This document shows positions 1 through 64,000 of a DNA stretch of 64,000 bases, piece after piece; within the stretch, counting starts at the first letter, position 1, and each line of letters starts with the position of its first letter. Source of the stretch: an uncultured Acidobacteriia bacterium. GTDB taxonomy: Bacteria; Acidobacteriota; Terriglobia; Bryobacterales; Bryobacteraceae. A program made the translations under genes and the position numbers. The notes under the pieces are model-generated. The model had not been told where the DNA came from and did not search any database. It saw nothing but the letters and a program-made list of their open reading frames with translations. The stretch lies in contig CAIXXM010000107.1 of assembly GCA_903923395.1 (NCBI GenBank), positions 1-64,000 on the forward strand, in the 5' to 3' direction.

Positions 1-495
1 ATCCGCGCCGTCTCCACCCGGCTCCTCGACGATGCCTGCGCCCCCGGCACCTATCTCGACGACAGCATCACCCTCCTCGCCAGCGGCTTCCGGAACCTCC
101 ATGGCGAAGAAGCCCACCAGCTCCTCCACCGCTACGAAATGCGCACCTCCCGCATGAAGGCCCGCGCGCTTGATGAATTCCTCAAGATCCGCCAGTTCTC
201 CGAACAATACCCGCCAGCCGCCGAATGCACCATCGTCGACCCCTCCCCGTACGAGGAATCCAATGAGGAACAAACGAACCCAACGTTCCCCGGAAGCCCT
301 TTCGCTCCAACACATACAGCGTCCGCCCAGCGCAAACCCCTCTTCGAATTCGCCCGCGCCGCCGCCGCAATTCTCGCCTTCTTCTTCCTGTTGGCCCTCA
401 CGCAACAATCAGCCAAGGCCTCCCCCAATATCCAGTCCCAGGTCCTGCCCTCCAAAGTCAGCGCCAGTTGGTTCGCCCACGAATACTCTAACTAA
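1..495 (+). CDS. C-terminal part of an unrecognised membrane-anchored protein
   Basis: The reading frame is open from the first base, so the gene begins outside the window and only its last 164 residues are seen. The visible part begins with a charged, probably helical region (residues about 1-75). An acidic, proline-containing linker follows, then one hydrophobic segment at about residues 118-140 (AAAAILAFFFLLALTQQ), then a short polar tail. This is compatible with a single-pass membrane protein. I do not recognise the family and no catalytic motif is visible. Overlapping frames also stay open here, but this is the only frame continuous with the window edge. Confidence 0.55.
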   Translation: MRAVSTRLLDDACAPGTYLDDSITLLASGFRNLHGEEAHQLLHRYEMRTSRMKARALDEFLKIRQFSEQYPPAAECTIVDPSPYEESNEEQTNPTFPGSPFAPTHTASAQRKPLFEFARAAAAILAFFFLLALTQQSAKASPNIQSQVLPSKVSASWFAHEYSN

Positions 496-805
496 AACGC
501 GTGTATCCGTGTTTATCCGGGTCCATCCGTGGCTAAACCTATGCAAACAATCTACTTCCTCGACCTCGATCTCCTAAGTATTCGCCGGCAAAACGGACCT
601 CGGGGCGGCGGCGAATGCTTGTTTGTGATGAGGCCGCCCCGGCCTTTGCCGGCTAGCTGGTGCCCGTCGAACGCACCATTGCCCGGGGCGACCGGGACCC
701 CCGTCCCATTTCGCCTCCCCCGCAACCACCCATCCCGCTTTTCCCACCATTCATCGGAAAACGGAACTTTCCCGCCCGCCTTTCGTTACTCTGAGACGGA
801 AGCTT
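496..805. other. Intergenic region with GC-rich inverted repeat
   Basis: No convincing gene is seen in these 310 bases. They hold the decamer repeat at 501-530 and a GC-rich inverted repeat in which 601-609 pairs with 633-641 over nine bases, followed by a smaller CGGC/GCCGG hairpin at about 640-652. The promoter of the downstream ABC exporter should lie here, but I cannot point to a clear -35/-10 pair. Confidence 0.4.
501..530 (+). repeat. Three tandem 10-bp units, NTATCCGT-like
   Basis: Three consecutive decamers read GTGTATCCGT, GTTTATCCGG and GTCCATCCGT. Each carries ATCCG at the same offset, one helical turn apart, followed by GG. They lie six bases after the stop codon of the upstream gene. 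From memory, similar short sequences (often mistranslated as IRVHPWL) recur between genes of many environmental bacteria; that recollection is not checked here. Confidence 0.5.
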
Positions 806-1732
806 ATGTCAACTAACGCCATCTCCGTCCGCGGACTCAAGAAGTCCTACGGCGACGTCGAAGCCGTCAAAGGTATCGACTTCGAAGTGAAATCCGGCGA
901 AGTCTTCGGACTCCTCGGCCCCAACGGTGCCGGTAAAACCACCACCGTCGAAATCCTCGAAGGCATCCGCCAGCGCACCAGTGGCGTTGTCGAAGTCCTC
1001 GGCCTCGACCCCGACAAACAAAAGAACGCCCTCAAAGACCGCATCGGCGTCTGCCTGCAGGCCACCAACCTGCCCGATAAAATCCGCGTCAAGGAAGCGC
1101 TCGACCTCTTCGCCTCCTTCTACACCAAAAACATGGACGCCGACGGCCTCCTCAAACGCCTGCAACTCTGGGAAAAGAAGGACGCCTTCTTCTCCACTCT
1201 CTCCGGCGGCCAGAAACAGCGGCTCGCCATCGCCATGGGGCTCGTCAATGACCCCGCACTGCTCTTCCTCGATGAGCCCACTACTGGACTCGACCCCCAG
1301 GTGCGCCTCGAAATCCGTGACCTGCTCCTCTATCTACGCGGGGAACAACGCACCATCGTCATGACCACGCATTACATCGAAGAAGCCGAGAAGTTATGCG
1401 ACCGCGTCGCCATCGTCGATTCCGGCAGGATCATCGCCATCGGCACCCCCAAACAACTGCAGGATCAAAGCGCCAGCCAAAGCAGGATAGAAGCTGAAGT
1501 CGACCGCTCGCTCTCCGGCATGGCTCTCCCGGACTGGCCCTGCGCCGGCAAGATCACACTCACCGATGACGGCAAACATCTCGAAGTCCAAAGCTCCCAG
1601 CCCGCCCGCACCCTGGTCGAGATGGTCAAGTGGATCGACGCACAGGGCTTCGGCCTCGTCGATATCTCACTGCGCAAACCTACTCTCGAAGATGTCTTCA
1701 TTGAGCTGACCGGAAAGAAGTTGAGGGACTAA
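806..1732 (+). CDS. ABC transporter ATP-binding protein (ABC-2 exporter type)
   Basis: This 308-residue protein is the nucleotide-binding subunit of an exporter. Walker A is GPNGAGKTT at 38-46, the Q-loop glutamine is at 85, the signature LSGGQ at 132-136, Walker B plus catalytic Glu (LLFLDEP) at 152-158, and the switch His at 189. The final 80 residues form the extension common in DrrA/CcmA-like drug or polymer exporters. The gene is followed after four bases by the permease-amidohydrolase gene, so the two should form one transporter. ATG at 806 gives the complete domain; its ribosome binding site is weak. The substrate cannot be told from the sequence. Confidence 0.93.
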   Translation: MSTNAISVRGLKKSYGDVEAVKGIDFEVKSGEVFGLLGPNGAGKTTTVEILEGIRQRTSGVVEVLGLDPDKQKNALKDRIGVCLQATNLPDKIRVKEALDLFASFYTKNMDADGLLKRLQLWEKKDAFFSTLSGGQKQRLAIAMGLVNDPALLFLDEPTTGLDPQVRLEIRDLLLYLRGEQRTIVMTTHYIEEAEKLCDRVAIVDSGRIIAIGTPKQLQDQSASQSRIEAEVDRSLSGMALPDWPCAGKITLTDDGKHLEVQSSQPARTLVEMVKWIDAQGFGLVDISLRKPTLEDVFIELTGKKLRD

Positions 1733-1736
1733 TCCA

Positions 1737-3941
1737 ATGACCAAAGCCTATATCAGTTTGATCCGGAATGAGATACGTCTCGCATTCCGGCAGAAGATCG
1801 TGATCTTCTTCAACTACCTGATGCCCCTGCTGTTCTTCTTCATCTTCGCGCAGGCGAACCATGCCGAACAGGGCGGCGTCGCTCTCGAAATCGTCGCCAT
1901 GGTGACCGTGATCGGCATCCTTGGCAACGGCTTGTTCGGCGCGGGGATGCGAGCCGTCCAGGAGCGCGAAGCGAATATCCTCCGCCGCTTCAAAGTAACT
2001 CCCACCGGCCCGTTGCCCCTTCTGGTTGCCGCCGCAGTAACTGGCCTCGTCGTCTATCTGCCCTATGTGGCCCTGATGTTCTTCATCGCCCACGTGAACT
2101 ACGGCATGCCCATCCCCGATAACATCGTCACCATCTTTCTGTTCATCGCAGTGGGTGTAACTGCCATCCGCGCGATCGGCCTGATGGTTGCCGCCGTAGT
2201 CAACTCCGTGCAGGAAAGCGCCATCATCATCCAGGTCCTGTATATCGGCATGCTCTTCCTTAGCGGCGCATCCTTCCCCACAGGCATGTTTCCCGCCTGG
2301 CTGCTCACCGCCACCCAGTTCATCCCCGCCACCCATCTGGTTACCGGCCTGAAGGGCATGCTGGTAAGAAATGAATCACTGATGGATGTAAGAGTCCAGT
2401 TCTTCGCCCTGATCGCGACCGCCGTCATCGGCACCTTCCTCGCCGTCAAACTCTTCCGCTGGGAGAAAGAAGAAAAGATGCGGCCCGCCGCGAAGTTATG
2501 GATCCTCGCAGTCCTCATCCCGTTCGTCGCACTCGGCGCGTGGGATATGAAGTCAAAGGAAAACATAACCAAGAGCAAGATTCTGGAACGTGACTTGATG
2601 CGCTCCCGCACCCGGCTCTTCCGCAATGCCCGTATCATCATTGGGAACGGCAAAGTCATCGAAAACGGCGCAGTGCTCGTCAAAGGCGGCAGGATTGAAG
2701 CTATCTACGAAGGCAACATACCTGACCCGAAAGACCTCAAGGCCGATACCGTCGAGGCTGCCGGCAAAACCATCATGCCCGGCCTGGTGGATATGCACAT
2801 CCACCTCACAGCTCCCGGCGGCTTCATTGAGAACGCCAAGGATTATGACTACCAGAAAGGCATGGAGCACGCCCTCGCCGCCTACTTATACAGCGGCGTG
2901 ACGGCAGTGCGCAGTGTCGGTGACCCGGAAACCCAGATCCTGAAGATACGGGCCAGTTATAACTCGGGTGAAAAGCTAGGCACGGAGTTATTCTCCTGCG
3001 GACCGCTCTTCACCGCCGCGGGCGGCCACGGCACGGAGTACTTCCGCGGCATGCCGGATAACATCAAGCAATCCCTGCTGGCCGAGTTCACCCGGATTCC
3101 AAAGTCAGCTGAAGACGCAAAGAAGATGGTGGATGGCTTGAAGACAGACGGCGTCGATTGCATCAAAGGCGTGATGGAATCCGGCGCGGGCGGCGTTGTC
3201 TTCAACCGTCTGGACCCACTGCTCCTCAAAGCCGTTGGCGCCGAAGCAGCAGCCGTCGGACTGCCGATGACCGTGCACACAGGTGACACCCGCGACGTCA
3301 TGGACGCAGTGGAAGCACGCACCGCCGGTATCGAGCACGGCTCCTTCCAGGACCGTATCCCCGACGGACTCTTCCAAGCCATGGCCAAGGTTGGTATCTT
3401 TTATGACCCCACCCTGAGCGTCGCCGAAGCCTTCCCGCAGTTTGCCGCGGGCAACCTCGATCTGCTCAGCCGCTCACTGGTCATGCAATCCGCGCCGAAG
3501 GAGTTACTCGCCGGCACCAAACGCATGATCACTTCACCCGAAACCAAGGCCATTCGCAAATCCATCGGTGACTACCCCATCGATATGAATGTCGCCAAAG
3601 AGAACTTGCTCCACGCTCTGCGGAATGGTGTGCCGCTGGTCACTGGCAGTGATGCCGGTAACATGCTGGTCTTCCACGGCCCCACAGTGCAGCGCGAACT
3701 CCAACTCTGGGTGGAGGCCGGTGTGCCAACCGGTGTCGCCCTGCAGGCCGCAACCCTCAATGCCGCAAAGGCACTCCACGCAGAGAACCGCTTCGGCTCC
3801 ATCGAGAAAGGCAAGGAAGCAACGCTCCTGATGCTCGATGGCAACCCGCTCGAAAACATCAAGGCACTGGAGAACATCTCCTATGTCCTCTTCAAGGGGG
3901 AACACGTCGACCGGACGGAACTCTTCAAGCAGGATAAGTAA
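1737..3941 (+). CDS. ABC-2 permease fused to an amidohydrolase
   Basis: One uninterrupted 734-residue frame joins two proteins. Residues 1-245 are an ABC-2 type permease (hydrophobic segments near 22-39, 50-70, 95-118, 130-155, 163-190 and 222-240). After a charged stretch there is an additional hydrophobic segment at about 252-269. Residues 290-734 are an amidohydrolase of the imidazolonepropionase/prolidase-like group with a full metal set: His354 and His356 (MHIHL), Lys477 (CIKG), His514 (TVHTG), His534 (IEHGS) and Asp639 (GSDAG). ABC-2 permeases normally end in the cytoplasm. A seventh segment would place the hydrolase on the periplasmic side; that topology is inference. The gene follows its ATPase by four bases and ends at a strong terminator. 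Confidence 0.88.
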   Translation: MTKAYISLIRNEIRLAFRQKIVIFFNYLMPLLFFFIFAQANHAEQGGVALEIVAMVTVIGILGNGLFGAGMRAVQEREANILRRFKVTPTGPLPLLVAAAVTGLVVYLPYVALMFFIAHVNYGMPIPDNIVTIFLFIAVGVTAIRAIGLMVAAVVNSVQESAIIIQVLYIGMLFLSGASFPTGMFPAWLLTATQFIPATHLVTGLKGMLVRNESLMDVRVQFFALIATAVIGTFLAVKLFRWEKEEKMRPAAKLWILAVLIPFVALGAWDMKSKENITKSKILERDLMRSRTRLFRNARIIIGNGKVIENGAVLVKGGRIEAIYEGNIPDPKDLKADTVEAAGKTIMPGLVDMHIHLTAPGGFIENAKDYDYQKGMEHALAAYLYSGVTAVRSVGDPETQILKIRASYNSGEKLGTELFSCGPLFTAAGGHGTEYFRGMPDNIKQSLLAEFTRIPKSAEDAKKMVDGLKTDGVDCIKGVMESGAGGVVFNRLDPLLLKAVGAEAAAVGLPMTVHTGDTRDVMDAVEARTAGIEHGSFQDRIPDGLFQAMAKVGIFYDPTLSVAEAFPQFAAGNLDLLSRSLVMQSAPKELLAGTKRMITSPETKAIRKSIGDYPIDMNVAKENLLHALRNGVPLVTGSDAGNMLVFHGPTVQRELQLWVEAGVPTGVALQAATLNAAKALHAENRFGSIEKGKEATLLMLDGNPLENIKALENISYVLFKGEHVDRTELFKQDK

Positions 3942-3955
3942 CAACCCCGCACTTA

Positions 3956-4007
3956 CAGGAGGAGCCCAGCGGCAAAGTTCAAAACGCTGGGCTCCTCCTG
4001 TTTTTTT
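3956..4007 (+). terminator. Rho-independent terminator
   Basis: A perfect 16-bp stem (3956-3971 with 3985-4000) encloses a 13-base loop and is followed by seven T residues. It lies 15 bases after the stop of the permease-amidohydrolase gene, so it ends the exporter operon. Confidence 0.95.
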
Positions 4008-4080
4008 GGCAGCGTACTCCAGCCCACCCGGACGCGCGAACACTGATTTGCTACTGTAGCCAGAGTCAGAGGAGATAGTC

Positions 4081-6195
4081 ATGAAGTCGAAATGGATGCT
4101 TTGGACCGGCGGGTTCGTTCTGGTGTGTGCAGCCGGAGTGCTGGTTGGCCAGGAAAAAGAGGACCGCACGCTGTTATCGCATGAACAGATGACGGCCATT
4201 ATCAATGAGATCTCGGGCGAGCGCGCCATGCACCACGTGCTCGAACTGGTGCCCTACCAGTTCGTCCGGCCGCCGGCAGAGTATCAAGCCCACTTCCGCG
4301 AGGCGGAAATCATGGCGAAATTCGCCAGGGAATATGGCTTCAGCAACGTCGCCATCGAAGACTATCCCAACGGGCAAACCTATCAGCCTGTCGTCGGTGA
4401 ACTTTGGACCACCACGCCCAAAGCAACCAAGCTGTATGACATCCATGACATCCCGGAAGCTCTGGCCTCCACAAACGCCAATGGAGATATCAGCGCCGAA
4501 CTCGTCAGCGTCGGACAAGGCACCAACCTGGACTTCAAAGACAAAGACGTGAAAGGGAAATTCGTCCTCTCCCTGGCCCCCAGCGGCCTCAACCAGATCT
4601 ATAACAGGGCCGTCGAGTTCGGTGCCGTCGGCGTCATCGGCATCAGCGCCATCGGGGCCGGCGACCGCGCCACGGATTACATGAACGCCATCGTTTGGAC
4701 TACGGTAAACGCCAAGCCCAACACAGCGGCCTGGGCCGTCTCGCCGCGTTCCGCAAGAGAACTGGAAACCCTGCTGAACAGCGGCCAAAAGGTCACCATA
4801 CGGTCCGTCACAAAGACGGAGCAAGTCCCCAACAAGCAGGAAATCGTTCATGCCGAAATTCCCGGCGACGGCAGCACGACGCAGGAAGTCGCCATCGGCG
4901 GACACCTCTTTGAGGCTTACATTAAACAGGGCGCGAACGACGACAATTCGGGCTGCGCACTCACCCTGGAGATTGGCCGCGCCTACCTGAAGCTCATCGC
5001 CGAAGGCAAACTGCCCAGGCCCAAGAGAACAATCAACTTCAACTGGGTGCAGGAAATCAGCGGCACGAACGCCTGGTTCAAAGCCCATCCGGAGAAACAA
5101 AAGGTTCTGATCGGCGATCTGAACTTTGACATGGAAGGCATCCGCCTGACGCAGAGCCGCAGCTTCTGGCTGCTGCAGCGCACCCCGGATACCTTTCCCT
5201 CCTACCTCAATGACATCGCCCAGAGCGTGATGGAATACGTTGCTGAAATCTCGCGCGAACGCGTGCGCTACCGCCGCACTGGCTACGGTGCATCGCAGCC
5301 TGTGGAATCGCCCAATGGCAGCACCGATGCGTTCTATATCAAGATCGACAAGCACTACGGGTCCAGCGATCACGTCACCTACATGCAGCACGGCATTCCC
5401 GCGGTCATGTTCATCACCTGGCCCGATATGTGGTATCACTCCTCGCAGGACACGCCGGACAAACAGGACCCGACACAGTACAAGCGAGCAGGCGTGGTGG
5501 GTACCGGTGCTCTGGTGGCTCTTGCATCCGGCACTGATGAGATGGCCGCGCGCATTCTGAGCGAAAACATCGGCCGTGGCCTTTCGCGGATGGGCGAAGC
5601 GCACACCAAGGGCCTGGGTTACCTGGCGGATGCGCACAGTGCCGCCGAACTAGCGGATGCTTACAAGGAAGCCAGAATCGCCATCCTGCACCAGGCGGAA
5701 GTGGAGAAGGGCGTCGTCAAATCCGCCAATGTGCTTTGGACGGATGTCAGCAAGGGCGGCCAGAAAACTAGTGCTTTCGTCCCCCTCATCGACCAGCGGG
5801 CGACCGGTCTCTTGAACGAAGTGAAGGCGGCTTATCAACTGCAGGCCTTGCAACGGGGAGTCCAGGCACCGGAACCGGTCATGACGGCCCAGGAGAAGGA
5901 AGCAGCAAGTCTGATGGTTGAGGCAGTGGCACCTGCGGGCGGCGGTGGTGGCTTTGGCGGAGGCGGCGGAGGCGGCGGTTTTGGTGGAGGTGGTGGCCGT
6001 GCTGGTGCGGGTGGTCCGCAACTCCCCACGGAGATGACGGCCGAATTCCAGATCCTTCTGGGACAGCACAAGACGGTCCTGGAGATCCGGGATTTCCTCT
6101 CCGGCGAATTCACTCCACTGCCGTTGTCTGAGTTGATGACAGTCTTGCGCGCGCGGGAAACGGCGGGTACGGTGAAGCTGGTGCCGAAGAAGTAG
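4081..6195 (+). CDS. Secreted M28-family metallopeptidase with PA domain
   Basis: The 704-residue protein starts with a signal peptide (about 1-23). A PA-type domain lies near 130-230 and an M28 zinc peptidase core at about 265-470. Likely metal or catalytic positions are His275 (GGHLFE), Asp287/Asp288 (GANDDNSG), Glu325 (VQEISG), Asp350 (NFDME) and His453 (WYHSS). In classical M28 enzymes two adjacent Glu residues occur where this protein has Glu325-Ile326, so the second is lost. A glycine-rich stretch at about 620-645 separates a C-terminal tail. It probably degrades peptides outside the cytoplasm. It is transcribed alone, between two terminators. Confidence 0.85.
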   Translation: MKSKWMLWTGGFVLVCAAGVLVGQEKEDRTLLSHEQMTAIINEISGERAMHHVLELVPYQFVRPPAEYQAHFREAEIMAKFAREYGFSNVAIEDYPNGQTYQPVVGELWTTTPKATKLYDIHDIPEALASTNANGDISAELVSVGQGTNLDFKDKDVKGKFVLSLAPSGLNQIYNRAVEFGAVGVIGISAIGAGDRATDYMNAIVWTTVNAKPNTAAWAVSPRSARELETLLNSGQKVTIRSVTKTEQVPNKQEIVHAEIPGDGSTTQEVAIGGHLFEAYIKQGANDDNSGCALTLEIGRAYLKLIAEGKLPRPKRTINFNWVQEISGTNAWFKAHPEKQKVLIGDLNFDMEGIRLTQSRSFWLLQRTPDTFPSYLNDIAQSVMEYVAEISRERVRYRRTGYGASQPVESPNGSTDAFYIKIDKHYGSSDHVTYMQHGIPAVMFITWPDMWYHSSQDTPDKQDPTQYKRAGVVGTGALVALASGTDEMAARILSENIGRGLSRMGEAHTKGLGYLADAHSAAELADAYKEARIAILHQAEVEKGVVKSANVLWTDVSKGGQKTSAFVPLIDQRATGLLNEVKAAYQLQALQRGVQAPEPVMTAQEKEAASLMVEAVAPAGGGGGFGGGGGGGGFGGGGGRAGAGGPQLPTEMTAEFQILLGQHKTVLEIRDFLSGEFTPLPLSELMTVLRARETAGTVKLVPKK

Positions 6196-6199
6196 GCTG

Positions 6200-6248
6200 C
6201 CCCACCGAAAGAGAAGCAGGCCGCAGCGCCGCTTCTCTTTCGGCGGGG
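6200..6248. terminator. Bidirectional hairpin between convergent genes
   Basis: A 13-bp perfect stem (6205-6217 with 6231-6243) is extended by four further G-C pairs after one mismatch. It sits between the M28 peptidase gene and thrS, which converge. There is no long T tract, so termination strength is uncertain. Confidence 0.7.
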
Positions 6249-6257
6249 TGGTTCGGA

Positions 6258-8195
6258 TTATTCGGTTGCTTTCGAGGCGATCTCCGCAGTTACCATCGCG
6301 AGAAACTCTTCGAAGGGAACCACACCCAGGTCAGCCTTGCGGCGGTGACGGACAGAGACCTTGCCCGCTTCCGCTTCGCGCCCGCCGATGACCAGCATGT
6401 ACGGAATCTGCTGGACCTGCGCCTCGCGGATCTTGAAGTTGACCTTCTCCGGCCGGGCGTCGAAGTGCACACGCACACCGGCGTCCTTCAACTTGTCGAC
6501 CACCGTCTGGGCATATTCGTTCTGCCCCGAAGTGATCGGGAGAACGGCAACCTGGACCGGTGCGAGCCAGGTCGGGAAAGCGCCTGCGTAGTGTTCCACC
6601 AGAATGCCGAAGAAGCGTTCCACCGAGCCGAACAGCGCGCGGTGCACCATGTAGGGCTGGTGCTTCTTGCCGTCTTCGCCGGTGTATTCGAGTTCGAAGC
6701 GCTTGGGCAGAGTGAAGTCGAATTGGACAGTGGAAAGCTGCCAGAGGCGGCCAATGGCATCGACAAGCTTCACGTCGATCTTGGGCCCGTAGAAAGCAGC
6801 TTCGTCAGGGATCACCGTGGCTTCGATACCCAGACGGTCACAGGCTTTGCGAAGCGCGCCTTCCGCCAGGTGCCACATTTCCGGTTCGCCATCGTATTTG
6901 CCGCTGGCTCCGTTATCCCAGGTGGAGATTTCGGCCTTGTATTGCGTAAAGCCGAACGTGTTCAGCGTGTCCTTGGCAAAGTCGAGACAGTTGACGATTT
7001 CGTCTTCGATCTGTGAAGGCATACAGAAGATGTGGGCATCATCCTGCGTGAAGCCGCGGACGCGCAGCAGACCGTGCATGGTGCCGGAGCGTTCATACCG
7101 GTAAACCGTGCCGAGCTCCCCAAGGCGCACCGGCAGATCGCGGTACGAGTGCTGGCCGTCCTTGTAGATCAGGATGTGGCCCGGGCAGTTCATGGGCTTG
7201 AGCTGGTATTCGGCATCGTCGAGTTCCATCACGGAGAACATGTTCTCCGAGTAGAAGTTCGCGTGACCGGAGGTCTTCCAGAGATCGCGCCGCATCACGT
7301 GCGGGGTGTAGACCAGGGAGTAGCCGCGCTTCAGATAGGCGTCGCGCATCCAGTCTTCCAACTGCTTGCGGATGATGCCGCCCTTGGGGTGGAAGAAGAT
7401 CAGACCGGGTCCGGCAAGTTCCTGGATGCTGAAGAGATCGAGTTCCTTGCCGATCTTGCGGTGGTCGCGCTTCTTGGCTTCCTCGAGCTTGTGCAGGTAG
7501 TCGTCGAGTTCCTTCTTGGTGAACCAGGCGGTGGCGTAAATCCGCTGCAGTTGCTTATTCTTTTCGTCGCCCTTCCAGTAAGCGCCGGCAACGGAGAGCA
7601 GCTTGTAAGCCTTGATTTTCGAAGTGTTGGGGACGTGCGGTCCGCGGCAGAAGTCGATGAAATCCGGGCCCAGCGTGTATTCGGTGAAGGGGTCGTCCGC
7701 CTTTTCCGTGATGAGTTCCACTTTCATGGGCTCATTCATGGCGGTGTATTTCTCGATACCCTCCTGCTTGCCGATGAGGCGGCGTTCGAAGGTCAGCGCC
7801 TTGGCCTGCAGCTCGTTCATCTTGGCTTCGATGCGCTCCAGGTCTTCCGGAGTGAAATGGGTGGGGCGGTCGAAGTCGTAGTAGAAGCCGTTCTCGATGG
7901 GCGGTCCGATCCCGAGCTTGGTCTCCGGAAAGAGTTCGAGCACGGCGGCAGCGCAGAGGTGCGCGGCGGAGTGGCGGTAGACTTCAAGCGCCTCAGGGTC
8001 TTTGGTGGTGAGAATCTGCAGGGTGCAGTCAGCTTCGAGAGGCCGGGTGAGGTCGTAGAGTTGACCGTCGACTTTGGCGACGATAGCGGCATCCGCGAGG
8101 CGCGGGGAGATCCCGGTGGCGATATCCAAGGCGCTGGTACCGGGCGCGACGGACTTTACACTGCCGTCCGGCAGTGTGACTTGAAGGCTGCTCAT
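6258..8195 (-). CDS. thrS: Threonyl-tRNA synthetase
   Basis: This 645-residue cytoplasmic enzyme charges tRNA-Thr with threonine using ATP. The order is typical: an N-terminal TGS domain (about 1-62), an editing domain with the HSAAH motif near residue 75-79, a class II catalytic core with the zinc-binding Cys in PMNCPGH, motif 2 around YRYERSGTMHGLLRVRGFTQDD, the zinc His in YMVHRALFGS, and a C-terminal anticodon-binding domain. Length matches the usual 640 or so. It is divergent from the gene at 8304 with about 108 bases between. I see no T-box leader there. Confidence 0.97.
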   Translation of the reverse strand: MSSLQVTLPDGSVKSVAPGTSALDIATGISPRLADAAIVAKVDGQLYDLTRPLEADCTLQILTTKDPEALEVYRHSAAHLCAAAVLELFPETKLGIGPPIENGFYYDFDRPTHFTPEDLERIEAKMNELQAKALTFERRLIGKQEGIEKYTAMNEPMKVELITEKADDPFTEYTLGPDFIDFCRGPHVPNTSKIKAYKLLSVAGAYWKGDEKNKQLQRIYATAWFTKKELDDYLHKLEEAKKRDHRKIGKELDLFSIQELAGPGLIFFHPKGGIIRKQLEDWMRDAYLKRGYSLVYTPHVMRRDLWKTSGHANFYSENMFSVMELDDAEYQLKPMNCPGHILIYKDGQHSYRDLPVRLGELGTVYRYERSGTMHGLLRVRGFTQDDAHIFCMPSQIEDEIVNCLDFAKDTLNTFGFTQYKAEISTWDNGASGKYDGEPEMWHLAEGALRKACDRLGIEATVIPDEAAFYGPKIDVKLVDAIGRLWQLSTVQFDFTLPKRFELEYTGEDGKKHQPYMVHRALFGSVERFFGILVEHYAGAFPTWLAPVQVAVLPITSGQNEYAQTVVDKLKDAGVRVHFDARPEKVNFKIREAQVQQIPYMLVIGGREAEAGKVSVRHRRKADLGVVPFEEFLAMVTAEIASKATE

Positions 8196-8303
8196 ATTGA
8201 ATCTATTAGGTTATCAGTTTGGGGAAGGCAGGCAGCGCGGCACTGAACATTCAACCTATCGACACCAAGCTGTAAACGTTGAACGGCTAACTTGAGAGCA
8301 GCG

Positions 8304-8870
8304 ATGACGCTCACATCCGCCCTTCGCAATCTTTTCACCAATCCACTGGAACATTTGGTCCGCCGCTGGAACTGGAAGGCAGCATTTTTCAGCTCCATCA
8401 TCCGCGCCGCGATCTTCTTCTGCGCCAATTTAACGGCGGGTTGGCGCGCCGCCACGGGTGCGATGCTCGCGGAGTTCACTTACCGGGCAGCGACCAGCGG
8501 TTTCTTTGGCGCCATGACAGCGAACTTCCGCAAGGTGGAACCGGAATGGCAGGCCATGATCGCCGTGGTGATCCTCATGCCGCTGGCTTCCCACTCGCTC
8601 GAGTTTGCCCTGCACTATCTGCGGCACACGCCGAACCTCAAGGCGAGCATCATCTCATCGGTGATCTTCACCAATATCTCGACCCTGTTCAACCTGTACA
8701 TCATGAGACGCGGCACGCTGGTTGTGGGCCGGGAGGGGAAGTCGTTCGGACAGGACATGAGGTCGATTCCGCGTTTGATAGCAGGGTTTGTCGCGGCGGG
8801 TCCTTTGTGGATCTGGCGTTCCATGCGGGGAACAGCCACGCGCCCGGAAGCGACAAGCATAGAGGCTTGA
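8304..8870 (+). CDS. Unrecognised membrane protein linked to a glycosyltransferase
   Basis: The predicted protein has 188 residues from the ATG at 8304; an upstream TTG at 8292 in frame is less likely. It has several moderately hydrophobic helices (about 25-45, 88-105, 115-135 and 150-170) and no enzyme motif I can name. Its stop codon overlaps the probable TTG start of the next gene, so the two are probably translated together, which suggests a role in the same envelope glycan or lipid step. Family unknown to me. Confidence 0.7.
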   Translation: MTLTSALRNLFTNPLEHLVRRWNWKAAFFSSIIRAAIFFCANLTAGWRAATGAMLAEFTYRAATSGFFGAMTANFRKVEPEWQAMIAVVILMPLASHSLEFALHYLRHTPNLKASIISSVIFTNISTLFNLYIMRRGTLVVGREGKSFGQDMRSIPRLIAGFVAAGPLWIWRSMRGTATRPEATSIEA

Positions 8871-10162
8871 AGACACTCCATCTGACCAATGCCTGGCACG
8901 CCTCTTCCGGGGGCATCGGAACGTTCTTCAAAGCGCTGTTTCAGGCGGCGGAGCGGGAAGAACACTTCATCCGGCTGGTTGTTCCTGCCGAACGGACGCG
9001 GGTGGAGGACGTCGGGAAATTCGGCAGGATCTATCACGTGGAAGCTCCCGTGGCGATCTACAGTCCGTCGTACAGGATGCTATACCCGCCGAAGTATCTC
9101 GTGCCCGGCAGTATCATCGGGAGGATTCTCAACGAGGAACAGCCTGACCTGGTGGAGATCAGCGAGAAATACACCCTGAGTTATCTGGGTGGCCTGCTGC
9201 GCACGCGGCGTCTGCCCTGGGTGAAGTTCCGGCCCACCGTGGTGAGTGTGAGTCATGAGCGGATGGATGAGAATTTCGGGGCTTACATCCACAATTCAGA
9301 AGCCGCGAAGGCCTTCTGCCGCTGGTATATGAAAGCGATCTATTTCCCGCTCTTCGATCACCATATCGCGGTTTCCGAACATACCGCGGACGAACTGATC
9401 ACCGCTTCGAAGGGCCACAAAGTCCAGCGGGGAATTTGGATCACGCCGATGGGTGTGGATTCCGCGCATTTCCGCCGGGACAGATACTCTCCGGCAAAGC
9501 GGCGGGCGCTGGCAGCGCGGCTGGGGACGGACCCGAACAACGCCATCCTGGTTTACTGCGGGCGGCTGGCACCGGAGAAAAATGTGGGCCTGCTGGTGGA
9601 AACGATGCGGCAGTTACCGCGGCAAGGCTATCATCTGGCCGTAGTGGGCCAGGGCATGGAGGAGCCGGTGATCCGGCAGGCGGCACTGCCCAACGTGACG
9701 CTGCTGGGCTTTGAAGGCGACCGCGAAAGGCTCGCGGAACTCTACGCCAATGCCGATGTCTTTCTCCATCCGAACCCCCGCGAACCCTTCGGTATTGCGC
9801 CGCTGGAGGCTATGGCATCCGGGATGTTACTGGTTGCGCCGGATTCGGGCGGAGTCACGACTTATGCGAATGCGACCAATGCGTGGCTGACCAAGCCTGC
9901 GGGGAGCGCGTTCGCCGCCGCGGTCCAAAGTGCCTGGATGAGCCGGGAGAGTGAGCAGATCCGCCGGGCAGCCCGCGCGACGGCGGAACGGTATGACTGG
10001 AGCGCTGTCACCGCCCGCATTCTGCAGCTCTACCGGGAACTGCACGAGCTCACGCAGGGCCGGAACGGCCACTCGTCGATTGCACCCCGCGCGCTTTCCA
10101 CATTCGGGGATTACTTCGGCCGCGAAGTGCGGCCGGCCTCCCAGCCGGGCTCGCCGTTATAG
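8867..10162 (+). CDS. Glycosyltransferase family 4
   Basis: A GT-B fold, retaining glycosyltransferase of 431 residues. The N-terminal half carries the ASSGGIGTFF glycine loop near residues 10-19. The C-terminal half shows the nucleotide-sugar site VYCGRLAPEKNVGLL and the EPFGIAPLE motif (E-x7-E) typical of GT4 enzymes. The open frame extends upstream to 8441, but that part overlaps the previous gene and is not homologous. A TTG at 8867 overlaps the TGA of the upstream gene and gives the natural N-terminus LKTLHLTNAWH. Acceptor and donor sugars are not readable. Confidence 0.88.
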   Translation: MKTLHLTNAWHASSGGIGTFFKALFQAAEREEHFIRLVVPAERTRVEDVGKFGRIYHVEAPVAIYSPSYRMLYPPKYLVPGSIIGRILNEEQPDLVEISEKYTLSYLGGLLRTRRLPWVKFRPTVVSVSHERMDENFGAYIHNSEAAKAFCRWYMKAIYFPLFDHHIAVSEHTADELITASKGHKVQRGIWITPMGVDSAHFRRDRYSPAKRRALAARLGTDPNNAILVYCGRLAPEKNVGLLVETMRQLPRQGYHLAVVGQGMEEPVIRQAALPNVTLLGFEGDRERLAELYANADVFLHPNPREPFGIAPLEAMASGMLLVAPDSGGVTTYANATNAWLTKPAGSAFAAAVQSAWMSRESEQIRRAARATAERYDWSAVTARILQLYRELHELTQGRNGHSSIAPRALSTFGDYFGREVRPASQPGSPL

Positions 10163-10168
10163 GCAGAC

Positions 10169-11944
10169 TCACTTCGGATGCTTGGCCAGTTTATGTGCTT
10201 TCAAATTGGCCTCGCCCAGCTGGCGTGTCGCTTCGGAGACGCCGCCCTCTGCATCCACCTTTGAGATGTCGACAGGCACCGGCGGGGGTCCGTCTTCGAT
10301 CACGACCATCGCGGCGCGCGGGCATCCCAAGTGATAGCCCTCGCCCGGCTCCACGGAAGCCACAACCGAATCGCCGCTCCCTGGTGCTACGGGAATCGCA
10401 GCGGCGGTATGGCCTGCAGCTATAGTGAGCGATTCCGCCGCACCGCCGATCCGGTAACGGACAACCAGCGCCGCATCCGCAGGGCCTGTCCGATGGACCA
10501 GAAGTTCGCCCGGACGGCCACCTTCGCGATAAGCGCGGGAAATGCCCGCCGATATGTAGACCAGCGGCTGGGAGCCGCCGCGGGGATCCGTGTTGTTGGC
10601 GTATTCCTCGATATTCGTGTAGCCATCCCCGTCTGTGTCCTGCATGGCCGAGTTCTTCGGCAGCGAGAACTGTTCCTGCCAATAGTCCGGGATGCCGTCG
10701 CCGTCACTGTCGGCGGGTGAAGGCAGGGAATGGTAGACCTGCCAGCGGCCAGCCGGGGAGATGTCGGTCTCAAAATTGATGACGGCTCCGGAGCCGTGGC
10801 GGACGTCATTGACGATTCGGAGGTCCACCGCGTCGCGTGCCGGCAGAGTTGCTCCCGCCTCCGCAAGCACCGTCTCGAAGGCCTCCAGCGCACTGGAAGT
10901 GGTCACGGCAGGTGTAAGTACAGGGGAATCGCTGCGCAAACCCTCGGCGGGTTTGCCTTTGTGCGCATAGCCGATGGCCTGCCAGTTATCGACTGAGCGG
11001 GTCGGGTCGCCGTGGAGCACATTGCCCGCGGCATACAGCCGGTGCGCTTCAGGACTCATGAAGGTGAAGATGGTATGCGCCGCCGGTCCACCCTCCACTC
11101 CCGTGGAAGGGCCGGGCTTGTAGTAGTTATTGACCAGGTTCAGCTCCACGGCTTCGTTGCCGGTGTGAGATGCAAACTCCTTCCAGTCATAGATCACATT
11201 GTTGCGGAAATCGAGGTGGGGTGGCGGGGAACCTCCGCCGGTAGTGCGCGGATTGCGCAGGCGGTTGTGAGCGTACAGCGAATGGTGGATGGTCATCGCG
11301 CCGCCGGGCGTCTGCGAGCCGAACAGCGACCCCTCCGAATGCCGGTTGGGGCTCTGGTTGGGGTTGAAGTAATCCAGTCCTTCCGCGGCAATTGAGTACT
11401 GTGCTGTGACGCGGTTGGCCACAGTAAGCGTGAGGTTTTCGTCGGTCGCCCAGGAGGTGGAGACGTGATCGAGGATCACGTTTTCGAGATCGCCTTTGAC
11501 GTTGATGGCGTCGCCCATATCGCCCAGAGTGTTGCTGCCGCGGCGGATGCGCAAGTGACGCACAATGACATTGGACGCTGCAATGCGCAGGGAACCGCCG
11601 CGAATGCAAATGCCTTCCCCGGGCGCGGTCTGGCCTTCAATGGTCAGATTCGGCTGCGCGATGACCAGGGCGCGCTTACTCTTCCCGCCCGTACCCAGAT
11701 CGATTGTGCCCGAGACCGTGAACACGATGATGCGATTGGGACGGCTGACAGCATCGGCAAAGCTGCCCGGGCCGCTTGTGTTCAAATTTGTGACGCGGTA
11801 CACGCTGCCCGCCCGGCCGCCGCTGGCCTGCGCGCCAGCACCCTCAGCACCTGGGAACGCCGGGATTTGGCCGAACAACGGCACTCCACAGAGCAGCAAC
11901 AGAAGCCACCAGCCGGTCAGGCTTGCTTTCCGCACGGAGTTCAC
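10169..11944 (-). CDS. Secreted pectate lyase-like beta-helix protein
   Basis: A 591-residue exported protein with a signal peptide (about 1-25). The beta-helix opens with PAFPGAEGAGAQASGGRAG and RIIVFTVSGTIDL, the pattern of bacterial pectate lyase (PL1-like) proteins, and runs to about residue 400. Two calcium-binding repeats follow (DSDGDGIPDYW and DTDGDGYTNIEEY). The last 110 residues resemble a Calx-beta domain. It probably cleaves pectin-type polyuronides by beta-elimination at the cell surface. It lies 26 bases from the SGNH esterase gene upstream in the same direction, and the two may be one operon. Confidence 0.85.
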   Translation of the reverse strand: MNSVRKASLTGWWLLLLLCGVPLFGQIPAFPGAEGAGAQASGGRAGSVYRVTNLNTSGPGSFADAVSRPNRIIVFTVSGTIDLGTGGKSKRALVIAQPNLTIEGQTAPGEGICIRGGSLRIAASNVIVRHLRIRRGSNTLGDMGDAINVKGDLENVILDHVSTSWATDENLTLTVANRVTAQYSIAAEGLDYFNPNQSPNRHSEGSLFGSQTPGGAMTIHHSLYAHNRLRNPRTTGGGSPPPHLDFRNNVIYDWKEFASHTGNEAVELNLVNNYYKPGPSTGVEGGPAAHTIFTFMSPEAHRLYAAGNVLHGDPTRSVDNWQAIGYAHKGKPAEGLRSDSPVLTPAVTTSSALEAFETVLAEAGATLPARDAVDLRIVNDVRHGSGAVINFETDISPAGRWQVYHSLPSPADSDGDGIPDYWQEQFSLPKNSAMQDTDGDGYTNIEEYANNTDPRGGSQPLVYISAGISRAYREGGRPGELLVHRTGPADAALVVRYRIGGAAESLTIAAGHTAAAIPVAPGSGDSVVASVEPGEGYHLGCPRAAMVVIEDGPPPVPVDISKVDAEGGVSEATRQLGEANLKAHKLAKHPK

Positions 11945-11970
11945 TCCAGAGACTCTTTACAGAACCACTT

Positions 11971-12714
11971 CTAGTTGCCCAGGGCCTGGGAAATCGCCTT
12001 TTCTGCCAGTGGCGCGATGGCTGCATAGCCGGCATCGTTGGGGTGCAGGCCGTCGGCGGTCCACTCTTTGCGCAGTGCCTTGGCGTCATCCAACATGGCG
12101 TCGTAGTAGTTCAGGTAGATGGCTCCAGTCTTTTCGCAGTAGGCCTTGATCCATTCATTCAAGGCCATGATCTTGGCCGGCGGGCGCTTCTCCGTCTGGT
12201 TGCGGTGGTAATCACAGACTGGCATGACGGAAGACAGGACCACCTTGATGCCATTGGCCGAAGCCAGTTCCGCCATGGACTGGAGGTTTTCTTCAATCGC
12301 CTCGAGCGTCATAGGGCCAGTGTTGCCCGCGATGTCATTCGTGCCCGCGAGGATGACGACGACTTTCGGTTTCAGGTCAATCACGTCCGGACGGAAGCGG
12401 ATGAGCATCTGGGGCGTCGTCTGGCCACTGATGCCGCGGCCGATGTAGGGCTTGCCGGGGAAGAACTGCTCGAACTTCTTGCCCCACGCATCCGTGATGG
12501 AATCGCCCATGAAGACCACGCGGTTCTCACTGGCAGCGGGCGGCTGCACTTTGGTGTTGGCAGCGCGGTAGCGGGCCAGATTGGGCCAGTCGGCGAGCGT
12601 CTTGGCGTAAGTGTCGAGCTGCTTCTGGAGCTTGGGAACATCGACCTTTTCGGGTACGGCGTCCTGGCCAAATGCGATGGCGGTCAAACACAGCGTGGTG
12701 AGAAAGAGTTTCAT
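11971..12714 (-). CDS. Secreted SGNH/GDSL hydrolase (probable carbohydrate esterase)
   Basis: A 247-residue protein with a signal peptide ending near AIAFGQ (1-17). SGNH blocks are visible: block I FMGDSITDAW with the nucleophile Ser, block II with Gly in GRGISGQT, block III AGTNDIAGN, and block V DGLHPND with Asp and His. Size and blocks fit acetylhydrolases that deacetylate sugars or polysaccharides. Sitting directly upstream of a pectate lyase-like gene, it plausibly removes acetyl groups from pectin; the substrate is inference. Confidence 0.88.
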   Translation of the reverse strand: MKLFLTTLCLTAIAFGQDAVPEKVDVPKLQKQLDTYAKTLADWPNLARYRAANTKVQPPAASENRVVFMGDSITDAWGKKFEQFFPGKPYIGRGISGQTTPQMLIRFRPDVIDLKPKVVVILAGTNDIAGNTGPMTLEAIEENLQSMAELASANGIKVVLSSVMPVCDYHRNQTEKRPPAKIMALNEWIKAYCEKTGAIYLNYYDAMLDDAKALRKEWTADGLHPNDAGYAAIAPLAEKAISQALGN

Positions 12715-12787
12715 GCGGGGTTGCCTCTACGAATAGACAGAATACTGCAAGCAGCGCACGCCGCAAAGTTTGTGCTACCTTGACCGC

Positions 12788-14176
12788 GTGACCAGACGTG
12801 AGATGTGCCTTGGCCTTGCCGCCGCCCCTGCCTTGATGGCAGCCCGTTCCCATGATGTCCGGATCGTGTTTGTGGAACACGAGTATCAGGAGTTTCTCTA
12901 CCGTGCCCCCTACATGTTTGGCGGCCGCAAAGTGGACCGGGTGACGCTGCTCAATGTGCGTGTGGTGTTACAGGATTCCGGGGGCAAAGAGGTCAAGGGT
13001 TTTGCGTCCATGCCGATGGGCAACCAGTGGGCCTGGCCGGCGAAGACGATGAAATACGACGAAACCCTGGCTGCGATGAAGGATCTGGCCAAGCGGATTG
13101 AGCAGTTGACGGCCATGCACAGGGAGCCGGGTCATCCGATTGAGTTCAACCACATTCTGGAACCGCAATACCTGCAGGCTGCCGATGAGATCTCGAAGCG
13201 TCTTTCCGAGCCAATCCCGAAGCTCTGCACGCTGGTGACGGCGAGCGCGTTCGATGCCGCGCTGCATGATGCCTATGGCAAGGTTTTCCAGCGCAACGCC
13301 TTCGACTGTTTAACGCCGGAGTTTCTGGGGCGTGACCTCTCCCGCTATCTGGGCGATGAGTTCAAAGGGGAGTCGTTGCAGAAATACATCCTGTCGAAGC
13401 CGCAGAGCACAATCCCGATGTTCCATTCGGTGGGTGCCTCGGATGCGATCTTCCCGGATGAGATCAAGACGCACCTCAATGATGGATTGCCGGAATCCCT
13501 GCCCGACTGGATTCGGTACAACGGACTGACGCACCTCAAGATCAAGCTCAACGGCGGGGATTTGGCGAATGATCTGGCCCGTGTGCACAAGATCGACGAG
13601 GCGGCGACCTCAGTGCGCGATAAGGACTGGAAGTATTCGCTCGACTTCAATGAAGGCTGCCCGAATATCAACTTCCTGATGAGTTTTCTGGATCAGTTAA
13701 AAGCGAAATCACGGCGGGCGTTCGACCGGATTCTGTATGTGGAGCAGCCTACGGCGCGGCAACTGGTCGACATACCGGCCAACGATATGCATCTCGCGGC
13801 GAAGTTGCGGCCGGTGGTGATTGATGAGTCACTGACCGGGACAGACATGCTGGAGCTCTCCCTGAAGATGGGCTATTCCGGTGTGGCGCTTAAAGTCTGC
13901 AAGGGGCAGAGCCAGGCCGTATTAATTGCCGCTCTGGCGCAGAAGCGGAAGACCTTCCTGTGCGTGCAGGATCTGACCTGCCCGGGCGCTTCACTGGTGC
14001 ATTCGGTGGAGCTGGCGGCGAGGGTGCCGGGAGTGCAGGGCATTGAGATGAACTCACGCGAGTATGTGCCCGTGGCGAATGCCGGCTGGGAGAAGAAGTT
14101 CCCCGGGATTTTTATGACGAAGGATGGAATGGTGCGGCCTGGTTCCATCAAGGGACCGGGCTTGGGGGTTGTGTAA
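12788..14176 (+). CDS. Enolase-superfamily (mandelate racemase/MLE-like) protein with twin-arginine leader
   Basis: From the GTG at 12788 the product has 462 residues. The barrel shows the superfamily catalytic pattern: Lys251-x-Lys253 (LKIKLNGG), metal ligands Asp286 (SLDFNEG), Glu319 (YVEQPT) and an Asp in VIDESL, then lysines in ALKVCKG. The N-terminus TRREMCLGLAAAPALMAA looks like a Tat signal, so the protein is probably exported folded. A TTG at 12770 is the upstream alternative start. Members dehydrate or epimerise sugar acids or cyclise acids. With uronide-degrading neighbours a sugar-acid substrate is plausible but unproven. It is divergent from the SGNH gene. Confidence 0.8.
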   Translation: MTRREMCLGLAAAPALMAARSHDVRIVFVEHEYQEFLYRAPYMFGGRKVDRVTLLNVRVVLQDSGGKEVKGFASMPMGNQWAWPAKTMKYDETLAAMKDLAKRIEQLTAMHREPGHPIEFNHILEPQYLQAADEISKRLSEPIPKLCTLVTASAFDAALHDAYGKVFQRNAFDCLTPEFLGRDLSRYLGDEFKGESLQKYILSKPQSTIPMFHSVGASDAIFPDEIKTHLNDGLPESLPDWIRYNGLTHLKIKLNGGDLANDLARVHKIDEAATSVRDKDWKYSLDFNEGCPNINFLMSFLDQLKAKSRRAFDRILYVEQPTARQLVDIPANDMHLAAKLRPVVIDESLTGTDMLELSLKMGYSGVALKVCKGQSQAVLIAALAQKRKTFLCVQDLTCPGASLVHSVELAARVPGVQGIEMNSREYVPVANAGWEKKFPGIFMTKDGMVRPGSIKGPGLGVV

Positions 14177-14229
14177 TTTTTGTCCGGTTTTTCGTTTCCT
14201 CTTCGCTTGTCTTGACTGAGGTGGCTCGG

Positions 14230-15159
14230 ATGAATTTGGTTTGGTTGCGTTTGAGTGTTTTTGCCGCTTTGGCGGCGGGTGCGGGCCGGGCGGAGGTCTT
14301 GCTGGTTGGGACCGCAGATTACGCGGGCGGGATTTACTCGACGAACGCAGTCACAGGCGGGACTTTGAGCCCTTTCGCCTCCCTATGGGCTCCAATGGTC
14401 GCGAGGCTGCCGAATGGCGATGTGCTCGCTGGAGGAGGATCCAGCATTGTACGGTTGGATTCCTCTGGAAACACGCTTGGAACGTTTGCCAACGTCAGCA
14501 ATGTCTTCGGGATCGCAGTAGCGTCCGACGGTACAGTGTATGTTTCCTATTACAACGCGTCCGACAATGCGCAGATTGCGAAATTTAGTTCGACTGGCAC
14601 CTCGCTTGGAACGATCATTCCCGGATCTTCCGGAACTAACTCCTTCGAGGGCTTGGCCTTGGCTGCGAACGGCAACATCGTGGTCAGCAATTTTTATTCC
14701 GTATTGACATACAACAGCTTTGGGCAACTGCTTGGCTCGACGAATACCAGCGGCGGGAGCTTTAACGTCACGGTTGGCCCCGATGGAAATGTTTATTACA
14801 CAACATCGTCCAGCTTGTTTGGCAACAATGCTGGCAATGCGGGGAATATCTATAAGTGCACCGGTTGCGCCACCGGCTCGGGAACGAGTTCGCTTTTCGC
14901 GTCTGACCCTGCCGCCGGCGACCTCCATGATCTCGTCTTTGATGGCAATGGCAATCTCTTCGTGGCGAGCAGAAGTGGAAATGATGTCCTCGATTTCAAT
15001 GCATCCACAGGAGCCTACGAAGGCGTCTTCGCGAGTGGCAGCTATGTGGGACCCATCACCCTTGCTTTAGATAGTGCGACCACCCCGGCACCGGAACCCT
15101 CGACATGGACCTTGTTCGCTGGCGCACTCTTGACCCTGCCATTCCTCCGCAGGCGGTAG
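14230..15159 (+). CDS. PEP-CTERM sorted beta-propeller-like surface protein
   Basis: A 309-residue secreted protein starting at ATG 14230; an upstream TTG at 14212 is possible. A signal peptide (about 1-22) is followed by six or so NHL/propeller-like repeats (such as GIAVASDGTVYVSYY, LALAANGNIVVSNF and LVFDGNGNLFVASRSG). The C-terminus is a PEP-CTERM signal: PAPEPSTWTLF, a hydrophobic stretch and final RRR. Such proteins are processed by an exosortase and are usually linked to exopolysaccharide. No exosortase gene lies in this window. Confidence 0.85.
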   Translation: MNLVWLRLSVFAALAAGAGRAEVLLVGTADYAGGIYSTNAVTGGTLSPFASLWAPMVARLPNGDVLAGGGSSIVRLDSSGNTLGTFANVSNVFGIAVASDGTVYVSYYNASDNAQIAKFSSTGTSLGTIIPGSSGTNSFEGLALAANGNIVVSNFYSVLTYNSFGQLLGSTNTSGGSFNVTVGPDGNVYYTTSSSLFGNNAGNAGNIYKCTGCATGSGTSSLFASDPAAGDLHDLVFDGNGNLFVASRSGNDVLDFNASTGAYEGVFASGSYVGPITLALDSATTPAPEPSTWTLFAGALLTLPFLRRR

Positions 15160-15174
15160 AATTGCATTTCGTCC

Positions 15175-16527
15175 ATGATTCAGATTGACCGTAACCTGAC
15201 CCCGGCCGCGCTGCTGCCGAAGATCGAAGCTCTGTTCACTGCTTCGGCCAAGAAGATCCGCTCGATTGAAGCGAACTGGAGCCCTGAAAAGGGCGCTCCG
15301 GTCTTCACCATACAGGGCAAATACACCAGCCGTGGCTGGACGGAGTGGACCCAGGGCTTCCAGTTCGGCGGTGCCATTCTGCAGTTTGATGCCACCGGGG
15401 AGAAGGAATTCCTGGAGATGGGCCGCAACCGGACGGTGTCTCTGATGGCACCGCATATCACCCACATTGGGGTGCATGACCACGGCTTCAACAACGTCTC
15501 AACTTATGGCAATCTGCTGCGCCTAATGAATGAAGGGCGTATTCCCGAGAATGAATTCGAGCGGAATTTCTATGAGCTGGGCCTGAAGTGCTCTGGTGCG
15601 GTGCAGGCGGCGCGCTGGACCAAGACCGCGACGGGCGGGTTCATTCATTCGTTCAATGGTCCGCACTCGCTGTTCGTGGATACCGTGCGTTCGTTGCGGG
15701 CGCTTGCCGTGAGCCACAAACTCGGCCACGTGCTGATGGGTGAGAACGATAAGAAGCATTCCCTGCTGGGCCGGCTGATTGAGCATGCGGCGTCGACGGC
15801 GCGCTATTCCGTTTACTACGGGGAAGGGCGCGATTTCTATGATCTGCGCGGCCGGACGACGCACGAAGCGGTGTTCAACACCACGGATGGCAACTTCCGG
15901 TGTCCGAATTCGCAACAGGGTTATTCCCCGTTTTCCACGTGGACGCGCGGCCTGGCATGGGCGATGTGCGGCTTCGCGGAAGAGCTGGAGTTTCTGCGGA
16001 CGGTAGATGCCGCGGAACTGGAACCGTATGGCGGCTTCGCGGCCATCGAAGCGGTTTGGCGGAAGGCTGCGGAAGCGACCTGCGATTTCTATATCGAACA
16101 CACGCCAACTTGCGGCGTGCCGTACTGGGACACGGGTGCGCCCGGGCTCGCGAAGATGGGCGACTGGGCCAGCCGCGCGGCGGATCCATTTAATCCCTAT
16201 GAGCCGGTGGACAGTTCCGCGGCGGCGATAGGTGCGCAGGGTTTGTTGCGGCTCGGGAAGTACCTTGGGCATGACGCGTATATTCAGGCAGGTTTGACGG
16301 TCTGCGATACGCTCTTTGATACACCCTATCTGGATTCGAGTGAAGAACACCAGGGTCTGCTGCTGCACTCTGTGTATCACCGCCCGAATGGCTGGGATTA
16401 CATTCCCGACGGCGGCAATGTCCCGCGCGGGGAAGCGTGTATGTGGGGCGATTACCATGCGCAGGAACTGGCGCTCTATGTGCAGAGGCTGGCGAAGAAC
16501 GAGCCGTACCTGACGTTTTTCGGGTAG
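15175..16527 (+). CDS. GH88-type unsaturated glucuronyl hydrolase
   Basis: A 450-residue (alpha/alpha)6-barrel protein without a signal peptide. Family-like segments are FIHSFNGPHSLFVDTVRSL, with the Asp expected in the active site, YSPFSTWTRGLAWAMCGFAEEL, and VDSSAAAIGAQGLLRLGKY. GH88 enzymes hydrate and release the 4,5-unsaturated uronic acid left by polysaccharide lyases. It therefore fits downstream of the pectate-lyase-like protein, working on imported oligosaccharides in the cytoplasm. GH105 (rhamnogalacturonyl hydrolase) is the close alternative. The ATG lies 15 bases after the PEP-CTERM gene. Confidence 0.85.
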   Translation: MIQIDRNLTPAALLPKIEALFTASAKKIRSIEANWSPEKGAPVFTIQGKYTSRGWTEWTQGFQFGGAILQFDATGEKEFLEMGRNRTVSLMAPHITHIGVHDHGFNNVSTYGNLLRLMNEGRIPENEFERNFYELGLKCSGAVQAARWTKTATGGFIHSFNGPHSLFVDTVRSLRALAVSHKLGHVLMGENDKKHSLLGRLIEHAASTARYSVYYGEGRDFYDLRGRTTHEAVFNTTDGNFRCPNSQQGYSPFSTWTRGLAWAMCGFAEELEFLRTVDAAELEPYGGFAAIEAVWRKAAEATCDFYIEHTPTCGVPYWDTGAPGLAKMGDWASRAADPFNPYEPVDSSAAAIGAQGLLRLGKYLGHDAYIQAGLTVCDTLFDTPYLDSSEEHQGLLLHSVYHRPNGWDYIPDGGNVPRGEACMWGDYHAQELALYVQRLAKNEPYLTFFG

Positions 16528-16547
16528 GATTGGGACGTGCTGCAGGA

Positions 16548-16818
16548 AGTGGAGTGCTTCACACAGAATGGTGATTATTCCAATGTCTGGAATAATCAGT
16601 CAGAATCAGTTGTGATTTTGGACACGCGACTGGTCTAGCCGCCTGTTGGGCTATGGCCGTGCCGGCCACGGAAGTGGATGAATTCCCACTGTTTCGGGAA
16701 GTTGTCTTTGCCTGGGCACGCGCGCCAGAATGGCGCACGAACATCAAGTGATGAATACTGATGGACCCAGGAACGTTCCGGCCTGAATAATCCACTAAGT
16801 TTGTGAATCAGACCACTA
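16548..16818. repeat. MITE-like element, copy 1 (271 bp)
   Basis: This stretch matches 57854-58076 nearly base for base apart from about 48 extra bases in its middle. Its ends are imperfect inverted repeats: left AGTGGAGTGCTTCACA, right (reverse complement) AGTGGTCTGATTCACA, with similarity resuming at GATTATTC further in. A perfect 10-bp hairpin (16573-16582 with 16588-16597, 5-base loop) lies near the left end. It fills the gap between two convergent genes, and its right tip provides the stop codon of recN. No transposase is present and I see no clear target duplication. Confidence 0.85.
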
Positions 16819-18483
16819 CCGCCGGGCTGCCCGTATAAGTTCTTCGGCATTCCGCAGGGCTTCCGGCGTCAGGGTTTGTCCACTTAGCATGCGTCCGATC
16901 TCCGCGGTGCTTGCTTCCTGCGAGAGCTCTTCAATACGGGTTACAGTCCGGGACGCTTCAGCGTGTTTGCTCACGCTGTAGTGATGGTCGGCGAAACAGG
17001 CGATCTGGGCGAGGTGGGTGACGCAGAGCACCTGGTTCTCCGCCGCCAGAGCTTTCAAGCGCCGGGCGACGCCTTCCGCTGCGCGGCCACCGATGCCGGT
17101 ATCGATTTCATCGAAGACCAGCGTCCGTGCCGGGCCTGCGGCCGCGTTGCCGACGAGGCAGGTCTTCAAGGCCAGAGCAATGCGGGAGATTTCGCCTCCC
17201 GACGCGATCTTGTCCATGGGCTTCGGGGCTTCGCCGGGGTTGGGCGAGACGAGGAACTCCACGCGGTCGGCACCGGTGTTGGACCACTCCGCGGGGGTGA
17301 TTTCAATGCGGAAAACGGTGCGGTCCATGGCCAGGGGTTTCAGCTCTTCTTCGACGCGTTTGGAGAGGGCGGCGGCAGCTTTGCGGCGGGCTGCGGTGAG
17401 TGCCGCACCGGAGGATTCGCAGAGCTTCGCCAGCTTGCTCTGTTCACGCTTCAGCGCTTCCAGGCGGTCGTTGGCGGATTCGGCGGCTTCGAGTTTCTGT
17501 TCCACATCGGCCAGAAAGGCGAGGATTTCTTCGACGGTGCCGCCGTACTTGCGCTTCAACTTTTCGAGCGCATTGAGGCGGGCTTCCACTTCCTCCAGGC
17601 GCGCGGGGTTGGCTTCCAGCTTGCCGAGATAGTCACGCAGGGAATAAGAAACATCCTGCACGGCGATAATCGCGGGCTCCAAGGCCTGGCGCACGGGCAG
17701 GATGTGCTCATCAATGCGCACCAAGTCGTCGAGTTTTTTCGCGACGCCGCGAATGAGAGAGAACGCAGATTCGGGCGATTCATAGAGGGCTTCATAAGAC
17801 GCTCCCGCGGCTTCGAGCAAGCGGCCCGCGTTTTGTTGAATGCGGCGTTCCGCTTCGAGTTCCGCGTCCTCCCCTGCCTGCAGACCCGCCTGATCAATTT
17901 CACGCTGCTGGAACTGCCAGAGATCGAGCATGCGGAGCCGCTCCTGCTCAGCACCTTCCAACCCGGCAATCTCTTCGGCGGATTTCTTCCAGGCCGAATA
18001 GTGCTCTCTGAACTTCAGACGCAGATCGCGGCATTGCGCGAAGACGTCCAGCATGGAGAGTTGCGCTGCGGGGTCAAAGAGCAGCTGCTGGTCATGCTGG
18101 CCGTGGATATCCCCCAGGTGCGGGGCGAGATCCTTCAACAGCGCCACGGTGGCGGGGCGGTTATTGACATACACGCGGCTCTTGCCATTGAGGGTGATTT
18201 CGCGTTCGAGCAAAAGGTCGCCATCTTCGTGATCGAAGCCTGCGTTTTCGAGCGCCTTCCACGCGCGGTCCCCTGCTTCGAAGAGCCCGGAAACACGGGC
18301 CTTCTGTTCGCCGGAACGGATCATCTCCGCCGACGCGCGACCGCCCAGCAGCAGCCCGAGCGCATCCACCACGATTGACTTGCCGCTTCCTGTTTCACCA
18401 GTCAGAAGATTCAGCCCCGGGTGAAAGCGCACCCGCAGATGATCGACGACAGCGTAGTTCTCAACAACCAACTCCTGCAGCAT
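16816..18483 (-). CDS. recN: DNA repair protein RecN
   Basis: A 555-residue SMC-like ATPase that helps to join broken DNA ends during recombinational repair. It has the N-terminal Walker A (TGETGSGKS near residues 29-37), two coiled-coil arms in the middle, and at the C-terminus the ABC signature (ASGGEISRIALALK), Walker B (LVFDEIDTGIGG) and switch region (CVTHLAQIACFADHH). Length is normal. The TAG stop is the tip of the MITE-like element at 16548-16818, yet the C-terminus appears complete. Confidence 0.96.
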   Translation of the reverse strand: MLQELVVENYAVVDHLRVRFHPGLNLLTGETGSGKSIVVDALGLLLGGRASAEMIRSGEQKARVSGLFEAGDRAWKALENAGFDHEDGDLLLEREITLNGKSRVYVNNRPATVALLKDLAPHLGDIHGQHDQQLLFDPAAQLSMLDVFAQCRDLRLKFREHYSAWKKSAEEIAGLEGAEQERLRMLDLWQFQQREIDQAGLQAGEDAELEAERRIQQNAGRLLEAAGASYEALYESPESAFSLIRGVAKKLDDLVRIDEHILPVRQALEPAIIAVQDVSYSLRDYLGKLEANPARLEEVEARLNALEKLKRKYGGTVEEILAFLADVEQKLEAAESANDRLEALKREQSKLAKLCESSGAALTAARRKAAAALSKRVEEELKPLAMDRTVFRIEITPAEWSNTGADRVEFLVSPNPGEAPKPMDKIASGGEISRIALALKTCLVGNAAAGPARTLVFDEIDTGIGGRAAEGVARRLKALAAENQVLCVTHLAQIACFADHHYSVSKHAEASRTVTRIEELSQEASTAEIGRMLSGQTLTPEALRNAEELIRAARR

Positions 18484-18522
18484 CCGTTCCGATTATAGGA
18501 AGCCCGGAGTTAGGATCAAACG

Positions 18523-19062
18523 ATGAAGCTCATGGCACTGTGGATTTGCGTGGCAGGTTTGTCAGCGCAGGGATTGGAAACACGGGTTCCGGTTGTATTT
18601 TCCGGGGGTCATGAGACGAATCCGGTGGATCATGGGCGGCCTGTGGTGCTGGTGGCGGCAGGATTAAATGTGCCACCGGAAGTCTTCCGTGAGGCCTTCA
18701 GTCACGTGAAGCCCGCACCGGCCGGGCAGGAGCCGAAGCCCGGGCAGGTGGACCTCAATAAGCAGGCCCTGCTGCATGCGCTGGGCAAATATGGCGTGAC
18801 GAATGCGTTGCTGGACCGGGTTTCCGACTACTACCGCTATAACGGGCGCGATGGAGAGCTTTGGCGGCATACACCGGCCGAAGCCTACGCTGCGTGGAAA
18901 GACGGCAAGGTGACGGGCATTGTGCTGACCAGGGCCGGGGCCGGTTACACGTCCGCGACGCAGGTGACGGTTGGCGGCAAGCCAGTGGCGGTGGTGATTC
19001 AGCTGGCATTCAGCCAGGAACTGAGCCGCAACGGTTCCATAGCGTCCATTGCGCTTCAATAG
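18523..19062 (+). CDS. Unrecognised secreted protein
   Basis: A 179-residue protein with a short signal peptide (about 1-16, ending SAQ). The middle (about 55-105) is helical and charged. The C-terminal part contains VLTRAGAGYTSATQVTVGGKPVAVVIQL, resembling the GAGYT..TVTV segments of some secreted beta-rich repeats. I recognise no catalytic motif. It is divergent from recN and is followed after five bases by the HAD hydrolase, so the two are probably cotranscribed. Confidence 0.7.
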   Translation: MKLMALWICVAGLSAQGLETRVPVVFSGGHETNPVDHGRPVVLVAAGLNVPPEVFREAFSHVKPAPAGQEPKPGQVDLNKQALLHALGKYGVTNALLDRVSDYYRYNGRDGELWRHTPAEAYAAWKDGKVTGIVLTRAGAGYTSATQVTVGGKPVAVVIQLAFSQELSRNGSIASIALQ

Positions 19063-19067
19063 AAGGC

Positions 19068-19697
19068 ATGCTCAGGTATGACGCGGTTCTGTTCGACCTT
19101 CTGACGGCGCTGTTGGATAGCTGGACGCTGTGGAACAACGTCGCGGGAAGTGCTGCGGAAGGGCTGCGCTGGCGGCGGGCGTACCTCAAGATCAGCTATG
19201 AAACGGGTGCCTACCGGGATTACGACGAATTGACCGCTGCAGCAGCGGAGGCCGTGGGGTTGCCTGCTGCTCTTGGCGCGGAACTCGCGGCAAGGTATGG
19301 AGAAATCCAGCCCTGGCCGGAGACACAGGAAGTTTTGCAGTCGCTCTCCGCGTGCGGGCTGCGGCTGGGGGTTGTGACGAACTGTTCGGAAAAGCTGGGG
19401 CGGCTTGCGGCGGCTCGCGCGGGAGGGCCTTTTGATGCCATAGTGACCGCGGAACGGGCCGGATTCTACAAGCCCGATGTGCGGCCTTACGGGCAGGCGC
19501 TGCGGGAATTGGGTGTACGGCCGGAGCGGTGTCTGTTCGTTGCGGGATCGGCCTATGATCTTTTCGGGACGGCGAAACTGGGACTCGACACCTATTGGCA
19601 TGACCGTATCGGGCTGGAACCGCCCGCAGGGGCGCCGCAGCCGCAGTTTCATGAACGTTCCCTCGCCGGGCTGCTAAAAATTGTGCAGTGCAGTTGA
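19068..19697 (+). CDS. HAD-superfamily hydrolase
   Basis: From ATG 19068 the product has 209 residues. The open frame reaches further upstream, but there it overlaps the previous gene. HAD motif I is YDAVLFDLLTALLD with the nucleophile Asp10, motif II GVVTNCS, motif III Lys in FYKPDVRPYG, and motif IV in VAGSAYDLFGTAKLG. Motif I lacks the second Asp of phosphatases, as in 2-haloacid dehalogenase-like members, so the reaction may be dehalogenation or another C-type HAD reaction rather than phosphate release. Substrate unknown. Confidence 0.82.
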   Translation: MLRYDAVLFDLLTALLDSWTLWNNVAGSAAEGLRWRRAYLKISYETGAYRDYDELTAAAAEAVGLPAALGAELAARYGEIQPWPETQEVLQSLSACGLRLGVVTNCSEKLGRLAAARAGGPFDAIVTAERAGFYKPDVRPYGQALRELGVRPERCLFVAGSAYDLFGTAKLGLDTYWHDRIGLEPPAGAPQPQFHERSLAGLLKIVQCS

Positions 19698-19734
19698 AAT
19701 GGGACTACGATATTCAACGGGAGATCTGAACTTT

Positions 19735-20985
19735 ATGCCCGTTCGTTGTCTGGCTCTCGCGCTCTTCGCAACTACAGTTTTCGCGCAAACGACTGCGTTC
19801 ACGATCACGAATCTGAATCTCAGTCTTTCCGTAGCGAACAACACTTATACAAACTACCTGACGGCAGGGTCAGGCACCGCTGTGTTTCCGGGCATCGGCA
19901 ACGCCACCATCTCGGTTCCAGCATTCAGCAGCACACGCGACCGGGGACTCACCTGTGGCAACTATGTGCTGATGAACCTGAACTTCGCGTTCAATGCGAA
20001 AGACAGCATCAATGTGGCGCTGAATAGCTTATCCGCTGCCTTGGTGGGTGCGCAGCCTTTCAATGTCACCGGGGGGACAGGTGCCTATGCGAACGCGGGG
20101 GGCTCCGGCACGATGACGCTCGCGGTGGCGATTCCTACTGGTGTGGGTCCAGTGATTGTGACTGGAAGCGGTTCGGGGACACTGACGTCCACGCCTGCGG
20201 CGGTTGCGGCGATTGCACCCGAGGGGATTGTGCCTCTGTACAGCAGCGTGCCGATTATCCAGCCGGGCTCATGGATTTCCATCTACGGGACGAACCTGGC
20301 GAATACGACGGCAGTGTGGAATGGGGATTTTCCGAAGACGCTGGGGGGCGTGAGCGTGTTGATTGACAATAAGCCGGGCTATTTGTGGTACGTGAGTCCG
20401 GGGCTGATTAATGTGCAGGCACCGGATGACAATATTCAGGGCTGTGTGAATGTCACGGTAACGACGCCGAACGGGACGGTGAATTCGCAGGTGACGCTGC
20501 AGCCGCAGCAGCCGTCGTTCAGCCTGTTGAGCGGAAAGTATGTGGTGGCGGAGATTCTGACGCCGGATGGGTCGGGGGCGTTTGGCAGCTATGATCTGGC
20601 GGGTCCGGTGGGTGCGTTTGCGTTTAAGACGAGGCCGGTGAAGGCCGGGGAGACGATTGTTCTCTATGGGGTTGGCTTTGGGGCGACGGCGACGAAGGTG
20701 GCTGCGGGCCAGTTCCCCGCGGCGCCTACGCCAACGCTGCTGGTGCCGAACATAACGATTGGCGGTGTCACGGCGCAGGTGCAGTATTCGGGCTTGATTG
20801 GGCCGGGGTTGTATCAGATGAACGTGGTGGTGCCGCAGGTGCCGAGTGGGGATCAGCCGATTGTGGCGACGTTGTTTGCGCCGAATCCGCTGCTGTTTTC
20901 AGCGGATGCGACGCAGAATTGCAAGGATCCAGACCCGCAGGGGGCGGCGCCGGTGAATTGCGCGGTGTATTTGCCGGTGCAGTGA
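19735..20985 (+). CDS. Secreted protein with TIGR03437 (Solibacter-type) C-terminal domain
   Basis: Starting at ATG 19735, after GGGAGA nine bases upstream, the product has 416 residues with a signal peptide (about 1-18). The N-terminal half is a serine/threonine/glycine-rich beta domain. The C-terminal half carries the hallmarks of the TIGR03437 family: PGSWISIYGTNLA, GGVSVLIDNKPGYLWYVSPGLINVQAP and GLYQMNVVVPQVPSGDQP. This family is massively expanded in Solibacter-like Acidobacteria and is the best taxonomic marker in the window. Function is unknown; probably a surface or extracellular protein. Confidence 0.88.
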   Translation: MPVRCLALALFATTVFAQTTAFTITNLNLSLSVANNTYTNYLTAGSGTAVFPGIGNATISVPAFSSTRDRGLTCGNYVLMNLNFAFNAKDSINVALNSLSAALVGAQPFNVTGGTGAYANAGGSGTMTLAVAIPTGVGPVIVTGSGSGTLTSTPAAVAAIAPEGIVPLYSSVPIIQPGSWISIYGTNLANTTAVWNGDFPKTLGGVSVLIDNKPGYLWYVSPGLINVQAPDDNIQGCVNVTVTTPNGTVNSQVTLQPQQPSFSLLSGKYVVAEILTPDGSGAFGSYDLAGPVGAFAFKTRPVKAGETIVLYGVGFGATATKVAAGQFPAAPTPTLLVPNITIGGVTAQVQYSGLIGPGLYQMNVVVPQVPSGDQPIVATLFAPNPLLFSADATQNCKDPDPQGAAPVNCAVYLPVQ

Positions 20986-21058
20986 GATTACAGCTTGACG
21001 CTAGTTTAGGAGAAAAATCCGCGCACAGTCGATTCTAAGTGATGGTACACTGCATTAG

Positions 21059-22222
21059 ATGCTACTGCGCTTTCGGTTTTCTAACTTTCGTTCGTTCAAA
21101 GATGCGCGGGAATTGTCTTTTGTCGCCGCGAACAAGAAGGATGATTCGCCAGGTGCGGTATACGTCCCGGAGATTGGCGAGCGGGTCCTCAATGTTGCCG
21201 CTTTGTGCGGTGCGAACGCTTCTGGCAAGACCAATGTTCTGAAAGCGCTGGAGTTCTTCAATCGCGCGATCCGGGATTCGCAGAGCAAGTGGAGTCCAGA
21301 TGAAGGGGTGCCAATCTCTCAATTCACGGACACACGGACTTCGGATGCAGAATCCGGGTTCTGCATCGAGACGGTGAGCGGGGGCGTTGTATACGAGTAT
21401 GGGGCGGGCTTCACGGGAAGCAGAGTCAGCCGGGAATGGCTCTATGCGTTTCCCCGTGGCCGCAAGCAGGTGTGGTTTGAACGCAGTGGTGACACGTTCG
21501 AATTTGGCAGATCTCTGGTAGGCGAGAACCGCCTGACGGAGAGTATTACGCGGCCGAACAGTCTGTTCCTTTCGGCTGCCCGCCAGAGTAATCACAAGAT
21601 GCTGGCGGGTATTGCGTGGGACTACTGGTGGATTGTGGACGCCGGAAACAGCAGCGTTCTGGAGGCCTTGCGTGAGATCGACGCGAAGCGTTATCGCGCG
21701 GATACACTTCCCCACCTGGCTGCCGCCGACCTCGGAATTCGTGAGGTTCGCTTTCGTGAGTCGGGGACGAAGACCATTGCGGAGTTCCTGCATGATATCG
21801 AAGGAACGGAGCAGATTTTTCCGAACGAGATGGAATCCTCTGGAACCTTGGCCTTCCATGCGGTTCTCAGCCATTTGACGTCTCTTTTGGAGTTCGGCGG
21901 GTTGGGTTTGGTGGATGAGTTGGATGCCAGACTGCACCCGTTGCTTGTCCGGTATATTGTTAGCCTGTTGACCAATCCCAAGACCAATCCGAAACGGGCG
22001 CAATTGGTTTTCACCTGCCACAGTCCGTATTTGCTTGACCCGGAGATACTGCGGCGGGATTCCATCTGGTTCACCGAGAAAAGCAGGGAGGGCACCAGCA
22101 GACTGTATTCGCTGACAGATTTCAAGCCGCGGCCTGACCAGAATCTGCAGAACGCTTATCTACAGGGGCGGTACGGCGCGATTCCATTCATTGACCATGA
22201 GTCGTATGCCGGGAAACAGTAG
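21059..22222 (+). CDS. RloA/AbiLi-like AAA ATPase, defence operon gene 1
   Basis: A 387-residue OLD/SMC-like ATPase. It has FRFSNFRSFKD at the N-terminus, Walker A GANASGKTN (51-59), Walker B plus Glu in GLVDELDARLHP (Asp286, Glu287), and the switch His321 in FTCHSPYLL. This arrangement is that of RloA, the ATPase partner of RloB. The pair also matches the AbiL abortive infection system, where ATPase and Toprim protein act together against phage. It overlaps the next gene by 26 bases. The defence role is inferred from the family and pairing. Confidence 0.85.
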   Translation: MLLRFRFSNFRSFKDARELSFVAANKKDDSPGAVYVPEIGERVLNVAALCGANASGKTNVLKALEFFNRAIRDSQSKWSPDEGVPISQFTDTRTSDAESGFCIETVSGGVVYEYGAGFTGSRVSREWLYAFPRGRKQVWFERSGDTFEFGRSLVGENRLTESITRPNSLFLSAARQSNHKMLAGIAWDYWWIVDAGNSSVLEALREIDAKRYRADTLPHLAAADLGIREVRFRESGTKTIAEFLHDIEGTEQIFPNEMESSGTLAFHAVLSHLTSLLEFGGLGLVDELDARLHPLLVRYIVSLLTNPKTNPKRAQLVFTCHSPYLLDPEILRRDSIWFTEKSREGTSRLYSLTDFKPRPDQNLQNAYLQGRYGAIPFIDHESYAGKQ

Positions 22223-22811
22223 ATTCTGGCGTAAAACCGCAGAACGGGAACAATACAAGCGGTACTTGATCGTATGCGAGGGCCAGGTTACTGAGCCGGG
22301 TTACTTACGCGCCTTGCAACACCAACACCGTTTGCTGGTGAATCTGGAGATCGCCGGGCCAGGAGATCCAAGGCGTGTTGTGGAAGTGGCCATACAGCGA
22401 AAGCAAGGGGCAGAGCGGGCCGGCCGGAAAGACCCGCTGCTTTTGTATGACGAAGTTTGGGCCGCTTTTGACCGCGACGACCACACTCGATTCCATGAGG
22501 CTCTTCAGTTGGCCGGGAGTCATGGGATTCTTCTGGCGGTTTCGAATCCATGTTTCGAGTTGTGGCCCGTCTTGCACTTCGAACCGGTCAACGGACATGT
22601 CGCGAGAGAAAAGCTTCGACAGATATGCAAAGGCTGGATGCCTGGTTATGAGAAGCTTCTTCCCGCCAAGCAGCTGCTGGCTTACACAGATGCAGCGATC
22701 CAGCGTGCTAGATGTCTCGATGCGGGCACGCCGCACAAGAATCCATCCACGGGTGTGTATCAGCTTGTGGAATCGCTGTTAACGAACCGCGCTACTTCAA
22801 CGCAGCCGTGA
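22197..22811 (+). CDS. RloB/AbiLii-like Toprim-type protein, defence operon gene 2
   Basis: From ATG 22197 the protein has 204 residues; an ATG at 22206 and a TTG at 22191 are alternatives. RloB-family motifs are Glu28 in VCEGQVTEPGYL, the acidic cluster Asp92/Asp94/Asp95 in FDRDDH, and SNPCFELW (Asn117, Glu121). These are the acidic metal-binding positions of a Toprim-like nuclease. The gene overlaps the ATPase gene at its start. At its end it overlaps the convergent etfA gene by 20 bases. Confidence 0.85.
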   Translation: MSRMPGNSRFWRKTAEREQYKRYLIVCEGQVTEPGYLRALQHQHRLLVNLEIAGPGDPRRVVEVAIQRKQGAERAGRKDPLLLYDEVWAAFDRDDHTRFHEALQLAGSHGILLAVSNPCFELWPVLHFEPVNGHVAREKLRQICKGWMPGYEKLLPAKQLLAYTDAAIQRARCLDAGTPHKNPSTGVYQLVESLLTNRATSTQP

Positions 22812-23748
22812 GCGCCGGGACGACCTCAAAGAGATCCCCGACGATGCCGTAATCGGCGGCTTCGAAGATGGGAGCTTCGGGATCGCGGTTGATGGCGACG
22901 ATGGTCTTCGCACCCTTCATGCCGACGAGGTGCTGGATGGCGCCGGAGATGCCCACCGCAACGTAGAGCTTGGGTGCCACGGTCTGGCCGGAGCTGCCGA
23001 CCTGGCGTTCCATGGGAAGCCAGCCGTTATCGCAGATGGGACGTGAGGCGGCGATTTCGGCGTTGAGGGCGGTGGCGAGGTCCTGAATGATCTCCAGGTT
23101 CTCTTCTTCCTTGATGCCGCGGCCGACGGAGACGATGACGTCTGCCGCGCTGAGGTCGACGGCGCGCTGGGATTCGCGGAAGAGTTCGAGCGGCTTGGTG
23201 CGGACCTGCGCGGCTTCGATCACCGGCGTGAAGACTTCCACGGGTGCGGTGCCGGCTTCGAGGGTATCGGCGCGGAAGGCACCGGCCTGGATGGAAGCGA
23301 AGTAGGGCGGGTCACCGGCGAACTTCACATCGGCATTGATCTTGCCCTGGAAGAGCTGGCGGATGGCGACCAGGCTGCCGTCTGCCACTTTGCAACCCGT
23401 GCAGTCACTCACCAGAACACGTTCCATGGCGGTGGCCAGTTTCGGGGCAAAGTCACGCACTTGGTAGGTGTGGGGGAAGAGCACGTAAGTAGGCTGGTGT
23501 TGCTGGATGATCTGCCGGAGCGCGAGGGTGTAGGCGTCCGGGGTGTAATCCGTCAGCAGGTCATGCTGCAGCACGTGCACCTTGGCAACGTTGTAGCCTG
23601 CGAGGGCATCCACGTTCGCGCCAAGCACCGCGGCATAGACCGGGATACCGAGGTCCCTGCCGAACTGCTGGGCGGCTGCCAGGCATTCGAGCGACATCTT
23701 GTGCAGAATGCCTGCACGCTGTTCGAGAACCGCAAGAATTCCGATCAT
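22792..23748 (-). CDS. etfA: Electron transfer flavoprotein alpha subunit
   Basis: A 318-residue FAD-binding subunit. With EtfB it carries electrons from acyl-CoA or similar dehydrogenases to the quinone pool. The C-terminal FAD site is clear: [48 protein letters not shown]. Its ATG overlaps the TGA of etfB (ATGA), so the two are translationally coupled. Its last 20 bases overlap the convergent RloB-like gene. Confidence 0.96.
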
Positions 23749-24503
23749 ATGACCCTCGCTTCAAACCGCAGCTTCTCGACCAGTTGTGCGACCGCAGTGG
23801 GCCCTTCAAAGATCTGGGAGCGCTTGGATTTTTCAGGCATGTAGATGCGGTCCACTACGACGGACGGTGTGCCGGTGGCTTCCGCGGTGACGGTCTTGAT
23901 TTCTTTGGTGCGCGCCTTTTTGATGCCCATCAGGGTGGCGTAGCGGAGCTTGGTGGCACCGGACTGGATGGTCAGCAGGGCGGGCAGGGGCATTTGGACG
24001 TGCTGGAACCAGCCATCTTCGAGTTCGCGCTTGACCTGGATGGAGTTGCCGGTGACTTCGACGCTCATGATGATGGTGGCGTGGGGGATGCCGAGGACTT
24101 CGGCGAGGATGACGCCGGTTTGGCCGTAGCCGAAATCGTCGGATTGCAGGCCGGTCAGAACCAGATCTGGCGTTTCGCTCTGCAAGGCATCGCGCATGAT
24201 GCGGGCCAGCGTGAGGGGATCGTACTCCGTGCCTTCTTCAGTTTCAATGTGGATCGCGCGGTCAGCACCCTTGGCCAAGGCTTCGCGGATGGTTTGGGTG
24301 GCGCGTTCGGGGCCGGCGCAAAGGACGATGACTTCGCCCGCACCGGCAGCTTCTTTCAGCAGCAGACCCTGTTCGAGCGCGTAGGCGTCCGGTTCATTGA
24401 TCTCATAGGAAAGATCGGCATCTTCGATCCAGGTGCCGTCAGAGTTCACCTTCAGCAGGCTGTCCCTGGCGGGAACCTGCTTGATGGCGACAACGATTTT
24501 CAT
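23745..24503 (-). CDS. etfB: Electron transfer flavoprotein beta subunit
   Basis: A 252-residue AMP-binding partner of EtfA. Family features are the N-terminal MKIVVAIKQVPAR, LEQGLLLKEAAGAGEVIVLCAGP, and the signature region DLVLTGLQSDDFGYGQTGVILAEVLGIPHATII. It lies seven bases downstream of fabF in the same direction and overlaps etfA by four bases, suggesting that fatty acid synthesis and electron transfer genes are transcribed together. Confidence 0.96.
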   Translation of the reverse strand: MKIVVAIKQVPARDSLLKVNSDGTWIEDADLSYEINEPDAYALEQGLLLKEAAGAGEVIVLCAGPERATQTIREALAKGADRAIHIETEEGTEYDPLTLARIMRDALQSETPDLVLTGLQSDDFGYGQTGVILAEVLGIPHATIIMSVEVTGNSIQVKRELEDGWFQHVQMPLPALLTIQSGATKLRYATLMGIKKARTKEIKTVTAEATGTPSVVVDRIYMPEKSKRSQIFEGPTAVAQLVEKLRFEARVI

Positions 24504-24510
24504 TGCAGAT

Positions 24511-25764
24511 TTACTCCGTGTACCGCTTGAAGATCAGCGCCCCGTTGGTGCCGCCGAATCCGAAGGAATTCGTCAGCGCGTAGTCCATTTTCATGGGCCG
24601 CGCTTTGTTGGGGACGTAATCGAGATCACACCCGGGGTCGGGGGTGTCGTAGTTGATGGTGGGGGGCGCGATCTGGTGTTTCAGTGCGCAAACCACGATG
24701 CCTGCTTCAATTCCGCCCGCGCCGCCGAGCAGGTGGCCGGTCATGGATTTGGTGGAGCTTACCGCGAGCTTGTAGGCGTGGTCACCGAAGGCGCGCTTCA
24801 TCGCCATGGTCTCGGCCTGGTCACCCAGCGGGGTGGAAGTGCCGTGGGCGTTGATGTAATCGATCTTTTCGGGTTCGAGTTTGGCGTCTTTGAGGGCGTT
24901 GCGCATGACGCGGAAGGCACCTTCACCATCCTCCGGGGGAGCGGTGAAATGGAACGCGTCGCCAGACATGCCGTAGCCGACTACTTCCGCGAGAATGTTG
25001 GCACCGCGGGCCTTGGCGAATTCGTACTCTTCCAGCACGAGCACGCCGGAGCCTTCGCCGACCACGAAACCGTCACGGTCCTTATCGAACGGGCGGGAGG
25101 CGCGGCTGGGTTCATCGTTGCGTTGCGAGAGAGCGCGCATGGCCGCGAAGCCACCGACGCCCATGGGCGTGATGACTGCTTCGGCACCGCCGCAGATCAT
25201 GGCGTCGGCGTCACCGCGCTGGATGATCTTGAAGGAGTCACCGATGGAGTGGGCGCTGGTGGTGCAAGCCGTTGCGGTGGCGGAGTTGGGTCCTTTGGCC
25301 CCGGTGCGGATGGAGACATAGCCGGAGGCCATGTTCACGATGGTGGCGGGGATAAAGAACGGCGAGATGCGCCGGGGACCGCCCTGCAAGAAGTTATTGT
25401 GTTCGCGCTCAATGACTTCGAAGCCGCCGATACCGCTGCCGATGTAGACGCCGACACGCTCGGCGTTTTCTTCGGTGACCTTGAGGCCGGACATGGCGAG
25501 GGCGTCTTCCGAGGCGGCGATACCCATCTGGATAAAGCGGCCCATCTTCTTGACGTCCTTCTTGTCAATAAATTTAGTGGGATCGAAGTGCTTGATTTCA
25601 CCGGCGAGACGGCAGTTGAAGAGAGTCGCGTCAAAGGCTTCGATGTGGGAGATGCCACTCTTGCCTTCCATGAGCGAGGCCCACGTCTGTTCCGTTGTGT
25701 CGCCAATACAGGTGAGCAGGCCGACGCCTGTGACCACTACTCTGCGGGGAGGATTGTTTTCCAT
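24511..25764 (-). CDS. fabF: Beta-ketoacyl-ACP synthase II
   Basis: A 417-residue condensing enzyme that extends acyl-ACP with malonyl-ACP in fatty acid synthesis. The active-site Cys167 lies in ATACTTSAHS, the first His in NAHGTSTPLGD and the second in MTGHLLGGAGG. The substrate is supplied by acpP, which lies 103 bases upstream. Between the two genes an 8-bp GC hairpin (25796-25803 with 25819-25826) without a T run could limit read-through or protect the acpP message; that role is inference. Confidence 0.97.
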   Translation of the reverse strand: MENNPPRRVVVTGVGLLTCIGDTTEQTWASLMEGKSGISHIEAFDATLFNCRLAGEIKHFDPTKFIDKKDVKKMGRFIQMGIAASEDALAMSGLKVTEENAERVGVYIGSGIGGFEVIEREHNNFLQGGPRRISPFFIPATIVNMASGYVSIRTGAKGPNSATATACTTSAHSIGDSFKIIQRGDADAMICGGAEAVITPMGVGGFAAMRALSQRNDEPSRASRPFDKDRDGFVVGEGSGVLVLEEYEFAKARGANILAEVVGYGMSGDAFHFTAPPEDGEGAFRVMRNALKDAKLEPEKIDYINAHGTSTPLGDQAETMAMKRAFGDHAYKLAVSSTKSMTGHLLGGAGGIEAGIVVCALKHQIAPPTINYDTPDPGCDLDYVPNKARPMKMDYALTNSFGFGGTNGALIFKRYTE

Positions 25765-25867
25765 TGTGATGCGGCGCCCCGTTAGGGACGTGGGTGGAGC
25801 GCGGAGCCTAGTGCCTCACGCGCTCCGGTCTTGCTGTCCATCTGATGACTGCCGGGCGGAAAAGAAG

Positions 25868-26110
25868 CTACTTCTTCGCCTTGGCTTCGATGTAGGTGAC
25901 GGCGTCGCCTACGGTTGCGATCTTCTCGGCGTCTTCGTCGGGGATTTCGAGTTCGAAGGCTTCTTCGAACGCCATCACCAGTTCGACGATGTCGAGGGAG
26001 TCTGCGCCAAGGTCGTCCACGAAGGAAGCCTTGTTATCTACCTGGCCCTCGTCCACACCTAGCTGCTCTACGATGATGCTCTTGACTTTTGTTTCAACAG
26101 GCGATGCCAT
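25868..26110 (-). CDS. acpP: Acyl carrier protein
   Basis: An 80-residue acidic carrier. Ser38 in [15 protein letters not shown] is the phosphopantetheine attachment site. The frame stays open for 17 codons upstream, but the ATG at 26110 follows a strong GGAGGAAG ribosome binding site and gives the usual length, so it is the start. It precedes fabF in the same direction, the standard arrangement. Only 21 bases separate its start from that of the divergent methyltransferase gene. Confidence 0.96.
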
Positions 26111-26131
26111 AACTTCCTCCACTATAGCGTA

Positions 26132-26911
26132 ATGCGCACAATTCCGGGGACGAACGCGCAAAACTCCGATTCTACAACACGGGCAGCGTGCAAAGATCGG
26201 ATTATCGCTATCGACATTGCGGTTGTACTCATTTCAATTCGAAATCCGCTGAACATAGGGGCGGCGGCGCGGGCCATGGCCAACTTTGGCCTGCACGATT
26301 TGCGCGTGGTGCAGCCCTACGAGAAAGCGTTTCAGGAGGCGGTGTCCGCGGTGGGCGGGGCGTCCGTGTTGCGGAATGCGCGTGTTTTCGATTCGGTGGC
26401 GGATGCGCTGGCGGATTGTTCGCTGGTGCTGGGGACAACGGCGAATCAGAACCGGGAGTTGCTGCTGCCGATGGACCGCCTGGAGACCGGGATGTTGCGG
26501 ATCAAGCGGCACACGGGCAAGGCGGCGATTCTGTTCGGGAGCGAGAAGTTCGGGCTGTCGAATGAGGACATGAGTTCCTGCCATGCGCTGCTGCGGATTC
26601 CGACGGTGCCGGAGACGCCGTCGATGAATTTGGGGCAGGCGGTGGCGGTCTGCCTGTATGAACTGATCCGCGAGAGCGGGGCGGAGGAACCCATGCGTTT
26701 ACCGTTCCGGCCGGTGGAGGGGACGGAGCTGGAGCAGATCCAGGCGATGCTGGGCGAGGTGCTGGAGATTTCGGGGTATACGAAGCAACTGACGGCGGAA
26801 TCGACAACGCGGAAGGTGCGAATGTTCCTGCGGCGCTTGAAGATGACGACACGGGATGCGCCGCTGGTGCTGGGGATCTTGCGGCAGGTGCTGTGGAAGC
26901 TGCACAAATAA
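26132..26911 (+). CDS. SpoU/TrmJ-like RNA 2'-O-methyltransferase
   Basis: A SPOUT-class methyltransferase of up to 259 residues. Motif 1 is [19 protein letters not shown], motif 2 [14 protein letters not shown] and motif 3 [15 protein letters not shown]-terminal helical region (about 180-259) fits TrmJ-type enzymes that methylate tRNA anticodon-loop ribose 32. The first 27 residues are not conserved. ATG 26132 is the only standard start before the core, although it lies just 21 bases from the divergent acpP start. Confidence 0.85.
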
Positions 26912-26920
26912 GGGATCGAT

Positions 26921-26949
26921 AAAGAAATGGTGCCAGGCACCGTTTCTTT
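26921..26949. repeat. Long palindrome between convergent genes (REP-like or terminator)
   Basis: A near-perfect 14-bp inverted repeat (26921-26934 with 26936-26949) is built around GGTGCCAGGCACC, flanked by AAAGAAA and TTTCTTT. It lies between the convergent methyltransferase and hydrolase genes, followed by a short T run at 26956-26960. The flanking A and T runs could make it a bidirectional terminator. The core resembles palindromes that are widely dispersed in bacterial genomes. Confidence 0.7.
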
Positions 26950-26958
26950 AGGGAATTT

Positions 26959-27936
26959 TTACTTCGACAGGAATTGTTGCGCCACAGGGAACCATTTCGC
27001 GGATTCGCAGCCGGGAGCCAGGTGGCCGCAGTTACCCTCCAGCGTCAGGATTAGCCCGTTCGAAGCCTTCGCAAAAGCGATGGCACTCAGGGGATTCACC
27101 ATGTGATCCTGCGCGGCGGCGATGACCAGTAACTTCGGACCCGCAGGGGCTTTCAGTGGCAGGTTTTGGCTCAACATAGCCTGTAACTGGCGATACCAGT
27201 TATTCCAGTCGAAAGCCGTCTTTTCGGACTTTGCAAGCCAGGCATCGAAGTCGGCTGATGCAGCGTCTTTGGAACGGAATTCGGGGGTGGTCAGGGCGAA
27301 GTTATGGATATCCAGGACCGTCTTCAAATCCGGATGACCCTTGTAACTTCCACCGGCCCAGGCGGGGTCTCTTTCGAGCGCGTGCATCTCGGCAGTCCAG
27401 AGCAGCTTATCTATCGCAGAAAGGGCGGGAGAACCAACAATAGGGATCGCCAATTCCACTGCCGCGGGGTAAGATACCACCCAGTCAAACGTCTGCATGC
27501 CGCCCATGGAAATACCCATGACCGCGTGGAGTTTCTTGATGTGCAGCACCTCCGTCACCAGCCGGTATTCGGCATTCACCATGTCATGAATGGTGAATTT
27601 AGGGAACTTCATGCCGGGCTGTTTGGTGCTGTTTGAAGGCGAGGAAGAAATGCCGTCGCCGAGAGCGTCCACCAGGATCACGAAGTACTTCTCCGGGTCC
27701 AGCAGCTTGCCCTTCCCGACATAAGACTGCAGGTTCTCTGACGTGCCGGTGAAGTAAGTGGGCCAGAGGATCGCGTTGCTGGCGGTACTGTTGAGTTTGC
27801 CGAAGGTCCGGTAACCGATCTTACAATCCTGAATGACCTCACCGGAAGTCAACTTACACTCGCCCAAAGGGGCAAGTAACTGCGCGGGTGCGGAACAGGC
27901 ACCCGCCAGAAGAATGAGCGCAATGAGATACCGCAT
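26959..27936 (-). CDS. Exported alpha/beta-hydrolase, MetX-like
   Basis: A 325-residue protein with a signal peptide (about 1-18; ACSAPA is close to a lipobox but does not match it well). The hydrolase core resembles homoserine O-acetyltransferase-like proteins: VDALGDGISSSP, the nucleophile in MGISMGGMQTFDW, Asp in AAQDHMVN, and His in GNCGHLAPG. True MetX is cytoplasmic, so an exported version is more likely a hydrolase with another substrate. It lies three bases after the DUF4175 gene and may be the last gene of that cluster. Confidence 0.82.
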   Translation of the reverse strand: MRYLIALILLAGACSAPAQLLAPLGECKLTSGEVIQDCKIGYRTFGKLNSTASNAILWPTYFTGTSENLQSYVGKGKLLDPEKYFVILVDALGDGISSSPSNSTKQPGMKFPKFTIHDMVNAEYRLVTEVLHIKKLHAVMGISMGGMQTFDWVVSYPAAVELAIPIVGSPALSAIDKLLWTAEMHALERDPAWAGGSYKGHPDLKTVLDIHNFALTTPEFRSKDAASADFDAWLAKSEKTAFDWNNWYRQLQAMLSQNLPLKAPAGPKLLVIAAAQDHMVNPLSAIAFAKASNGLILTLEGNCGHLAPGCESAKWFPVAQQFLSK

Positions 27937-27939
27937 AAG

Positions 27940-30900
27940 TTACTGCTTGCTGAGGCGCCTGTAGTATTCCGCCACGGCCTGGCCATAACCCGGCGGCGTA
28001 TTCGCAGGCGTCTTGCTGCGGACGCCGCTGCGTTCCAGATCGAGCTTCTTCCGAAGCAGGAGTTCGATCTGCTCCACCTCACCGAGGACCTGTGCCTGGA
28101 TGATGCCATCGAGGCGGGGATCATTGGTCTTGTGTTGCGGATCCAGTTGGGTTACGCGCTGCTGGAGATCCTGAATTTCGCGCTGCAGATCCTTGTCGCT
28201 GCCGGCTGCCTGACGGAGACGGTCCACGCCACGGACGATTTCACGGTAACCGCCATCGGTCACACCGGGGTTGATGATGGGGTTGCGCGGGTCGCCCTGG
28301 GTATTGGGGTATTCGATGGGGCCGGTACCGTAGCGGGGTCCAAAGTTGGTACCGCCGCCACCGCCGAGGGGTCCACCGGAGGCCTGCTGGCCGCCGCCCT
28401 GTTGACGTCCGCCGGCTTGCTGACCACCCTGCTGTTGTCCACCTTGTTGCTGACCGCCCTGTTGGCCGCCCTGCTGCTGGCCATTCTGCGCCTGCTGCTG
28501 GCCTTGGCCCTGTTGACGGCCACCTTGCTGCCCCTGGCCCTGCTGGCCCTGCTGGCCCTGTTGGCCTTGCTGGCCCGGCTGACCATTGCGCGCCTGTTGC
28601 TGACCTTGTTGCTGACCTTGTTGCTGGCCTTGTTGCTGGCCTTGGGCCTGCTGCTGCCCCTGCCTGCCTTGCTGGCCGCCCTGTTGACCCTGACGCTGTC
28701 CACCAGCCTGCATCTGCTGCAACTGCTTGCGCATGTTTTCCGCCTGCTGGAGTGCCTGTTCCATGGCCTTCTGTTTGGCATCGGAAGGATCGTGCCCGCC
28801 AGCGGCGGACTGCGCCTTCTTCATGTCATCGCGCATTTCATTGAGAGCCTGCGTCACGGGAGCTTCCCGCATGACGGCATACGCGCCCAAACCGCGCTTC
28901 AACGCCTCCGCCGACCACGTCATGCGCGGCTTGACTTCCGCCTGCTGTGACTTGCCGAGAGAATCGCGGATGGTCTTCGAAGCATCCGGCGCGGTGTTCT
29001 GCAGATCGCGCGCGGCCTGTTGCATCTTCTTTTCGAGATCGGCATACTGCTGGGCCATCTGCTCTTTTTCCTGCGCCATCTGCTGGCCGATCTTGTCCGC
29101 ATTCGGGTTTTCCGCGCCGCCGAAGTTCTGGCGCATGCGGTTCTGAAAATCCTGCTGGTGCGTGGCGAGTTGCTCGGCTTCCTTGGCCAGATCACCCAGC
29201 TGGGAGCCCGTCTGTTCCTTGCGCATGCCCTGCAGCGTCTGCTTGGCCTGGCTCAGGCGTTCAGCCGCGCGCTGGGCCTCAGTCTGGGCCTGTTGGGTAC
29301 CCTGCTGCCCGGGCTGCCGTGAAGAGGCGGAGTTGCTCATGTCACGGGTTGCTTCCTGCAGTTGGTCGATGGCGCGCTGCAACTGTTCATTGTTGCGGGC
29401 TTGCGACCCCTGCTGGATGCGCTGCTGTTGATCATTGCGGCCCTGCGCCTGTTGCTGCTGTCCACCCTGTTGCTGCTGGCGGCCCTGCTGTTGCTGTCCG
29501 GACTGTTGACCCTGCTGGCCGGACCTGCCGCTGCTGGCGGATTGCTGACCCTGCTGGCCTTGCTGCCCCTGTTGGCCTTGTTGGCCCTGTTGACCCTGCT
29601 GCCCTTGTTGTTGGCTCTGCTGGCCCTGCTGGCCCTGTTGGCCTTGTTGCCCCTGTTCACCCTGCTTTTGCAGTTGCTCCATCTCCCGCTTCAGCTGTTC
29701 GGCTTCGCGGCGCAGCATCTCCTGCTGCCAGCGCTGCTGGGCCAATTGCTGCGGATTCTGCGGCTGCTGGGCAAGAGCCTGCTGCCGGCGGGCGAGTTCT
29801 TCCAGTTTCTTCATCGCCTCATCGATCTGCTGCTGGCGTTGTTCGGCAGCACTGGAGGCATTGGTTTCGTACTGGTTCTTGTCCTTGTCGAGTTCGAGGT
29901 CGAAGAGGTTCTGCAGGTCACGGCCTGCTCCGCCGCCACCACCGCCTCCGCCCCCGCCGCCACGGCTGGTGGAGACCTGAATCTGACGCACGGTCGCTTC
30001 GGCACGCAGCAGGTGTTGCAGCGCCTGCTGTTCCGGAGTAAGTGCATCTTTCCAGTCCGCGCCCTTGAGCTTGTCAGAAGCGGGCGTCATCGCCTTCACG
30101 GCCGCTTCCATTTCTTTCACGAACGAGCTCATTGCAGCGTTCGCGCCTTCGAGCTGCCGGGCCTTGCTGCGGTCAATCAAGGACTGTGCCTGATCACGCA
30201 GCTTACCCTGCACGCCGGAGAGATACTTGGCGTTCTCAGCAACGGAGCCCGCTCCCTTATCGCCTTTCACCTGGTTCCAGGTCGCGGCAATGATTTCCTT
30301 CTGGCGCGCCGAGATCTGTTGTTCCTGCTCGCCGCCACCGCCGCCGCCACCACCGCCGCCCGATTGCTGCGATTGCGAATACTCATACTCAAACGGGACA
30401 GCCTCAATAAAGTAGATATCCGTGCGGGTGGTGTTCTTGCCGTCCTTCGCGGTGGCATAGAGCGCCACGATATCGCCGGGGACCGCCTTGAAATCTTCCA
30501 TGGAAAGCAATGACGTGCCTTCCACCTTCTTGCTGTGATCTTTCAGGAGGTTGATGGTCTTTTCCGCACCGCCGTTGACCGAGTAATGCAGCTCAACGGA
30601 TTGCAGCGGGAACTCATCCTCCGCAGTAACAACAACGCCAACTTCTTCAATGGGACTGACCTTCGCATCTTTGCCCGGGCGCGTGATCTTGACTTTCGGC
30701 GCACCGGCTTTGCGGGCCTCAATAAAGTAATCATCCGTGAGGCGGACCATTTCGCCGTGATCTTCCACAGCGATGTGATAAGTGCCATCGTGCTCCACGG
30801 GGATCTTCACCGTGGTCAGGTTCTTCACGGTGCCGGCCAGGTTGACGGGCTTGCCGGGGTCGAGCACCACCTGGGCACCGGTCAGTTCACGGTCTGTGGT

Positions 30901-31851
30901 GATTTCGAGCGTCGCTATGGTGCCTTCCACGGCGCGAAGATCGCCGCCGGGGTCTTCCACATGCGTGCCCATGCCGGTCCAGGAGGGGAAGTTATAAGTG
31001 ACCTTGATGTTACGGATCGCGGGTAAGTCGACGGCACGCAGATGGAACGTGTTGCTCTTGATACCGCCCATATCCACGTAGTAATCCAGATCTTCCGGGA
31101 TGGCGACGAGCAGGAAGCCGAAGCCGGGTTCGCCGGGCATGGCCTGCATGGGTGCTTCTTCCCACTTGGACGAACTGGCGTACTTCACCGCAAGGGTTGC
31201 TTTGGAGGGTTCAAAACCATTGGCGCGCGCGCTGATCATCTGGTCAGACTTGCGGCGGACCGCACCGTTGCCGGGCTTCACCACCACGTTGTAATAGGGC
31301 TTGAGACCCGCCTTGGGATTGCTGCCCCAGAGCAGAGACGTGCCGTAGCCCATGACGCCGGGGCCCCAGAAGGCGAGATAGATCAGCAGCATCGCAGCCG
31401 CGCCGGCGATGGAGGCAAAGCGGATGAAACCGCTGCTGGCAACGATGTCATCGGGCTGGGCCTGTTTGGCCACTTCGAGAGTATCTTCGGCGAGCAGAGG
31501 CAGAAAGGGATCCGACGGGTTTTGCTTGGCCTTTTCCGTGAAGGTCAGCAGGCGCTGGTCAAAGCCCGGGACGCGGTGTTCAATCTCCTGCGAGACCTTG
31601 CGGCGGTTCATGCGCGTGAGAGGCACCACGAGTCCGGCGGCGATGGCGGTGCCGATGCCGAGGAAGAGCACGAAGCGCCCGGCCAGCAGCATTGCCGGCG
31701 AGAAGGCAGCGGCAATGAGAGCGCCCACGATGACGAGGGTCAGCAGCAGCGCAGCGCCGAAGATGGCCGCGGCACCGCGCGTCCAGGCATAAGCGCGCAT
31801 ACGGCGCTCCAGCCGGTCGAGATATTGAGAGAGGCTTTCAAGCGGATTCAT
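27940..31851 (-). CDS. DUF4175-like membrane protein with Gly-Gln-Gln repeats
   Basis: A 1303-residue protein, the largest in the window. Residues 1-80 hold two transmembrane helices; a third lies near 145-165. Beta-rich domains follow to about 490. The rest is predicted helical and extremely Gln-rich, with collagen-like GQQ triplet runs at about 728-808 and 1043-1154 and Gly runs near 495 and 635. The N-terminal region (LDRLERRMRAYAWTRGA, EIEHRVPGFDQRLLTF) is that of DUF4175 proteins found with MoxR/BatA genes. It probably forms a large periplasmic coiled or fibrous structure. It overlaps the BatA-like gene by ATGA. Confidence 0.82.
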   Translation of the reverse strand: MNPLESLSQYLDRLERRMRAYAWTRGAAAIFGAALLLTLVIVGALIAAAFSPAMLLAGRFVLFLGIGTAIAAGLVVPLTRMNRRKVSQEIEHRVPGFDQRLLTFTEKAKQNPSDPFLPLLAEDTLEVAKQAQPDDIVASSGFIRFASIAGAAAMLLIYLAFWGPGVMGYGTSLLWGSNPKAGLKPYYNVVVKPGNGAVRRKSDQMISARANGFEPSKATLAVKYASSSKWEEAPMQAMPGEPGFGFLLVAIPEDLDYYVDMGGIKSNTFHLRAVDLPAIRNIKVTYNFPSWTGMGTHVEDPGGDLRAVEGTIATLEITTDRELTGAQVVLDPGKPVNLAGTVKNLTTVKIPVEHDGTYHIAVEDHGEMVRLTDDYFIEARKAGAPKVKITRPGKDAKVSPIEEVGVVVTAEDEFPLQSVELHYSVNGGAEKTINLLKDHSKKVEGTSLLSMEDFKAVPGDIVALYATAKDGKNTTRTDIYFIEAVPFEYEYSQSQQSGGGGGGGGGGEQEQQISARQKEIIAATWNQVKGDKGAGSVAENAKYLSGVQGKLRDQAQSLIDRSKARQLEGANAAMSSFVKEMEAAVKAMTPASDKLKGADWKDALTPEQQALQHLLRAEATVRQIQVSTSRGGGGGGGGGGGAGRDLQNLFDLELDKDKNQYETNASSAAEQRQQQIDEAMKKLEELARRQQALAQQPQNPQQLAQQRWQQEMLRREAEQLKREMEQLQKQGEQGQQGQQGQQGQQSQQQGQQGQQGQQGQQGQQGQQGQQSASSGRSGQQGQQSGQQQQGRQQQQGGQQQQAQGRNDQQQRIQQGSQARNNEQLQRAIDQLQEATRDMSNSASSRQPGQQGTQQAQTEAQRAAERLSQAKQTLQGMRKEQTGSQLGDLAKEAEQLATHQQDFQNRMRQNFGGAENPNADKIGQQMAQEKEQMAQQYADLEKKMQQAARDLQNTAPDASKTIRDSLGKSQQAEVKPRMTWSAEALKRGLGAYAVMREAPVTQALNEMRDDMKKAQSAAGGHDPSDAKQKAMEQALQQAENMRKQLQQMQAGGQRQGQQGGQQGRQGQQQAQGQQQGQQQGQQQGQQQARNGQPGQQGQQGQQGQQGQGQQGGRQQGQGQQQAQNGQQQGGQQGGQQQGGQQQGGQQAGGRQQGGGQQASGGPLGGGGGTNFGPRYGTGPIEYPNTQGDPRNPIINPGVTDGGYREIVRGVDRLRQAAGSDKDLQREIQDLQQRVTQLDPQHKTNDPRLDGIIQAQVLGEVEQIELLLRKKLDLERSGVRSKTPANTPPGYGQAVAEYYRRLSKQ

Positions 31852-33896
31852 GCCGCCTCCTTTTTCACTACTTGAGGATCATCGGTGCCCAGATGCCGGT
31901 TGCCCAACACGGATTCTGCCAGGGCTAAAAGCAGAAGCGCAACCAGGACGTACCACCACAACTCGGACTTTTCGCCGGTATCCTTACCCGCGGCACCACC
32001 ATCCTTCGTGGACGTAACGGGTGCCAAGCCTGTGTTCTTCCACAGTGTAAGCGTTTCTTCGGGGATCAGTGCAAAATCTGATTCTTTGCGGTCAGGATTC
32101 ACCGCCGCAAGCTCTTCATGCCCGTTGGCGCGCTTGATATCCCAGAAGCCCTGCGCGGGGAACTGGAAGATATTCGCCTTCGCGGATTCCGAGAGGGTCA
32201 GGGCGCGTTTGCCATCGGGACCGATTACTTCCACGGGCACGCCTTTTTCGCGTGCGGAGCGCAGTTCCACATAAGCGCCTACCTTATACACGCCCCGGGA
32301 AGCCCCAATGCCGCCGATTTCATGCGTGGTTTGTTCGATGAAGGGAATCCAGACGGGCTGGAGCGGCAAGTTATTGGCGATGTTATCGAAGGCGGAGGCA
32401 AAGATCAGCACATGGCCTTCACCCAGGTTTTGATCGAGCAGCAGCGGTGTGCCGTCCGAAAGCCTGGCGGCGATGCGGACATCGCGGCCATTCTCCGGCA
32501 GCAGAACGCGGGCCGCGAGGAAGAACTCCACGCCATCCCAGTTAGTGCCGCGGGCGAAGGACGGATAGGACGCATCGACAGACGCGACGGTGAGGGAACG
32601 TTCTTTGTCTGGAGCGACAAAGTGGACACCGGCGACCTGGAGTCCGGCGACTGGAATCTTGCGGCCGGGGACAGAGTTCTTGCCCAGAGCAACGAGGATG
32701 GAGCCGCCCTTCTGCACATAGTCCCGGAGGTTGTTTTCGAGCTTCTCCGCCAGCGGGCCGGTATCTGAAAGGATGACGAAAGAGTACTTACCGAGATTGG
32801 TGTTCGCAGCCTGCGAAGTCGCGATGGGGTCCAGGGTGAAGGCTGGTTCGTTCGAGGCATCGAGAGCGGTGCGGATATACACCGTGCTGGAGGCGTCGGA
32901 ATCGGAGTGGATGAGCAGCGCGGGCTTTGGATCTGCGCGTTCCACGGCGAAGTACCAGTGATCATCTTCGGGGAAGGCGTCTCCGGCGTCCAGGCGGATT
33001 TCGCCGCGGCTGAGTCCGTAGGGCGCTTCGAGCGCGAGGAATTCCACGGTGGCGCGGCCGTTGGCGGGAATCTTGACCGTCTTGGTTTCCAGAACTTTGC
33101 CGCCCGTAAGCAGGGAAACCTTCTTAGTGGCCTCTTCTGTGTTGAAGCCGGCGATGGTGGCGAGGGTGCGCACTTTGCGGGTATCGAAGACGCGGCTGGG
33201 GGCGTCCACGGATTCGATGGTCCAGTTGGGGACCATGTCTTTCGCAACGGGGAAGATTTCCAGTTTGGTGCCGTCTTCCAGCTTGAGGTCGGCAAAGCTG
33301 GCGGGCATGGAGGATTTCTGCAGATCCGTGAAGACGCGGGCCTCAATCGGGGTGTGGAGGCTTTGCACGGTGGAGCGCAGGATGCGGGAAAGATCGGCGT
33401 AAGAGCTGGCACCATCGCCGGGTTCCACGGCCTGGAGGGCACCGCGAAGCTCTGCTTTGTCCGTGGTCATGCCGGTAAGAAGGCGGGCATTGCCGCCGAA
33501 GGTAACTGCCTGGGCGCGGTCTCCGGTGCCTAACTTGGCAAGTTCCGTTAGTGCCGCTTCTTTGGCCTTGGCGAAACGGCCGCCCTGCCGCATGCTGAAG
33601 GAGTTATCGAGAGCCAGAATCACCGTCTTCGCACCGGTAGCTTTGGCAACCGCATCAGAGTGCACGAACGGACGCGCGAAAGCCAGCACCAGCAGAGCGA
33701 CGAAGAGACAGCGCAGGGCGAACAGGAGAAGATACTTCAGCTTCCGGTGTTTGACGGAGCTCTGTATCCTCTGTTCAAAAAACATGAGGGAGCTGAAGGG
33801 CAGCGGCTTGGACTTATACTGCCGCAGCAGGTGCACATAGATCGGAATGCCAAGAGCGGCAATGCCGGCGAGGAACCACGGAGCGAGGAAACCCAA
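31848..33896 (-). CDS. BatA-like protein with VWA domain
   Basis: A 682-residue inner-membrane protein. The N-terminus (GFLAPWFLAGIAALGIPIYVHLL, then KYLLLFALRCLFVALLVLAFARPF) is the BatA N-terminal two-helix domain. A von Willebrand A domain follows with MIDAS motif LALDNSFSMRQGG at about 92-104. A glutamine-amidotransferase-like region lies at about 330-500, and a final transmembrane helix is near 650-665. The start codon is TTG, directly after the TAG of the DUF58 gene. VWA proteins of this kind work with MoxR ATPases in envelope assembly or stress. Confidence 0.88.
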   Translation of the reverse strand: MGFLAPWFLAGIAALGIPIYVHLLRQYKSKPLPFSSLMFFEQRIQSSVKHRKLKYLLLFALRCLFVALLVLAFARPFVHSDAVAKATGAKTVILALDNSFSMRQGGRFAKAKEAALTELAKLGTGDRAQAVTFGGNARLLTGMTTDKAELRGALQAVEPGDGASSYADLSRILRSTVQSLHTPIEARVFTDLQKSSMPASFADLKLEDGTKLEIFPVAKDMVPNWTIESVDAPSRVFDTRKVRTLATIAGFNTEEATKKVSLLTGGKVLETKTVKIPANGRATVEFLALEAPYGLSRGEIRLDAGDAFPEDDHWYFAVERADPKPALLIHSDSDASSTVYIRTALDASNEPAFTLDPIATSQAANTNLGKYSFVILSDTGPLAEKLENNLRDYVQKGGSILVALGKNSVPGRKIPVAGLQVAGVHFVAPDKERSLTVASVDASYPSFARGTNWDGVEFFLAARVLLPENGRDVRIAARLSDGTPLLLDQNLGEGHVLIFASAFDNIANNLPLQPVWIPFIEQTTHEIGGIGASRGVYKVGAYVELRSAREKGVPVEVIGPDGKRALTLSESAKANIFQFPAQGFWDIKRANGHEELAAVNPDRKESDFALIPEETLTLWKNTGLAPVTSTKDGGAAGKDTGEKSELWWYVLVALLLLALAESVLGNRHLGTDDPQVVKKEAA

Positions 33897-34784
33897 CTAC
33901 TTTCTCCTCTGGCGCAGGGCCAGGTATTCACGCAACCCTTCATCGAGGGGGCGCGAGCTATCCATAAACATGTAATCGAGGCCGGCGGCGCGGGCCTTGT
34001 TTTCCACTTGCTGGATGTGGTCTTGTATCTTGGCGCGGTATTCGCGGCGTGCGTAATCAGGGGAGACTTCCATGCTGATGGTGGAGTCTTCCATATCCGT
34101 CAGGAGAACGGGGTCGCGGAAGTTGGGGTTGATCTCCAGCGGATCGAGAACATGGAACAGAATGACTTCATTGCCGTGATAGCGCAACGGTTCCACGGCC
34201 TTCGCGATCTTAGCCGGGTCTTCATAGAAATCAGAAATCACAGCAACAATGCCGCGGCGGTGGAGAAACTGCTGGAAGTGAATAAACGGCTTCGAGAAAT
34301 CCGTGCGTGTGCCGCCCTGCGCTGAAGAGATGGCATGCAGAATCCGGTGCATCTGTCCCTGGCGGGAAGAGGGTGGAATGTAATTCGACACGTCATCATC
34401 AAAGACAATGAGGCCGGTGGCATCCCGCTGTTGCGAAGACAGATAGGCGAGAGATGCCGCCACGAAGCGGGCGAAATCCAGCTTGGTAACTTTGCCGGAG
34501 CCATATTTCATGGACGCCGAGGCATCCAGCAGCACCAGTAACTGGCTGTTGGTTTCGCCGCGGAAGCGCTTTAACACGACACGGTCAGAGCGGGAGTATA
34601 CGTTCCAATCCACATGGCGGAGATCGTCGCCTTCCACGTACTGCCGGTATTCTTCGAACTCCTGCGAGAAGCCGAAGTCCGGGGAGCGGTGAAGGCCCGA
34701 GACAAAGCCGTCCACCACGGTCTTCGCCACAAGGCTCAGAGGCGTGATGGAGGCCAGCATCGCGGGATCAAGAAAGCGCTGCAT
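33897..34784 (-). CDS. DUF58 (VWA-like) protein
   Basis: A 295-residue soluble protein. The DUF58 core is clear: EFEEYRQYVEGDDLRHVDWNVYSRSDRVVLKRF, then a VWA-like fold with LLVLLDASASMKYGS. DUF58 proteins almost always accompany MoxR ATPases and are thought to present clients to them. The gene is 19 bases downstream of the MoxR gene and abuts the BatA-like gene. Confidence 0.93.
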   Translation of the reverse strand: MQRFLDPAMLASITPLSLVAKTVVDGFVSGLHRSPDFGFSQEFEEYRQYVEGDDLRHVDWNVYSRSDRVVLKRFRGETNSQLLVLLDASASMKYGSGKVTKLDFARFVAASLAYLSSQQRDATGLIVFDDDVSNYIPPSSRQGQMHRILHAISSAQGGTRTDFSKPFIHFQQFLHRRGIVAVISDFYEDPAKIAKAVEPLRYHGNEVILFHVLDPLEINPNFRDPVLLTDMEDSTISMEVSPDYARREYRAKIQDHIQQVENKARAAGLDYMFMDSSRPLDEGLREYLALRQRRK

Positions 34785-34803
34785 GTGAGTTTGGAGTTAT
34801 CCC

Positions 34804-35826
34804 TTATTCGCGTGGTCCGGGTTTGACTTCGAGAATCTGCTTGAGCACGTCATCCGGGGTGAGGCGGTCGGATTCGGCGTGGAAGTTCAGCAGAATGCGA
34901 TGGCGCAGCACGGGAGTATACAGGGCGCGGATATCTTCCACGCTGACGTGGTAGCGGCCTTTCATCAGCGCGCGGGCCTTGGCGGAGAGCACTAAGAACT
35001 GCGCGGCGCGGACGCTGGCGCCGTAGTTGACGTACTTCTTGACAACGTCCGGGGCCTGAGGGTCGCGGTGACGTGTGGCGCGCACGAGTTCCACCGCATA
35101 GCGGGCCACAGTCTCGCCGATGGGCGTCATGCGGACGAGCTGCTGGAAGTCAAGAATCTCTTCGGCGGTAGTTACTACTTCTGCCTTGGCGACGTGCGTG
35201 GTGGTGGTGAGGTCCACAACCTTGAGTTCTTCTTCGATGGGCAGATAGTCGAGCAGGGTATTGAACAGGAAGCGGTCCAACTGGGCTTCCGGCAGGGGAT
35301 AAGTGCCTTCGAGTTCAATGGGGTTCTGGGTGGCGAGCACGAAGAACGGCGCGGGCAGTTTGTAGATATTGCCGCGCACGGTGCTGGAGCGTTCCTGCAT
35401 GGCTTCGAGCAGTGCGGCCTGCGTCTTGGGCGGCGTACGGTTAATTTCGTCAGCGAGCAGGACGTTGGTGAAGACCGGGCCCTGCACGAAGGTCCAGGTG
35501 CGGCGTCCCGTGGTGGGGTCCTCTTCGATGATGTCGGTGCCGGTGATGTCAGTGGGCATCAAGTCCGGCGTGAACTGGATGCGCTTGAATTGCAGGCCGA
35601 GGACATCGGCGAGCGTTCTGACGAGCAGGGTCTTTGCGGTGCCGGGCAGACCGGTGATCAAGCAGTGGCCGCCCACGAAGAGGGCGATGCGGACCTGTTC
35701 AAGGACCTCATCCTGGCCGATAATCACGCGCCGCACCTGGCTGACGATTTGCTCGTCCACCTGACGGAAACGGGCAATGCGGGCTTTCAAAACATCCGGT
35801 TCATTCTGTGGGTTCAAGGTGGACAT
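34804..35826 (-). CDS. MoxR-family AAA+ ATPase
   Basis: A 340-residue AAA+ chaperone-like ATPase. Walker A is GLPGTAKTLL, Walker B VLLADEINRTPPKTQ, sensor 1 VLATQNPIELEGTYPLPEAQLDRF, and a C-terminal helical lid follows. MoxR proteins remodel or insert cofactors into protein complexes together with VWA partners, here the DUF58, BatA-like and VWA/amidotransferase proteins of the same operon. It starts 13 bases after the TPR peptidase gene. Confidence 0.95.
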   Translation of the reverse strand: MSTLNPQNEPDVLKARIARFRQVDEQIVSQVRRVIIGQDEVLEQVRIALFVGGHCLITGLPGTAKTLLVRTLADVLGLQFKRIQFTPDLMPTDITGTDIIEEDPTTGRRTWTFVQGPVFTNVLLADEINRTPPKTQAALLEAMQERSSTVRGNIYKLPAPFFVLATQNPIELEGTYPLPEAQLDRFLFNTLLDYLPIEEELKVVDLTTTTHVAKAEVVTTAEEILDFQQLVRMTPIGETVARYAVELVRATRHRDPQAPDVVKKYVNYGASVRAAQFLVLSAKARALMKGRYHVSVEDIRALYTPVLRHRILLNFHAESDRLTPDDVLKQILEVKPGPRE

Positions 35827-35839
35827 GTTTTGGGTTCGT

Positions 35840-37969
35840 TTACCTTTTCTCGGGTGCGGTGTTGCGGCTCAAATCGAGCAGCAGTTTTTGGGCCGGTTTG
35901 AAATTCGGGGCGGCTTCGAGTGCGGAAATCGCTTCCTCTGTAGCTTTGTCATTCTGGCCTGCTGCCTGGAAGGCCCTGGCAAGATTGAAGTGGCTGCCCG
36001 CCTGGTCGATCGGGTTCAGAGCGAGAATCACCTGATATTCGCGAACTGCCTCTTTGGGATGCTGGCCGGCCATGTAGAGCACGCCCAGGCGTTCATGCAG
36101 ATTCTGGTCGAGCGGAGTGACGAAATTGAGGCGTTCCAGTTGCCTGGTGGCTTCTTCTTTCAGGCCTGCTTCGGCCAGAAGTTCTGCGTACTGCTTCACG
36201 GGCTCAGGATCATGACCGCCCTTTTTGGCGTAGATCGAATATTCCTTGCGGGCGCAGTCTTTGTCACCCTTCTTCAGACAGAGACGGGCAGTAAGTTCGT
36301 AAGCGTTGCCGGCTTCCACATAGTCGGGATACATGGCTTCGAGAGCGCGTGTCTTCTCGATCAGCTCATCGGGATTCGCGGCCTTGTCCGCGGCAGAGTT
36401 GAGTTCCTTGATCTGTTTTGTCCAGGACTCAAAGTTCTTGACCGGCGCGGCGGTTTCTTTTTCGATGTAAGCCAGGAAATCTTTGTCGAACTGTTCGGGT
36501 GAAATGCCCAGCTGACTCTTCACAACATCCACGGTGGGCTTGTTTTTCGCGAACTCATGCAGCATGTCCAGAATCTTGGTTTCCCCCCAGCGCTCTGAGA
36601 TGTAATCACAGATCTTGCCGCCCTGGTAGTAACTGACTACAACCTGTGCCGGATAAGTGGGGTGGACGAAGCCGCGGTCGATATCTGCGATTGGCAGTAA
36701 CTTCTTATCCCGGATGGCGATGATGACATCGGGCGTGACGCGGTCGCCCCAATCTGGCGATGCCTGGGTTTCTTCGTGCACCGCAATGCCTTCGGTAAAC
36801 CAGCGGGGAATGCGGTAATTGGTCATCGCCAGGGTATACACGTGGCTCATTTCATGCCACAGCGTGCTGGCCCAGTGGAACTCGCCGGGCTTGCGGCCGG
36901 AGGGGGAATCCATGGCGATCACGTCATTGAAAGTGACGCCGAGGATACCGAGGCCGGGCATGCCCATGGTCCGGACGGCGAAGTCATCGTGGTTGGGATA
37001 GACCTCCACCTGGATGGGGCGTCCCAGATGATACTGATACTTTTTCTCGTAAGTGGCGATTGCCCTGAGCATCTCGCCTTCGAAGTAGGGGCGCAGTGCC
37101 TCTGCTTCGCGCTTATCGATCTTCAGGATAGTCTTGGGCGTGGTGTAAGTGACAAACCGGTCATAAGTATCCATGAGCCGGAGGCTGTTCACGGTTGGAT
37201 TGTCCCGGTAGTGCTGTTCGTAAGCGAGTTCGAGTTCCTTGCGGGCTTCTTCTTCGCGGCCGAGACGCATCAGATTGATACCCAACTGGGAGTGCGCGGA
37301 GTAAAGATCAGGCTTGGCTGCAACGGCCTTGCGGTAATAGGCGATGCTCTCCTCATACCGGCGGTTGATGTCAAAGAAATGAGCGATGGTGGCAAAGGCT
37401 TTGCCATCCGCGCCGATCTTTGTCAGCCATTCCGCGGCGGGCTTGTCTTCCAGCAGTTCCACCGCGGCGTGGATCGCCAGCGCCTGCTTGGCATCTGGAT
37501 TAACCGCGAGGGCGCTGTCGGCCGCGGTCAGGGCCTTGGGATTGTTGTTGTCTTCGAGGGCAATATAGGCGAGAAGTTCGTACGCCTCATACAGCTTGGG
37601 GTCCGTTTCGAGCGCCTTCTGCAGATTCTCCGTCGCTTTGCCTTCATAGCGGCCGGAGAGGATGCGGGCGATGCCGAGATTGGCGCGGGCGTTCGAGGGA
37701 TCGATCTCCAGCGCCTCCGCGTAAAGCTTAAAGGCCTCTTCCGGATTGAAACGTTCGGCGAACAGGTCGCCCCAGCGCACGCGGTAGAGAGGATTTTTGG
37801 GGTCCGCTGCCACCAGGGCTTTGAACGCCGTGTTGGCACCTTCGAAATCCTGCTGAGCCCAGAGTTGCTCGGCCTGACGGTACAGGTTATCGGCCGCGCG
37901 GTTCACGGGAGTTTGCGCGAACGCGGCACCGCAGACGAGAACGAAGACCAACAGGGCGCGGCGTTTCAC
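35840..37969 (-). CDS. Exported TPR protein with HEXXH metallopeptidase domain (peptidase MA-like)
   Basis: A 709-residue exported protein with a signal peptide (about 1-18). TPR-type helical repeats span roughly 20-260. A metallopeptidase domain contains LWHEMSHVYTL (HEXXH) and, about 20 residues on, WFTEGIAVHEE with the third zinc ligand Glu. More TPR repeats fill 530-700. This order fits the peptidase MA-like superfamily. Its GTG start overlaps the stop of the caspase-like gene (GTGA). It probably acts in the periplasm; substrate unknown. Confidence 0.87.
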   Translation of the reverse strand: MKRRALLVFVLVCGAAFAQTPVNRAADNLYRQAEQLWAQQDFEGANTAFKALVAADPKNPLYRVRWGDLFAERFNPEEAFKLYAEALEIDPSNARANLGIARILSGRYEGKATENLQKALETDPKLYEAYELLAYIALEDNNNPKALTAADSALAVNPDAKQALAIHAAVELLEDKPAAEWLTKIGADGKAFATIAHFFDINRRYEESIAYYRKAVAAKPDLYSAHSQLGINLMRLGREEEARKELELAYEQHYRDNPTVNSLRLMDTYDRFVTYTTPKTILKIDKREAEALRPYFEGEMLRAIATYEKKYQYHLGRPIQVEVYPNHDDFAVRTMGMPGLGILGVTFNDVIAMDSPSGRKPGEFHWASTLWHEMSHVYTLAMTNYRIPRWFTEGIAVHEETQASPDWGDRVTPDVIIAIRDKKLLPIADIDRGFVHPTYPAQVVVSYYQGGKICDYISERWGETKILDMLHEFAKNKPTVDVVKSQLGISPEQFDKDFLAYIEKETAAPVKNFESWTKQIKELNSAADKAANPDELIEKTRALEAMYPDYVEAGNAYELTARLCLKKGDKDCARKEYSIYAKKGGHDPEPVKQYAELLAEAGLKEEATRQLERLNFVTPLDQNLHERLGVLYMAGQHPKEAVREYQVILALNPIDQAGSHFNLARAFQAAGQNDKATEEAISALEAAPNFKPAQKLLLDLSRNTAPEKR

Positions 37970-38847
37970 TTGTCCAGCGCCTCCTGGATTTGTGCCAACT
38001 GGAGTAAAAGCGCGGTCAGTTGGGCTTTGTATTGGGCCGGTTCCAGCAATTCTTTCTGGAACTTGAGGGCATCTATCTGGTTTTCGAGCTGTTCCTTCTT
38101 TGCAACAAGCTCTTTCTTTGCCGGGTCTTTCACCTGCGCGGCGGCGGAACCGTAGCGCAGCAGCGTAAACGTCGCGGCTTTGGCGGGGTCCTCCAGGATG
38201 GCGTGTTCCGTGGCCAGGCGCTTGTTCTCTTCGTAGAACTTTTTGGTCTTGGTCTGCGCGTAATTAAAGGCCTCTGCGGCAGAGATGGCTTCATTCTTAT
38301 CCACGTCAGCAGCGTTATCACGCAAGGCTTCCACCCAGTAACGGGCGAAGACCGTGGCGTTCTTTTCCGTGCCAGACTTCGTCGCCGTGATGATAGTGCG
38401 GCCGTCTTTCTTCCACAGCGCTGTTGCGCCGCCGCTGGCGCTGGTCATGTTCACAATCAACTGGCGCGTGGCGGGGATCTTATTCAGCAGGGTGGCGAAT
38501 TCCGAAGCCGAGATATCGGGGCCGGGGATATTGAACTTATAGTCAAAGCCGTCGAAGGTGCCATGGCCAATCAACATCAGCACGAAGGTATCTGCAGGTT
38601 TGGCCTGGCCGGCGATGCGGCCAAGGACACCCTCAATTTTCGCCTTCGTGGCGTCAGCGCCTTTCAACGTATCGATCACGCGGTCCGCGGTGCCGCCGGC
38701 ACGCAGCATCTTGTCCGTATCGTTCGCCAGACCGGTGAAGCGCTGCTCGTAATCCGGCTCACCGCCCAGTCCGGCAACGGTGACAATGTACGTGGTCGAA
38801 AAGGCGGGGGCTGCACAGAGCAGCAGTGACAGAGCGAGTTTCTTCAT
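37966..38847 (-). CDS. Exported caspase-fold (peptidase C14-like) protein without catalytic Cys
   Basis: From the ATG at 38847 the product has 293 residues with a signal peptide (about 1-17). The open frame extends ten codons further, but ATG 38847 overlaps the upstream TGA (ATGA). The fold resembles caspase/metacaspase domains: an initial strand TYIVTVAGLGGEPDYEQRF, the catalytic-type His in LMLIGHGTFDGFDYKFNIPG, and the strand before the nucleophile, LIVNMTSASGGA. That last segment has Thr-Ser-Ala where active enzymes have a Cys. It may be an inactive, binding version. The C-terminus (225-290) is a coiled coil. The fold call is by pattern only. Confidence 0.65.
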   Translation of the reverse strand: MKKLALSLLLCAAPAFSTTYIVTVAGLGGEPDYEQRFTGLANDTDKMLRAGGTADRVIDTLKGADATKAKIEGVLGRIAGQAKPADTFVLMLIGHGTFDGFDYKFNIPGPDISASEFATLLNKIPATRQLIVNMTSASGGATALWKKDGRTIITATKSGTEKNATVFARYWVEALRDNAADVDKNEAISAAEAFNYAQTKTKKFYEENKRLATEHAILEDPAKAATFTLLRYGSAAAQVKDPAKKELVAKKEQLENQIDALKFQKELLEPAQYKAQLTALLLQLAQIQEALDK

Positions 38848-41096
38848 ACAACACCCCACTTCCGGCGCAGCAGCCATTCACTGCCCCGCAGCAACAGAGC
38901 AATCAGGAAGACCACAGGCATATCCCAGATATCCAGGTTCTCGTGTGCATTGATGCCCGCTTCCGAGATAGCGATTTCTTTCGTGAGGCTCCCGGCGTTG
39001 GAAGGCGTGTAATAAGTGCCGCCGGTATCGGCCGATAGCTTCTGCAGCAGTTCCTTGTTTTGCGAGGCCGAGAAGTTTTCCGCGACGCCGTCTTCGCGGC
39101 GGAAGGTGAGCGTGTCGCGGCCGAGATCAGCCTTTTCTTTTTTCGCGTTGAGTTCGATCACGTAGGCACCGGGCTTGTCGGCAGTGTAGTCCGTGGTGTA
39201 GACGCCAGGTTCAATCGGGTCTGGCGCAAGGGAGATGATTTCGCTCTGCCCATCGGGACGGACGACAGTACCTTCGACTTCCGCACCGGTCACCGGCATA
39301 TAAGTCTTGTCGCGGACATCCACACGCAGCGGGAGGTGGCCATCATCGGCAAGCACCTGCTGTTTGGTGGAAGTGAGCACGGTGCCGGGGGTTTCCGTCA
39401 CCAGCCAGCGGAGTAACTGATCCCAGAAGATGGAGTGGCTGCGGTCGGTGTGATCCTGCCACATCTTCCAGCGCCAGGTGCCTGCGGAAGCCAGCAGCGC
39501 CACGCGGCCGTGCCCGTATTTCTGGACTGCCAGCAGCGGAGAAGGCTTCTTGCCTTGCGGAACAATGTTCATCAACACCACAGCGCCGGGCTTCGGAGAA
39601 CCGACGGTCTGGTAGTTGGCGACCTTGGGCATGTTCTTCCAGCGGGCGATGTTCTTCTCGCGGTCTTCTTCAATGCGGGTGATAGCTTCTTCGCGGCCGG
39701 CGGCGGTAAGTTCAACAACGGCCTGTTCCCGGACCCAGGTCTTCTCATTGGCGGAGATCCGCACGGGCAGCATTTCGGCCATGGGGGATGAGGCATAACC
39801 GCCTTCGGTCAGCGAAGTGCGTCCGGCAAGAAAGAGGACGCCGCCGCCGCGCCGGTTGGCGAATTCGCGGATGAGGTCCTGCTGGGCGGGTGTGAAGTAA
39901 GTGGCTTCCACGCAGCCGATGATGAGCCCGTCATAAACGAAGAGGTCTTCGGACTTGGTGGGGAAGCCGTCTTCGAGTTCCCTTGGGCTGGAGATGCCCT
40001 GCCGGTACATCTTGTTCTGCGTGGTGCGGACCATGCTGACGAGATCGAGAGAAGTATCGTCTTCCAACGCGCGGCGGATGAACTTATATTCCCAGCGCGG
40101 CTCGCCTTCGATATACAGAATGCGGGGCTTCTTCGTGGCCACGTTGATCAGCCGGACCAACGTATTGTTCTTGACGTTTTCCTCTCCAGCGACGGGATCA
40201 ATGCCGATCTGCACGCTGTGCGGGCCAGCCTCACCGATATCAAAGAGCAGCGCTTCACTTTGTTCGGAGCTGTCGCCTTTGAGCGTGATTTCCTGAATGG
40301 CGAGCGGCTTGCCGTTTTCACGGGCGCTGAGCTTCACCTTCTGATTCGAGTAACCGTGCTGCTTGATGGCCACGCGGGCACTGACGCGGGAGTTAGGCAG
40401 CGCGCGGGCGGGAACGAAGGCTTCGACGATCTCGATATCTTTCGCGAAGTTCTCCGGACCGAAGCCGATGGTGTGCACCGGGACGCGGATCTGGCGGAGT
40501 TGTGAGATGGTTTCGCGGTCAATGCCGCCGGTGTTATCGCCGCCGTCAGAGAGCATGACGATGGCACCGAGGGGCATGGAGCCGGATTCCGCGGCAATGT
40601 GTTTCAGGCTGTCGCCGATGCGGGTGGCGTTGCCATCGGCATGCAGCGAAGCGGCATTCTCCACACGCACGGCATCCTTATCCATACCGTAGAGCCGGAC
40701 CTGAAAGCGTTCGCTCAAGCCGGGCATCAGCTTGTCCTTCAGTAGAGACTGCGCGGCGTCCAAACGGGCCATCTTGTCCTGATCTGTGAGGCCCATGCTC
40801 TTGGAGTGATCGAGCAAGACGGCTACGACATTTTGCTGGGGCCGCAGGCGGGCAACAGAAATGGCGGGGTGCCAGACCAAAAAGAGGACCAGGGCAACCA
40901 GGGCGGTTTGGGCGAGCCAGATGAAGAGGGATCGCGCGCGACTGACGAGCGAACCGTGGCGGGTCATCTGCCAGTAGAGTCCGGCGGCTGCGGCGAGCAG
41001 GAGGAGGGGAATCAGCCAGACAGGCCACGGCGAGAGGAGGACGAGCTTGCCCTTCGTGAAGACCGCCGGCGGATATTTGAACAAAAACTCGAACAT
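38844..41096 (-). CDS. VWA/glutamine-amidotransferase-like membrane protein, first gene of the MoxR cluster
   Basis: A 750-residue protein with two N-terminal transmembrane helices (about 25-43 and 57-76). A VWA domain follows with MIDAS motif VLLDHSKSMG near 92-101 and SDGGDNTGG. Ig-like segments come next, then a class I glutamine amidotransferase-like fold (DLFVYDGLIIGCVEATYFTPAQQ, GGGVLFLAGRTS). Beta-rich domains and a final helix with RRKW close the protein. It is the first gene of seven in the same direction with overlaps or gaps under 20 bases. The amidotransferase fold in such proteins is thought to be non-catalytic. Confidence 0.83.
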   Translation of the reverse strand: MFEFLFKYPPAVFTKGKLVLLSPWPVWLIPLLLLAAAAGLYWQMTRHGSLVSRARSLFIWLAQTALVALVLFLVWHPAISVARLRPQQNVVAVLLDHSKSMGLTDQDKMARLDAAQSLLKDKLMPGLSERFQVRLYGMDKDAVRVENAASLHADGNATRIGDSLKHIAAESGSMPLGAIVMLSDGGDNTGGIDRETISQLRQIRVPVHTIGFGPENFAKDIEIVEAFVPARALPNSRVSARVAIKQHGYSNQKVKLSARENGKPLAIQEITLKGDSSEQSEALLFDIGEAGPHSVQIGIDPVAGEENVKNNTLVRLINVATKKPRILYIEGEPRWEYKFIRRALEDDTSLDLVSMVRTTQNKMYRQGISSPRELEDGFPTKSEDLFVYDGLIIGCVEATYFTPAQQDLIREFANRRGGGVLFLAGRTSLTEGGYASSPMAEMLPVRISANEKTWVREQAVVELTAAGREEAITRIEEDREKNIARWKNMPKVANYQTVGSPKPGAVVLMNIVPQGKKPSPLLAVQKYGHGRVALLASAGTWRWKMWQDHTDRSHSIFWDQLLRWLVTETPGTVLTSTKQQVLADDGHLPLRVDVRDKTYMPVTGAEVEGTVVRPDGQSEIISLAPDPIEPGVYTTDYTADKPGAYVIELNAKKEKADLGRDTLTFRREDGVAENFSASQNKELLQKLSADTGGTYYTPSNAGSLTKEIAISEAGINAHENLDIWDMPVVFLIALLLRGSEWLLRRKWGVV

Positions 41097-41429
41097 TGGG
41101 CTCTGCCTAAAAAATCATTGACGCCGAATTCCTGAAATTGTACTCTTGCCCCGCGACTGAGAAGGGAGACTGCTGGAAACTACTGCCAGAACACCGTATA
41201 GCCGCCGGTATAGAACCCAGACGCAGCGGACAGGGTTCCCGGTTTCTGAGGACCAGGTTTTCGGGGCGGAGAGCATGGACACGCGGACGCGGCAGGTGTG
41301 TGGAATGGTACGGAGATGTGGATGCGACAGCGCATAGGTTCCATCCGTTTTGCCAACTATAACACTTCCGGGGGGAAGTGCATGTAGGGTCTTGTAAACG
41401 TGTGTGAGGGGCTGGGTAAACTCGATTCG
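41097..41429. other. Intergenic region between MoxR cluster and Mrr-type gene
   Basis: About 330 bases between divergent genes. I find no gene. It contains a candidate -10 for the leftward MoxR cluster (see 41137-41142), an AT-rich TATAAC at about 41358-41363, and a hairpin CACTTCC/GGAAGTG at 41363-41380 shortly before the nuclease gene. The nuclease start could be GTG 41400 instead of ATG 41430. Confidence 0.5.
41137..41142 (-). promoter_or_regulatory. Candidate -10 element for the MoxR/VWA cluster
   Basis: Read on the minus strand the bases are TACAAT, one mismatch from TATAAT, about 40 bases before the ATG of the first gene. No good -35 is visible at the proper distance, so this is a weak call. 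Confidence 0.3.
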
Positions 41430-42131
41430 ATGAGCGCACTGGCAGAACTTACGGTGGGGCAGCGTTACTCCAATACGGAGATTATGCAGGCGCTCGGGGT
41501 GGGGAATGCCGGGGGAATCCGGGCATGCAGGAGCGGGGACAGCATGCGGAGGATTGTTTTGATGACGACCTCCGGAAGGTTCCACAGTAGAAGTGAGAAT
41601 CCGTACAATGACCACCTGACCGCAGATGTGCTGACTTATACAGCGGCAGGGAAAGATGGCGAACAGGCCCTGAGCGGGGTGAATCAGCGGCTGGCCGAAC
41701 AGCGGGAACTGGGCTTTCCGATACACGGCTTCACTTTGGTTGCCAGCCGCCGGGATAAAAACGCCGGGGAATGCCGCTGGGAGTATCTGGGTCTGCTGGT
41801 TCACTGCGGGTTTCGCGACGTTTGCCTCACGCCGATGAGCGGGCATGGTGGGATTGACGTGTCGGCCCGGGCAGGGGAACGGCTTTGGATGTTTGAGAAT
41901 GCGCTGGTGCAGGTGCAAGCGAAGCGCTGGAGGCATTCAGTAGGCCGCCGTGAGGTGGCGGAATTGCGGGGCAGTCTGGAACCCTATGCACAAGGTGCCG
42001 TGATCACCACAGGGCATTTCACGCGGGCTGCGCTGAACGAAGCCGGGGCCGGGGGAAAGAAGCCGATTCTGCTGGTGGATGGTGTTCGTTTGGCGAAGAT
42101 CGTTCTGGATGAGGGTATTTCCGGGTACTAA
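41430..42131 (+). CDS. Mrr-type restriction endonuclease with SRA/YDG-like N-terminal domain (probable type IV)
   Basis: From ATG 41430 the protein has 233 residues. Residues 1-115 (TVGQRYSNTEIMQALGVGNAGGIR, LTYTAAGKDGEQ, NQRLAEQRELGFPIHGF) resemble the SRA-like domain of ScoMcrA-type enzymes that read modified DNA. Residues 125-233 are a PD-(D/E)XK Mrr domain: Asp143 in GHGGIDVSA, Gln163-Ala-Lys165 in VQVQAKRW, then VGRREVAELRGSL, GAVITTGHFTRAALNEA and PILLVDGVRLA. Together this suggests cleavage of foreign DNA that carries modified bases. No methyltransferase is adjacent, as expected for type IV. The N-terminal assignment is less certain than the nuclease. Confidence 0.8.
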   Translation: MSALAELTVGQRYSNTEIMQALGVGNAGGIRACRSGDSMRRIVLMTTSGRFHSRSENPYNDHLTADVLTYTAAGKDGEQALSGVNQRLAEQRELGFPIHGFTLVASRRDKNAGECRWEYLGLLVHCGFRDVCLTPMSGHGGIDVSARAGERLWMFENALVQVQAKRWRHSVGRREVAELRGSLEPYAQGAVITTGHFTRAALNEAGAGGKKPILLVDGVRLAKIVLDEGISGY

Positions 42132-42165
42132 CGAACAGGCCTTCGGACCGCCAGCACCGTCGCGC

Positions 42166-43881
42166 CTAAATCCGCGCGAACCGGATCACGAAATGCGCGC
42201 CTGCCTTGGCCGGTTCCAGCCAGAGATCTCCGCCGTGATCCAGGACGGTCTGCCGTGAGAGGGCCAGGCCGAGACCGAGACCCTGTTTACTCGAAGCGGC
42301 GAAGGGTTGGAACAGGCCGGCAGCGATATCGGCGGGGATGCCGGGGCCGTTATCGCGGACGTGCAGCAGCGCGGCTTCCGGCGTAAGCTCGGATTCGATC
42401 TCGATCTTCCCACCATTCGGCATGGCTTCGATCGCGTTGCCGATGAGGTTCTGCAAGACCCGCTCGATACGGGCGCGTTCGAGGGGGAGTTCCACTGTAT
42501 CGTCCACCCGTACAGTCACACTCACATCGTTCGTATCCGCCGCCGCAGTTTGGTTTTCCACCGCCGCATGGACGATTTCCACCAAGCGGCAGGATTCCGC
42601 GGGGTTGACGCGGCCGCGCGAGACATCCACCAGCTCCTGCAACATGTTCTGGATACTGCGTGAGGCGCGGTAGATATTGGTGGAGATGCGCGTCCTCTGG
42701 GCTTCATTGAGATCCCCATCCATGAGCATTTCCGCGCCACCGTAGATGGAGGCCAGGGGGTTCCGCAGATCATGCACGATGGAACTGCCGAGGCGGCTGA
42801 TGGTGGAGAGCCGCTCCTGCCGGATGAGTTCGCGCCGCGCCTGTTGAATGGATGCGCACATGGTGTTGAACGTATGCGCGAGGCGCCCCAGTTCATCATC
42901 GCCGCCTTCGGGCACGTGCGTTTCGTATTCCTGGCGGGCGATACGCGCCGCGGCAAGGTCCAGCTCCTGGATTGGCCGCAGGATTCGCCGGGCGAGCAGG
43001 AAGCTCATGGCTATGGCAAAGAGGATGACGATCGCCCAGACGGCGACCAATCTGGTCTGCAGCGTGGACAGGCTTTGCCGCACGGAGTCATTCGAGCGGG
43101 CGATGAGCAGCTGACCCAGGGAGTTTCCATCGATGGCAGGCAGTGCGGTGCCCAACACGGCGAACTCCCGGTTCTCTGCCGCCCGGACACGCAGCAGACT
43201 GCCTGAACCGCTGTAGCCTTTGCGCAATTCCTGGCCGACCTCCGGGGGCGTAGTGGCTGCCACCAATGCATTGCCGGCGTAGAACAGGAAGTCACTGCCG
43301 GTGCGGCTCTTGAGTTCGCGGGTGACTTCGCCGGTGACGGGAAAGCCGGCAACCAGGACATCGAGCAGGACGGGACCGGAGCCACCTTCCGTATAAACCG
43401 GCGTGATGACGATTTCATAGAGCTGGCCGCCATGGACGAAGAAGCCCGCGCTCTGTGCCGGGAACTTTGGGAGAGCCTCGCGGACGGCCTCGATTTCGCC
43501 GCCCCAGGAATCATTCCCTCCCAGAGAAGCGATGACGCTGCCGTGGGGATCGCAGACCAGAAACAGGGCGCTGGTGTTGGAGATGCGGGACCAGATTTCT
43601 CCGGCGGTGTCGCGGATGGTGGCTTTGTCACGGGTGCCGAAAGCGGCGCGGACATCCGGCATGCCGCTCAGCACCAAACTGACGGAGCGCAGGGTTTCCG
43701 TTCTGGATTGCCAGACGGCCTGATAGGCCTTGAAACCGGTCTCAATCTCGCTTTGCAGGTTCTGCGACAGCACCGTGAGGGTCTGCTGGTGCACGAACCA
43801 TCCGGTCAGTGCGAGCAGTCCAGTGATCGCGACCGAGGTGGAGAGCAGGATCTTCCACAAGAGCGAGAGTCGGCGGATCAT
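42166..43881 (-). CDS. Membrane sensor histidine kinase
   Basis: A 571-residue kinase. A transmembrane helix (about 10-30) is followed by a periplasmic double-Cache-like sensing domain (about 31-270), a second helix (about 278-298) and a HAMP linker. A HisKA domain then carries the phosphoacceptor His in GSSIVHDLRNPLASI, and the HATPase domain shows the N-box NLIGNAIEAM, DNGPGIP and GLGLALS. It is the last gene of a five-gene operon whose first two genes encode response regulators. The periplasmic copper protein and porin encoded between them suggest the ligand or process sensed, but this is inference. Confidence 0.93.
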   Translation of the reverse strand: MIRRLSLLWKILLSTSVAITGLLALTGWFVHQQTLTVLSQNLQSEIETGFKAYQAVWQSRTETLRSVSLVLSGMPDVRAAFGTRDKATIRDTAGEIWSRISNTSALFLVCDPHGSVIASLGGNDSWGGEIEAVREALPKFPAQSAGFFVHGGQLYEIVITPVYTEGGSGPVLLDVLVAGFPVTGEVTRELKSRTGSDFLFYAGNALVAATTPPEVGQELRKGYSGSGSLLRVRAAENREFAVLGTALPAIDGNSLGQLLIARSNDSVRQSLSTLQTRLVAVWAIVILFAIAMSFLLARRILRPIQELDLAAARIARQEYETHVPEGGDDELGRLAHTFNTMCASIQQARRELIRQERLSTISRLGSSIVHDLRNPLASIYGGAEMLMDGDLNEAQRTRISTNIYRASRSIQNMLQELVDVSRGRVNPAESCRLVEIVHAAVENQTAAADTNDVSVTVRVDDTVELPLERARIERVLQNLIGNAIEAMPNGGKIEIESELTPEAALLHVRDNGPGIPADIAAGLFQPFAASSKQGLGLGLALSRQTVLDHGGDLWLEPAKAGAHFVIRFARI

Positions 43882-44588
43882 TTTCTGGCACCCGGATAGT
43901 AATTCCTGTCGTCTGCTCCTTCGGGATATGGCTTGCCGAACTTATTCGTGTGGGAAACCGGAAGATAGCCGGCTTCAGAGACCGCAATGTTACCCAGAGT
44001 GGTGCCTTCGGCAGGAATGGTGACTTTGCGGGAGAGCCCTTGCAAGGCGGCCTCGGTGGCGCGCTCATGGAAGACCTTCATGGTGTAATCGCCAGGCGGA
44101 AGATCCATCTGCCACTGCCCGTCTTTCCCTGTGGTGGTGAAGTAAGGTGTTTCCAGAACCACGATCACCGCGCTCATGGAGGCATGAATGTTACAGAAGA
44201 CGCGGACAACGCCGGGTCGGGCGAACTTCACTGTCCGCTTGGTGCCCGGGGGATACAGACCAACGTCAAATACCTGGCCGGAGTAATTGGAAAAAGCGTT
44301 GTGGAAGATAGGATCGTCATTGGGGAAATCAATGAGCGTTCCGGCCTGTACGGCGAGCACATGCGGCAGAAAGAGCTTGTTCTTTTGCAGCATGCGGGCG
44401 TGCTTGGCGGCTGGAGGAGCGGCTGGAGGAATGGGTGCGCCATCCACGGGGACAAAGGCAATGACCACGCCCGAGGCATCCGCTCCTTTCCTGATGGCGG
44501 AATCCCGCAGGGTAACCTTGCCGGTCACCGTTGCCGCGTGGGCGCAAAGCGCCGCTGCACTAAAACAGATAAGCCAGCGAAAGGTCAT
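43878..44588 (-). CDS. Exported cupredoxin-like (type-I copper) protein
   Basis: A 236-residue periplasmic protein with a signal peptide (about 1-18). The cupredoxin core has His in DDPIFHNAFSN and Cys-x2-His-x2-Met in RVFCNIHASM, a complete mononuclear type-I copper ligand set. The Cys-x-x-His spacing resembles plastocyanin-like proteins often labelled methylamine utilisation. A carboxypeptidase-regulatory-like beta domain follows (GKDGQWQMDLPPGDYTMKV). It overlaps the porin gene upstream by 29 bases and the kinase gene by ATGA. Probably an electron carrier or copper-binding factor. Confidence 0.82.
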   Translation of the reverse strand: MTFRWLICFSAAALCAHAATVTGKVTLRDSAIRKGADASGVVIAFVPVDGAPIPPAAPPAAKHARMLQKNKLFLPHVLAVQAGTLIDFPNDDPIFHNAFSNYSGQVFDVGLYPPGTKRTVKFARPGVVRVFCNIHASMSAVIVVLETPYFTTTGKDGQWQMDLPPGDYTMKVFHERATEAALQGLSRKVTIPAEGTTLGNIAVSEAGYLPVSHTNKFGKPYPEGADDRNYYPGARK

Positions 44589-45876
44589 AGTGATTATTCA
44601 AACGGTTGCCGTTGAAGCGGTAAGTGGTGCGGTTTTGTGAAGCCTCAAAGGAGGCAAGGATATTCGGTGCGAGCTTATAGATAAAGTTCGCCGCGTAGGT
44701 GAAGTTGCGCGTGATGCCGCCGTTGGTGAAGAAGCCATTGCCCAGGTCCGCGGCGCGGTCATGTTGCTGGCCGCCGTAGAGATTGACAGTCCAGCGGGGA
44801 GCGGGGAAGATAGCCAGTTGTCCCCAGCCACCATAACTATGGATTGGGGTGGCAACACCGGGTGACGTGACGACGAAGCCCTGGCGGTCCGAACCGGTAT
44901 TCGGGGTGTTCTGCCCCTTGAACCAGGCCCCGCTGAAAGCGGCGTATTTCGAGGGCTGCGCAATCCAATCGAGGGACGCAATATGGGATGGCACCCGGGT
45001 GCCGGAGACATGACTGGAGCTCAGGTGGAAACCCGGCGCGACTTCATACTTGTGGTCACCGTTCTTGTAGTAGAGTTCGACGCGGACTTCGAAGGCAGGC
45101 CGCCACTTCTCCAGCGTCGCGGAAACGGCGGCAGGCAGGGTAATGTCGTTCTCATAGGTCATGTAGAGGCCGCCCTGCGCGCGGAGACCGCTGGTTCCGT
45201 TGAAGCGGAAACGCTGCTCCACGCGGGCTTGCGGCCGCCAGTCCCAAAGATTGCCGGCAGCGGTGAGCGGCGAGATACCCACCTGGGCGAGCGAGGTTGG
45301 TTCCCGCGGCGCGAAGATGGGTTTGTCCTGCCCAACGGTTACGGTGGTGTTCTTCCAGGCGAGGTCCAGCGTGGCGACGCGGAGACGCAGCAACTGCCCG
45401 TTTGGCTCCTGTACGCCGCCAAAGAAATCCATAAAGATATTGCCGGAGGCTTTGCCGCCACCGGCGAGTTCGGGCCCGTCGAATTTGAAGCCAAGAGTGG
45501 TTTGGCGGAAGGAAGCCCCGCTGTTTCTTACGCCGGGATTCACGGCGGCGGTAAGTGGGTCCTGCAGGGTGCCGCCGTACTTGCCGTTGAGGAAGGAGTT
45601 GAACAGCAGCATGCCGGTGAACTGCACGGGAAACTTCTGGGAGGCCTCCACTTTGGTCTGTGCCTGTTCGTCGATGCGGGCTTCCTGGACATCGGTCTTC
45701 TCGGCCGTGGTTTTCAGGGCGGTTAATTCCGCGCGCAGGGATTGCACTTCGTCGTTCAGTTGTTTGTTTTGCTGTTCCAGGCGGTCCAGACGGTCGAGTA
45801 GTTTCTGGACATCGGGGCCGGTCTGGGCCCCCGCAAACGTTGCGAACACGAAGGGCAGGAGGAATCTCAATGGCAT
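44560..45876 (-). CDS. Outer-membrane porin-like protein with N-terminal coiled coil
   Basis: A 438-residue exported protein with a signal peptide (about 1-17). A coiled coil follows (LLDRLDRLEQQNKQLNDEVQSLRAELTALK, about 26-55), then a beta-barrel pattern of alternating strands. The C-terminus ends in YDLSLAYLF, with the terminal Phe typical of outer-membrane proteins. The layout is like trimeric porins (DcaP or OprP types) with a periplasmic coiled coil. It overlaps the response regulator gene by ten bases and the cupredoxin gene by 29. Transported solute unknown. Confidence 0.82.
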   Translation of the reverse strand: MPLRFLLPFVFATFAGAQTGPDVQKLLDRLDRLEQQNKQLNDEVQSLRAELTALKTTAEKTDVQEARIDEQAQTKVEASQKFPVQFTGMLLFNSFLNGKYGGTLQDPLTAAVNPGVRNSGASFRQTTLGFKFDGPELAGGGKASGNIFMDFFGGVQEPNGQLLRLRVATLDLAWKNTTVTVGQDKPIFAPREPTSLAQVGISPLTAAGNLWDWRPQARVEQRFRFNGTSGLRAQGGLYMTYENDITLPAAVSATLEKWRPAFEVRVELYYKNGDHKYEVAPGFHLSSSHVSGTRVPSHIASLDWIAQPSKYAAFSGAWFKGQNTPNTGSDRQGFVVTSPGVATPIHSYGGWGQLAIFPAPRWTVNLYGGQQHDRAADLGNGFFTNGGITRNFTYAANFIYKLAPNILASFEASQNRTTYRFNGNRLNNHYDLSLAYLF

Positions 45877-46250
45877 AGCAAACCTTCCAATGTACGCCGA
45901 ACGGCGGCTGGAGAGTAGGGTTTGCGGAAAAATGCTGTTGCTCCGGCGTCATAGGCTTTGCGTTCGACGTCGGGGTCGCTGTCGCCGGTGATGAGGAAGA
46001 CGGGGAGCTTTTCGAATTTCGCCTGCTGCCGGATCTTCCGGATCAGCGTCATGCCGGAGCTGGCCTGCCCCTTGCCGAGATCCTGATCAGTGATTACGGC
46101 GGAGGCACCTTTTGCATCCGCGAGGTAGCGAAGGGCTTCTCTTTCGGACCGCGCCGTGCGGCAAACCAAGTCTGGAATGGGCTCGAAAGCAATCTCCAGC
46201 GTTTCGGAGCAGGTCTCGCTGTCTTCAACAATCAGTACAAACCTCGGCAT
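45867..46250 (-). CDS. Single-domain response regulator (CheY-like)
   Basis: A 127-residue receiver domain without output domain. The acidic pair is in VLIVEDSET, the phosphoacceptor Asp in SAVITDQDLGKG, the conserved Thr in FLITGDSD, and the Lys in FFRKPYSP. It lies eight bases after the OmpR-type regulator gene and overlaps the porin gene. It may work as a phosphate sink or relay for the kinase at the end of the operon. Confidence 0.9.
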   Translation of the reverse strand: MPRFVLIVEDSETCSETLEIAFEPIPDLVCRTARSEREALRYLADAKGASAVITDQDLGKGQASSGMTLIRKIRQQAKFEKLPVFLITGDSDPDVERKAYDAGATAFFRKPYSPAAVRRTLEGLLCH

Positions 46251-46258
46251 ATGGAGAC

Positions 46259-46933
46259 CTACGGCAGAAAACGGTAGCCAACTTTGTGGAGTGTCAGGAA
46301 GTGCCGGGGGGCGTTGGGATCGGCCTCTAGCTTTTGGCGCAGTTTCAACACATGTGCGTCCACGGTACGGGTGTTCGGGAAGGATTCATAACCCCAAACG
46401 GAGTTGAGGATCATGTCGCGGGAAAGCGGGCGGTCGGGGTTTTGCACGAAGTAGACAAGCAGGTTGTACTCGGCCGGGGTGAAGCGGATCTCTTGATCTT
46501 TGCGCGTGATGATGCGGCGGTCGAGGTCAATTTGGATGTCGCCAAAGCCGATCATCTTGGGCGTCTCAGCGTTGGAGCGGCGGATGACGGCGCGGATGCG
46601 GGCGAGCAGTTCGCGGGTGCCGAAGGGTTTGACCACGTAATCATCGGCCCCTGTTTCGAGCAGCAGGACTTTGTCGATCTCATCGCCCACGGCGCTCAGG
46701 GCAATGATGGGCGTGGTGATGCCGGACCCGCGCAGTTTCCTGCAGATTTCAAAGCCGCTGGTATCGGGCAGGCGCAGGTCGACCAGGATCAGAGCGGGGC
46801 GGGAAAGGATTGCCAGGTCGATGCCGGACTTGCCGTCGGCCGCCAAAAGGGGCCGGAAGCCCTCGCGCTCCAGCAGAACCGAGACGGTTTCGCGGAGGTT
46901 TTCATCATCATCGATTACCAGGATAGTCTGCAT
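46259..46933 (-). CDS. OmpR/PhoB-family response regulator
   Basis: A 224-residue DNA-binding regulator. The receiver domain (1-120) has IDDDENLRE, phosphoacceptor Asp in ILVDLRLPD, IALSAVG and KPFGTREL. The C-terminal winged helix (about 128-224) has RFTPAEYNLLVYFVQNPDRPLSRDMIL and RTVDAHVLKLRQKLE. It is the first gene of the operon RR-CheY-porin-cupredoxin-kinase and probably regulates it. The 151-base gap to the divergent haem-protein gene should hold its promoter. Confidence 0.95.
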   Translation of the reverse strand: MQTILVIDDDENLRETVSVLLEREGFRPLLAADGKSGIDLAILSRPALILVDLRLPDTSGFEICRKLRGSGITTPIIALSAVGDEIDKVLLLETGADDYVVKPFGTRELLARIRAVIRRSNAETPKMIGFGDIQIDLDRRIITRKDQEIRFTPAEYNLLVYFVQNPDRPLSRDMILNSVWGYESFPNTRTVDAHVLKLRQKLEADPNAPRHFLTLHKVGYRFLP

Positions 46934-47084
46934 CAGCGGGGTTGCTCAAACCCTAACTTACCCTAAACACCAGTTGTGAGGTTATTGTTTCCAAAGGATT
47001 TACAACTATTTCACAGCCTGGCCACAACGGACAAACGGAAAACTTTCATGCTGGCAATGGGTTCGGAAACCCGTTGGAGACAGT

Positions 47085-47555
47085 ATGCCGGGATGGAAAT
47101 CGATAACAATTTTCGCCGCGATCACCGCTGCATTGGGAGTGGCGACAGTACGCGGGTATCACGAAGAGCCAGAGGCCGCTGTGCCCTTCGATGCGTCACT
47201 GCAGATGACGTCCGCGGTGAAGGCGATTCTGACAAGGAGCTGCGCGGACTGCCACGCGGTGACGAATCACCTGCCATGGTACGCGCACATCCCGCCTGCT
47301 TCCTGGATGGTGGAGAGCGATATCGCGCGGGCGAAGAAGGCGGTGAACCTGACGGACTGGTCCCACACAACGGGGAAAACGCCCGGTTTGGCGATGGGGT
47401 CACTGGCCGCGATGTGCGCGGATGTGCAGTCTGGCAGGATGCCGGATAAGAAGTATCTATGGATGCATCCGGATGCGAAGCTGAGTCCGGCAGAGGTGGA
47501 TACGTTCTGCGGTTGGACGGCGCAGGAGATGGTGGGGGCGCGGAAGCGCAAGTAG
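47085..47555 (+). CDS. Exported haem-binding (cytochrome c-like) protein
   Basis: A 156-residue protein with an N-terminal membrane anchor or signal (about 5-24). The single haem site is CADCHAVTNHLPWY, followed by PPASWMVESDIARAK and the distal region GRMPDKKYLWMHPDAKLSPAEVDTFCGW, matching the haem-binding domain family PF14376. A GGAGACAG ribosome binding site precedes the ATG. It probably transfers electrons in the periplasm. It is divergent from the copper/porin operon, which would suit a shared redox role. Confidence 0.87.
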   Translation: MPGWKSITIFAAITAALGVATVRGYHEEPEAAVPFDASLQMTSAVKAILTRSCADCHAVTNHLPWYAHIPPASWMVESDIARAKKAVNLTDWSHTTGKTPGLAMGSLAAMCADVQSGRMPDKKYLWMHPDAKLSPAEVDTFCGWTAQEMVGARKRK

Positions 47556-47557
47556 AA

Positions 47558-48133
47558 TCAGGTCTTCGTGCCGAATTCCTTTTGCAGCCACTCGAATGCT
47601 GCGCGCTGTTCGTCCTGTCCGGCGCGGCGGATTTGAGAAAGCAACCAGATCGACGTTGGCTTTTCGCCAGTTATGTTTTTCGCACCCTGATTGCAGGTGG
47701 AACACAAGGTGCGGAGATTGGAGAGTTCGTCTATGCCACCAAGGCTCTTGTCTTTGATATGACCTAAATGAAGTCGAACCTTCCTCCCGGTGGAGGGATC
47801 GATTTCACCAGGGGTGAGTCCGCACATCTGGCAAGTAAATCCATTGCGATCGAGAACTTCTGCTCTCAGCTTTTGGGATATTCCACGGGAGAATTTGATC
47901 CCGGGCTTTTCGGCTGGCAGTGCCGTAAGTAAGTACTCACCCGGTGCCAGATCGTCCGAATCGTGATGGGTAAGGATTGGCCAAGCTTCGTCTTCCCTCA
48001 GTTCGCGGACCCGTCTCGCCCATTCGCTAACGTCCTTGCCCGCAGCATCCCGAAGTTCCTTAGAGGTGACTTTTCGGCCAACGTTGGCTATGAGGAACTC
48101 TTTGAGCCGCTTCTTCGCACCGATTTTACGCAC
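47558..48133 (-). CDS. HNH endonuclease, probable type II restriction enzyme
   Basis: A 191-residue protein. Residues 1-75 look like a winged-helix DNA-binding domain (VTSKELRDAAG, SEWARRVRELREDEAWPI). The HNH nuclease spans about 90-150: CQMCG, LHLGHIKDKSLGGIDELSNLRTLCSTCN, with two Cys pairs for zinc. It overlaps the cytosine methyltransferase gene by eight bases and follows it, so the two form a restriction-modification pair. The gene converges with the haem-protein gene at a two-base gap. Confidence 0.87.
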   Translation of the reverse strand: MRKIGAKKRLKEFLIANVGRKVTSKELRDAAGKDVSEWARRVRELREDEAWPILTHHDSDDLAPGEYLLTALPAEKPGIKFSRGISQKLRAEVLDRNGFTCQMCGLTPGEIDPSTGRKVRLHLGHIKDKSLGGIDELSNLRTLCSTCNQGAKNITGEKPTSIWLLSQIRRAGQDEQRAAFEWLQKEFGTKT

Positions 48134-48881
48134 TCTTGAGCATCTTTTCTGCCACTGCCATTTGGCTTAGCAGCTGACGACCGATTAGCTCCGTATAGGC
48201 CGGAGGAATAGCTTCGTTGATTTCGTTCTTAGTCATCCAATCGATTCCCATGGCATCGCGAGCCGCTGCAACCGTGCAGTTGCCACCGCCAAAGACACCA
48301 ACGAAATCTCTCCACTCATCAGTCTTACCGTAATGCGCTTTGCGCCGGTCGAACGTATGAACCAAGGGGTGCTTTTTGTGAGGGGGGGCTATGATTTCGA
48401 AATTGGCTTCGAACAGACGATGGCGCAATACCCGAAGGCCCGGGAACATGGTCCCACAGAGCACCACGGCGTCGATCATTGGCGCACCCTCAACATTCTC
48501 AATCACGTACGGAAGGCCGGTAGACCGCAAAATCTCTCGAACCGGTTCAATAAGTCTTGGCCATTCGTGCGCATTTCCGTTCCGTTTCGCAAGATCAGAG
48601 TAGGACTGACAAGGTGGGGAGGCATGGATGGCGTCGAAGGATGCGAGGAACTTCGGATCGAGCGCGAGGGCATCCGCCTGAATAAATTCGAACGGGTAGT
48701 TTTTCTGGGGGCTTAGGTCAACGCCCACCACGTCAAATCCCGCACGACTGTAACCCATGCCAGCACCGCCAGCACAGCAGAACAAATCAAGGAGACGAGG
48801 TTTGTTGGAGAGTGATTTCTTCTTCATTAGGAGAGGCGGGGAGACCTCAAACAAACTTCCACTGCAAATCCTCCGGCTCAT
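48126..48881 (-). CDS. DNA (cytosine-5) methyltransferase
   Basis: Up to 251 residues; ATG 48827 (MKKKSLSNKP, 233 residues) is a likely alternative start. Motif I is LLDLFCCAGGAGMGYSRAGFDVVGVD, motif IV ASPPCQSYSDL with the catalytic Cys, motif VI ENVEGAP, motif VIII LRHRLFEANF, and motif X IPPAYTELIGRQLL. The target recognition region is unusually short, as in small phage-type enzymes. It protects the host from the HNH enzyme encoded next. Recognition site unknown. Confidence 0.93.
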   Translation of the reverse strand: MSRRICSGSLFEVSPPLLMKKKSLSNKPRLLDLFCCAGGAGMGYSRAGFDVVGVDLSPQKNYPFEFIQADALALDPKFLASFDAIHASPPCQSYSDLAKRNGNAHEWPRLIEPVREILRSTGLPYVIENVEGAPMIDAVVLCGTMFPGLRVLRHRLFEANFEIIAPPHKKHPLVHTFDRRKAHYGKTDEWRDFVGVFGGGNCTVAAARDAMGIDWMTKNEINEAIPPAYTELIGRQLLSQMAVAEKMLKSA

Positions 48882-49039
48882 CTATCATCCTCCAACGGCA
48901 GCTTTAATGGTATCGCGAACAAACAGCGAACATCAATACCGCTTTCCCGTACCGGGCAATACGACACTACACTCGTTTAGAACTTGATAGGCATCCTTTT
49001 CACCCAATTGCAGTAATCCTGTTGCAAACTGGAAGTCGT

Positions 49040-49504
49040 ATGACAATCGCCATTGGCTCGGACCACGCGGGTTTCGAACTCAAACGGAATCTCATCGACA
49101 TCCTCAAACATCAAGGGCATCAGATTGAGGACACCGGCACCAACTCGACGGACCCGGTTGATTACCCCGACTATGCGGAGCGCGTCGGGAACGCCGTCAT
49201 TTTCGGACCGGCCGAGCGCGGCATCCTCATCTGCGGCAGTGGCGTTGGGGCCTCCGTTGCGGTCAACAAGATTCCGGGCGTCCGCGGCGGGCTCTGCCAT
49301 GACGTCTACTCCGCTCACCAGGGCGTGGAGCATGACGATATGAACGTGCTCGTGCTGGGCAGCCGCGTGATCGGCGTCGAAACGGCCAAAGAACTCGTGC
49401 AGGCTTTCCTGGGTGCCAGGTTTACGAACGAGGAGCGGCACGTCCGCCGCCTGGCGAAGGTGACCAAGCTCGAAGCAAAGTTCTGCGACGGTACGAAGCA
49501 GTGA
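49040..49504 (+). CDS. rpiB: Ribose 5-phosphate isomerase B
   Basis: A 154-residue enzyme that interconverts ribulose 5-phosphate and ribose 5-phosphate. It shows [20 protein letters not shown], the active-site Cys in [27 protein letters not shown], and [14 protein letters not shown] 49040 follows GGAAG; a further upstream in-frame start at 49022 is not supported. It is the first of three pentose phosphate genes in line (rpiB, gnd, zwf). Confidence 0.95.
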
Positions 49505-49537
49505 ATTACATCCAGCGCAAGAGGGGGCTCTGAACGA

Positions 49538-50533
49538 ATGCAAATCGGGATGGTTGGTCTTGGAAAGATGGGCGCCAATATGGCCCGCAGGCTCATGCGG
49601 GGCGGCCATGAGGTAGTGGGGTTTGACCTGAACCCGGCTGCCGTCGCGGCGCTTGAAGCAGAGGGAGCCAAAGGGGCCAATGACCCGGCTGCATTTATTG
49701 CGCTTCTGGAGAAACCCCGCGTCGCCTGGCTTATGGTGCCGGCGGGGGAACCGACGGAATCCATGGTCAACACCCTGGCAGGCCTCATGGAACCCGGCGA
49801 CACGCTGATCGACGGCGGGAATTCGTTTTATAAGGATGATGTCCGGCGATCAGAGATGCTGGCACCGCAGGGCATCCACTATCTGGATGTCGGCACGTCG
49901 GGCGGGGTTTGGGGGCTCGAACGGGGTTACTGCATGATGATCGGCGGCGACCAGCAAACGGCGGCCCGGCTGGAACCGGTCTTTGAAACGCTCGCCCCCG
50001 GCAAGGGCAACATCCCGGAAACCCCGGGGCGCAGCGACGAGGGCAAGACGGCACAGCGCGGCTTCCTCTATTGCGGACCCAGCGGTGCCGGGCACTTCGT
50101 GAAGATGATCCACAACGGGATCGAATACGGCATCATGCAGGCGTATGGCGAAGGCTTCGACATTATGCGGAACGCGACGTCGCCGGATCTCGCCCCGAAC
50201 CTGCGCTATGACCTGGATACGGCGGAAATCGCGGAACTTTGGCGGCGCGGCAGCGTGGTGAGTTCGTGGCTGCTCGATCTGAGTGCGATCGCCCTCAACG
50301 CCGACCCCAAACTCGAACAGTACACCGGCTTTGTACACGACTCCGGCGAGGGCCGCTGGACCATCAACGCAGCGCTCGAAGAAGCGGTGCCCGCTGAGGT
50401 TCTGACTGCTGCACTTTATACCCGTTTCCGCTCCCGCCAGACCCACACGTTCGCGGAAAAGATGCTCTCCGCCATGCGCCAGCAGTTCGGCGGGCACATT
50501 GAACAACCCAGTGAAAAGCCAATTGGAGGCTAG
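49538..50533 (+). CDS. gnd: 6-phosphogluconate dehydrogenase, decarboxylating (YqeC type)
   Basis: A 331-residue enzyme that converts 6-phosphogluconate to ribulose 5-phosphate, CO2 and NAD(P)H. The nucleotide loop is [17 protein letters not shown], the substrate site [19 protein letters not shown] with catalytic Lys and Asn. The length of about 330 matches the short type of the family rather than the 470-residue GndA type. The gene is 33 bases after rpiB and directly before zwf. Confidence 0.95.
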
Positions 50534-50534
50534 T

Positions 50535-52061
50535 TTGTCCGAAGAAAAGCCCGTATTTGAACAAGAGAGCGGACGCATGGCGGACCGCTGCATTATGGTG
50601 ATCTTCGGAGCTTCCGGTGATCTCACCGCGCGCAAGCTGTTGCCCGCCCTCTACAATCTGGGCCGCAACAATTTGTTGCCGCGCGAGTTCGCCATCATCG
50701 GCTTCGCCAAGGATGACATCACAGAAGAGCAGTTCAAAGAGAAGGTGCGGAACAGCATCAGAGAGTACGCGGGCGCCCCGGCAAACTGTGACCTCTGTGA
50801 CTGGCTGGCCGACCATGCCTACTTCCTGAACGGCGACTTCGGTGCCGTGGACGATTTCGCCCGCCTGAAGAGCAAAGTGGAGGAACTCGAAGCGCGCCAC
50901 CACACCGGCGGCAACGTCTTCTATTACCTGGCTACGGCACCTGGATTCTTTGGTCCGGTGGTGAAGCAGTTGGGTGAAATTGGACTGACGGAAGAGAAGG
51001 ATGGCCACTGGCGCCGGGTCATTATCGAAAAGCCGTTCGGCAGTGACCTCAATTCCGCCAAGGCACTGAACCAGGAGATTCTGGGCGTGCTGAAGGAAAG
51101 CCAAATCTACCGGATTGACCATTACCTGGGCAAAGAGACCGTCCAGAACATTTTGGTGTTCCGCTTCTCGAATGGGATCTTTGAACCGGTCTGGAACAGA
51201 CGGTACATCGATCATGTACAGATCACCGTGGCGGAAACCGTGGGCGTGGAGAAGCGCGGCGGTTATTACGAGCGGGCTGGTGCGTTGCGGGATATGATCC
51301 CGAACCACGTGCTGCAGTTAGTTTCCCTGACGGCCATGGAACCGCCGATCTCTTTCGATGCCGATGCGGTGCGGGATGAGCAATCGAAAGTGCTGCATGC
51401 GATCCAGCCGATGATGCCGGAAGAAGTGCTGACCCGTGCCGTCCGCGGGCAATATGGCGAAGGCATGGTGGGGACGGAGCATGCCATCGGCTACCGGCAG
51501 GAACCGATGGTGGACGCTCACTCCAACACGGAAACCTTTGTCGCGCTGAAGTTACTGGTGGATAACTGGCGCTGGGCCGATGTGCCGTTCTATATACGGA
51601 CGGGCAAGCGTATGCCCAAGCGTTCGACGGAGATCGCGATCCAGTTCCGCCGCGCGCCGTTCCGTTTGTTCCGGGATACGAGTGTGGAGAAGCTGACGCC
51701 GAATGTGTTAGTGATGCACATACAGCCTGATGAAGGTATTTCGCTCAGTTTCGGCGCGAAGATACCAGGTGCGCACGTGCGGCTGGGCGGAGTTACGATG
51801 GACTTCCACTACGCCGATTACTTTGGCACGGAACCCAGCACAGGTTATGAGAGGCTGCTGTACGACTGCATGATCGGTGATGCGACGTTGTTCCAGCGCG
51901 CGGACATGGTGGAAGCAGGATGGGGTGTGGTGGAGCCGGTTCTGGATGTGTGGAAGGCGCTGCCGGCGAGGTCATTTCCAAACTATGCTGCGGGAAGCTG
52001 GGGTCCGAAGGATGCCGATGACATGCTAAAGCGGGACGGGCGGGCCTGGCGGACGGAGTAG
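50535..52061 (+). CDS. zwf: Glucose-6-phosphate 1-dehydrogenase
   Basis: A 508-residue enzyme that oxidises glucose 6-phosphate to 6-phosphogluconolactone, making NADPH. The nucleotide motif is [12 protein letters not shown]; the active-site segment is [16 protein letters not shown] 50535 is chosen as start because GGAGG lies five bases before it and it follows the gnd stop by one base. Longer starts (GTG 50511, TTG 50499) overlap gnd. The tight linkage to gnd and rpiB forms the oxidative pentose phosphate branch. Confidence 0.93.
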
Positions 52062-52070
52062 GGTGTAGTG

Positions 52071-52583
52071 ATGCGGCTGGCTACTGCTGCTGTTTTTCTG
52101 CTCGTGGCGGGCGGTCTGCTCGATATCTCCGCCCAAACCCGACAATCCGGGAAGTGGAAGACCTTTCGGAATCGTGCCGGCTGGAGTATTCGTTACCCCA
52201 AGGGTTGGAGCGTTGCGAGTTGTCACCAATGCGACGACCCCGGGGATGACAATGCTTTTGTTGCTATAAGTGATCCGCGGAAAGACGGGATGATCATGAT
52301 TGATCATTTTGTTGACAAACCGGCTGACCAGGGGATTGAGCAATGGCTCGGGGATCTGAAGAGAACCGTTAACTTGAATGAGAGAGTCAGTGAAGAATCG
52401 GTGATTCTCGATGGAGAGAAGGCTCTCCGCGTGATCACAAGAAATCTTGACGCGACAGAAAACGAAACCGTCTATGTCGTTCATGACTCGAAGACATTCG
52501 GAATCATGATTGATCGAAATTCCAACTTAGAGCTTTCGCGGCGGATTGTTTCGACTTTCCACTTCGAGAAGCGGCCGCGGTAA
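52071..52583 (+). CDS. Unrecognised exported protein
   Basis: A 170-residue protein from ATG 52071 (a GTG at 52068 adds one residue) with a signal peptide (about 1-22). The mature part has RAGWSIRYPKGWSVASC near its start and ends with LSRRIVSTFHFEK, the layout of PsbP-like/DUF1795-type small beta proteins. Two Cys residues (SCHQCDD) are adjacent. Its codon usage appears less GC-biased than that of zwf. Function unknown. Confidence 0.65.
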   Translation: MRLATAAVFLLVAGGLLDISAQTRQSGKWKTFRNRAGWSIRYPKGWSVASCHQCDDPGDDNAFVAISDPRKDGMIMIDHFVDKPADQGIEQWLGDLKRTVNLNERVSEESVILDGEKALRVITRNLDATENETVYVVHDSKTFGIMIDRNSNLELSRRIVSTFHFEKRPR

Positions 52584-52750
52584 GAATTCGATGCATGATC
52601 AATCATCCTCTGAAGCATCGGATTTCCTGTAAGCCGTACGAGGGCCTCTCCGATGATCCAAGGGATAATCTTTGCGTCTTTACCGGGCTAACAGCGCTTG
52701 GAGTCCTTGAGTTGTCGCCTCGTGCGGGCAGCCCACCTGTTCTTAAAATC

Positions 52751-52776
52751 GCGGCTGTCAGGTGTCTGACCCGCGG
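52751..52776. repeat. REP-like imperfect palindrome
   Basis: CGCGG and GTCAG pair with CTGAC and CCGCG around a GTGT loop, with a two-base CT bulge in the left arm. A bulged hairpin is the form of REP elements used by RAYT transposases. It lies in the gene-poor stretch 52584-52799, which otherwise shows nothing I can name. Confidence 0.45.
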
Positions 52777-52799
52777 TACTGAACGGATCCGCCGGATGT

Positions 52800-52920
52800 G
52801 AAGTATCCATGAGTTCGCCGAACTACTCGGGACCCGTATCAGGGCTCTTGCAGTTACCCAACCGTACAGTTCATTCGCATCAAGCTTCGCGCTGTCAGCG
52901 AGAACGACTTGGTAGGCCAC
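52800..52920 (-). pseudogene. Remnant of a ParE/RelE-type toxin gene
   Basis: From a GTG at 52920 the minus strand reads VAYQVVLADSAKLDANELYGWVTARA, typical of ParE/RelE toxins. A one-base loss near 52842-52846 then shifts the frame. In the shifted frame it continues PDTGPE, a TAG stop where Trp is expected (52823-52825), then FGELMDT, after which homology fades. The gene is therefore broken twice and truncated. Its start overlaps the end of the adjacent antitoxin gene, the normal order in such modules. Confidence 0.72.
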
Positions 52921-53134
52921 GTGTTTTCCGGAACTCCGCTTCAAATTGCTGCAAGGGCGTCACACGGTCAGCCTCGACATCGGAAAGTCCTTTCTTGGTC
53001 CCTTCCAGCGCCTCCAGGTTTCCGTTCACGGTCAGCACCAGAGGATGCCCGCTGGTGCGTATCTGGTTCATGAAATCTGCCCTATTGCGTTTGAATTCGC
53101 TGAGAGACCGGATGTCTTTACTAATGTCAATCAT
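52895..53134 (-). pseudogene. Phd/YefM-type antitoxin, internally deleted
   Basis: The frame starts at ATG 53134 after a good AGGAGG site and encodes 79 residues. The N-terminus MIDISKDIRSLSEFKRNRADFMNQIRTSGHPLVLTVNG is the DNA-binding part of Phd/YefM antitoxins. The usual segment after NG (VVQDA...Y..LL) is missing, and the sequence jumps to LEALEGTKKGLSDVEADRVTPLQQFEAEFRK, the C-terminal toxin-binding part. A small in-frame deletion seems likely. The product could still be made; with its toxin destroyed, the module is probably dead. Confidence 0.65.
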
Positions 53135-53235
53135 GCAAGCCTCCTGCACTTAATTCGCACCAATTCACACTGCGGCATCTATGTTCACAGATTCGACAGG
53201 TTTCAGAAAGAGCTGAAAGTGGGCTGTTTAATGAA

Positions 53236-53609
53236 ATGCCCTTGTCGGTCTACTCCATTCCCGCGCTGCTCGCCATGAAGGGGCACGCCCTGCACAAACG
53301 CAACAAGGGGCAAAGACGCTTACGACATCTACTACTGCGTCCGGAACTACGCTGGCGGGCATGAAGCTTTAGCTAGCCCGCGCTTGCCGTCCGATTCGTG
53401 GGCATGACAGCGGCCAAGCCGGGTACCAATATATTGCCGAAAAGTTTGGCAGCGCGGATAGTTACGGGCCTACCTGTGTGCGGCAGTTTGTCGAGGGCAC
53501 ACGGATTCTGGGGGAACGTACGGCTGATCAGTGGCAGCAAGACGCATTCGGCCAGATCAACGCCTGGCTCAGAGCTCTTGGCTTGGCGACAAATTCATCC
53601 GGGATCTGA
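53236..53609 (+). pseudogene. Remnant of an AbiEii-type nucleotidyltransferase gene
   Basis: Three frames together give PLSVYSIPALLAMKGHALHKRNKG, then after a frameshift KDAYDIYYCVRNYAGGHEALASPRL and a stop. After another shift comes GYQYIAEKFGSADSYGPTCVRQFVEGTRILGERTADQWQQDAFGQINAWLRALGL. This is the C-terminal part of an AbiEii/AbiGii-like nucleotidyltransferase. The N-terminal catalytic half is absent, though traces may reach back to about 53170. It is non-functional. Confidence 0.68.
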
Positions 53610-53637
53610 AATGTGACGTCCATGACACGAAGTATCC

Positions 53638-54969
53638 TCATCTGGTCTGGAAGCACACCAAATGTCCAGCCACGCCGACCACCTTCGCCCCCGGAAACCG
53701 CCCGGTCTGCGTCGCGCGGTCGGTGATCCACGTCCGTGCTGGCGTCGCTTGCAGATTCGCGGCCAGCATCGCGGGGTTTTCGAGAATAGTGAACACACGG
53801 TCTCCGTACCACTGCAACTGGTTCGTCTCATCGAAGCGGGGCGCGCCGGCGTCATAGAAGCTGATCCGCTCGCCTTCCGGGGTCGATCTCGTGGCAAGAA
53901 TCGCCATGGCGCGGATGGCGCTGGCATCATCGTGATTCGGTTGGATCGCGGCCACTGCGGAGAAAATGAGCGCGACGCAGGGCAGACACCACAACATCTT
54001 CCCCGGCATGATACGCCGCAAAGCGAAGCCCGACGCGGTCGCCAGCGCGGGGTACGCGGGCAGCAGATAACGCAACACAGGGTTCTTGATGACGGAACAC
54101 GCCGCGAAGGCCGCCGCGATCCAACTGAGCAGGAGAGTGTTCCGCGTCATCCAGAGTCCGGCCGTGGCTGCCGGCAGCCACGGCCAGTAGGATTTCGCCA
54201 GCATCCACACAAACGTCAGCGAACGCAGAGGACTCGGTGAGGTGATGTCCCGCTCCAGAAACTGCTTGTGCACGGCCAAATAGAAATCGCCGTACGCGTG
54301 ATAGAGAAACCATGACCAGAGCGCTGGCGGGGCGAATGCGATCAGCAATCCCGCAGCGGCGTGGAACAGATTCACGCGCCGCCGCGAGAGAAGCGCGTCG
54401 GCAAGGAAGACCCCGGGTAGCGCCAGACCGGCAAGTCCTCTGGTCATTTGCGTGGCAGCGGTGAAAAGTCCGGCGGCCAGCAGCCATCCGGCATGATCTT
54501 CTGCCTTCCGCCAGCAACAAATCGCGCACAGGAAGAAGAAGGCGAAGGGCACGTCTGTCATCGCATGTGAGGCGTACTTCACGAAATACAGGCTGGTGCC
54601 CATCGCAAACATCGCGAACATGGCCGCCGTTTCATCCCGGGATTCGCGCCGGGCCAGCCACCAGACCAAGAGAAGGGTCCCAAAACCGCAGGCTGCGGCT
54701 GGGAAGCGGGCGGCAGCATCGGTTGGACCGGTGATTGCAAAGATCACCGCTTCCATCCACGGCAGCAGTGGCGGATGCTCCAGCGCCGGGTAGCCGTTGC
54801 TCTTCAGGTGGAGGAAGTCGCCGCTGCGCCAGGCCTCTTTGGCGATGTGCGCGTAGAGCGCGTCGTCGTAACCGGGCAACCCGGAGCGGAACAGCGGCGC
54901 GAGAAAGAGAGCGGCAAAAGCGGCAAGCAGCGCGAAGAATGGAAACCGGGGCAATCTTTCTGATAACAT
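53638..54969 (-). CDS. GT39/ArnT-like membrane glycosyltransferase
   Basis: A 443-residue polytopic membrane protein with about ten hydrophobic helices. Residues GYDDALYAHIAKEA (about 33-46) give the acidic pair in the first periplasmic loop of GT-C/ArnT-like enzymes, followed by EHPPLLPWMEA. Such proteins transfer sugars from polyprenyl phosphate to lipids or proteins at the periplasmic face. It is divergent from the small gene at 54979 with only nine bases between. Confidence 0.85.
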   Translation of the reverse strand: MLSERLPRFPFFALLAAFAALFLAPLFRSGLPGYDDALYAHIAKEAWRSGDFLHLKSNGYPALEHPPLLPWMEAVIFAITGPTDAAARFPAAACGFGTLLLVWWLARRESRDETAAMFAMFAMGTSLYFVKYASHAMTDVPFAFFFLCAICCWRKAEDHAGWLLAAGLFTAATQMTRGLAGLALPGVFLADALLSRRRVNLFHAAAGLLIAFAPPALWSWFLYHAYGDFYLAVHKQFLERDITSPSPLRSLTFVWMLAKSYWPWLPAATAGLWMTRNTLLLSWIAAAFAACSVIKNPVLRYLLPAYPALATASGFALRRIMPGKMLWCLPCVALIFSAVAAIQPNHDDASAIRAMAILATRSTPEGERISFYDAGAPRFDETNQLQWYGDRVFTILENPAMLAANLQATPARTWITDRATQTGRFPGAKVVGVAGHLVCFQTR

Positions 54970-54978
54970 AGAGAGGTT

Positions 54979-55188
54979 ATGGCAATCCCCAACGTTAAGC
55001 GTTTCCGCGCCTTCTGCCCCACCTGCAATGATACTTTCTCAGTGATGGCCGTGCTGCCGAAGGATGCGAATGCTGACGCGTACCTTGCGGACGCAGTGGC
55101 CCGCCACGACCACAAAGCGTTTCAGGACATGAAGGCTTCCAGCTTTAAGGTCCGCGTCGGTCAGCAGAAACAGGTCAAGAAGAAGTAG
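54979..55188 (+). CDS. Small Cys-pair protein, unrecognised
   Basis: A 69-residue basic protein: a CPTC pair near residues 13-16 (RAFCPTCNDTFSVMAVLPKD), a helical middle and a lysine-rich tail (QKQVKKK). One pair of Cys could be half of a zinc site or a redox pair. The neighbour downstream is purH, beyond a hairpin. I do not recognise the family. Confidence 0.65.
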   Translation: MAIPNVKRFRAFCPTCNDTFSVMAVLPKDANADAYLADAVARHDHKAFQDMKASSFKVRVGQQKQVKKK

Positions 55189-55231
55189 TTTTCTTCTTTC
55201 CCTTTTCCGTCCATTTTCTCCGAATCCCTTG

Positions 55232-55262
55232 GCCGCGCCGGACTGGTTCCTGCGCGGCTTCT
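55232..55262 (+). terminator. Hairpin between the small gene and purH
   Basis: GCCGCGC (55232-55238) pairs with GCGCGGC (55252-55258), loop 13, followed by a T-rich but interrupted stretch. It could end transcription of the upstream small gene or act in the purH leader. The weak T run keeps confidence low. Confidence 0.4.
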
Positions 55263-55285
55263 TGTGTTTCCCCCAATAAAAACCT

Positions 55286-56803
55286 ATGCGAGTTCTGATT
55301 TCTGTCACCGACAAGACCGGTGTGATTCCATTCGGCCAGGGACTGGCTGCGCTCGGTGCTGAGCTGATCTCCACGGGGGGCACCGCAAAATTGCTGCGGG
55401 AAGCAGGCGTTCCGGTGAAGGATGTCAGTGAAGTGACCAACTTCCCGGAGATGCTGGATGGGCGCGTGAAGACCATGCACCCGAAGATCACCGGAGCCAT
55501 TCTCGCGGTGCGCGGCAATGCCGGACACATGGCGTCGCTGGCAGAACATGAGATTCAGCCACTCGACATGGTGGTAGTGAATCTCTACCAGTTCGAAAAG
55601 GCGGCCGCACAAGCCGGTGCCACGCTGGAGCACCTCATCGAAAACATTGATATCGGCGGGCCGACAATGATCCGTTCGGCCGCGAAGAACTGGCAGGACG
55701 TAGCCATTCTCACTTCGCCGGCGGACTACGAACCGGTGCTTGCGGAACTCCGCGCGAACGGCAAAGTCTCGCGGGAGACCAAATGGGAGCTTGCGAAGAA
55801 GGCCTTCCAGACGACGGCCGACTATGACCGTGCCATCAGCGCCAGACTGGCTCTGGTGGGGAAGGAACCCGAACCGCTGCCCGCGGTTCTCGATCTCCGC
55901 GTTCCACGGAAGATGACACTGCGCTACGGCGAGAATCCGCACCAGGCGGCAGCGCTCTATTCCACCGGGGCGACCGGCATTGCGGGAGCGGAGCAACTGC
56001 ACGGCAAGGAACTTTCTTACAACAACCTGGTGGATCTGGATGCCACCTGGCAACTGGTCTGCGAATTTTCCCGTCCAGCGGCTGCGATCATCAAGCACAC
56101 CAATCCGGCAGGCTGCGCGGAACAGGACACCCTTGTAGATGCCTACCGCAAGGCGCTGGAGTGCGACCCCGTTTCTGCCTTTGGCGGGGTCATCGGCTTC
56201 AACCGGGAGGTGGATGCGGATACTGCGGCGGAAGTCGCCAAGCTGTTCGTAGAGGCAGTGGCCGCGCCTGGCTATTCACAGCAGGCACTTTCCATCCTGC
56301 AGGCGAAGAAGAACCTGCGTCTGGTCCGGGTGCAGAACGAAGCCAATGCCATGGTGCTGAAGAGCATCTCCGGCGGCTATCTCGCACAAACAGCGGATAC
56401 CGAAAGCTTCGACCGCGCGCGCTGCGAGGTGAAAACCCTCCGCCAGCCGACCGATGCGGAGTGGATGACCCTGGAATTCGGCTGGAAAGTTGTGAAGCAT
56501 GTGAAATCCAACGCGATTGTTTATGCGCTGGCAGGGCAGACCGTGGGTGTGGGTGCAGGCCAGATGAGCCGGGTGGATTCGGTGAACATCGGCGCGAAGA
56601 AGGCGCATCTGCCGATCGAGGGCAGCGTGGTTGCGTCCGATGCGTTCTTCCCGTTCCCGGATGGTCTGGAGCAAGCCGTGAAACATGGGGCCACGGCGTT
56701 TATTCAGCCCGGCGGGTCAGTCAAAGACCCCGAAGTCATCGCCGCTGCCGACCGTCTGGGGGTTGCGATGGTGTTTACCGGGGTCCGTCACTTCCGGCAT
56801 TAG
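55286..56803 (+). CDS. purH: Bifunctional AICAR formyltransferase/IMP cyclohydrolase
   Basis: A 505-residue cytoplasmic enzyme for the last two steps of IMP synthesis. The N-terminal cyclohydrolase (MGS-like) domain shows LISTGGTAKLLREAGVPV and DGRVKTMHPKI. The C-terminal transferase domain has ENPHQAA, IIKHTNPAGCA with the catalytic Lys-His pair, and SDAFFPFPDGLE. Length is standard. Its end overlaps the convergent GAF gene by 29 bases. Confidence 0.97.
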   Translation: MRVLISVTDKTGVIPFGQGLAALGAELISTGGTAKLLREAGVPVKDVSEVTNFPEMLDGRVKTMHPKITGAILAVRGNAGHMASLAEHEIQPLDMVVVNLYQFEKAAAQAGATLEHLIENIDIGGPTMIRSAAKNWQDVAILTSPADYEPVLAELRANGKVSRETKWELAKKAFQTTADYDRAISARLALVGKEPEPLPAVLDLRVPRKMTLRYGENPHQAAALYSTGATGIAGAEQLHGKELSYNNLVDLDATWQLVCEFSRPAAAIIKHTNPAGCAEQDTLVDAYRKALECDPVSAFGGVIGFNREVDADTAAEVAKLFVEAVAAPGYSQQALSILQAKKNLRLVRVQNEANAMVLKSISGGYLAQTADTESFDRARCEVKTLRQPTDAEWMTLEFGWKVVKHVKSNAIVYALAGQTVGVGAGQMSRVDSVNIGAKKAHLPIEGSVVASDAFFPFPDGLEQAVKHGATAFIQPGGSVKDPEVIAAADRLGVAMVFTGVRHFRH

Positions 56804-57347
56804 CCGCACGCCGCACTTCAATCCGAAGTTCGGATGTCAAATCATTGAGCCGCACGCCAAGGCGCCGGAGTTCCAGCAATGCTCCCACCTGGCGTGCCAG
56901 AATCTCCAGAACACGCACGTCTTCGGGCGCAATCTCGCGCGGTTCCCGGTCAATGACGCAGACCGTCCCCAGCGCATACCCTTTGGCTGTGGTCACCCTC
57001 GCTCCGGCGTAGAACCGGATATTGGGATCTTCCGTCACCAGCGGATTCAAAGAGAAGCGCCGGTCATTCAGGGCATCATTCACCACCAGCGGCTCGGGCT
57101 GCAGGATGGCATGCGCGCAGAATGCGATTTCCCGCGGTGTTTCCTGCACATGCAGCCCGGTCTTGGCTTTGAACCACTGCCGGTCCCTGTCGATGATGGA
57201 AAGCAAAGCAATCGGCATCTTGCAGGAACGGGAGGCCAACCAGATCAAATCGTCGAATGCCTTTTCCGGGATGGTGTCCAGAAGGTTTAGATTGCGAAGC
57301 TCTTCAAGGCGGTCCTCCTCATTCGAGGGCAGAGCTGCAGGGATCAT
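56775..57347 (-). CDS. GAF-domain protein
   Basis: A 190-residue soluble protein. The N-terminal EEDRLEELRNLNLLDTIPEKAFDDLIWLAS and the following GAF fold (PIALLSIIDRDRQWFKAKTGL, REIAFCAHAIL, VNDALNDRRFSLNPLV, IRFYAGARV, ALGTVCVIDREPR) match stand-alone GAF sensors often found in signalling systems. No output domain is attached. The last residues overlap the purH end on the other strand. Ligand unknown. Confidence 0.88.
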   Translation of the reverse strand: MIPAALPSNEEDRLEELRNLNLLDTIPEKAFDDLIWLASRSCKMPIALLSIIDRDRQWFKAKTGLHVQETPREIAFCAHAILQPEPLVVNDALNDRRFSLNPLVTEDPNIRFYAGARVTTAKGYALGTVCVIDREPREIAPEDVRVLEILARQVGALLELRRLGVRLNDLTSELRIEVRRAANAGSDGPR

Positions 57348-57369
57348 ACCTTGCAGTATAGACAGAAGT

Positions 57370-57783
57370 TCACTTCGGCTTTACTACTACTGGCGGCAGA
57401 ACTGTAGCTTTCGCCATAGTTCCTCCGTCACGGTATTTCGCAAGCTTCGCGGCAGCCTTGGCTTTCGCTTCTTCGGAGATCTGTATATGATTCTGCACGG
57501 CAATTGCGCCACTGGTCTTTGCGAGACGGGTTGCCACGCCTTTGTGCTGGATCACGCTGGTCTTGCCATCGAGCAGTGCAACGCCACCCGTCACTTTGAC
57601 GGTGAAGTGGTCTGCGTTGATCTTTGATTTTGCCAGCTTCGCGCGAATGTTGCGCTCAATTTGGGCGTCAGACAAACCGGCGCGCGATACCGGATGAGGG
57701 GCAGTCCCGGCAGCGGCCGGGAAGGCTGGAACAGGTCCCGCAAGTGCGACGGCCAGAACCAGCACAGAGAAGAGGTATTTCAC
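57370..57783 (-). CDS. Exported BON-domain protein
   Basis: A 137-residue protein with a signal peptide (about 1-20). The BON domain spans about 38-105 (DAQIERNIRAKLAKSKINADHFTVKVTGGVALLDGKTSV, RLAKTSGAIAVQNHIQIS), a lipid-binding periplasmic fold related to OsmY. A Lys/Ala-rich tail follows. It lies between the GAF gene and the second MITE-like element. Confidence 0.87.
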   Translation of the reverse strand: MKYLFSVLVLAVALAGPVPAFPAAAGTAPHPVSRAGLSDAQIERNIRAKLAKSKINADHFTVKVTGGVALLDGKTSVIQHKGVATRLAKTSGAIAVQNHIQISEEAKAKAAAKLAKYRDGGTMAKATVLPPVVVKPK

Positions 57784-57853
57784 CTAAGCGCAAGAGTAAC
57801 TCCATTTAGGCCGGAATGGAATTACACCTGCGCAAATTGGGTTATATGTGGCG

Positions 57854-58076
57854 AGTGGCGTGCTTCACACAGAATGGTGATTATTCCAATGTCTGGAATA
57901 ATCAGTCACAATCAGTTGTGATTCTGGACACGCGGCTGCCAGCCGCCTGTTTCGGGAAGTTGTCTTTGCATGGGCACGCGCGCCAGAATAGCGCACGAAC
58001 ATCAAGCGATAGATACAGATGGACCCAGGAACGTTCCGGCCTGAATAATCCACCAAATTTGTGAATCAGACCACTA
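57854..58076. repeat. MITE-like element, copy 2 (223 bp)
   Basis: This is the second copy of the element at 16548-16818, in the same orientation relative to the window. It shares the left tip AGTGGCGTGCTTCACA, the 10-bp hairpin (57879-57888 with 57894-57903), a further hairpin TCACAA/TTGTGA, and the right tip ending CCACTA. It lacks about 48 central bases present in copy 1. The right tip supplies the stop codon of the FadR-family gene. Confidence 0.85.
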
Positions 58077-58805
58077 GGCCATGGAGGCGGCGGCTTCGCG
58101 GACGCTGATCTCCGGCGGCGGTGGTGGCGCGGCAAACTCGGCGAGGGAATGCAGGTGCATGCAAAGTGATTGTTTCGCCGTCGCATCATCGCGCTGGCGG
58201 ATCGCGTCCACGATTCTGCGGTGTCCGAGTTGGAGTAATTCAGAGGGCCCGACGGCGCGGATGCTCGGCTCGATGATCTGGAACATGGCCCGGTGGACGG
58301 CGGCGAACATGCGCTCGCACAAGCGGTTGCCAGCAACATTCCAAACGAGTTCGTGAAAGGCCAGGTCTTTTTCTGCGATGTCCGCGGCGCGGGTGGCAAG
58401 AGAAGCTTCCACTTCGAGCGAGGCTTGAATGAGCCGATCGACGTCCTGGTCGCTGGCGCGGGATGCGGCCATGGCGGCAAGCGCGGGCTCGACGATCAAG
58501 CGGGCTTCCAGGAGTTCCGTCATTGTGATGCCATCCACCAGGATGAGAAACTCCAGTGGCACGCCCAAAGTTGTGGAGGCATCCTGAGTTAGATAAGTGC
58601 CGTCGCCGACGCGCTGGTGCAGGACACCCATGACATCGAGCGCCTTCAGCGCCTGGCGGACGGAAGCCCGGTTGACACCGAACTTTTTGGCAAGTTCCCG
58701 TTCAGGCGGAACGCGGCCACCACGGTGCAGTGTCCCTCCCGAGATCATTTCCTTCATTCCGGCGACCAGTGTGTAGGTCAGGTCCGTGGTTTTACGCGGC
58801 GTCAT
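58074..58805 (-). CDS. FadR/GntR-family transcriptional regulator (FCD domain)
   Basis: A 243-residue repressor-type regulator. The GntR winged helix (about 10-80) shows RVPPERELAKKFGVNRASVRQALKALDVMGVLHQRVGDGTYL. The helical FCD domain (about 85-230) has the metal-site His residues in FHELVWNVAGNRL and in GHRRIVDAIRQRD. FCD regulators often respond to sugar acids such as uronates, which would suit the polyuronide genes at 10-16 kb, but nothing here proves that link. Its TAG stop is the tip of the MITE-like element. Confidence 0.92.
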   Translation of the reverse strand: MTPRKTTDLTYTLVAGMKEMISGGTLHRGGRVPPERELAKKFGVNRASVRQALKALDVMGVLHQRVGDGTYLTQDASTTLGVPLEFLILVDGITMTELLEARLIVEPALAAMAASRASDQDVDRLIQASLEVEASLATRAADIAEKDLAFHELVWNVAGNRLCERMFAAVHRAMFQIIEPSIRAVGPSELLQLGHRRIVDAIRQRDDATAKQSLCMHLHSLAEFAAPPPPPEISVREAAASMA

Positions 58806-58926
58806 GGCGCGCTCCTCAATTGATCGCGGCTAAACAAGGGGTTCCTGTTTTGCCGTGCTGACTCAAAAACACGCCAACTATATCACTGGTTCAGACGTTT
58901 GTGTATATTCTGTTTCGAAACCAGCA

Positions 58927-59746
58927 TCATTTTTGTGGACAGAAGAGATTGCGGTCATGGTACGCGAGCGTATCCGGCGCAAAATGAGGCTGCCACCAGG
59001 CGTCTGTTGTATCAGGAGTCAGGGGTTTGTCGTCCGTTGCGCTTTGCACGATGGCACGGAAGTGGAAGTGATCTACCAGGCCGGTGGCCTGTGCCGCCTA
59101 GATGGAAGCGGTGGCGGGATCAGTAATGGCGAGCAGGTTGTCACCATTCTGTTCCTCACTGCGTGCCGCAAGATTCGAGGAGCCGGTGAGGACGGAAGGG
59201 TTGTCCGTATTGAAATCCACCACGATGAATTTGTTGTGGATGACCTGACCCGGGCCACCGCTGATTTCCGCATCAAACGGCGGCGGCACATGCCACGTGG
59301 TCGAGAGATACGGAGGCGGCTTTATGGGAAGATACGGCTGCAGTGGCCCGGGCTTCCAAGGTTTTGTTCGCTTTGTGATACATCGCCGAAACGGTGTAAG
59401 TGTAAGTGCCCGGTCCGGCGGTGGAGGAGAAATCCAGCCAGCAGAACTTCTGGTACGGAGCGGCATCAGTATCCGTCAACATAGCCTGCTTTTGGGCAGG
59501 GGGTGTTGCCGAAGTCACTTGCGTGTTGAAAGAGAGGCGGTTCTTCAGATAGAACGGCTTGCCTCCCGGTGGAGTGCATTGTATGGAGAAGCCCGCGAAG
59601 CCGCTGGCTGGCGCCTGGTCGAAGTTCATGGCGAGCAGCACAGAGCCGTCACCGCGTGTTGCGCTGACATGGAGGCCTTGCGCAGCCGCAGTCGCACGGG
59701 TCGCCGCCGGTAATGCGGAAGTTACAGTTTTCTTTGTGCCGGCCAT
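58927..59746 (-). pseudogene. Broken phospholipase D-like gene
   Basis: The N-terminal part (59746 down to about 59290) reads MAGTKKTVTSALPAATRATAAAQGLH, then YQKFCWLDFSSTAGPGTYTYTVSAMYH. It then shifts frame into ISGGPGQVIHNKFIVVDFN, TGSSNLA and EEQNGDNLLAI, the second PLD (HxK) half. An in-frame TAG at 59098-59100 is followed by AAQATGLVDHFHFR and TTDAWWQPHFAP, down to a TGA at 58927. The first HxK half is missing. The gene is therefore deleted, frameshifted and stopped. Intact relatives would be around 500 residues. Confidence 0.75.
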
Positions 59747-59821
59747 TTGCGGGCTCCAGATTGGATTTCGATACTGCGTCCATCTGTATAGCGCAAATGA
59801 CCGGAAATCACGTCATGAAAA

Positions 59822-62353
59822 TTAGATGACAGTATCGACTTCGCGCACCCAGTCGGGACGTTTCAGTACCTCACGCGGCTTACTGCCATCGGGAGGACCA
59901 ATGATGCCGTCTTTGTACATCATGTCGAGAATGCGGGCGGCGCGCCCATAACCCAGACGGAGCCGCCGCTGCAGGGTAGAGGTGGAAGCCTTGCCCATCT
60001 CCAGCACAACGCGCAGAGCTTCTTCATACATAGCGTCCTGCTCTGCGAGGGTTTCGCCTTCCGCGATCTCAGTCTCGCCATCTTCACTCGGCGGTGCGAT
60101 GAGATAGCTCTGGTCGTATTCCGGCTGTGCCTGTTCCTTCCAGAAATCCACGACCTGGGCAATTTCGTTCTCTGTTACAAACGCACCATGGACGCGGATC
60201 AACCGGCTGGAGCCGGGCGGCAGGAAGAGCATATCGCCCTTGCCGAGGAGGTGTTCAGCACCCATACAATCGAGCACGGTGCGGCTGTCCACACGGGTGG
60301 CAACACGGAAGCTGACGCGGGCCGGGAAGTTCGCCTTGATGATACCGGTGATGACGTCCACTGACGGGCGCTGCGTGGCCAGGACAAGGTGCATGCCAAC
60401 GGCGCGGGCCATCTGCGCGAGCCTTGTGACAGACTCTTCCACGTTACGGCCTTCCAGCATCATCAGATCCGCTAACTCATCGATCAGGATGAGCACATAG
60501 GGCAGCGGTTTCAGATCTTCTTTGGGAATAGATGCGGTGTCGTCATCTTCAAAGAGATGACGCGGCGCGGATTGCAACTCCGCTTGGAGCTTCCGTATCT
60601 TCTTGTTGTACTGGTCGATGTTACGGGCACCCTGTTCCGCCAGCAGACGCAGACGGCGCTCCATTTCGAGAACGGCGTTGCGCAATGCATTAGTGGCCTT
60701 GCGCGGGTCTGTGATGACGGGAGTAAGAAGATGCGGGATACCTTCATACATGCCAAGTTCCACGCGCTTGGGGTCCACCATGATCATGCGGACTTCATCT
60801 GGTGTGGACTTATACAGCACGGACATGATGAGCGAGTTAATCATGACTGACTTACCGGAACCTGTGGAGCCGGCAATCAGGACGTGGGGCATGGTTTCGA
60901 GCGCGGCAACTTTGATGCGGCCGTTGATGTCCTTGCCCATGGAAATGGTGAGGAACGACGGCGAACTCTGGAACTCATCGGATTCAAGAACGGCGCGGAG
61001 GCTGATGATCTCGCGGCGGACATTGGGGACTTCGATGCCGATGGTGGGCTTGCCCGGAATGCGTTCGATGAGGATCGATTCCGCCTGCAGGCCGAGGCAG
61101 AGATCTTCGGTGAGGTTGGTAATCTTGCTGTACTTAATGCCAGCTTCGGGCTTGAACTCGAAGGTGGTGACCACGGGGCCGGGGTTGATCTGCACCACGG
61201 AGCCGAAGACGTTGAACTCTTCAAACTTGGCCTTGATGGCGGCGGCGGTGTTCTTGAGTTCGATTTCGTCAAAGGCGGAGCGGGCCGGCACTTCGTTGAG
61301 GAAGGCTGTGTCCGGCAGTTTGTAGAAGGCGGGATGGCGCGGCGGTTCCTTCTTCGCGGGTTTGGGTGCGACGAAGGCCGGAGTCAGTTCCGCGCGGGGG
61401 TCCGGCGTGTTTTCCAGAGCACAGATCGGGATGTCCTGTTCGAAGGGTTCGGCGGGCTGTGCCTGGGCCGGAACTGCGGCGGTCTGCCAGGGCGGAGTAT
61501 CTTCCACAGGAACTGTTTGGGTGGCAGCACGGCGCGGGGCGGCACGGCGGGTGCTTTGCGTGTCGTCAAAGAATTCGGCAGGGATGGGAGGTGCCGGCAG
61601 CGGGGCCACGGGCAGGGTGCCCAAACTGCGGCCTTGTTTGGCAGCCAGCTTCGCGGCTTTCGCCTCGGCCTTGGCGGCTTCCTTTGCTTCACGGGCGGCG
61701 ATTTTGGCTTCGAGTGCTTCCTGTTTCCTCTGGGCGCGGAGGATGGCGCGCTCGCGGCGGGCTTCGGCAGCGCGGCGGAAGTAGTCTTTGATGGCTGCGT
61801 ACATGCGGATGAAAGGCATCATCCAGAGATCGAGCTTCGCCAGGGTGAAGGCGCTGACCAGATAGGCGGAAAGGATTGCCGTGGTGACCAGGACGACGGC
61901 GGCACCGGTGGGGTTGAGTGCCTGGCGCAGTTCATCGGCAATCATGACGCCGGCGATGCCTCCGAGCAGGACGGTGTGGTCGAAAAGGCGCCAGTCCGGG
62001 AGGAGTGCGAGGGTGCCGCAGGCGGAGGCGACCATGACCACGCAGCCGGGCACTTTGAGCAAAGGGGTGGCGACGGCTTCGGAACGGATCCACTTGTAGC
62101 TCAGGGAAAAGGCGAGCAAGGGCATGAGAAAGGCGGCAAGGCCGAAGCTCTGCAAAGCCGCGTCAGCGACGTAAGCCCCATATTTTCCAATGAGATTGAG
62201 CGGTCGCGCAGCGGCATCCGTAACGGTGTTCCAGGAAGGATCCTGGGCGTGGAACGATGCCAGACTGAGCAGAAGCAACAGTCCTGACATTAGATACACG
62301 AGTCCTATCGCCTCGTTGAGGCGTGGATTTTGGGTAGGTTTTAAAAGCCTCAT
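59822..62353 (-). CDS. ftsK: DNA translocase FtsK/SpoIIIE
   Basis: An 843-residue septal motor that pumps chromosome ends during division. Four or so membrane helices occupy residues 20-180. A charged Ala/Lys/Glu-rich linker lies at about 185-330. The motor domain has Walker A AGSTGSGKSVM and Walker B VLILIDELADLMML, plus VLATQRPSVDVITGIIKANFPARVSFRV. The C-terminal gamma winged helix (LQRRLRLGYGRAARILDMMYKDGIIGP) reads KOPS-type sites. Length is typical for the SpoIIIE size class. Confidence 0.96.
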   Translation of the reverse strand: MRLLKPTQNPRLNEAIGLVYLMSGLLLLLSLASFHAQDPSWNTVTDAAARPLNLIGKYGAYVADAALQSFGLAAFLMPLLAFSLSYKWIRSEAVATPLLKVPGCVVMVASACGTLALLPDWRLFDHTVLLGGIAGVMIADELRQALNPTGAAVVLVTTAILSAYLVSAFTLAKLDLWMMPFIRMYAAIKDYFRRAAEARRERAILRAQRKQEALEAKIAAREAKEAAKAEAKAAKLAAKQGRSLGTLPVAPLPAPPIPAEFFDDTQSTRRAAPRRAATQTVPVEDTPPWQTAAVPAQAQPAEPFEQDIPICALENTPDPRAELTPAFVAPKPAKKEPPRHPAFYKLPDTAFLNEVPARSAFDEIELKNTAAAIKAKFEEFNVFGSVVQINPGPVVTTFEFKPEAGIKYSKITNLTEDLCLGLQAESILIERIPGKPTIGIEVPNVRREIISLRAVLESDEFQSSPSFLTISMGKDINGRIKVAALETMPHVLIAGSTGSGKSVMINSLIMSVLYKSTPDEVRMIMVDPKRVELGMYEGIPHLLTPVITDPRKATNALRNAVLEMERRLRLLAEQGARNIDQYNKKIRKLQAELQSAPRHLFEDDDTASIPKEDLKPLPYVLILIDELADLMMLEGRNVEESVTRLAQMARAVGMHLVLATQRPSVDVITGIIKANFPARVSFRVATRVDSRTVLDCMGAEHLLGKGDMLFLPPGSSRLIRVHGAFVTENEIAQVVDFWKEQAQPEYDQSYLIAPPSEDGETEIAEGETLAEQDAMYEEALRVVLEMGKASTSTLQRRLRLGYGRAARILDMMYKDGIIGPPDGSKPREVLKRPDWVREVDTVI

Positions 62354-62415
62354 CCGGCTGGCGGTCGGAAGAAGCCAGAGCAGTTAATAGTATGGCAGAA
62401 ATTGGCGCGGGGGAA

Positions 62416-63093
62416 TCAGGGTTCGGCAGTTGACGGGGAAAAATACTCTTCGTAGAAGTCAGGATCAAAGCGGTTTGCTGCGCGCACAGATTGGAGTGGA
62501 ATGATGACGACAAAATCGTCAGGAATCATCCCATCGGAAAATTTGTCGGAGTAGTCGATCATCTGCCTCACAGCAAGGGAGTCTTTGTCGCGATAGCCGC
62601 TTAGAATCGGGACCAGGCTGAAGAACTTTTCGGTAGGTTTGAGATTGGGGCTTTCAAATACGTAGCCTGCGTACCATTTCCGGTTCTCAAGGGTAATCGC
62701 AATCATGGTGTCCGTGTTGGCTGCTTCCAGCATCAAGAGACTGAGTGAGTCCCCGTGTTCCCGTATGGTCTTCGCACGCTCAAGATCGGGATTGAGGAAT
62801 CGATTCCAGCCCCAAGCCCCAGCAACGGATAAGACTACCGACAGGACGAATGTTCCCAAGTAAGGAAGATCGGAAAACTGAGTCAGAAAAGGGCGGAACT
62901 GCCAGAACTGAGGGGTTAGTTTCAACAGACAAACGATTGCCCGCGCAAGGCCAAGCAACAAGGCCCCTGCGAAGGATGAGTGAAACAAAAGCCGGTAGCC
63001 ATCGAGCATCTGCGCGCGGAACCGGAATTTATGACAGAAGGAGATGAACAGGTAGCCGGATAGCAGGGCAAGAACAAGAAGATTCGCTGGCAC
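62416..63093 (-). CDS. Membrane protein, DUF6338-like (tentative)
   Basis: A 225-residue protein from a GTG start, with three hydrophobic helices (about 5-20, 38-58 and 75-95). A soluble domain follows: NPDLERAKTIREHGDSLSLLMLEAANTDTMIAITLENRKWYAGYVFESPNLKPTEKFFSLVPILSGYRDKD. The GYLF near the N-terminus and this C-terminal pattern recall DUF6338 proteins, but the assignment is from memory. The start is three bases after a 48-codon gene, indicating translational coupling. Confidence 0.65.
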   Translation of the reverse strand: MPANLLVLALLSGYLFISFCHKFRFRAQMLDGYRLLFHSSFAGALLLGLARAIVCLLKLTPQFWQFRPFLTQFSDLPYLGTFVLSVVLSVAGAWGWNRFLNPDLERAKTIREHGDSLSLLMLEAANTDTMIAITLENRKWYAGYVFESPNLKPTEKFFSLVPILSGYRDKDSLAVRQMIDYSDKFSDGMIPDDFVVIIPLQSVRAANRFDPDFYEEYFSPSTAEP

Positions 63094-63096
63094 CGG

Positions 63097-63243
63097 TTAA
63101 CGGCTTACACCGGCTTTAGGGAGATTTTTCACCTTGCGGCGCAGAGTCTCAAGATCTTTCTTGACACGCTCTGACTGCATTAGGGCTTTTAGATTTACCA
63201 CCAGGCGGTCACCCCGCAAGGTAAGTTTCTGTTGCTCTTCCAT
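63097..63243 (-). CDS. 48-residue helical protein, unrecognised
   Basis: ATG at 63243 to TAA at 63097-63099 encodes a very charged peptide (MEEQQKLTLRGDRLVVNLKALMQSE, then RVKKDLETLRRKVKNLPKAGVSR) predicted to be mostly helix. It fills the gap between uppP (24 bases before) and the DUF6338-like gene (three bases after), in the same direction. The spacing and the absence of stops make it a likely real small gene. It may be a partner of the membrane protein. Confidence 0.55.
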   Translation of the reverse strand: MEEQQKLTLRGDRLVVNLKALMQSERVKKDLETLRRKVKNLPKAGVSR

Positions 63244-63267
63244 ACTGCCTTGATGATACACCCTCTT

Positions 63268-64000
63268 TTACTTATTCATCGCCCAGAAAAACACAGCAAT
63301 CCCGGCCAAAATCCGGTAGATTGCGAAGGGCACAAAGCCCCGGCGGCGGACCCAGTGCATGAACCAGGCCACCACCGCATAGGCCACGAGGAATGACACA
63401 ACGAAGCCAATCGCGAGAATGATCCAGCCGTGGGAATCGATATGCAGCGGAGCAGCGGCCTCAGCACCCTTGCCGCCCTTGAGGGTCTTCAGAAGGTCAT
63501 AGCCGGTGGCAGCAGCCATCGTCGGGATGGAAACCAGGAATGAGAACTCCAGTGCTGCGGTACGGCTGAGTCCGGAAACCTGCCCCGCGGCGATGGTCAC
63601 CATGGAACGGGATGTACCCGGGAAAACTGCCGAGAGGACCTGGCAGAGGCCGATCCAAACCGATTGCAACAGGCTCATGTGTTCCAGTTCTTCCGCAGCC
63701 GTGGCGAAGTTGCCGCCCCGCTTTTCGCCGAACCTGGCATCCACCACCCACATCACAATGCCGCCGACGATCAGCGCCGTTGCCATCAATTTCAAATCTT
63801 CCAGATGCTTGCCGATGATCTTGGTGAGCAGGAATGCCGGTCCGGCGGTGCACACGAAAGCAACGGCGGTCAGGCCAAGGGGATGGGTCAGCAGGGTTTT
63901 ATCCCCTTTGACGCCCTTGGGAAAGGTTGCAAAGAAAGCGGTGATGCGCGTCCAGAAGTAAATCGGCAGGCAGAGGATGGCACCCAACTGGATCACGATC
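63268..64000 (-). CDS. uppP: Undecaprenyl-diphosphatase, 5' end outside window
   Basis: The visible 242 or so residues are the C-terminal nine-tenths of a BacA/UppP membrane enzyme that recycles undecaprenyl pyrophosphate for cell-wall synthesis and confers bacitracin tolerance. IQLGAILCLP follows the missing first helices. The second signature is FPGTSRSMVTIAAGQVSGLSRTAALEFSFLVSIPTM with the catalytic-region Ser and Arg. About six helices are visible. The GTG at 63996 is an internal Val codon in relatives, so the gene continues past the window end. Confidence 0.93.
   Translation of the reverse strand, partial: IVIQLGAILCLPIYFWTRITAFFATFPKGVKGDKTLLTHPLGLTAVAFVCTAGPAFLLTKIIGKHLEDLKLMATALIVGGIVMWVVDARFGEKRGGNFATAAEELEHMSLLQSVWIGLCQVLSAVFPGTSRSMVTIAAGQVSGLSRTAALEFSFLVSIPTMAAATGYDLLKTLKGGKGAEAAAPLHIDSHGWIILAIGFVVSFLVAYAVVAWFMHWVRRRGFVPFAIYRILAGIAVFFWAMNK

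Follow-up and report, generated by a model that had tools for sequence, protein, structure and literature searches.

The core of an ABC-2 permease typically has six membrane helices and ends in the cytoplasm. In exporters of the DrrAB type (daunorubicin family, profiles TIGR01188 and TIGR01247), a separate ATPase is followed by such a core permease. Hydrolases tied to an exporter are known from ClbP, XcnG and ZmaM, which are membrane-anchored, periplasmic, prodrug-activating peptidases encoded within biosynthetic clusters; their hydrolase fold is that of a beta-lactamase-like serine peptidase. The known metallohydrolases of COG1228, among them the Xaa-Pro dipeptidase 2qs8, the Arg/Lys carboxypeptidase Cc2672 (3mtw), ochratoxinase (4c5y) and ADH3 (8ihq), are free-standing enzymes. 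A described fusion of a permease with an amidohydrolase was not found in the open-access literature, the only literature covered. Such a fusion is encoded within the window analysed here, a stretch of 64,000 nucleotides from an uncultured Acidobacteriia bacterium (contig CAIXXM010000107.1).

The fused gene, its ATPase partner and their distribution

The frame at 1737..3941 (+) runs uninterrupted from ATG to TAA, encodes 734 residues and starts 4 bp past the end of the gene for a DrrA-like ABC ATPase of 308 residues (806..1732, +). The latter was recognized as the partner of the fused permease by profiles, motifs and linkage: it matches ABC_tran (PF00005) with 108 bits and has a complete set of motifs (Walker A GPNGAGKT, signature LSGG, Walker B LLFLDEP and H-loop TTH). 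The initial annotation, made from the sequence alone, had described the larger frame as an ABC-2 permease joined to an amidohydrolase, and the fusion is real, with both Pfam domains well over their cut-offs: ABC2_membrane (PF01061; residues 6-207) scores 59 bits against a gathering score of 26.9, and Amidohydro_1 (PF01979; residues 345-722) scores 99 bits against 25. At the subfamily level, the ATPase reaches 266 bits with TIGR01188 (drrA; cut-off 312) and the permease 44 bits with TIGR01247 (cut-off 223); both genes being under the curated cut-offs, neither is assigned to the DrrAB daunorubicin exporters.

An AlphaFold2 model of the fused protein, built from a 47-row alignment (mean pLDDT 90.7, pTM 0.89), places six membrane helices (residues 20-40, 48-78, 93-122, 130-154, 158-175 and 219-239) in the permease core (residues 1-240; 1737..2456, +). 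The core is followed by the motif LFRWEKEEK (residues 239-247; 2451..2477, +), which would lie on the cytoplasmic side between helices 6 and 7 and was delimited in an alignment of 24 permeases. The hydrophobic segment that had been noted at about residues 252-269 corresponds to a predicted seventh helix (residues 250-273; 2484..2555, +), kinked at P262, after which the model continues with a basic linker helix (residues 275-289; 2559..2603, +), a beta-sandwich and a barrel. With seven helices predicted, and helix 7 present throughout the lineage, the protein departs from the six-helix topology typical of its class, and on the model it is a variant of the ABC-2 permeases rather than a canonical member. 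An internal start at M248, which would yield a free anchored enzyme, was considered and rejected, since many relatives have V, I, L, T or F there.

The amidohydrolase domain (2604..3938, +) was assigned from Pfam and the closest structures to the prolidase, Arg/Lys carboxypeptidase and ochratoxinase-like enzymes of COG1228. It belongs to the amidohydrolase superfamily by its profile score and by a binuclear site of the order HxH, K, H, H, D, all six residues of which had been named from the sequence and proved correct: the metal ligands His354 and His356 (2796..2804, +), the bridging Lys477 (3165..3167, +), the ligands His514 (3276..3278, +) and His534 (3336..3338, +), and the catalytic Asp639 (3651..3653, +). 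Among solved structures, 2qs8 is the closest in sequence (E 1e-31) as well as in fold (E 3.5e-26, with a TM-score of 0.83 over the target). The domain scores 157 bits with the Xaa-Pro dipeptidase equivalog NF051886 (NCBIfam; cut-off 500) and is not a member of it. These features suggest that the copy in the window is probably a working metallohydrolase acting on peptides or on amides resembling acyl-amino acids.

The full fusion was found without an internal stop in 13 other species of the same genus (60-67% identity) and, among 399 genomes of the class, mostly metagenome assemblies, in 31 genera of the family of the window (f1, apparently the Bryobacteraceae of the Acidobacteriota; 45-68% identity). 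One extra copy lies outside this family, in G121, a genome that is assigned to a different family and is 9% contaminated. A scan across phyla confirmed 253 loci, and all but two of the 80 listed carry acidobacterial names. The two exceptions, labelled Verrucomicrobia (L209) and Bacillota (L228), have permeases typical of the acidobacterial lineage and may come from mislabelled or contaminated assemblies.

Where flanking sequence is available, the ATPase gene almost always adjoins the fused permease. The remaining neighbours vary and are of a housekeeping kind (e.g., thrS, purH and an aldolase gene); no biosynthetic cluster for a cargo linked to the exporter pair was found among them. One of the few shared neighbours is thrS, located near the pair at 6258-8195 (-) of the window and adjoining it in several species of the genus (L033, L035, L037 and L047). 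A secreted-looking M28 peptidase encoded at 4081-6195 (+), which has an extended run rich in glycine, GGGGGFGGGGGGGGFGGGGG, around residues 630-650, was considered as a conserved partner and dismissed, as it was not found beside the fusion in relatives. Further along, the window encodes a secreted protein that matches pectate lyase and TSP3 weakly, with scores just under the cut-off (10169-11944, -), followed by a GDSL lipase-like gene (11971-12714).

Helix 7 and the domains that follow it

The seventh helix had been regarded as an addition that joins the two domains, a view that did not survive comparison with permeases of other families. Stand-alone permeases of about 270-310 residues in families f2, f7 and f11 carry both the FRW motif and helix 7 and end within about 50 residues of it. 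The permease alignment, whose 24 rows span six families and include stand-alone forms, extends through helix 7 across stand-alone and differently fused permeases; its invariant positions include F, R and W of the motif and, in the numbering of the window protein, K253, P262, F263 and G267. Within the genus of the window, one genome (G002) has lost the enzyme, and its permease ends just past helix 7. Because enzyme-free permeases of other families have the motif and the helix, the alignment indicates that helix 7 is part of the permease proper and predates the enzyme, rather than being a linker addition. Its derivation from the former signal peptide of a secreted enzyme was rejected on the same grounds. 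No separate amidohydrolase gene was detected beside the stand-alone permeases in the flanks examined. Three stand-alone permeases of f11 (L119, L122 and L123; genus g104) are nested in the fused clade of f1 in the permease tree, a placement that suggests either horizontal transfer followed by loss of the enzyme, or transfer of the permease alone.

The amidohydrolase is one of several domains found at this point. CIA30, a domain whose name derives from a mitochondrial complex I assembly factor, is carried by the same permease in f6 and f16, and in genus g99 of f6 the permease is followed by an amidohydrolase and then by CIA30. The g99 enzyme clusters with free-standing amidohydrolase-CIA30 proteins of f11, apart from the f1 fusions, and the AU test rejected a common origin for the amidohydrolase fusions of f1 and f6 (p = 2.8e-5); the trees thus point to at least two independent acquisitions of an enzyme at the helix-7 exit. 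CIA30 follows helix 7 in loci L131, L132, L135, L136 and L161-L168 of other Terriglobia families. In addition, more distant paralogues from the same genus as the window (L246-L249; L248, for example, on the minus strand) represent a second permease type with FRWD and helix 7, and carry a C-terminal domain of roughly 200 residues, which has the conserved sequence DPVQRVRN.LYVAAVPDVLE and no Pfam match. It is the third type of domain seen at this exit.

Loss of the catalytic site and the role of the fused domain

The metal site was compared among 78 fused proteins, 77 from f1 and one from G121. It is intact in 45, partial in three (one or two residues missing) and lost in the remaining 30, many of which are also 100-170 residues shorter within the barrel, half of it often having gone together with the site. 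Parsimony on the permease tree requires about 12 changes in the state of the site, at least seven of them forced by well-supported branches, and a single clade of lost-site proteins was rejected (p about 1e-76). Parsimony counts alone give no direction; since an intact site is common to the outside relatives, the changes are inferred to be losses, in about 12 independent events. Between sister species, dN/dS was 0.06-0.39 for lost-site domains, 0.06-0.12 for intact domains and 0.02-0.26 for the permease parts. These values reject the notion that the lost-site copies are decaying pseudogenes and indicate that their domains remain under purifying selection. For one such protein of 586 residues (L096), AlphaFold2 predicted a reduced but well-folded domain (pLDDT 85.2), whose fold continues to match amidohydrolases. 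A substitute, free-standing copy of the fused enzyme type was not found in the lost-site genomes checked. That purifying selection maintains the domain in 30 of 78 proteins without a metal site indicates that catalysis is not essential to the pump.

The reading preferred here, with a probability of roughly 0.6, is that of an ABC exporter of soil Acidobacteria with an accessory periplasmic domain that shapes export and, where the site is intact, also trims. The ATPase and permease would form a two-gene exporter in which the permease, judging from its class, is expected to dimerize, so that two periplasmic hydrolase domains would sit near the exit. The permease belongs to an acidobacterial ABC-2 lineage with helix 7 built in past the FRW motif, which would bring the C-terminus to the periplasmic side beside the exit of the pump. 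In the ancestor of f1, an amidohydrolase of the secreted type, from the prolidase/carboxypeptidase group of COG1228, would have become attached at this C-terminal exit. Lying over or beside the exit, the attached domain would shape export through docking, gating or the holding of cargo, a role proposed as common to the family on the ground that the domain persists where catalysis is gone; species with an intact site would also use it to trim an amide near the exit. Retention of the domain makes a cap, docking or regulatory role more likely for the family than cargo hydrolysis. A broader and more tentative extension, for which the odds are somewhat less than even, is that helix 7 evolved as a socket able to accept periplasmic domains in general, into which enzymes were plugged at least twice and repeatedly turned non-catalytic while regulating or capping export, the hydrolase being part of the transporter first and an enzyme second.

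The initial annotation had instead envisaged a hydrolase acting on the cargo of the pump. In its full form, this explanation holds that the fusion exists chiefly so that the enzyme can cut the molecule leaving the pump, in the manner of prodrug-activating systems. The intact metal site in 45 of the 78 proteins, that of the window included, is consistent with it, as are the strong purifying selection on intact domains and the ability of the enzyme family to cleave dipeptides and acyl-amino acids. Set against it are the dozen or so independent events in which the site disappeared but the domain stayed, the lack of a linked biosynthetic cluster at the loci and of a substitute enzyme in lost-site genomes, and the dropping of the enzyme by G002, which kept its permease with helix 7. 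Cargo processing is thereby weakened as a reading, and as the principal purpose of the fusion it is considered unlikely.

A further alternative is that the seven-helix permease simply offers a secreted enzyme a ready anchorage in the membrane, with no coupling to transport. Anchoring alone would agree with the secreted character of the relatives of both fused enzymes, with two independent fusions at the same exit and with the tolerated loss of the enzyme in G002, G076 and f11. It would leave unexplained, however, the purifying selection on catalytically dead domains across whole genera, and is judged quite improbable.

With one helix more than the six-helix core, the C-terminus of the permease would be outside, and the free-standing relatives of both enzymes appear, by eye, to have N-termini resembling those of exported proteins or lipoproteins: signal-peptide-like or lipoprotein-like sequences were seen in all ten f1-type relatives read (L024-L030 and L250-L252) and all five of the f6 type (L240-L244). 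Together, the helix count and the secreted appearance of these relatives make a periplasmic amidohydrolase domain very likely. The earlier proposal that helix 7 delivers the enzyme to the periplasm therefore stands as the likeliest topology, although the charge of the linker disagrees with it. The linker helix has 5.8 Lys/Arg per sequence in fused proteins versus 1.8 in unfused relatives. The value for fused proteins equals that of the cytoplasmic 6-7 loop; under the positive-inside rule, so basic a segment would not be expected in the periplasm. Helix 7 is also short, with a conserved proline inside, and its folding as a re-entrant hairpin is conceivable. These same features, the basic linker helix and the short, proline-containing helix 7, favour the remaining alternative, in which helix 7 is re-entrant or peripheral and a cytoplasmic amidohydrolase processes substrates ahead of export. 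The signal-peptide-like N-termini of the free-standing relatives argue against a cytoplasmic enzyme, as does the fusion at the same point of CIA30, a domain found in secreted proteins here; this alternative is accordingly regarded as very unlikely. Finally, an assembly error, missed stop or frameshift, for which the junction near position 2560 had been singled out, can be dismissed as having a negligible chance of being correct, because broken frames occur in a few relatives only (G001 and G358) and the orthologues of the 13 other species and 31 genera carry the same unbroken fusion, some in genomes of one to four contigs.

Significance and comparison with known systems

Each half of the protein belongs to a known family; what is new is their arrangement, the exchange of domains and the repeated loss of catalysis. 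Fusions are usually taken as proof of coupled activities. Here, close relatives provide a natural series of the permease alone, with an active enzyme, with a dead enzyme, with CIA30, and with both enzyme and CIA30, so that the contribution of a periplasmic domain to an ABC-2 exporter can be addressed directly. The dozen or so independent losses of catalysis in retained domains would also make the family a good example of pseudoenzymes that originate within transporters. For annotation, labelling such genes as plain amidohydrolases or as plain ABC permeases is misleading.

Among described systems, the DrrAB-type profiles are the best subfamily-level matches for the transporter parts of both genes, and the order of a separate ATPase and then an ABC-2 core permease is the same; unlike DrrAB, the permease of the window has a seventh helix and a C-terminal enzyme. 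The CIA30-bearing seven-helix permeases of other Terriglobia share with it the permease lineage, FRW, helix 7 and the exit point, but in these a jelly-roll CIA30 domain replaces or follows the amidohydrolase. The known COG1228 enzymes resemble the fused domain in sequence and structure, having the same fold and the common HxH...K...H...H...D site, whereas the enzyme of the window is fused to a permease and many of its relatives have lost the site. Compared with ClbP, XcnG and ZmaM, the hydrolase is a metallohydrolase and forms part of a stand-alone two-gene unit without a biosynthetic cluster; the likeness to these systems lies in a membrane-anchored hydrolase, here predicted to be periplasmic, that is associated with an exporter.
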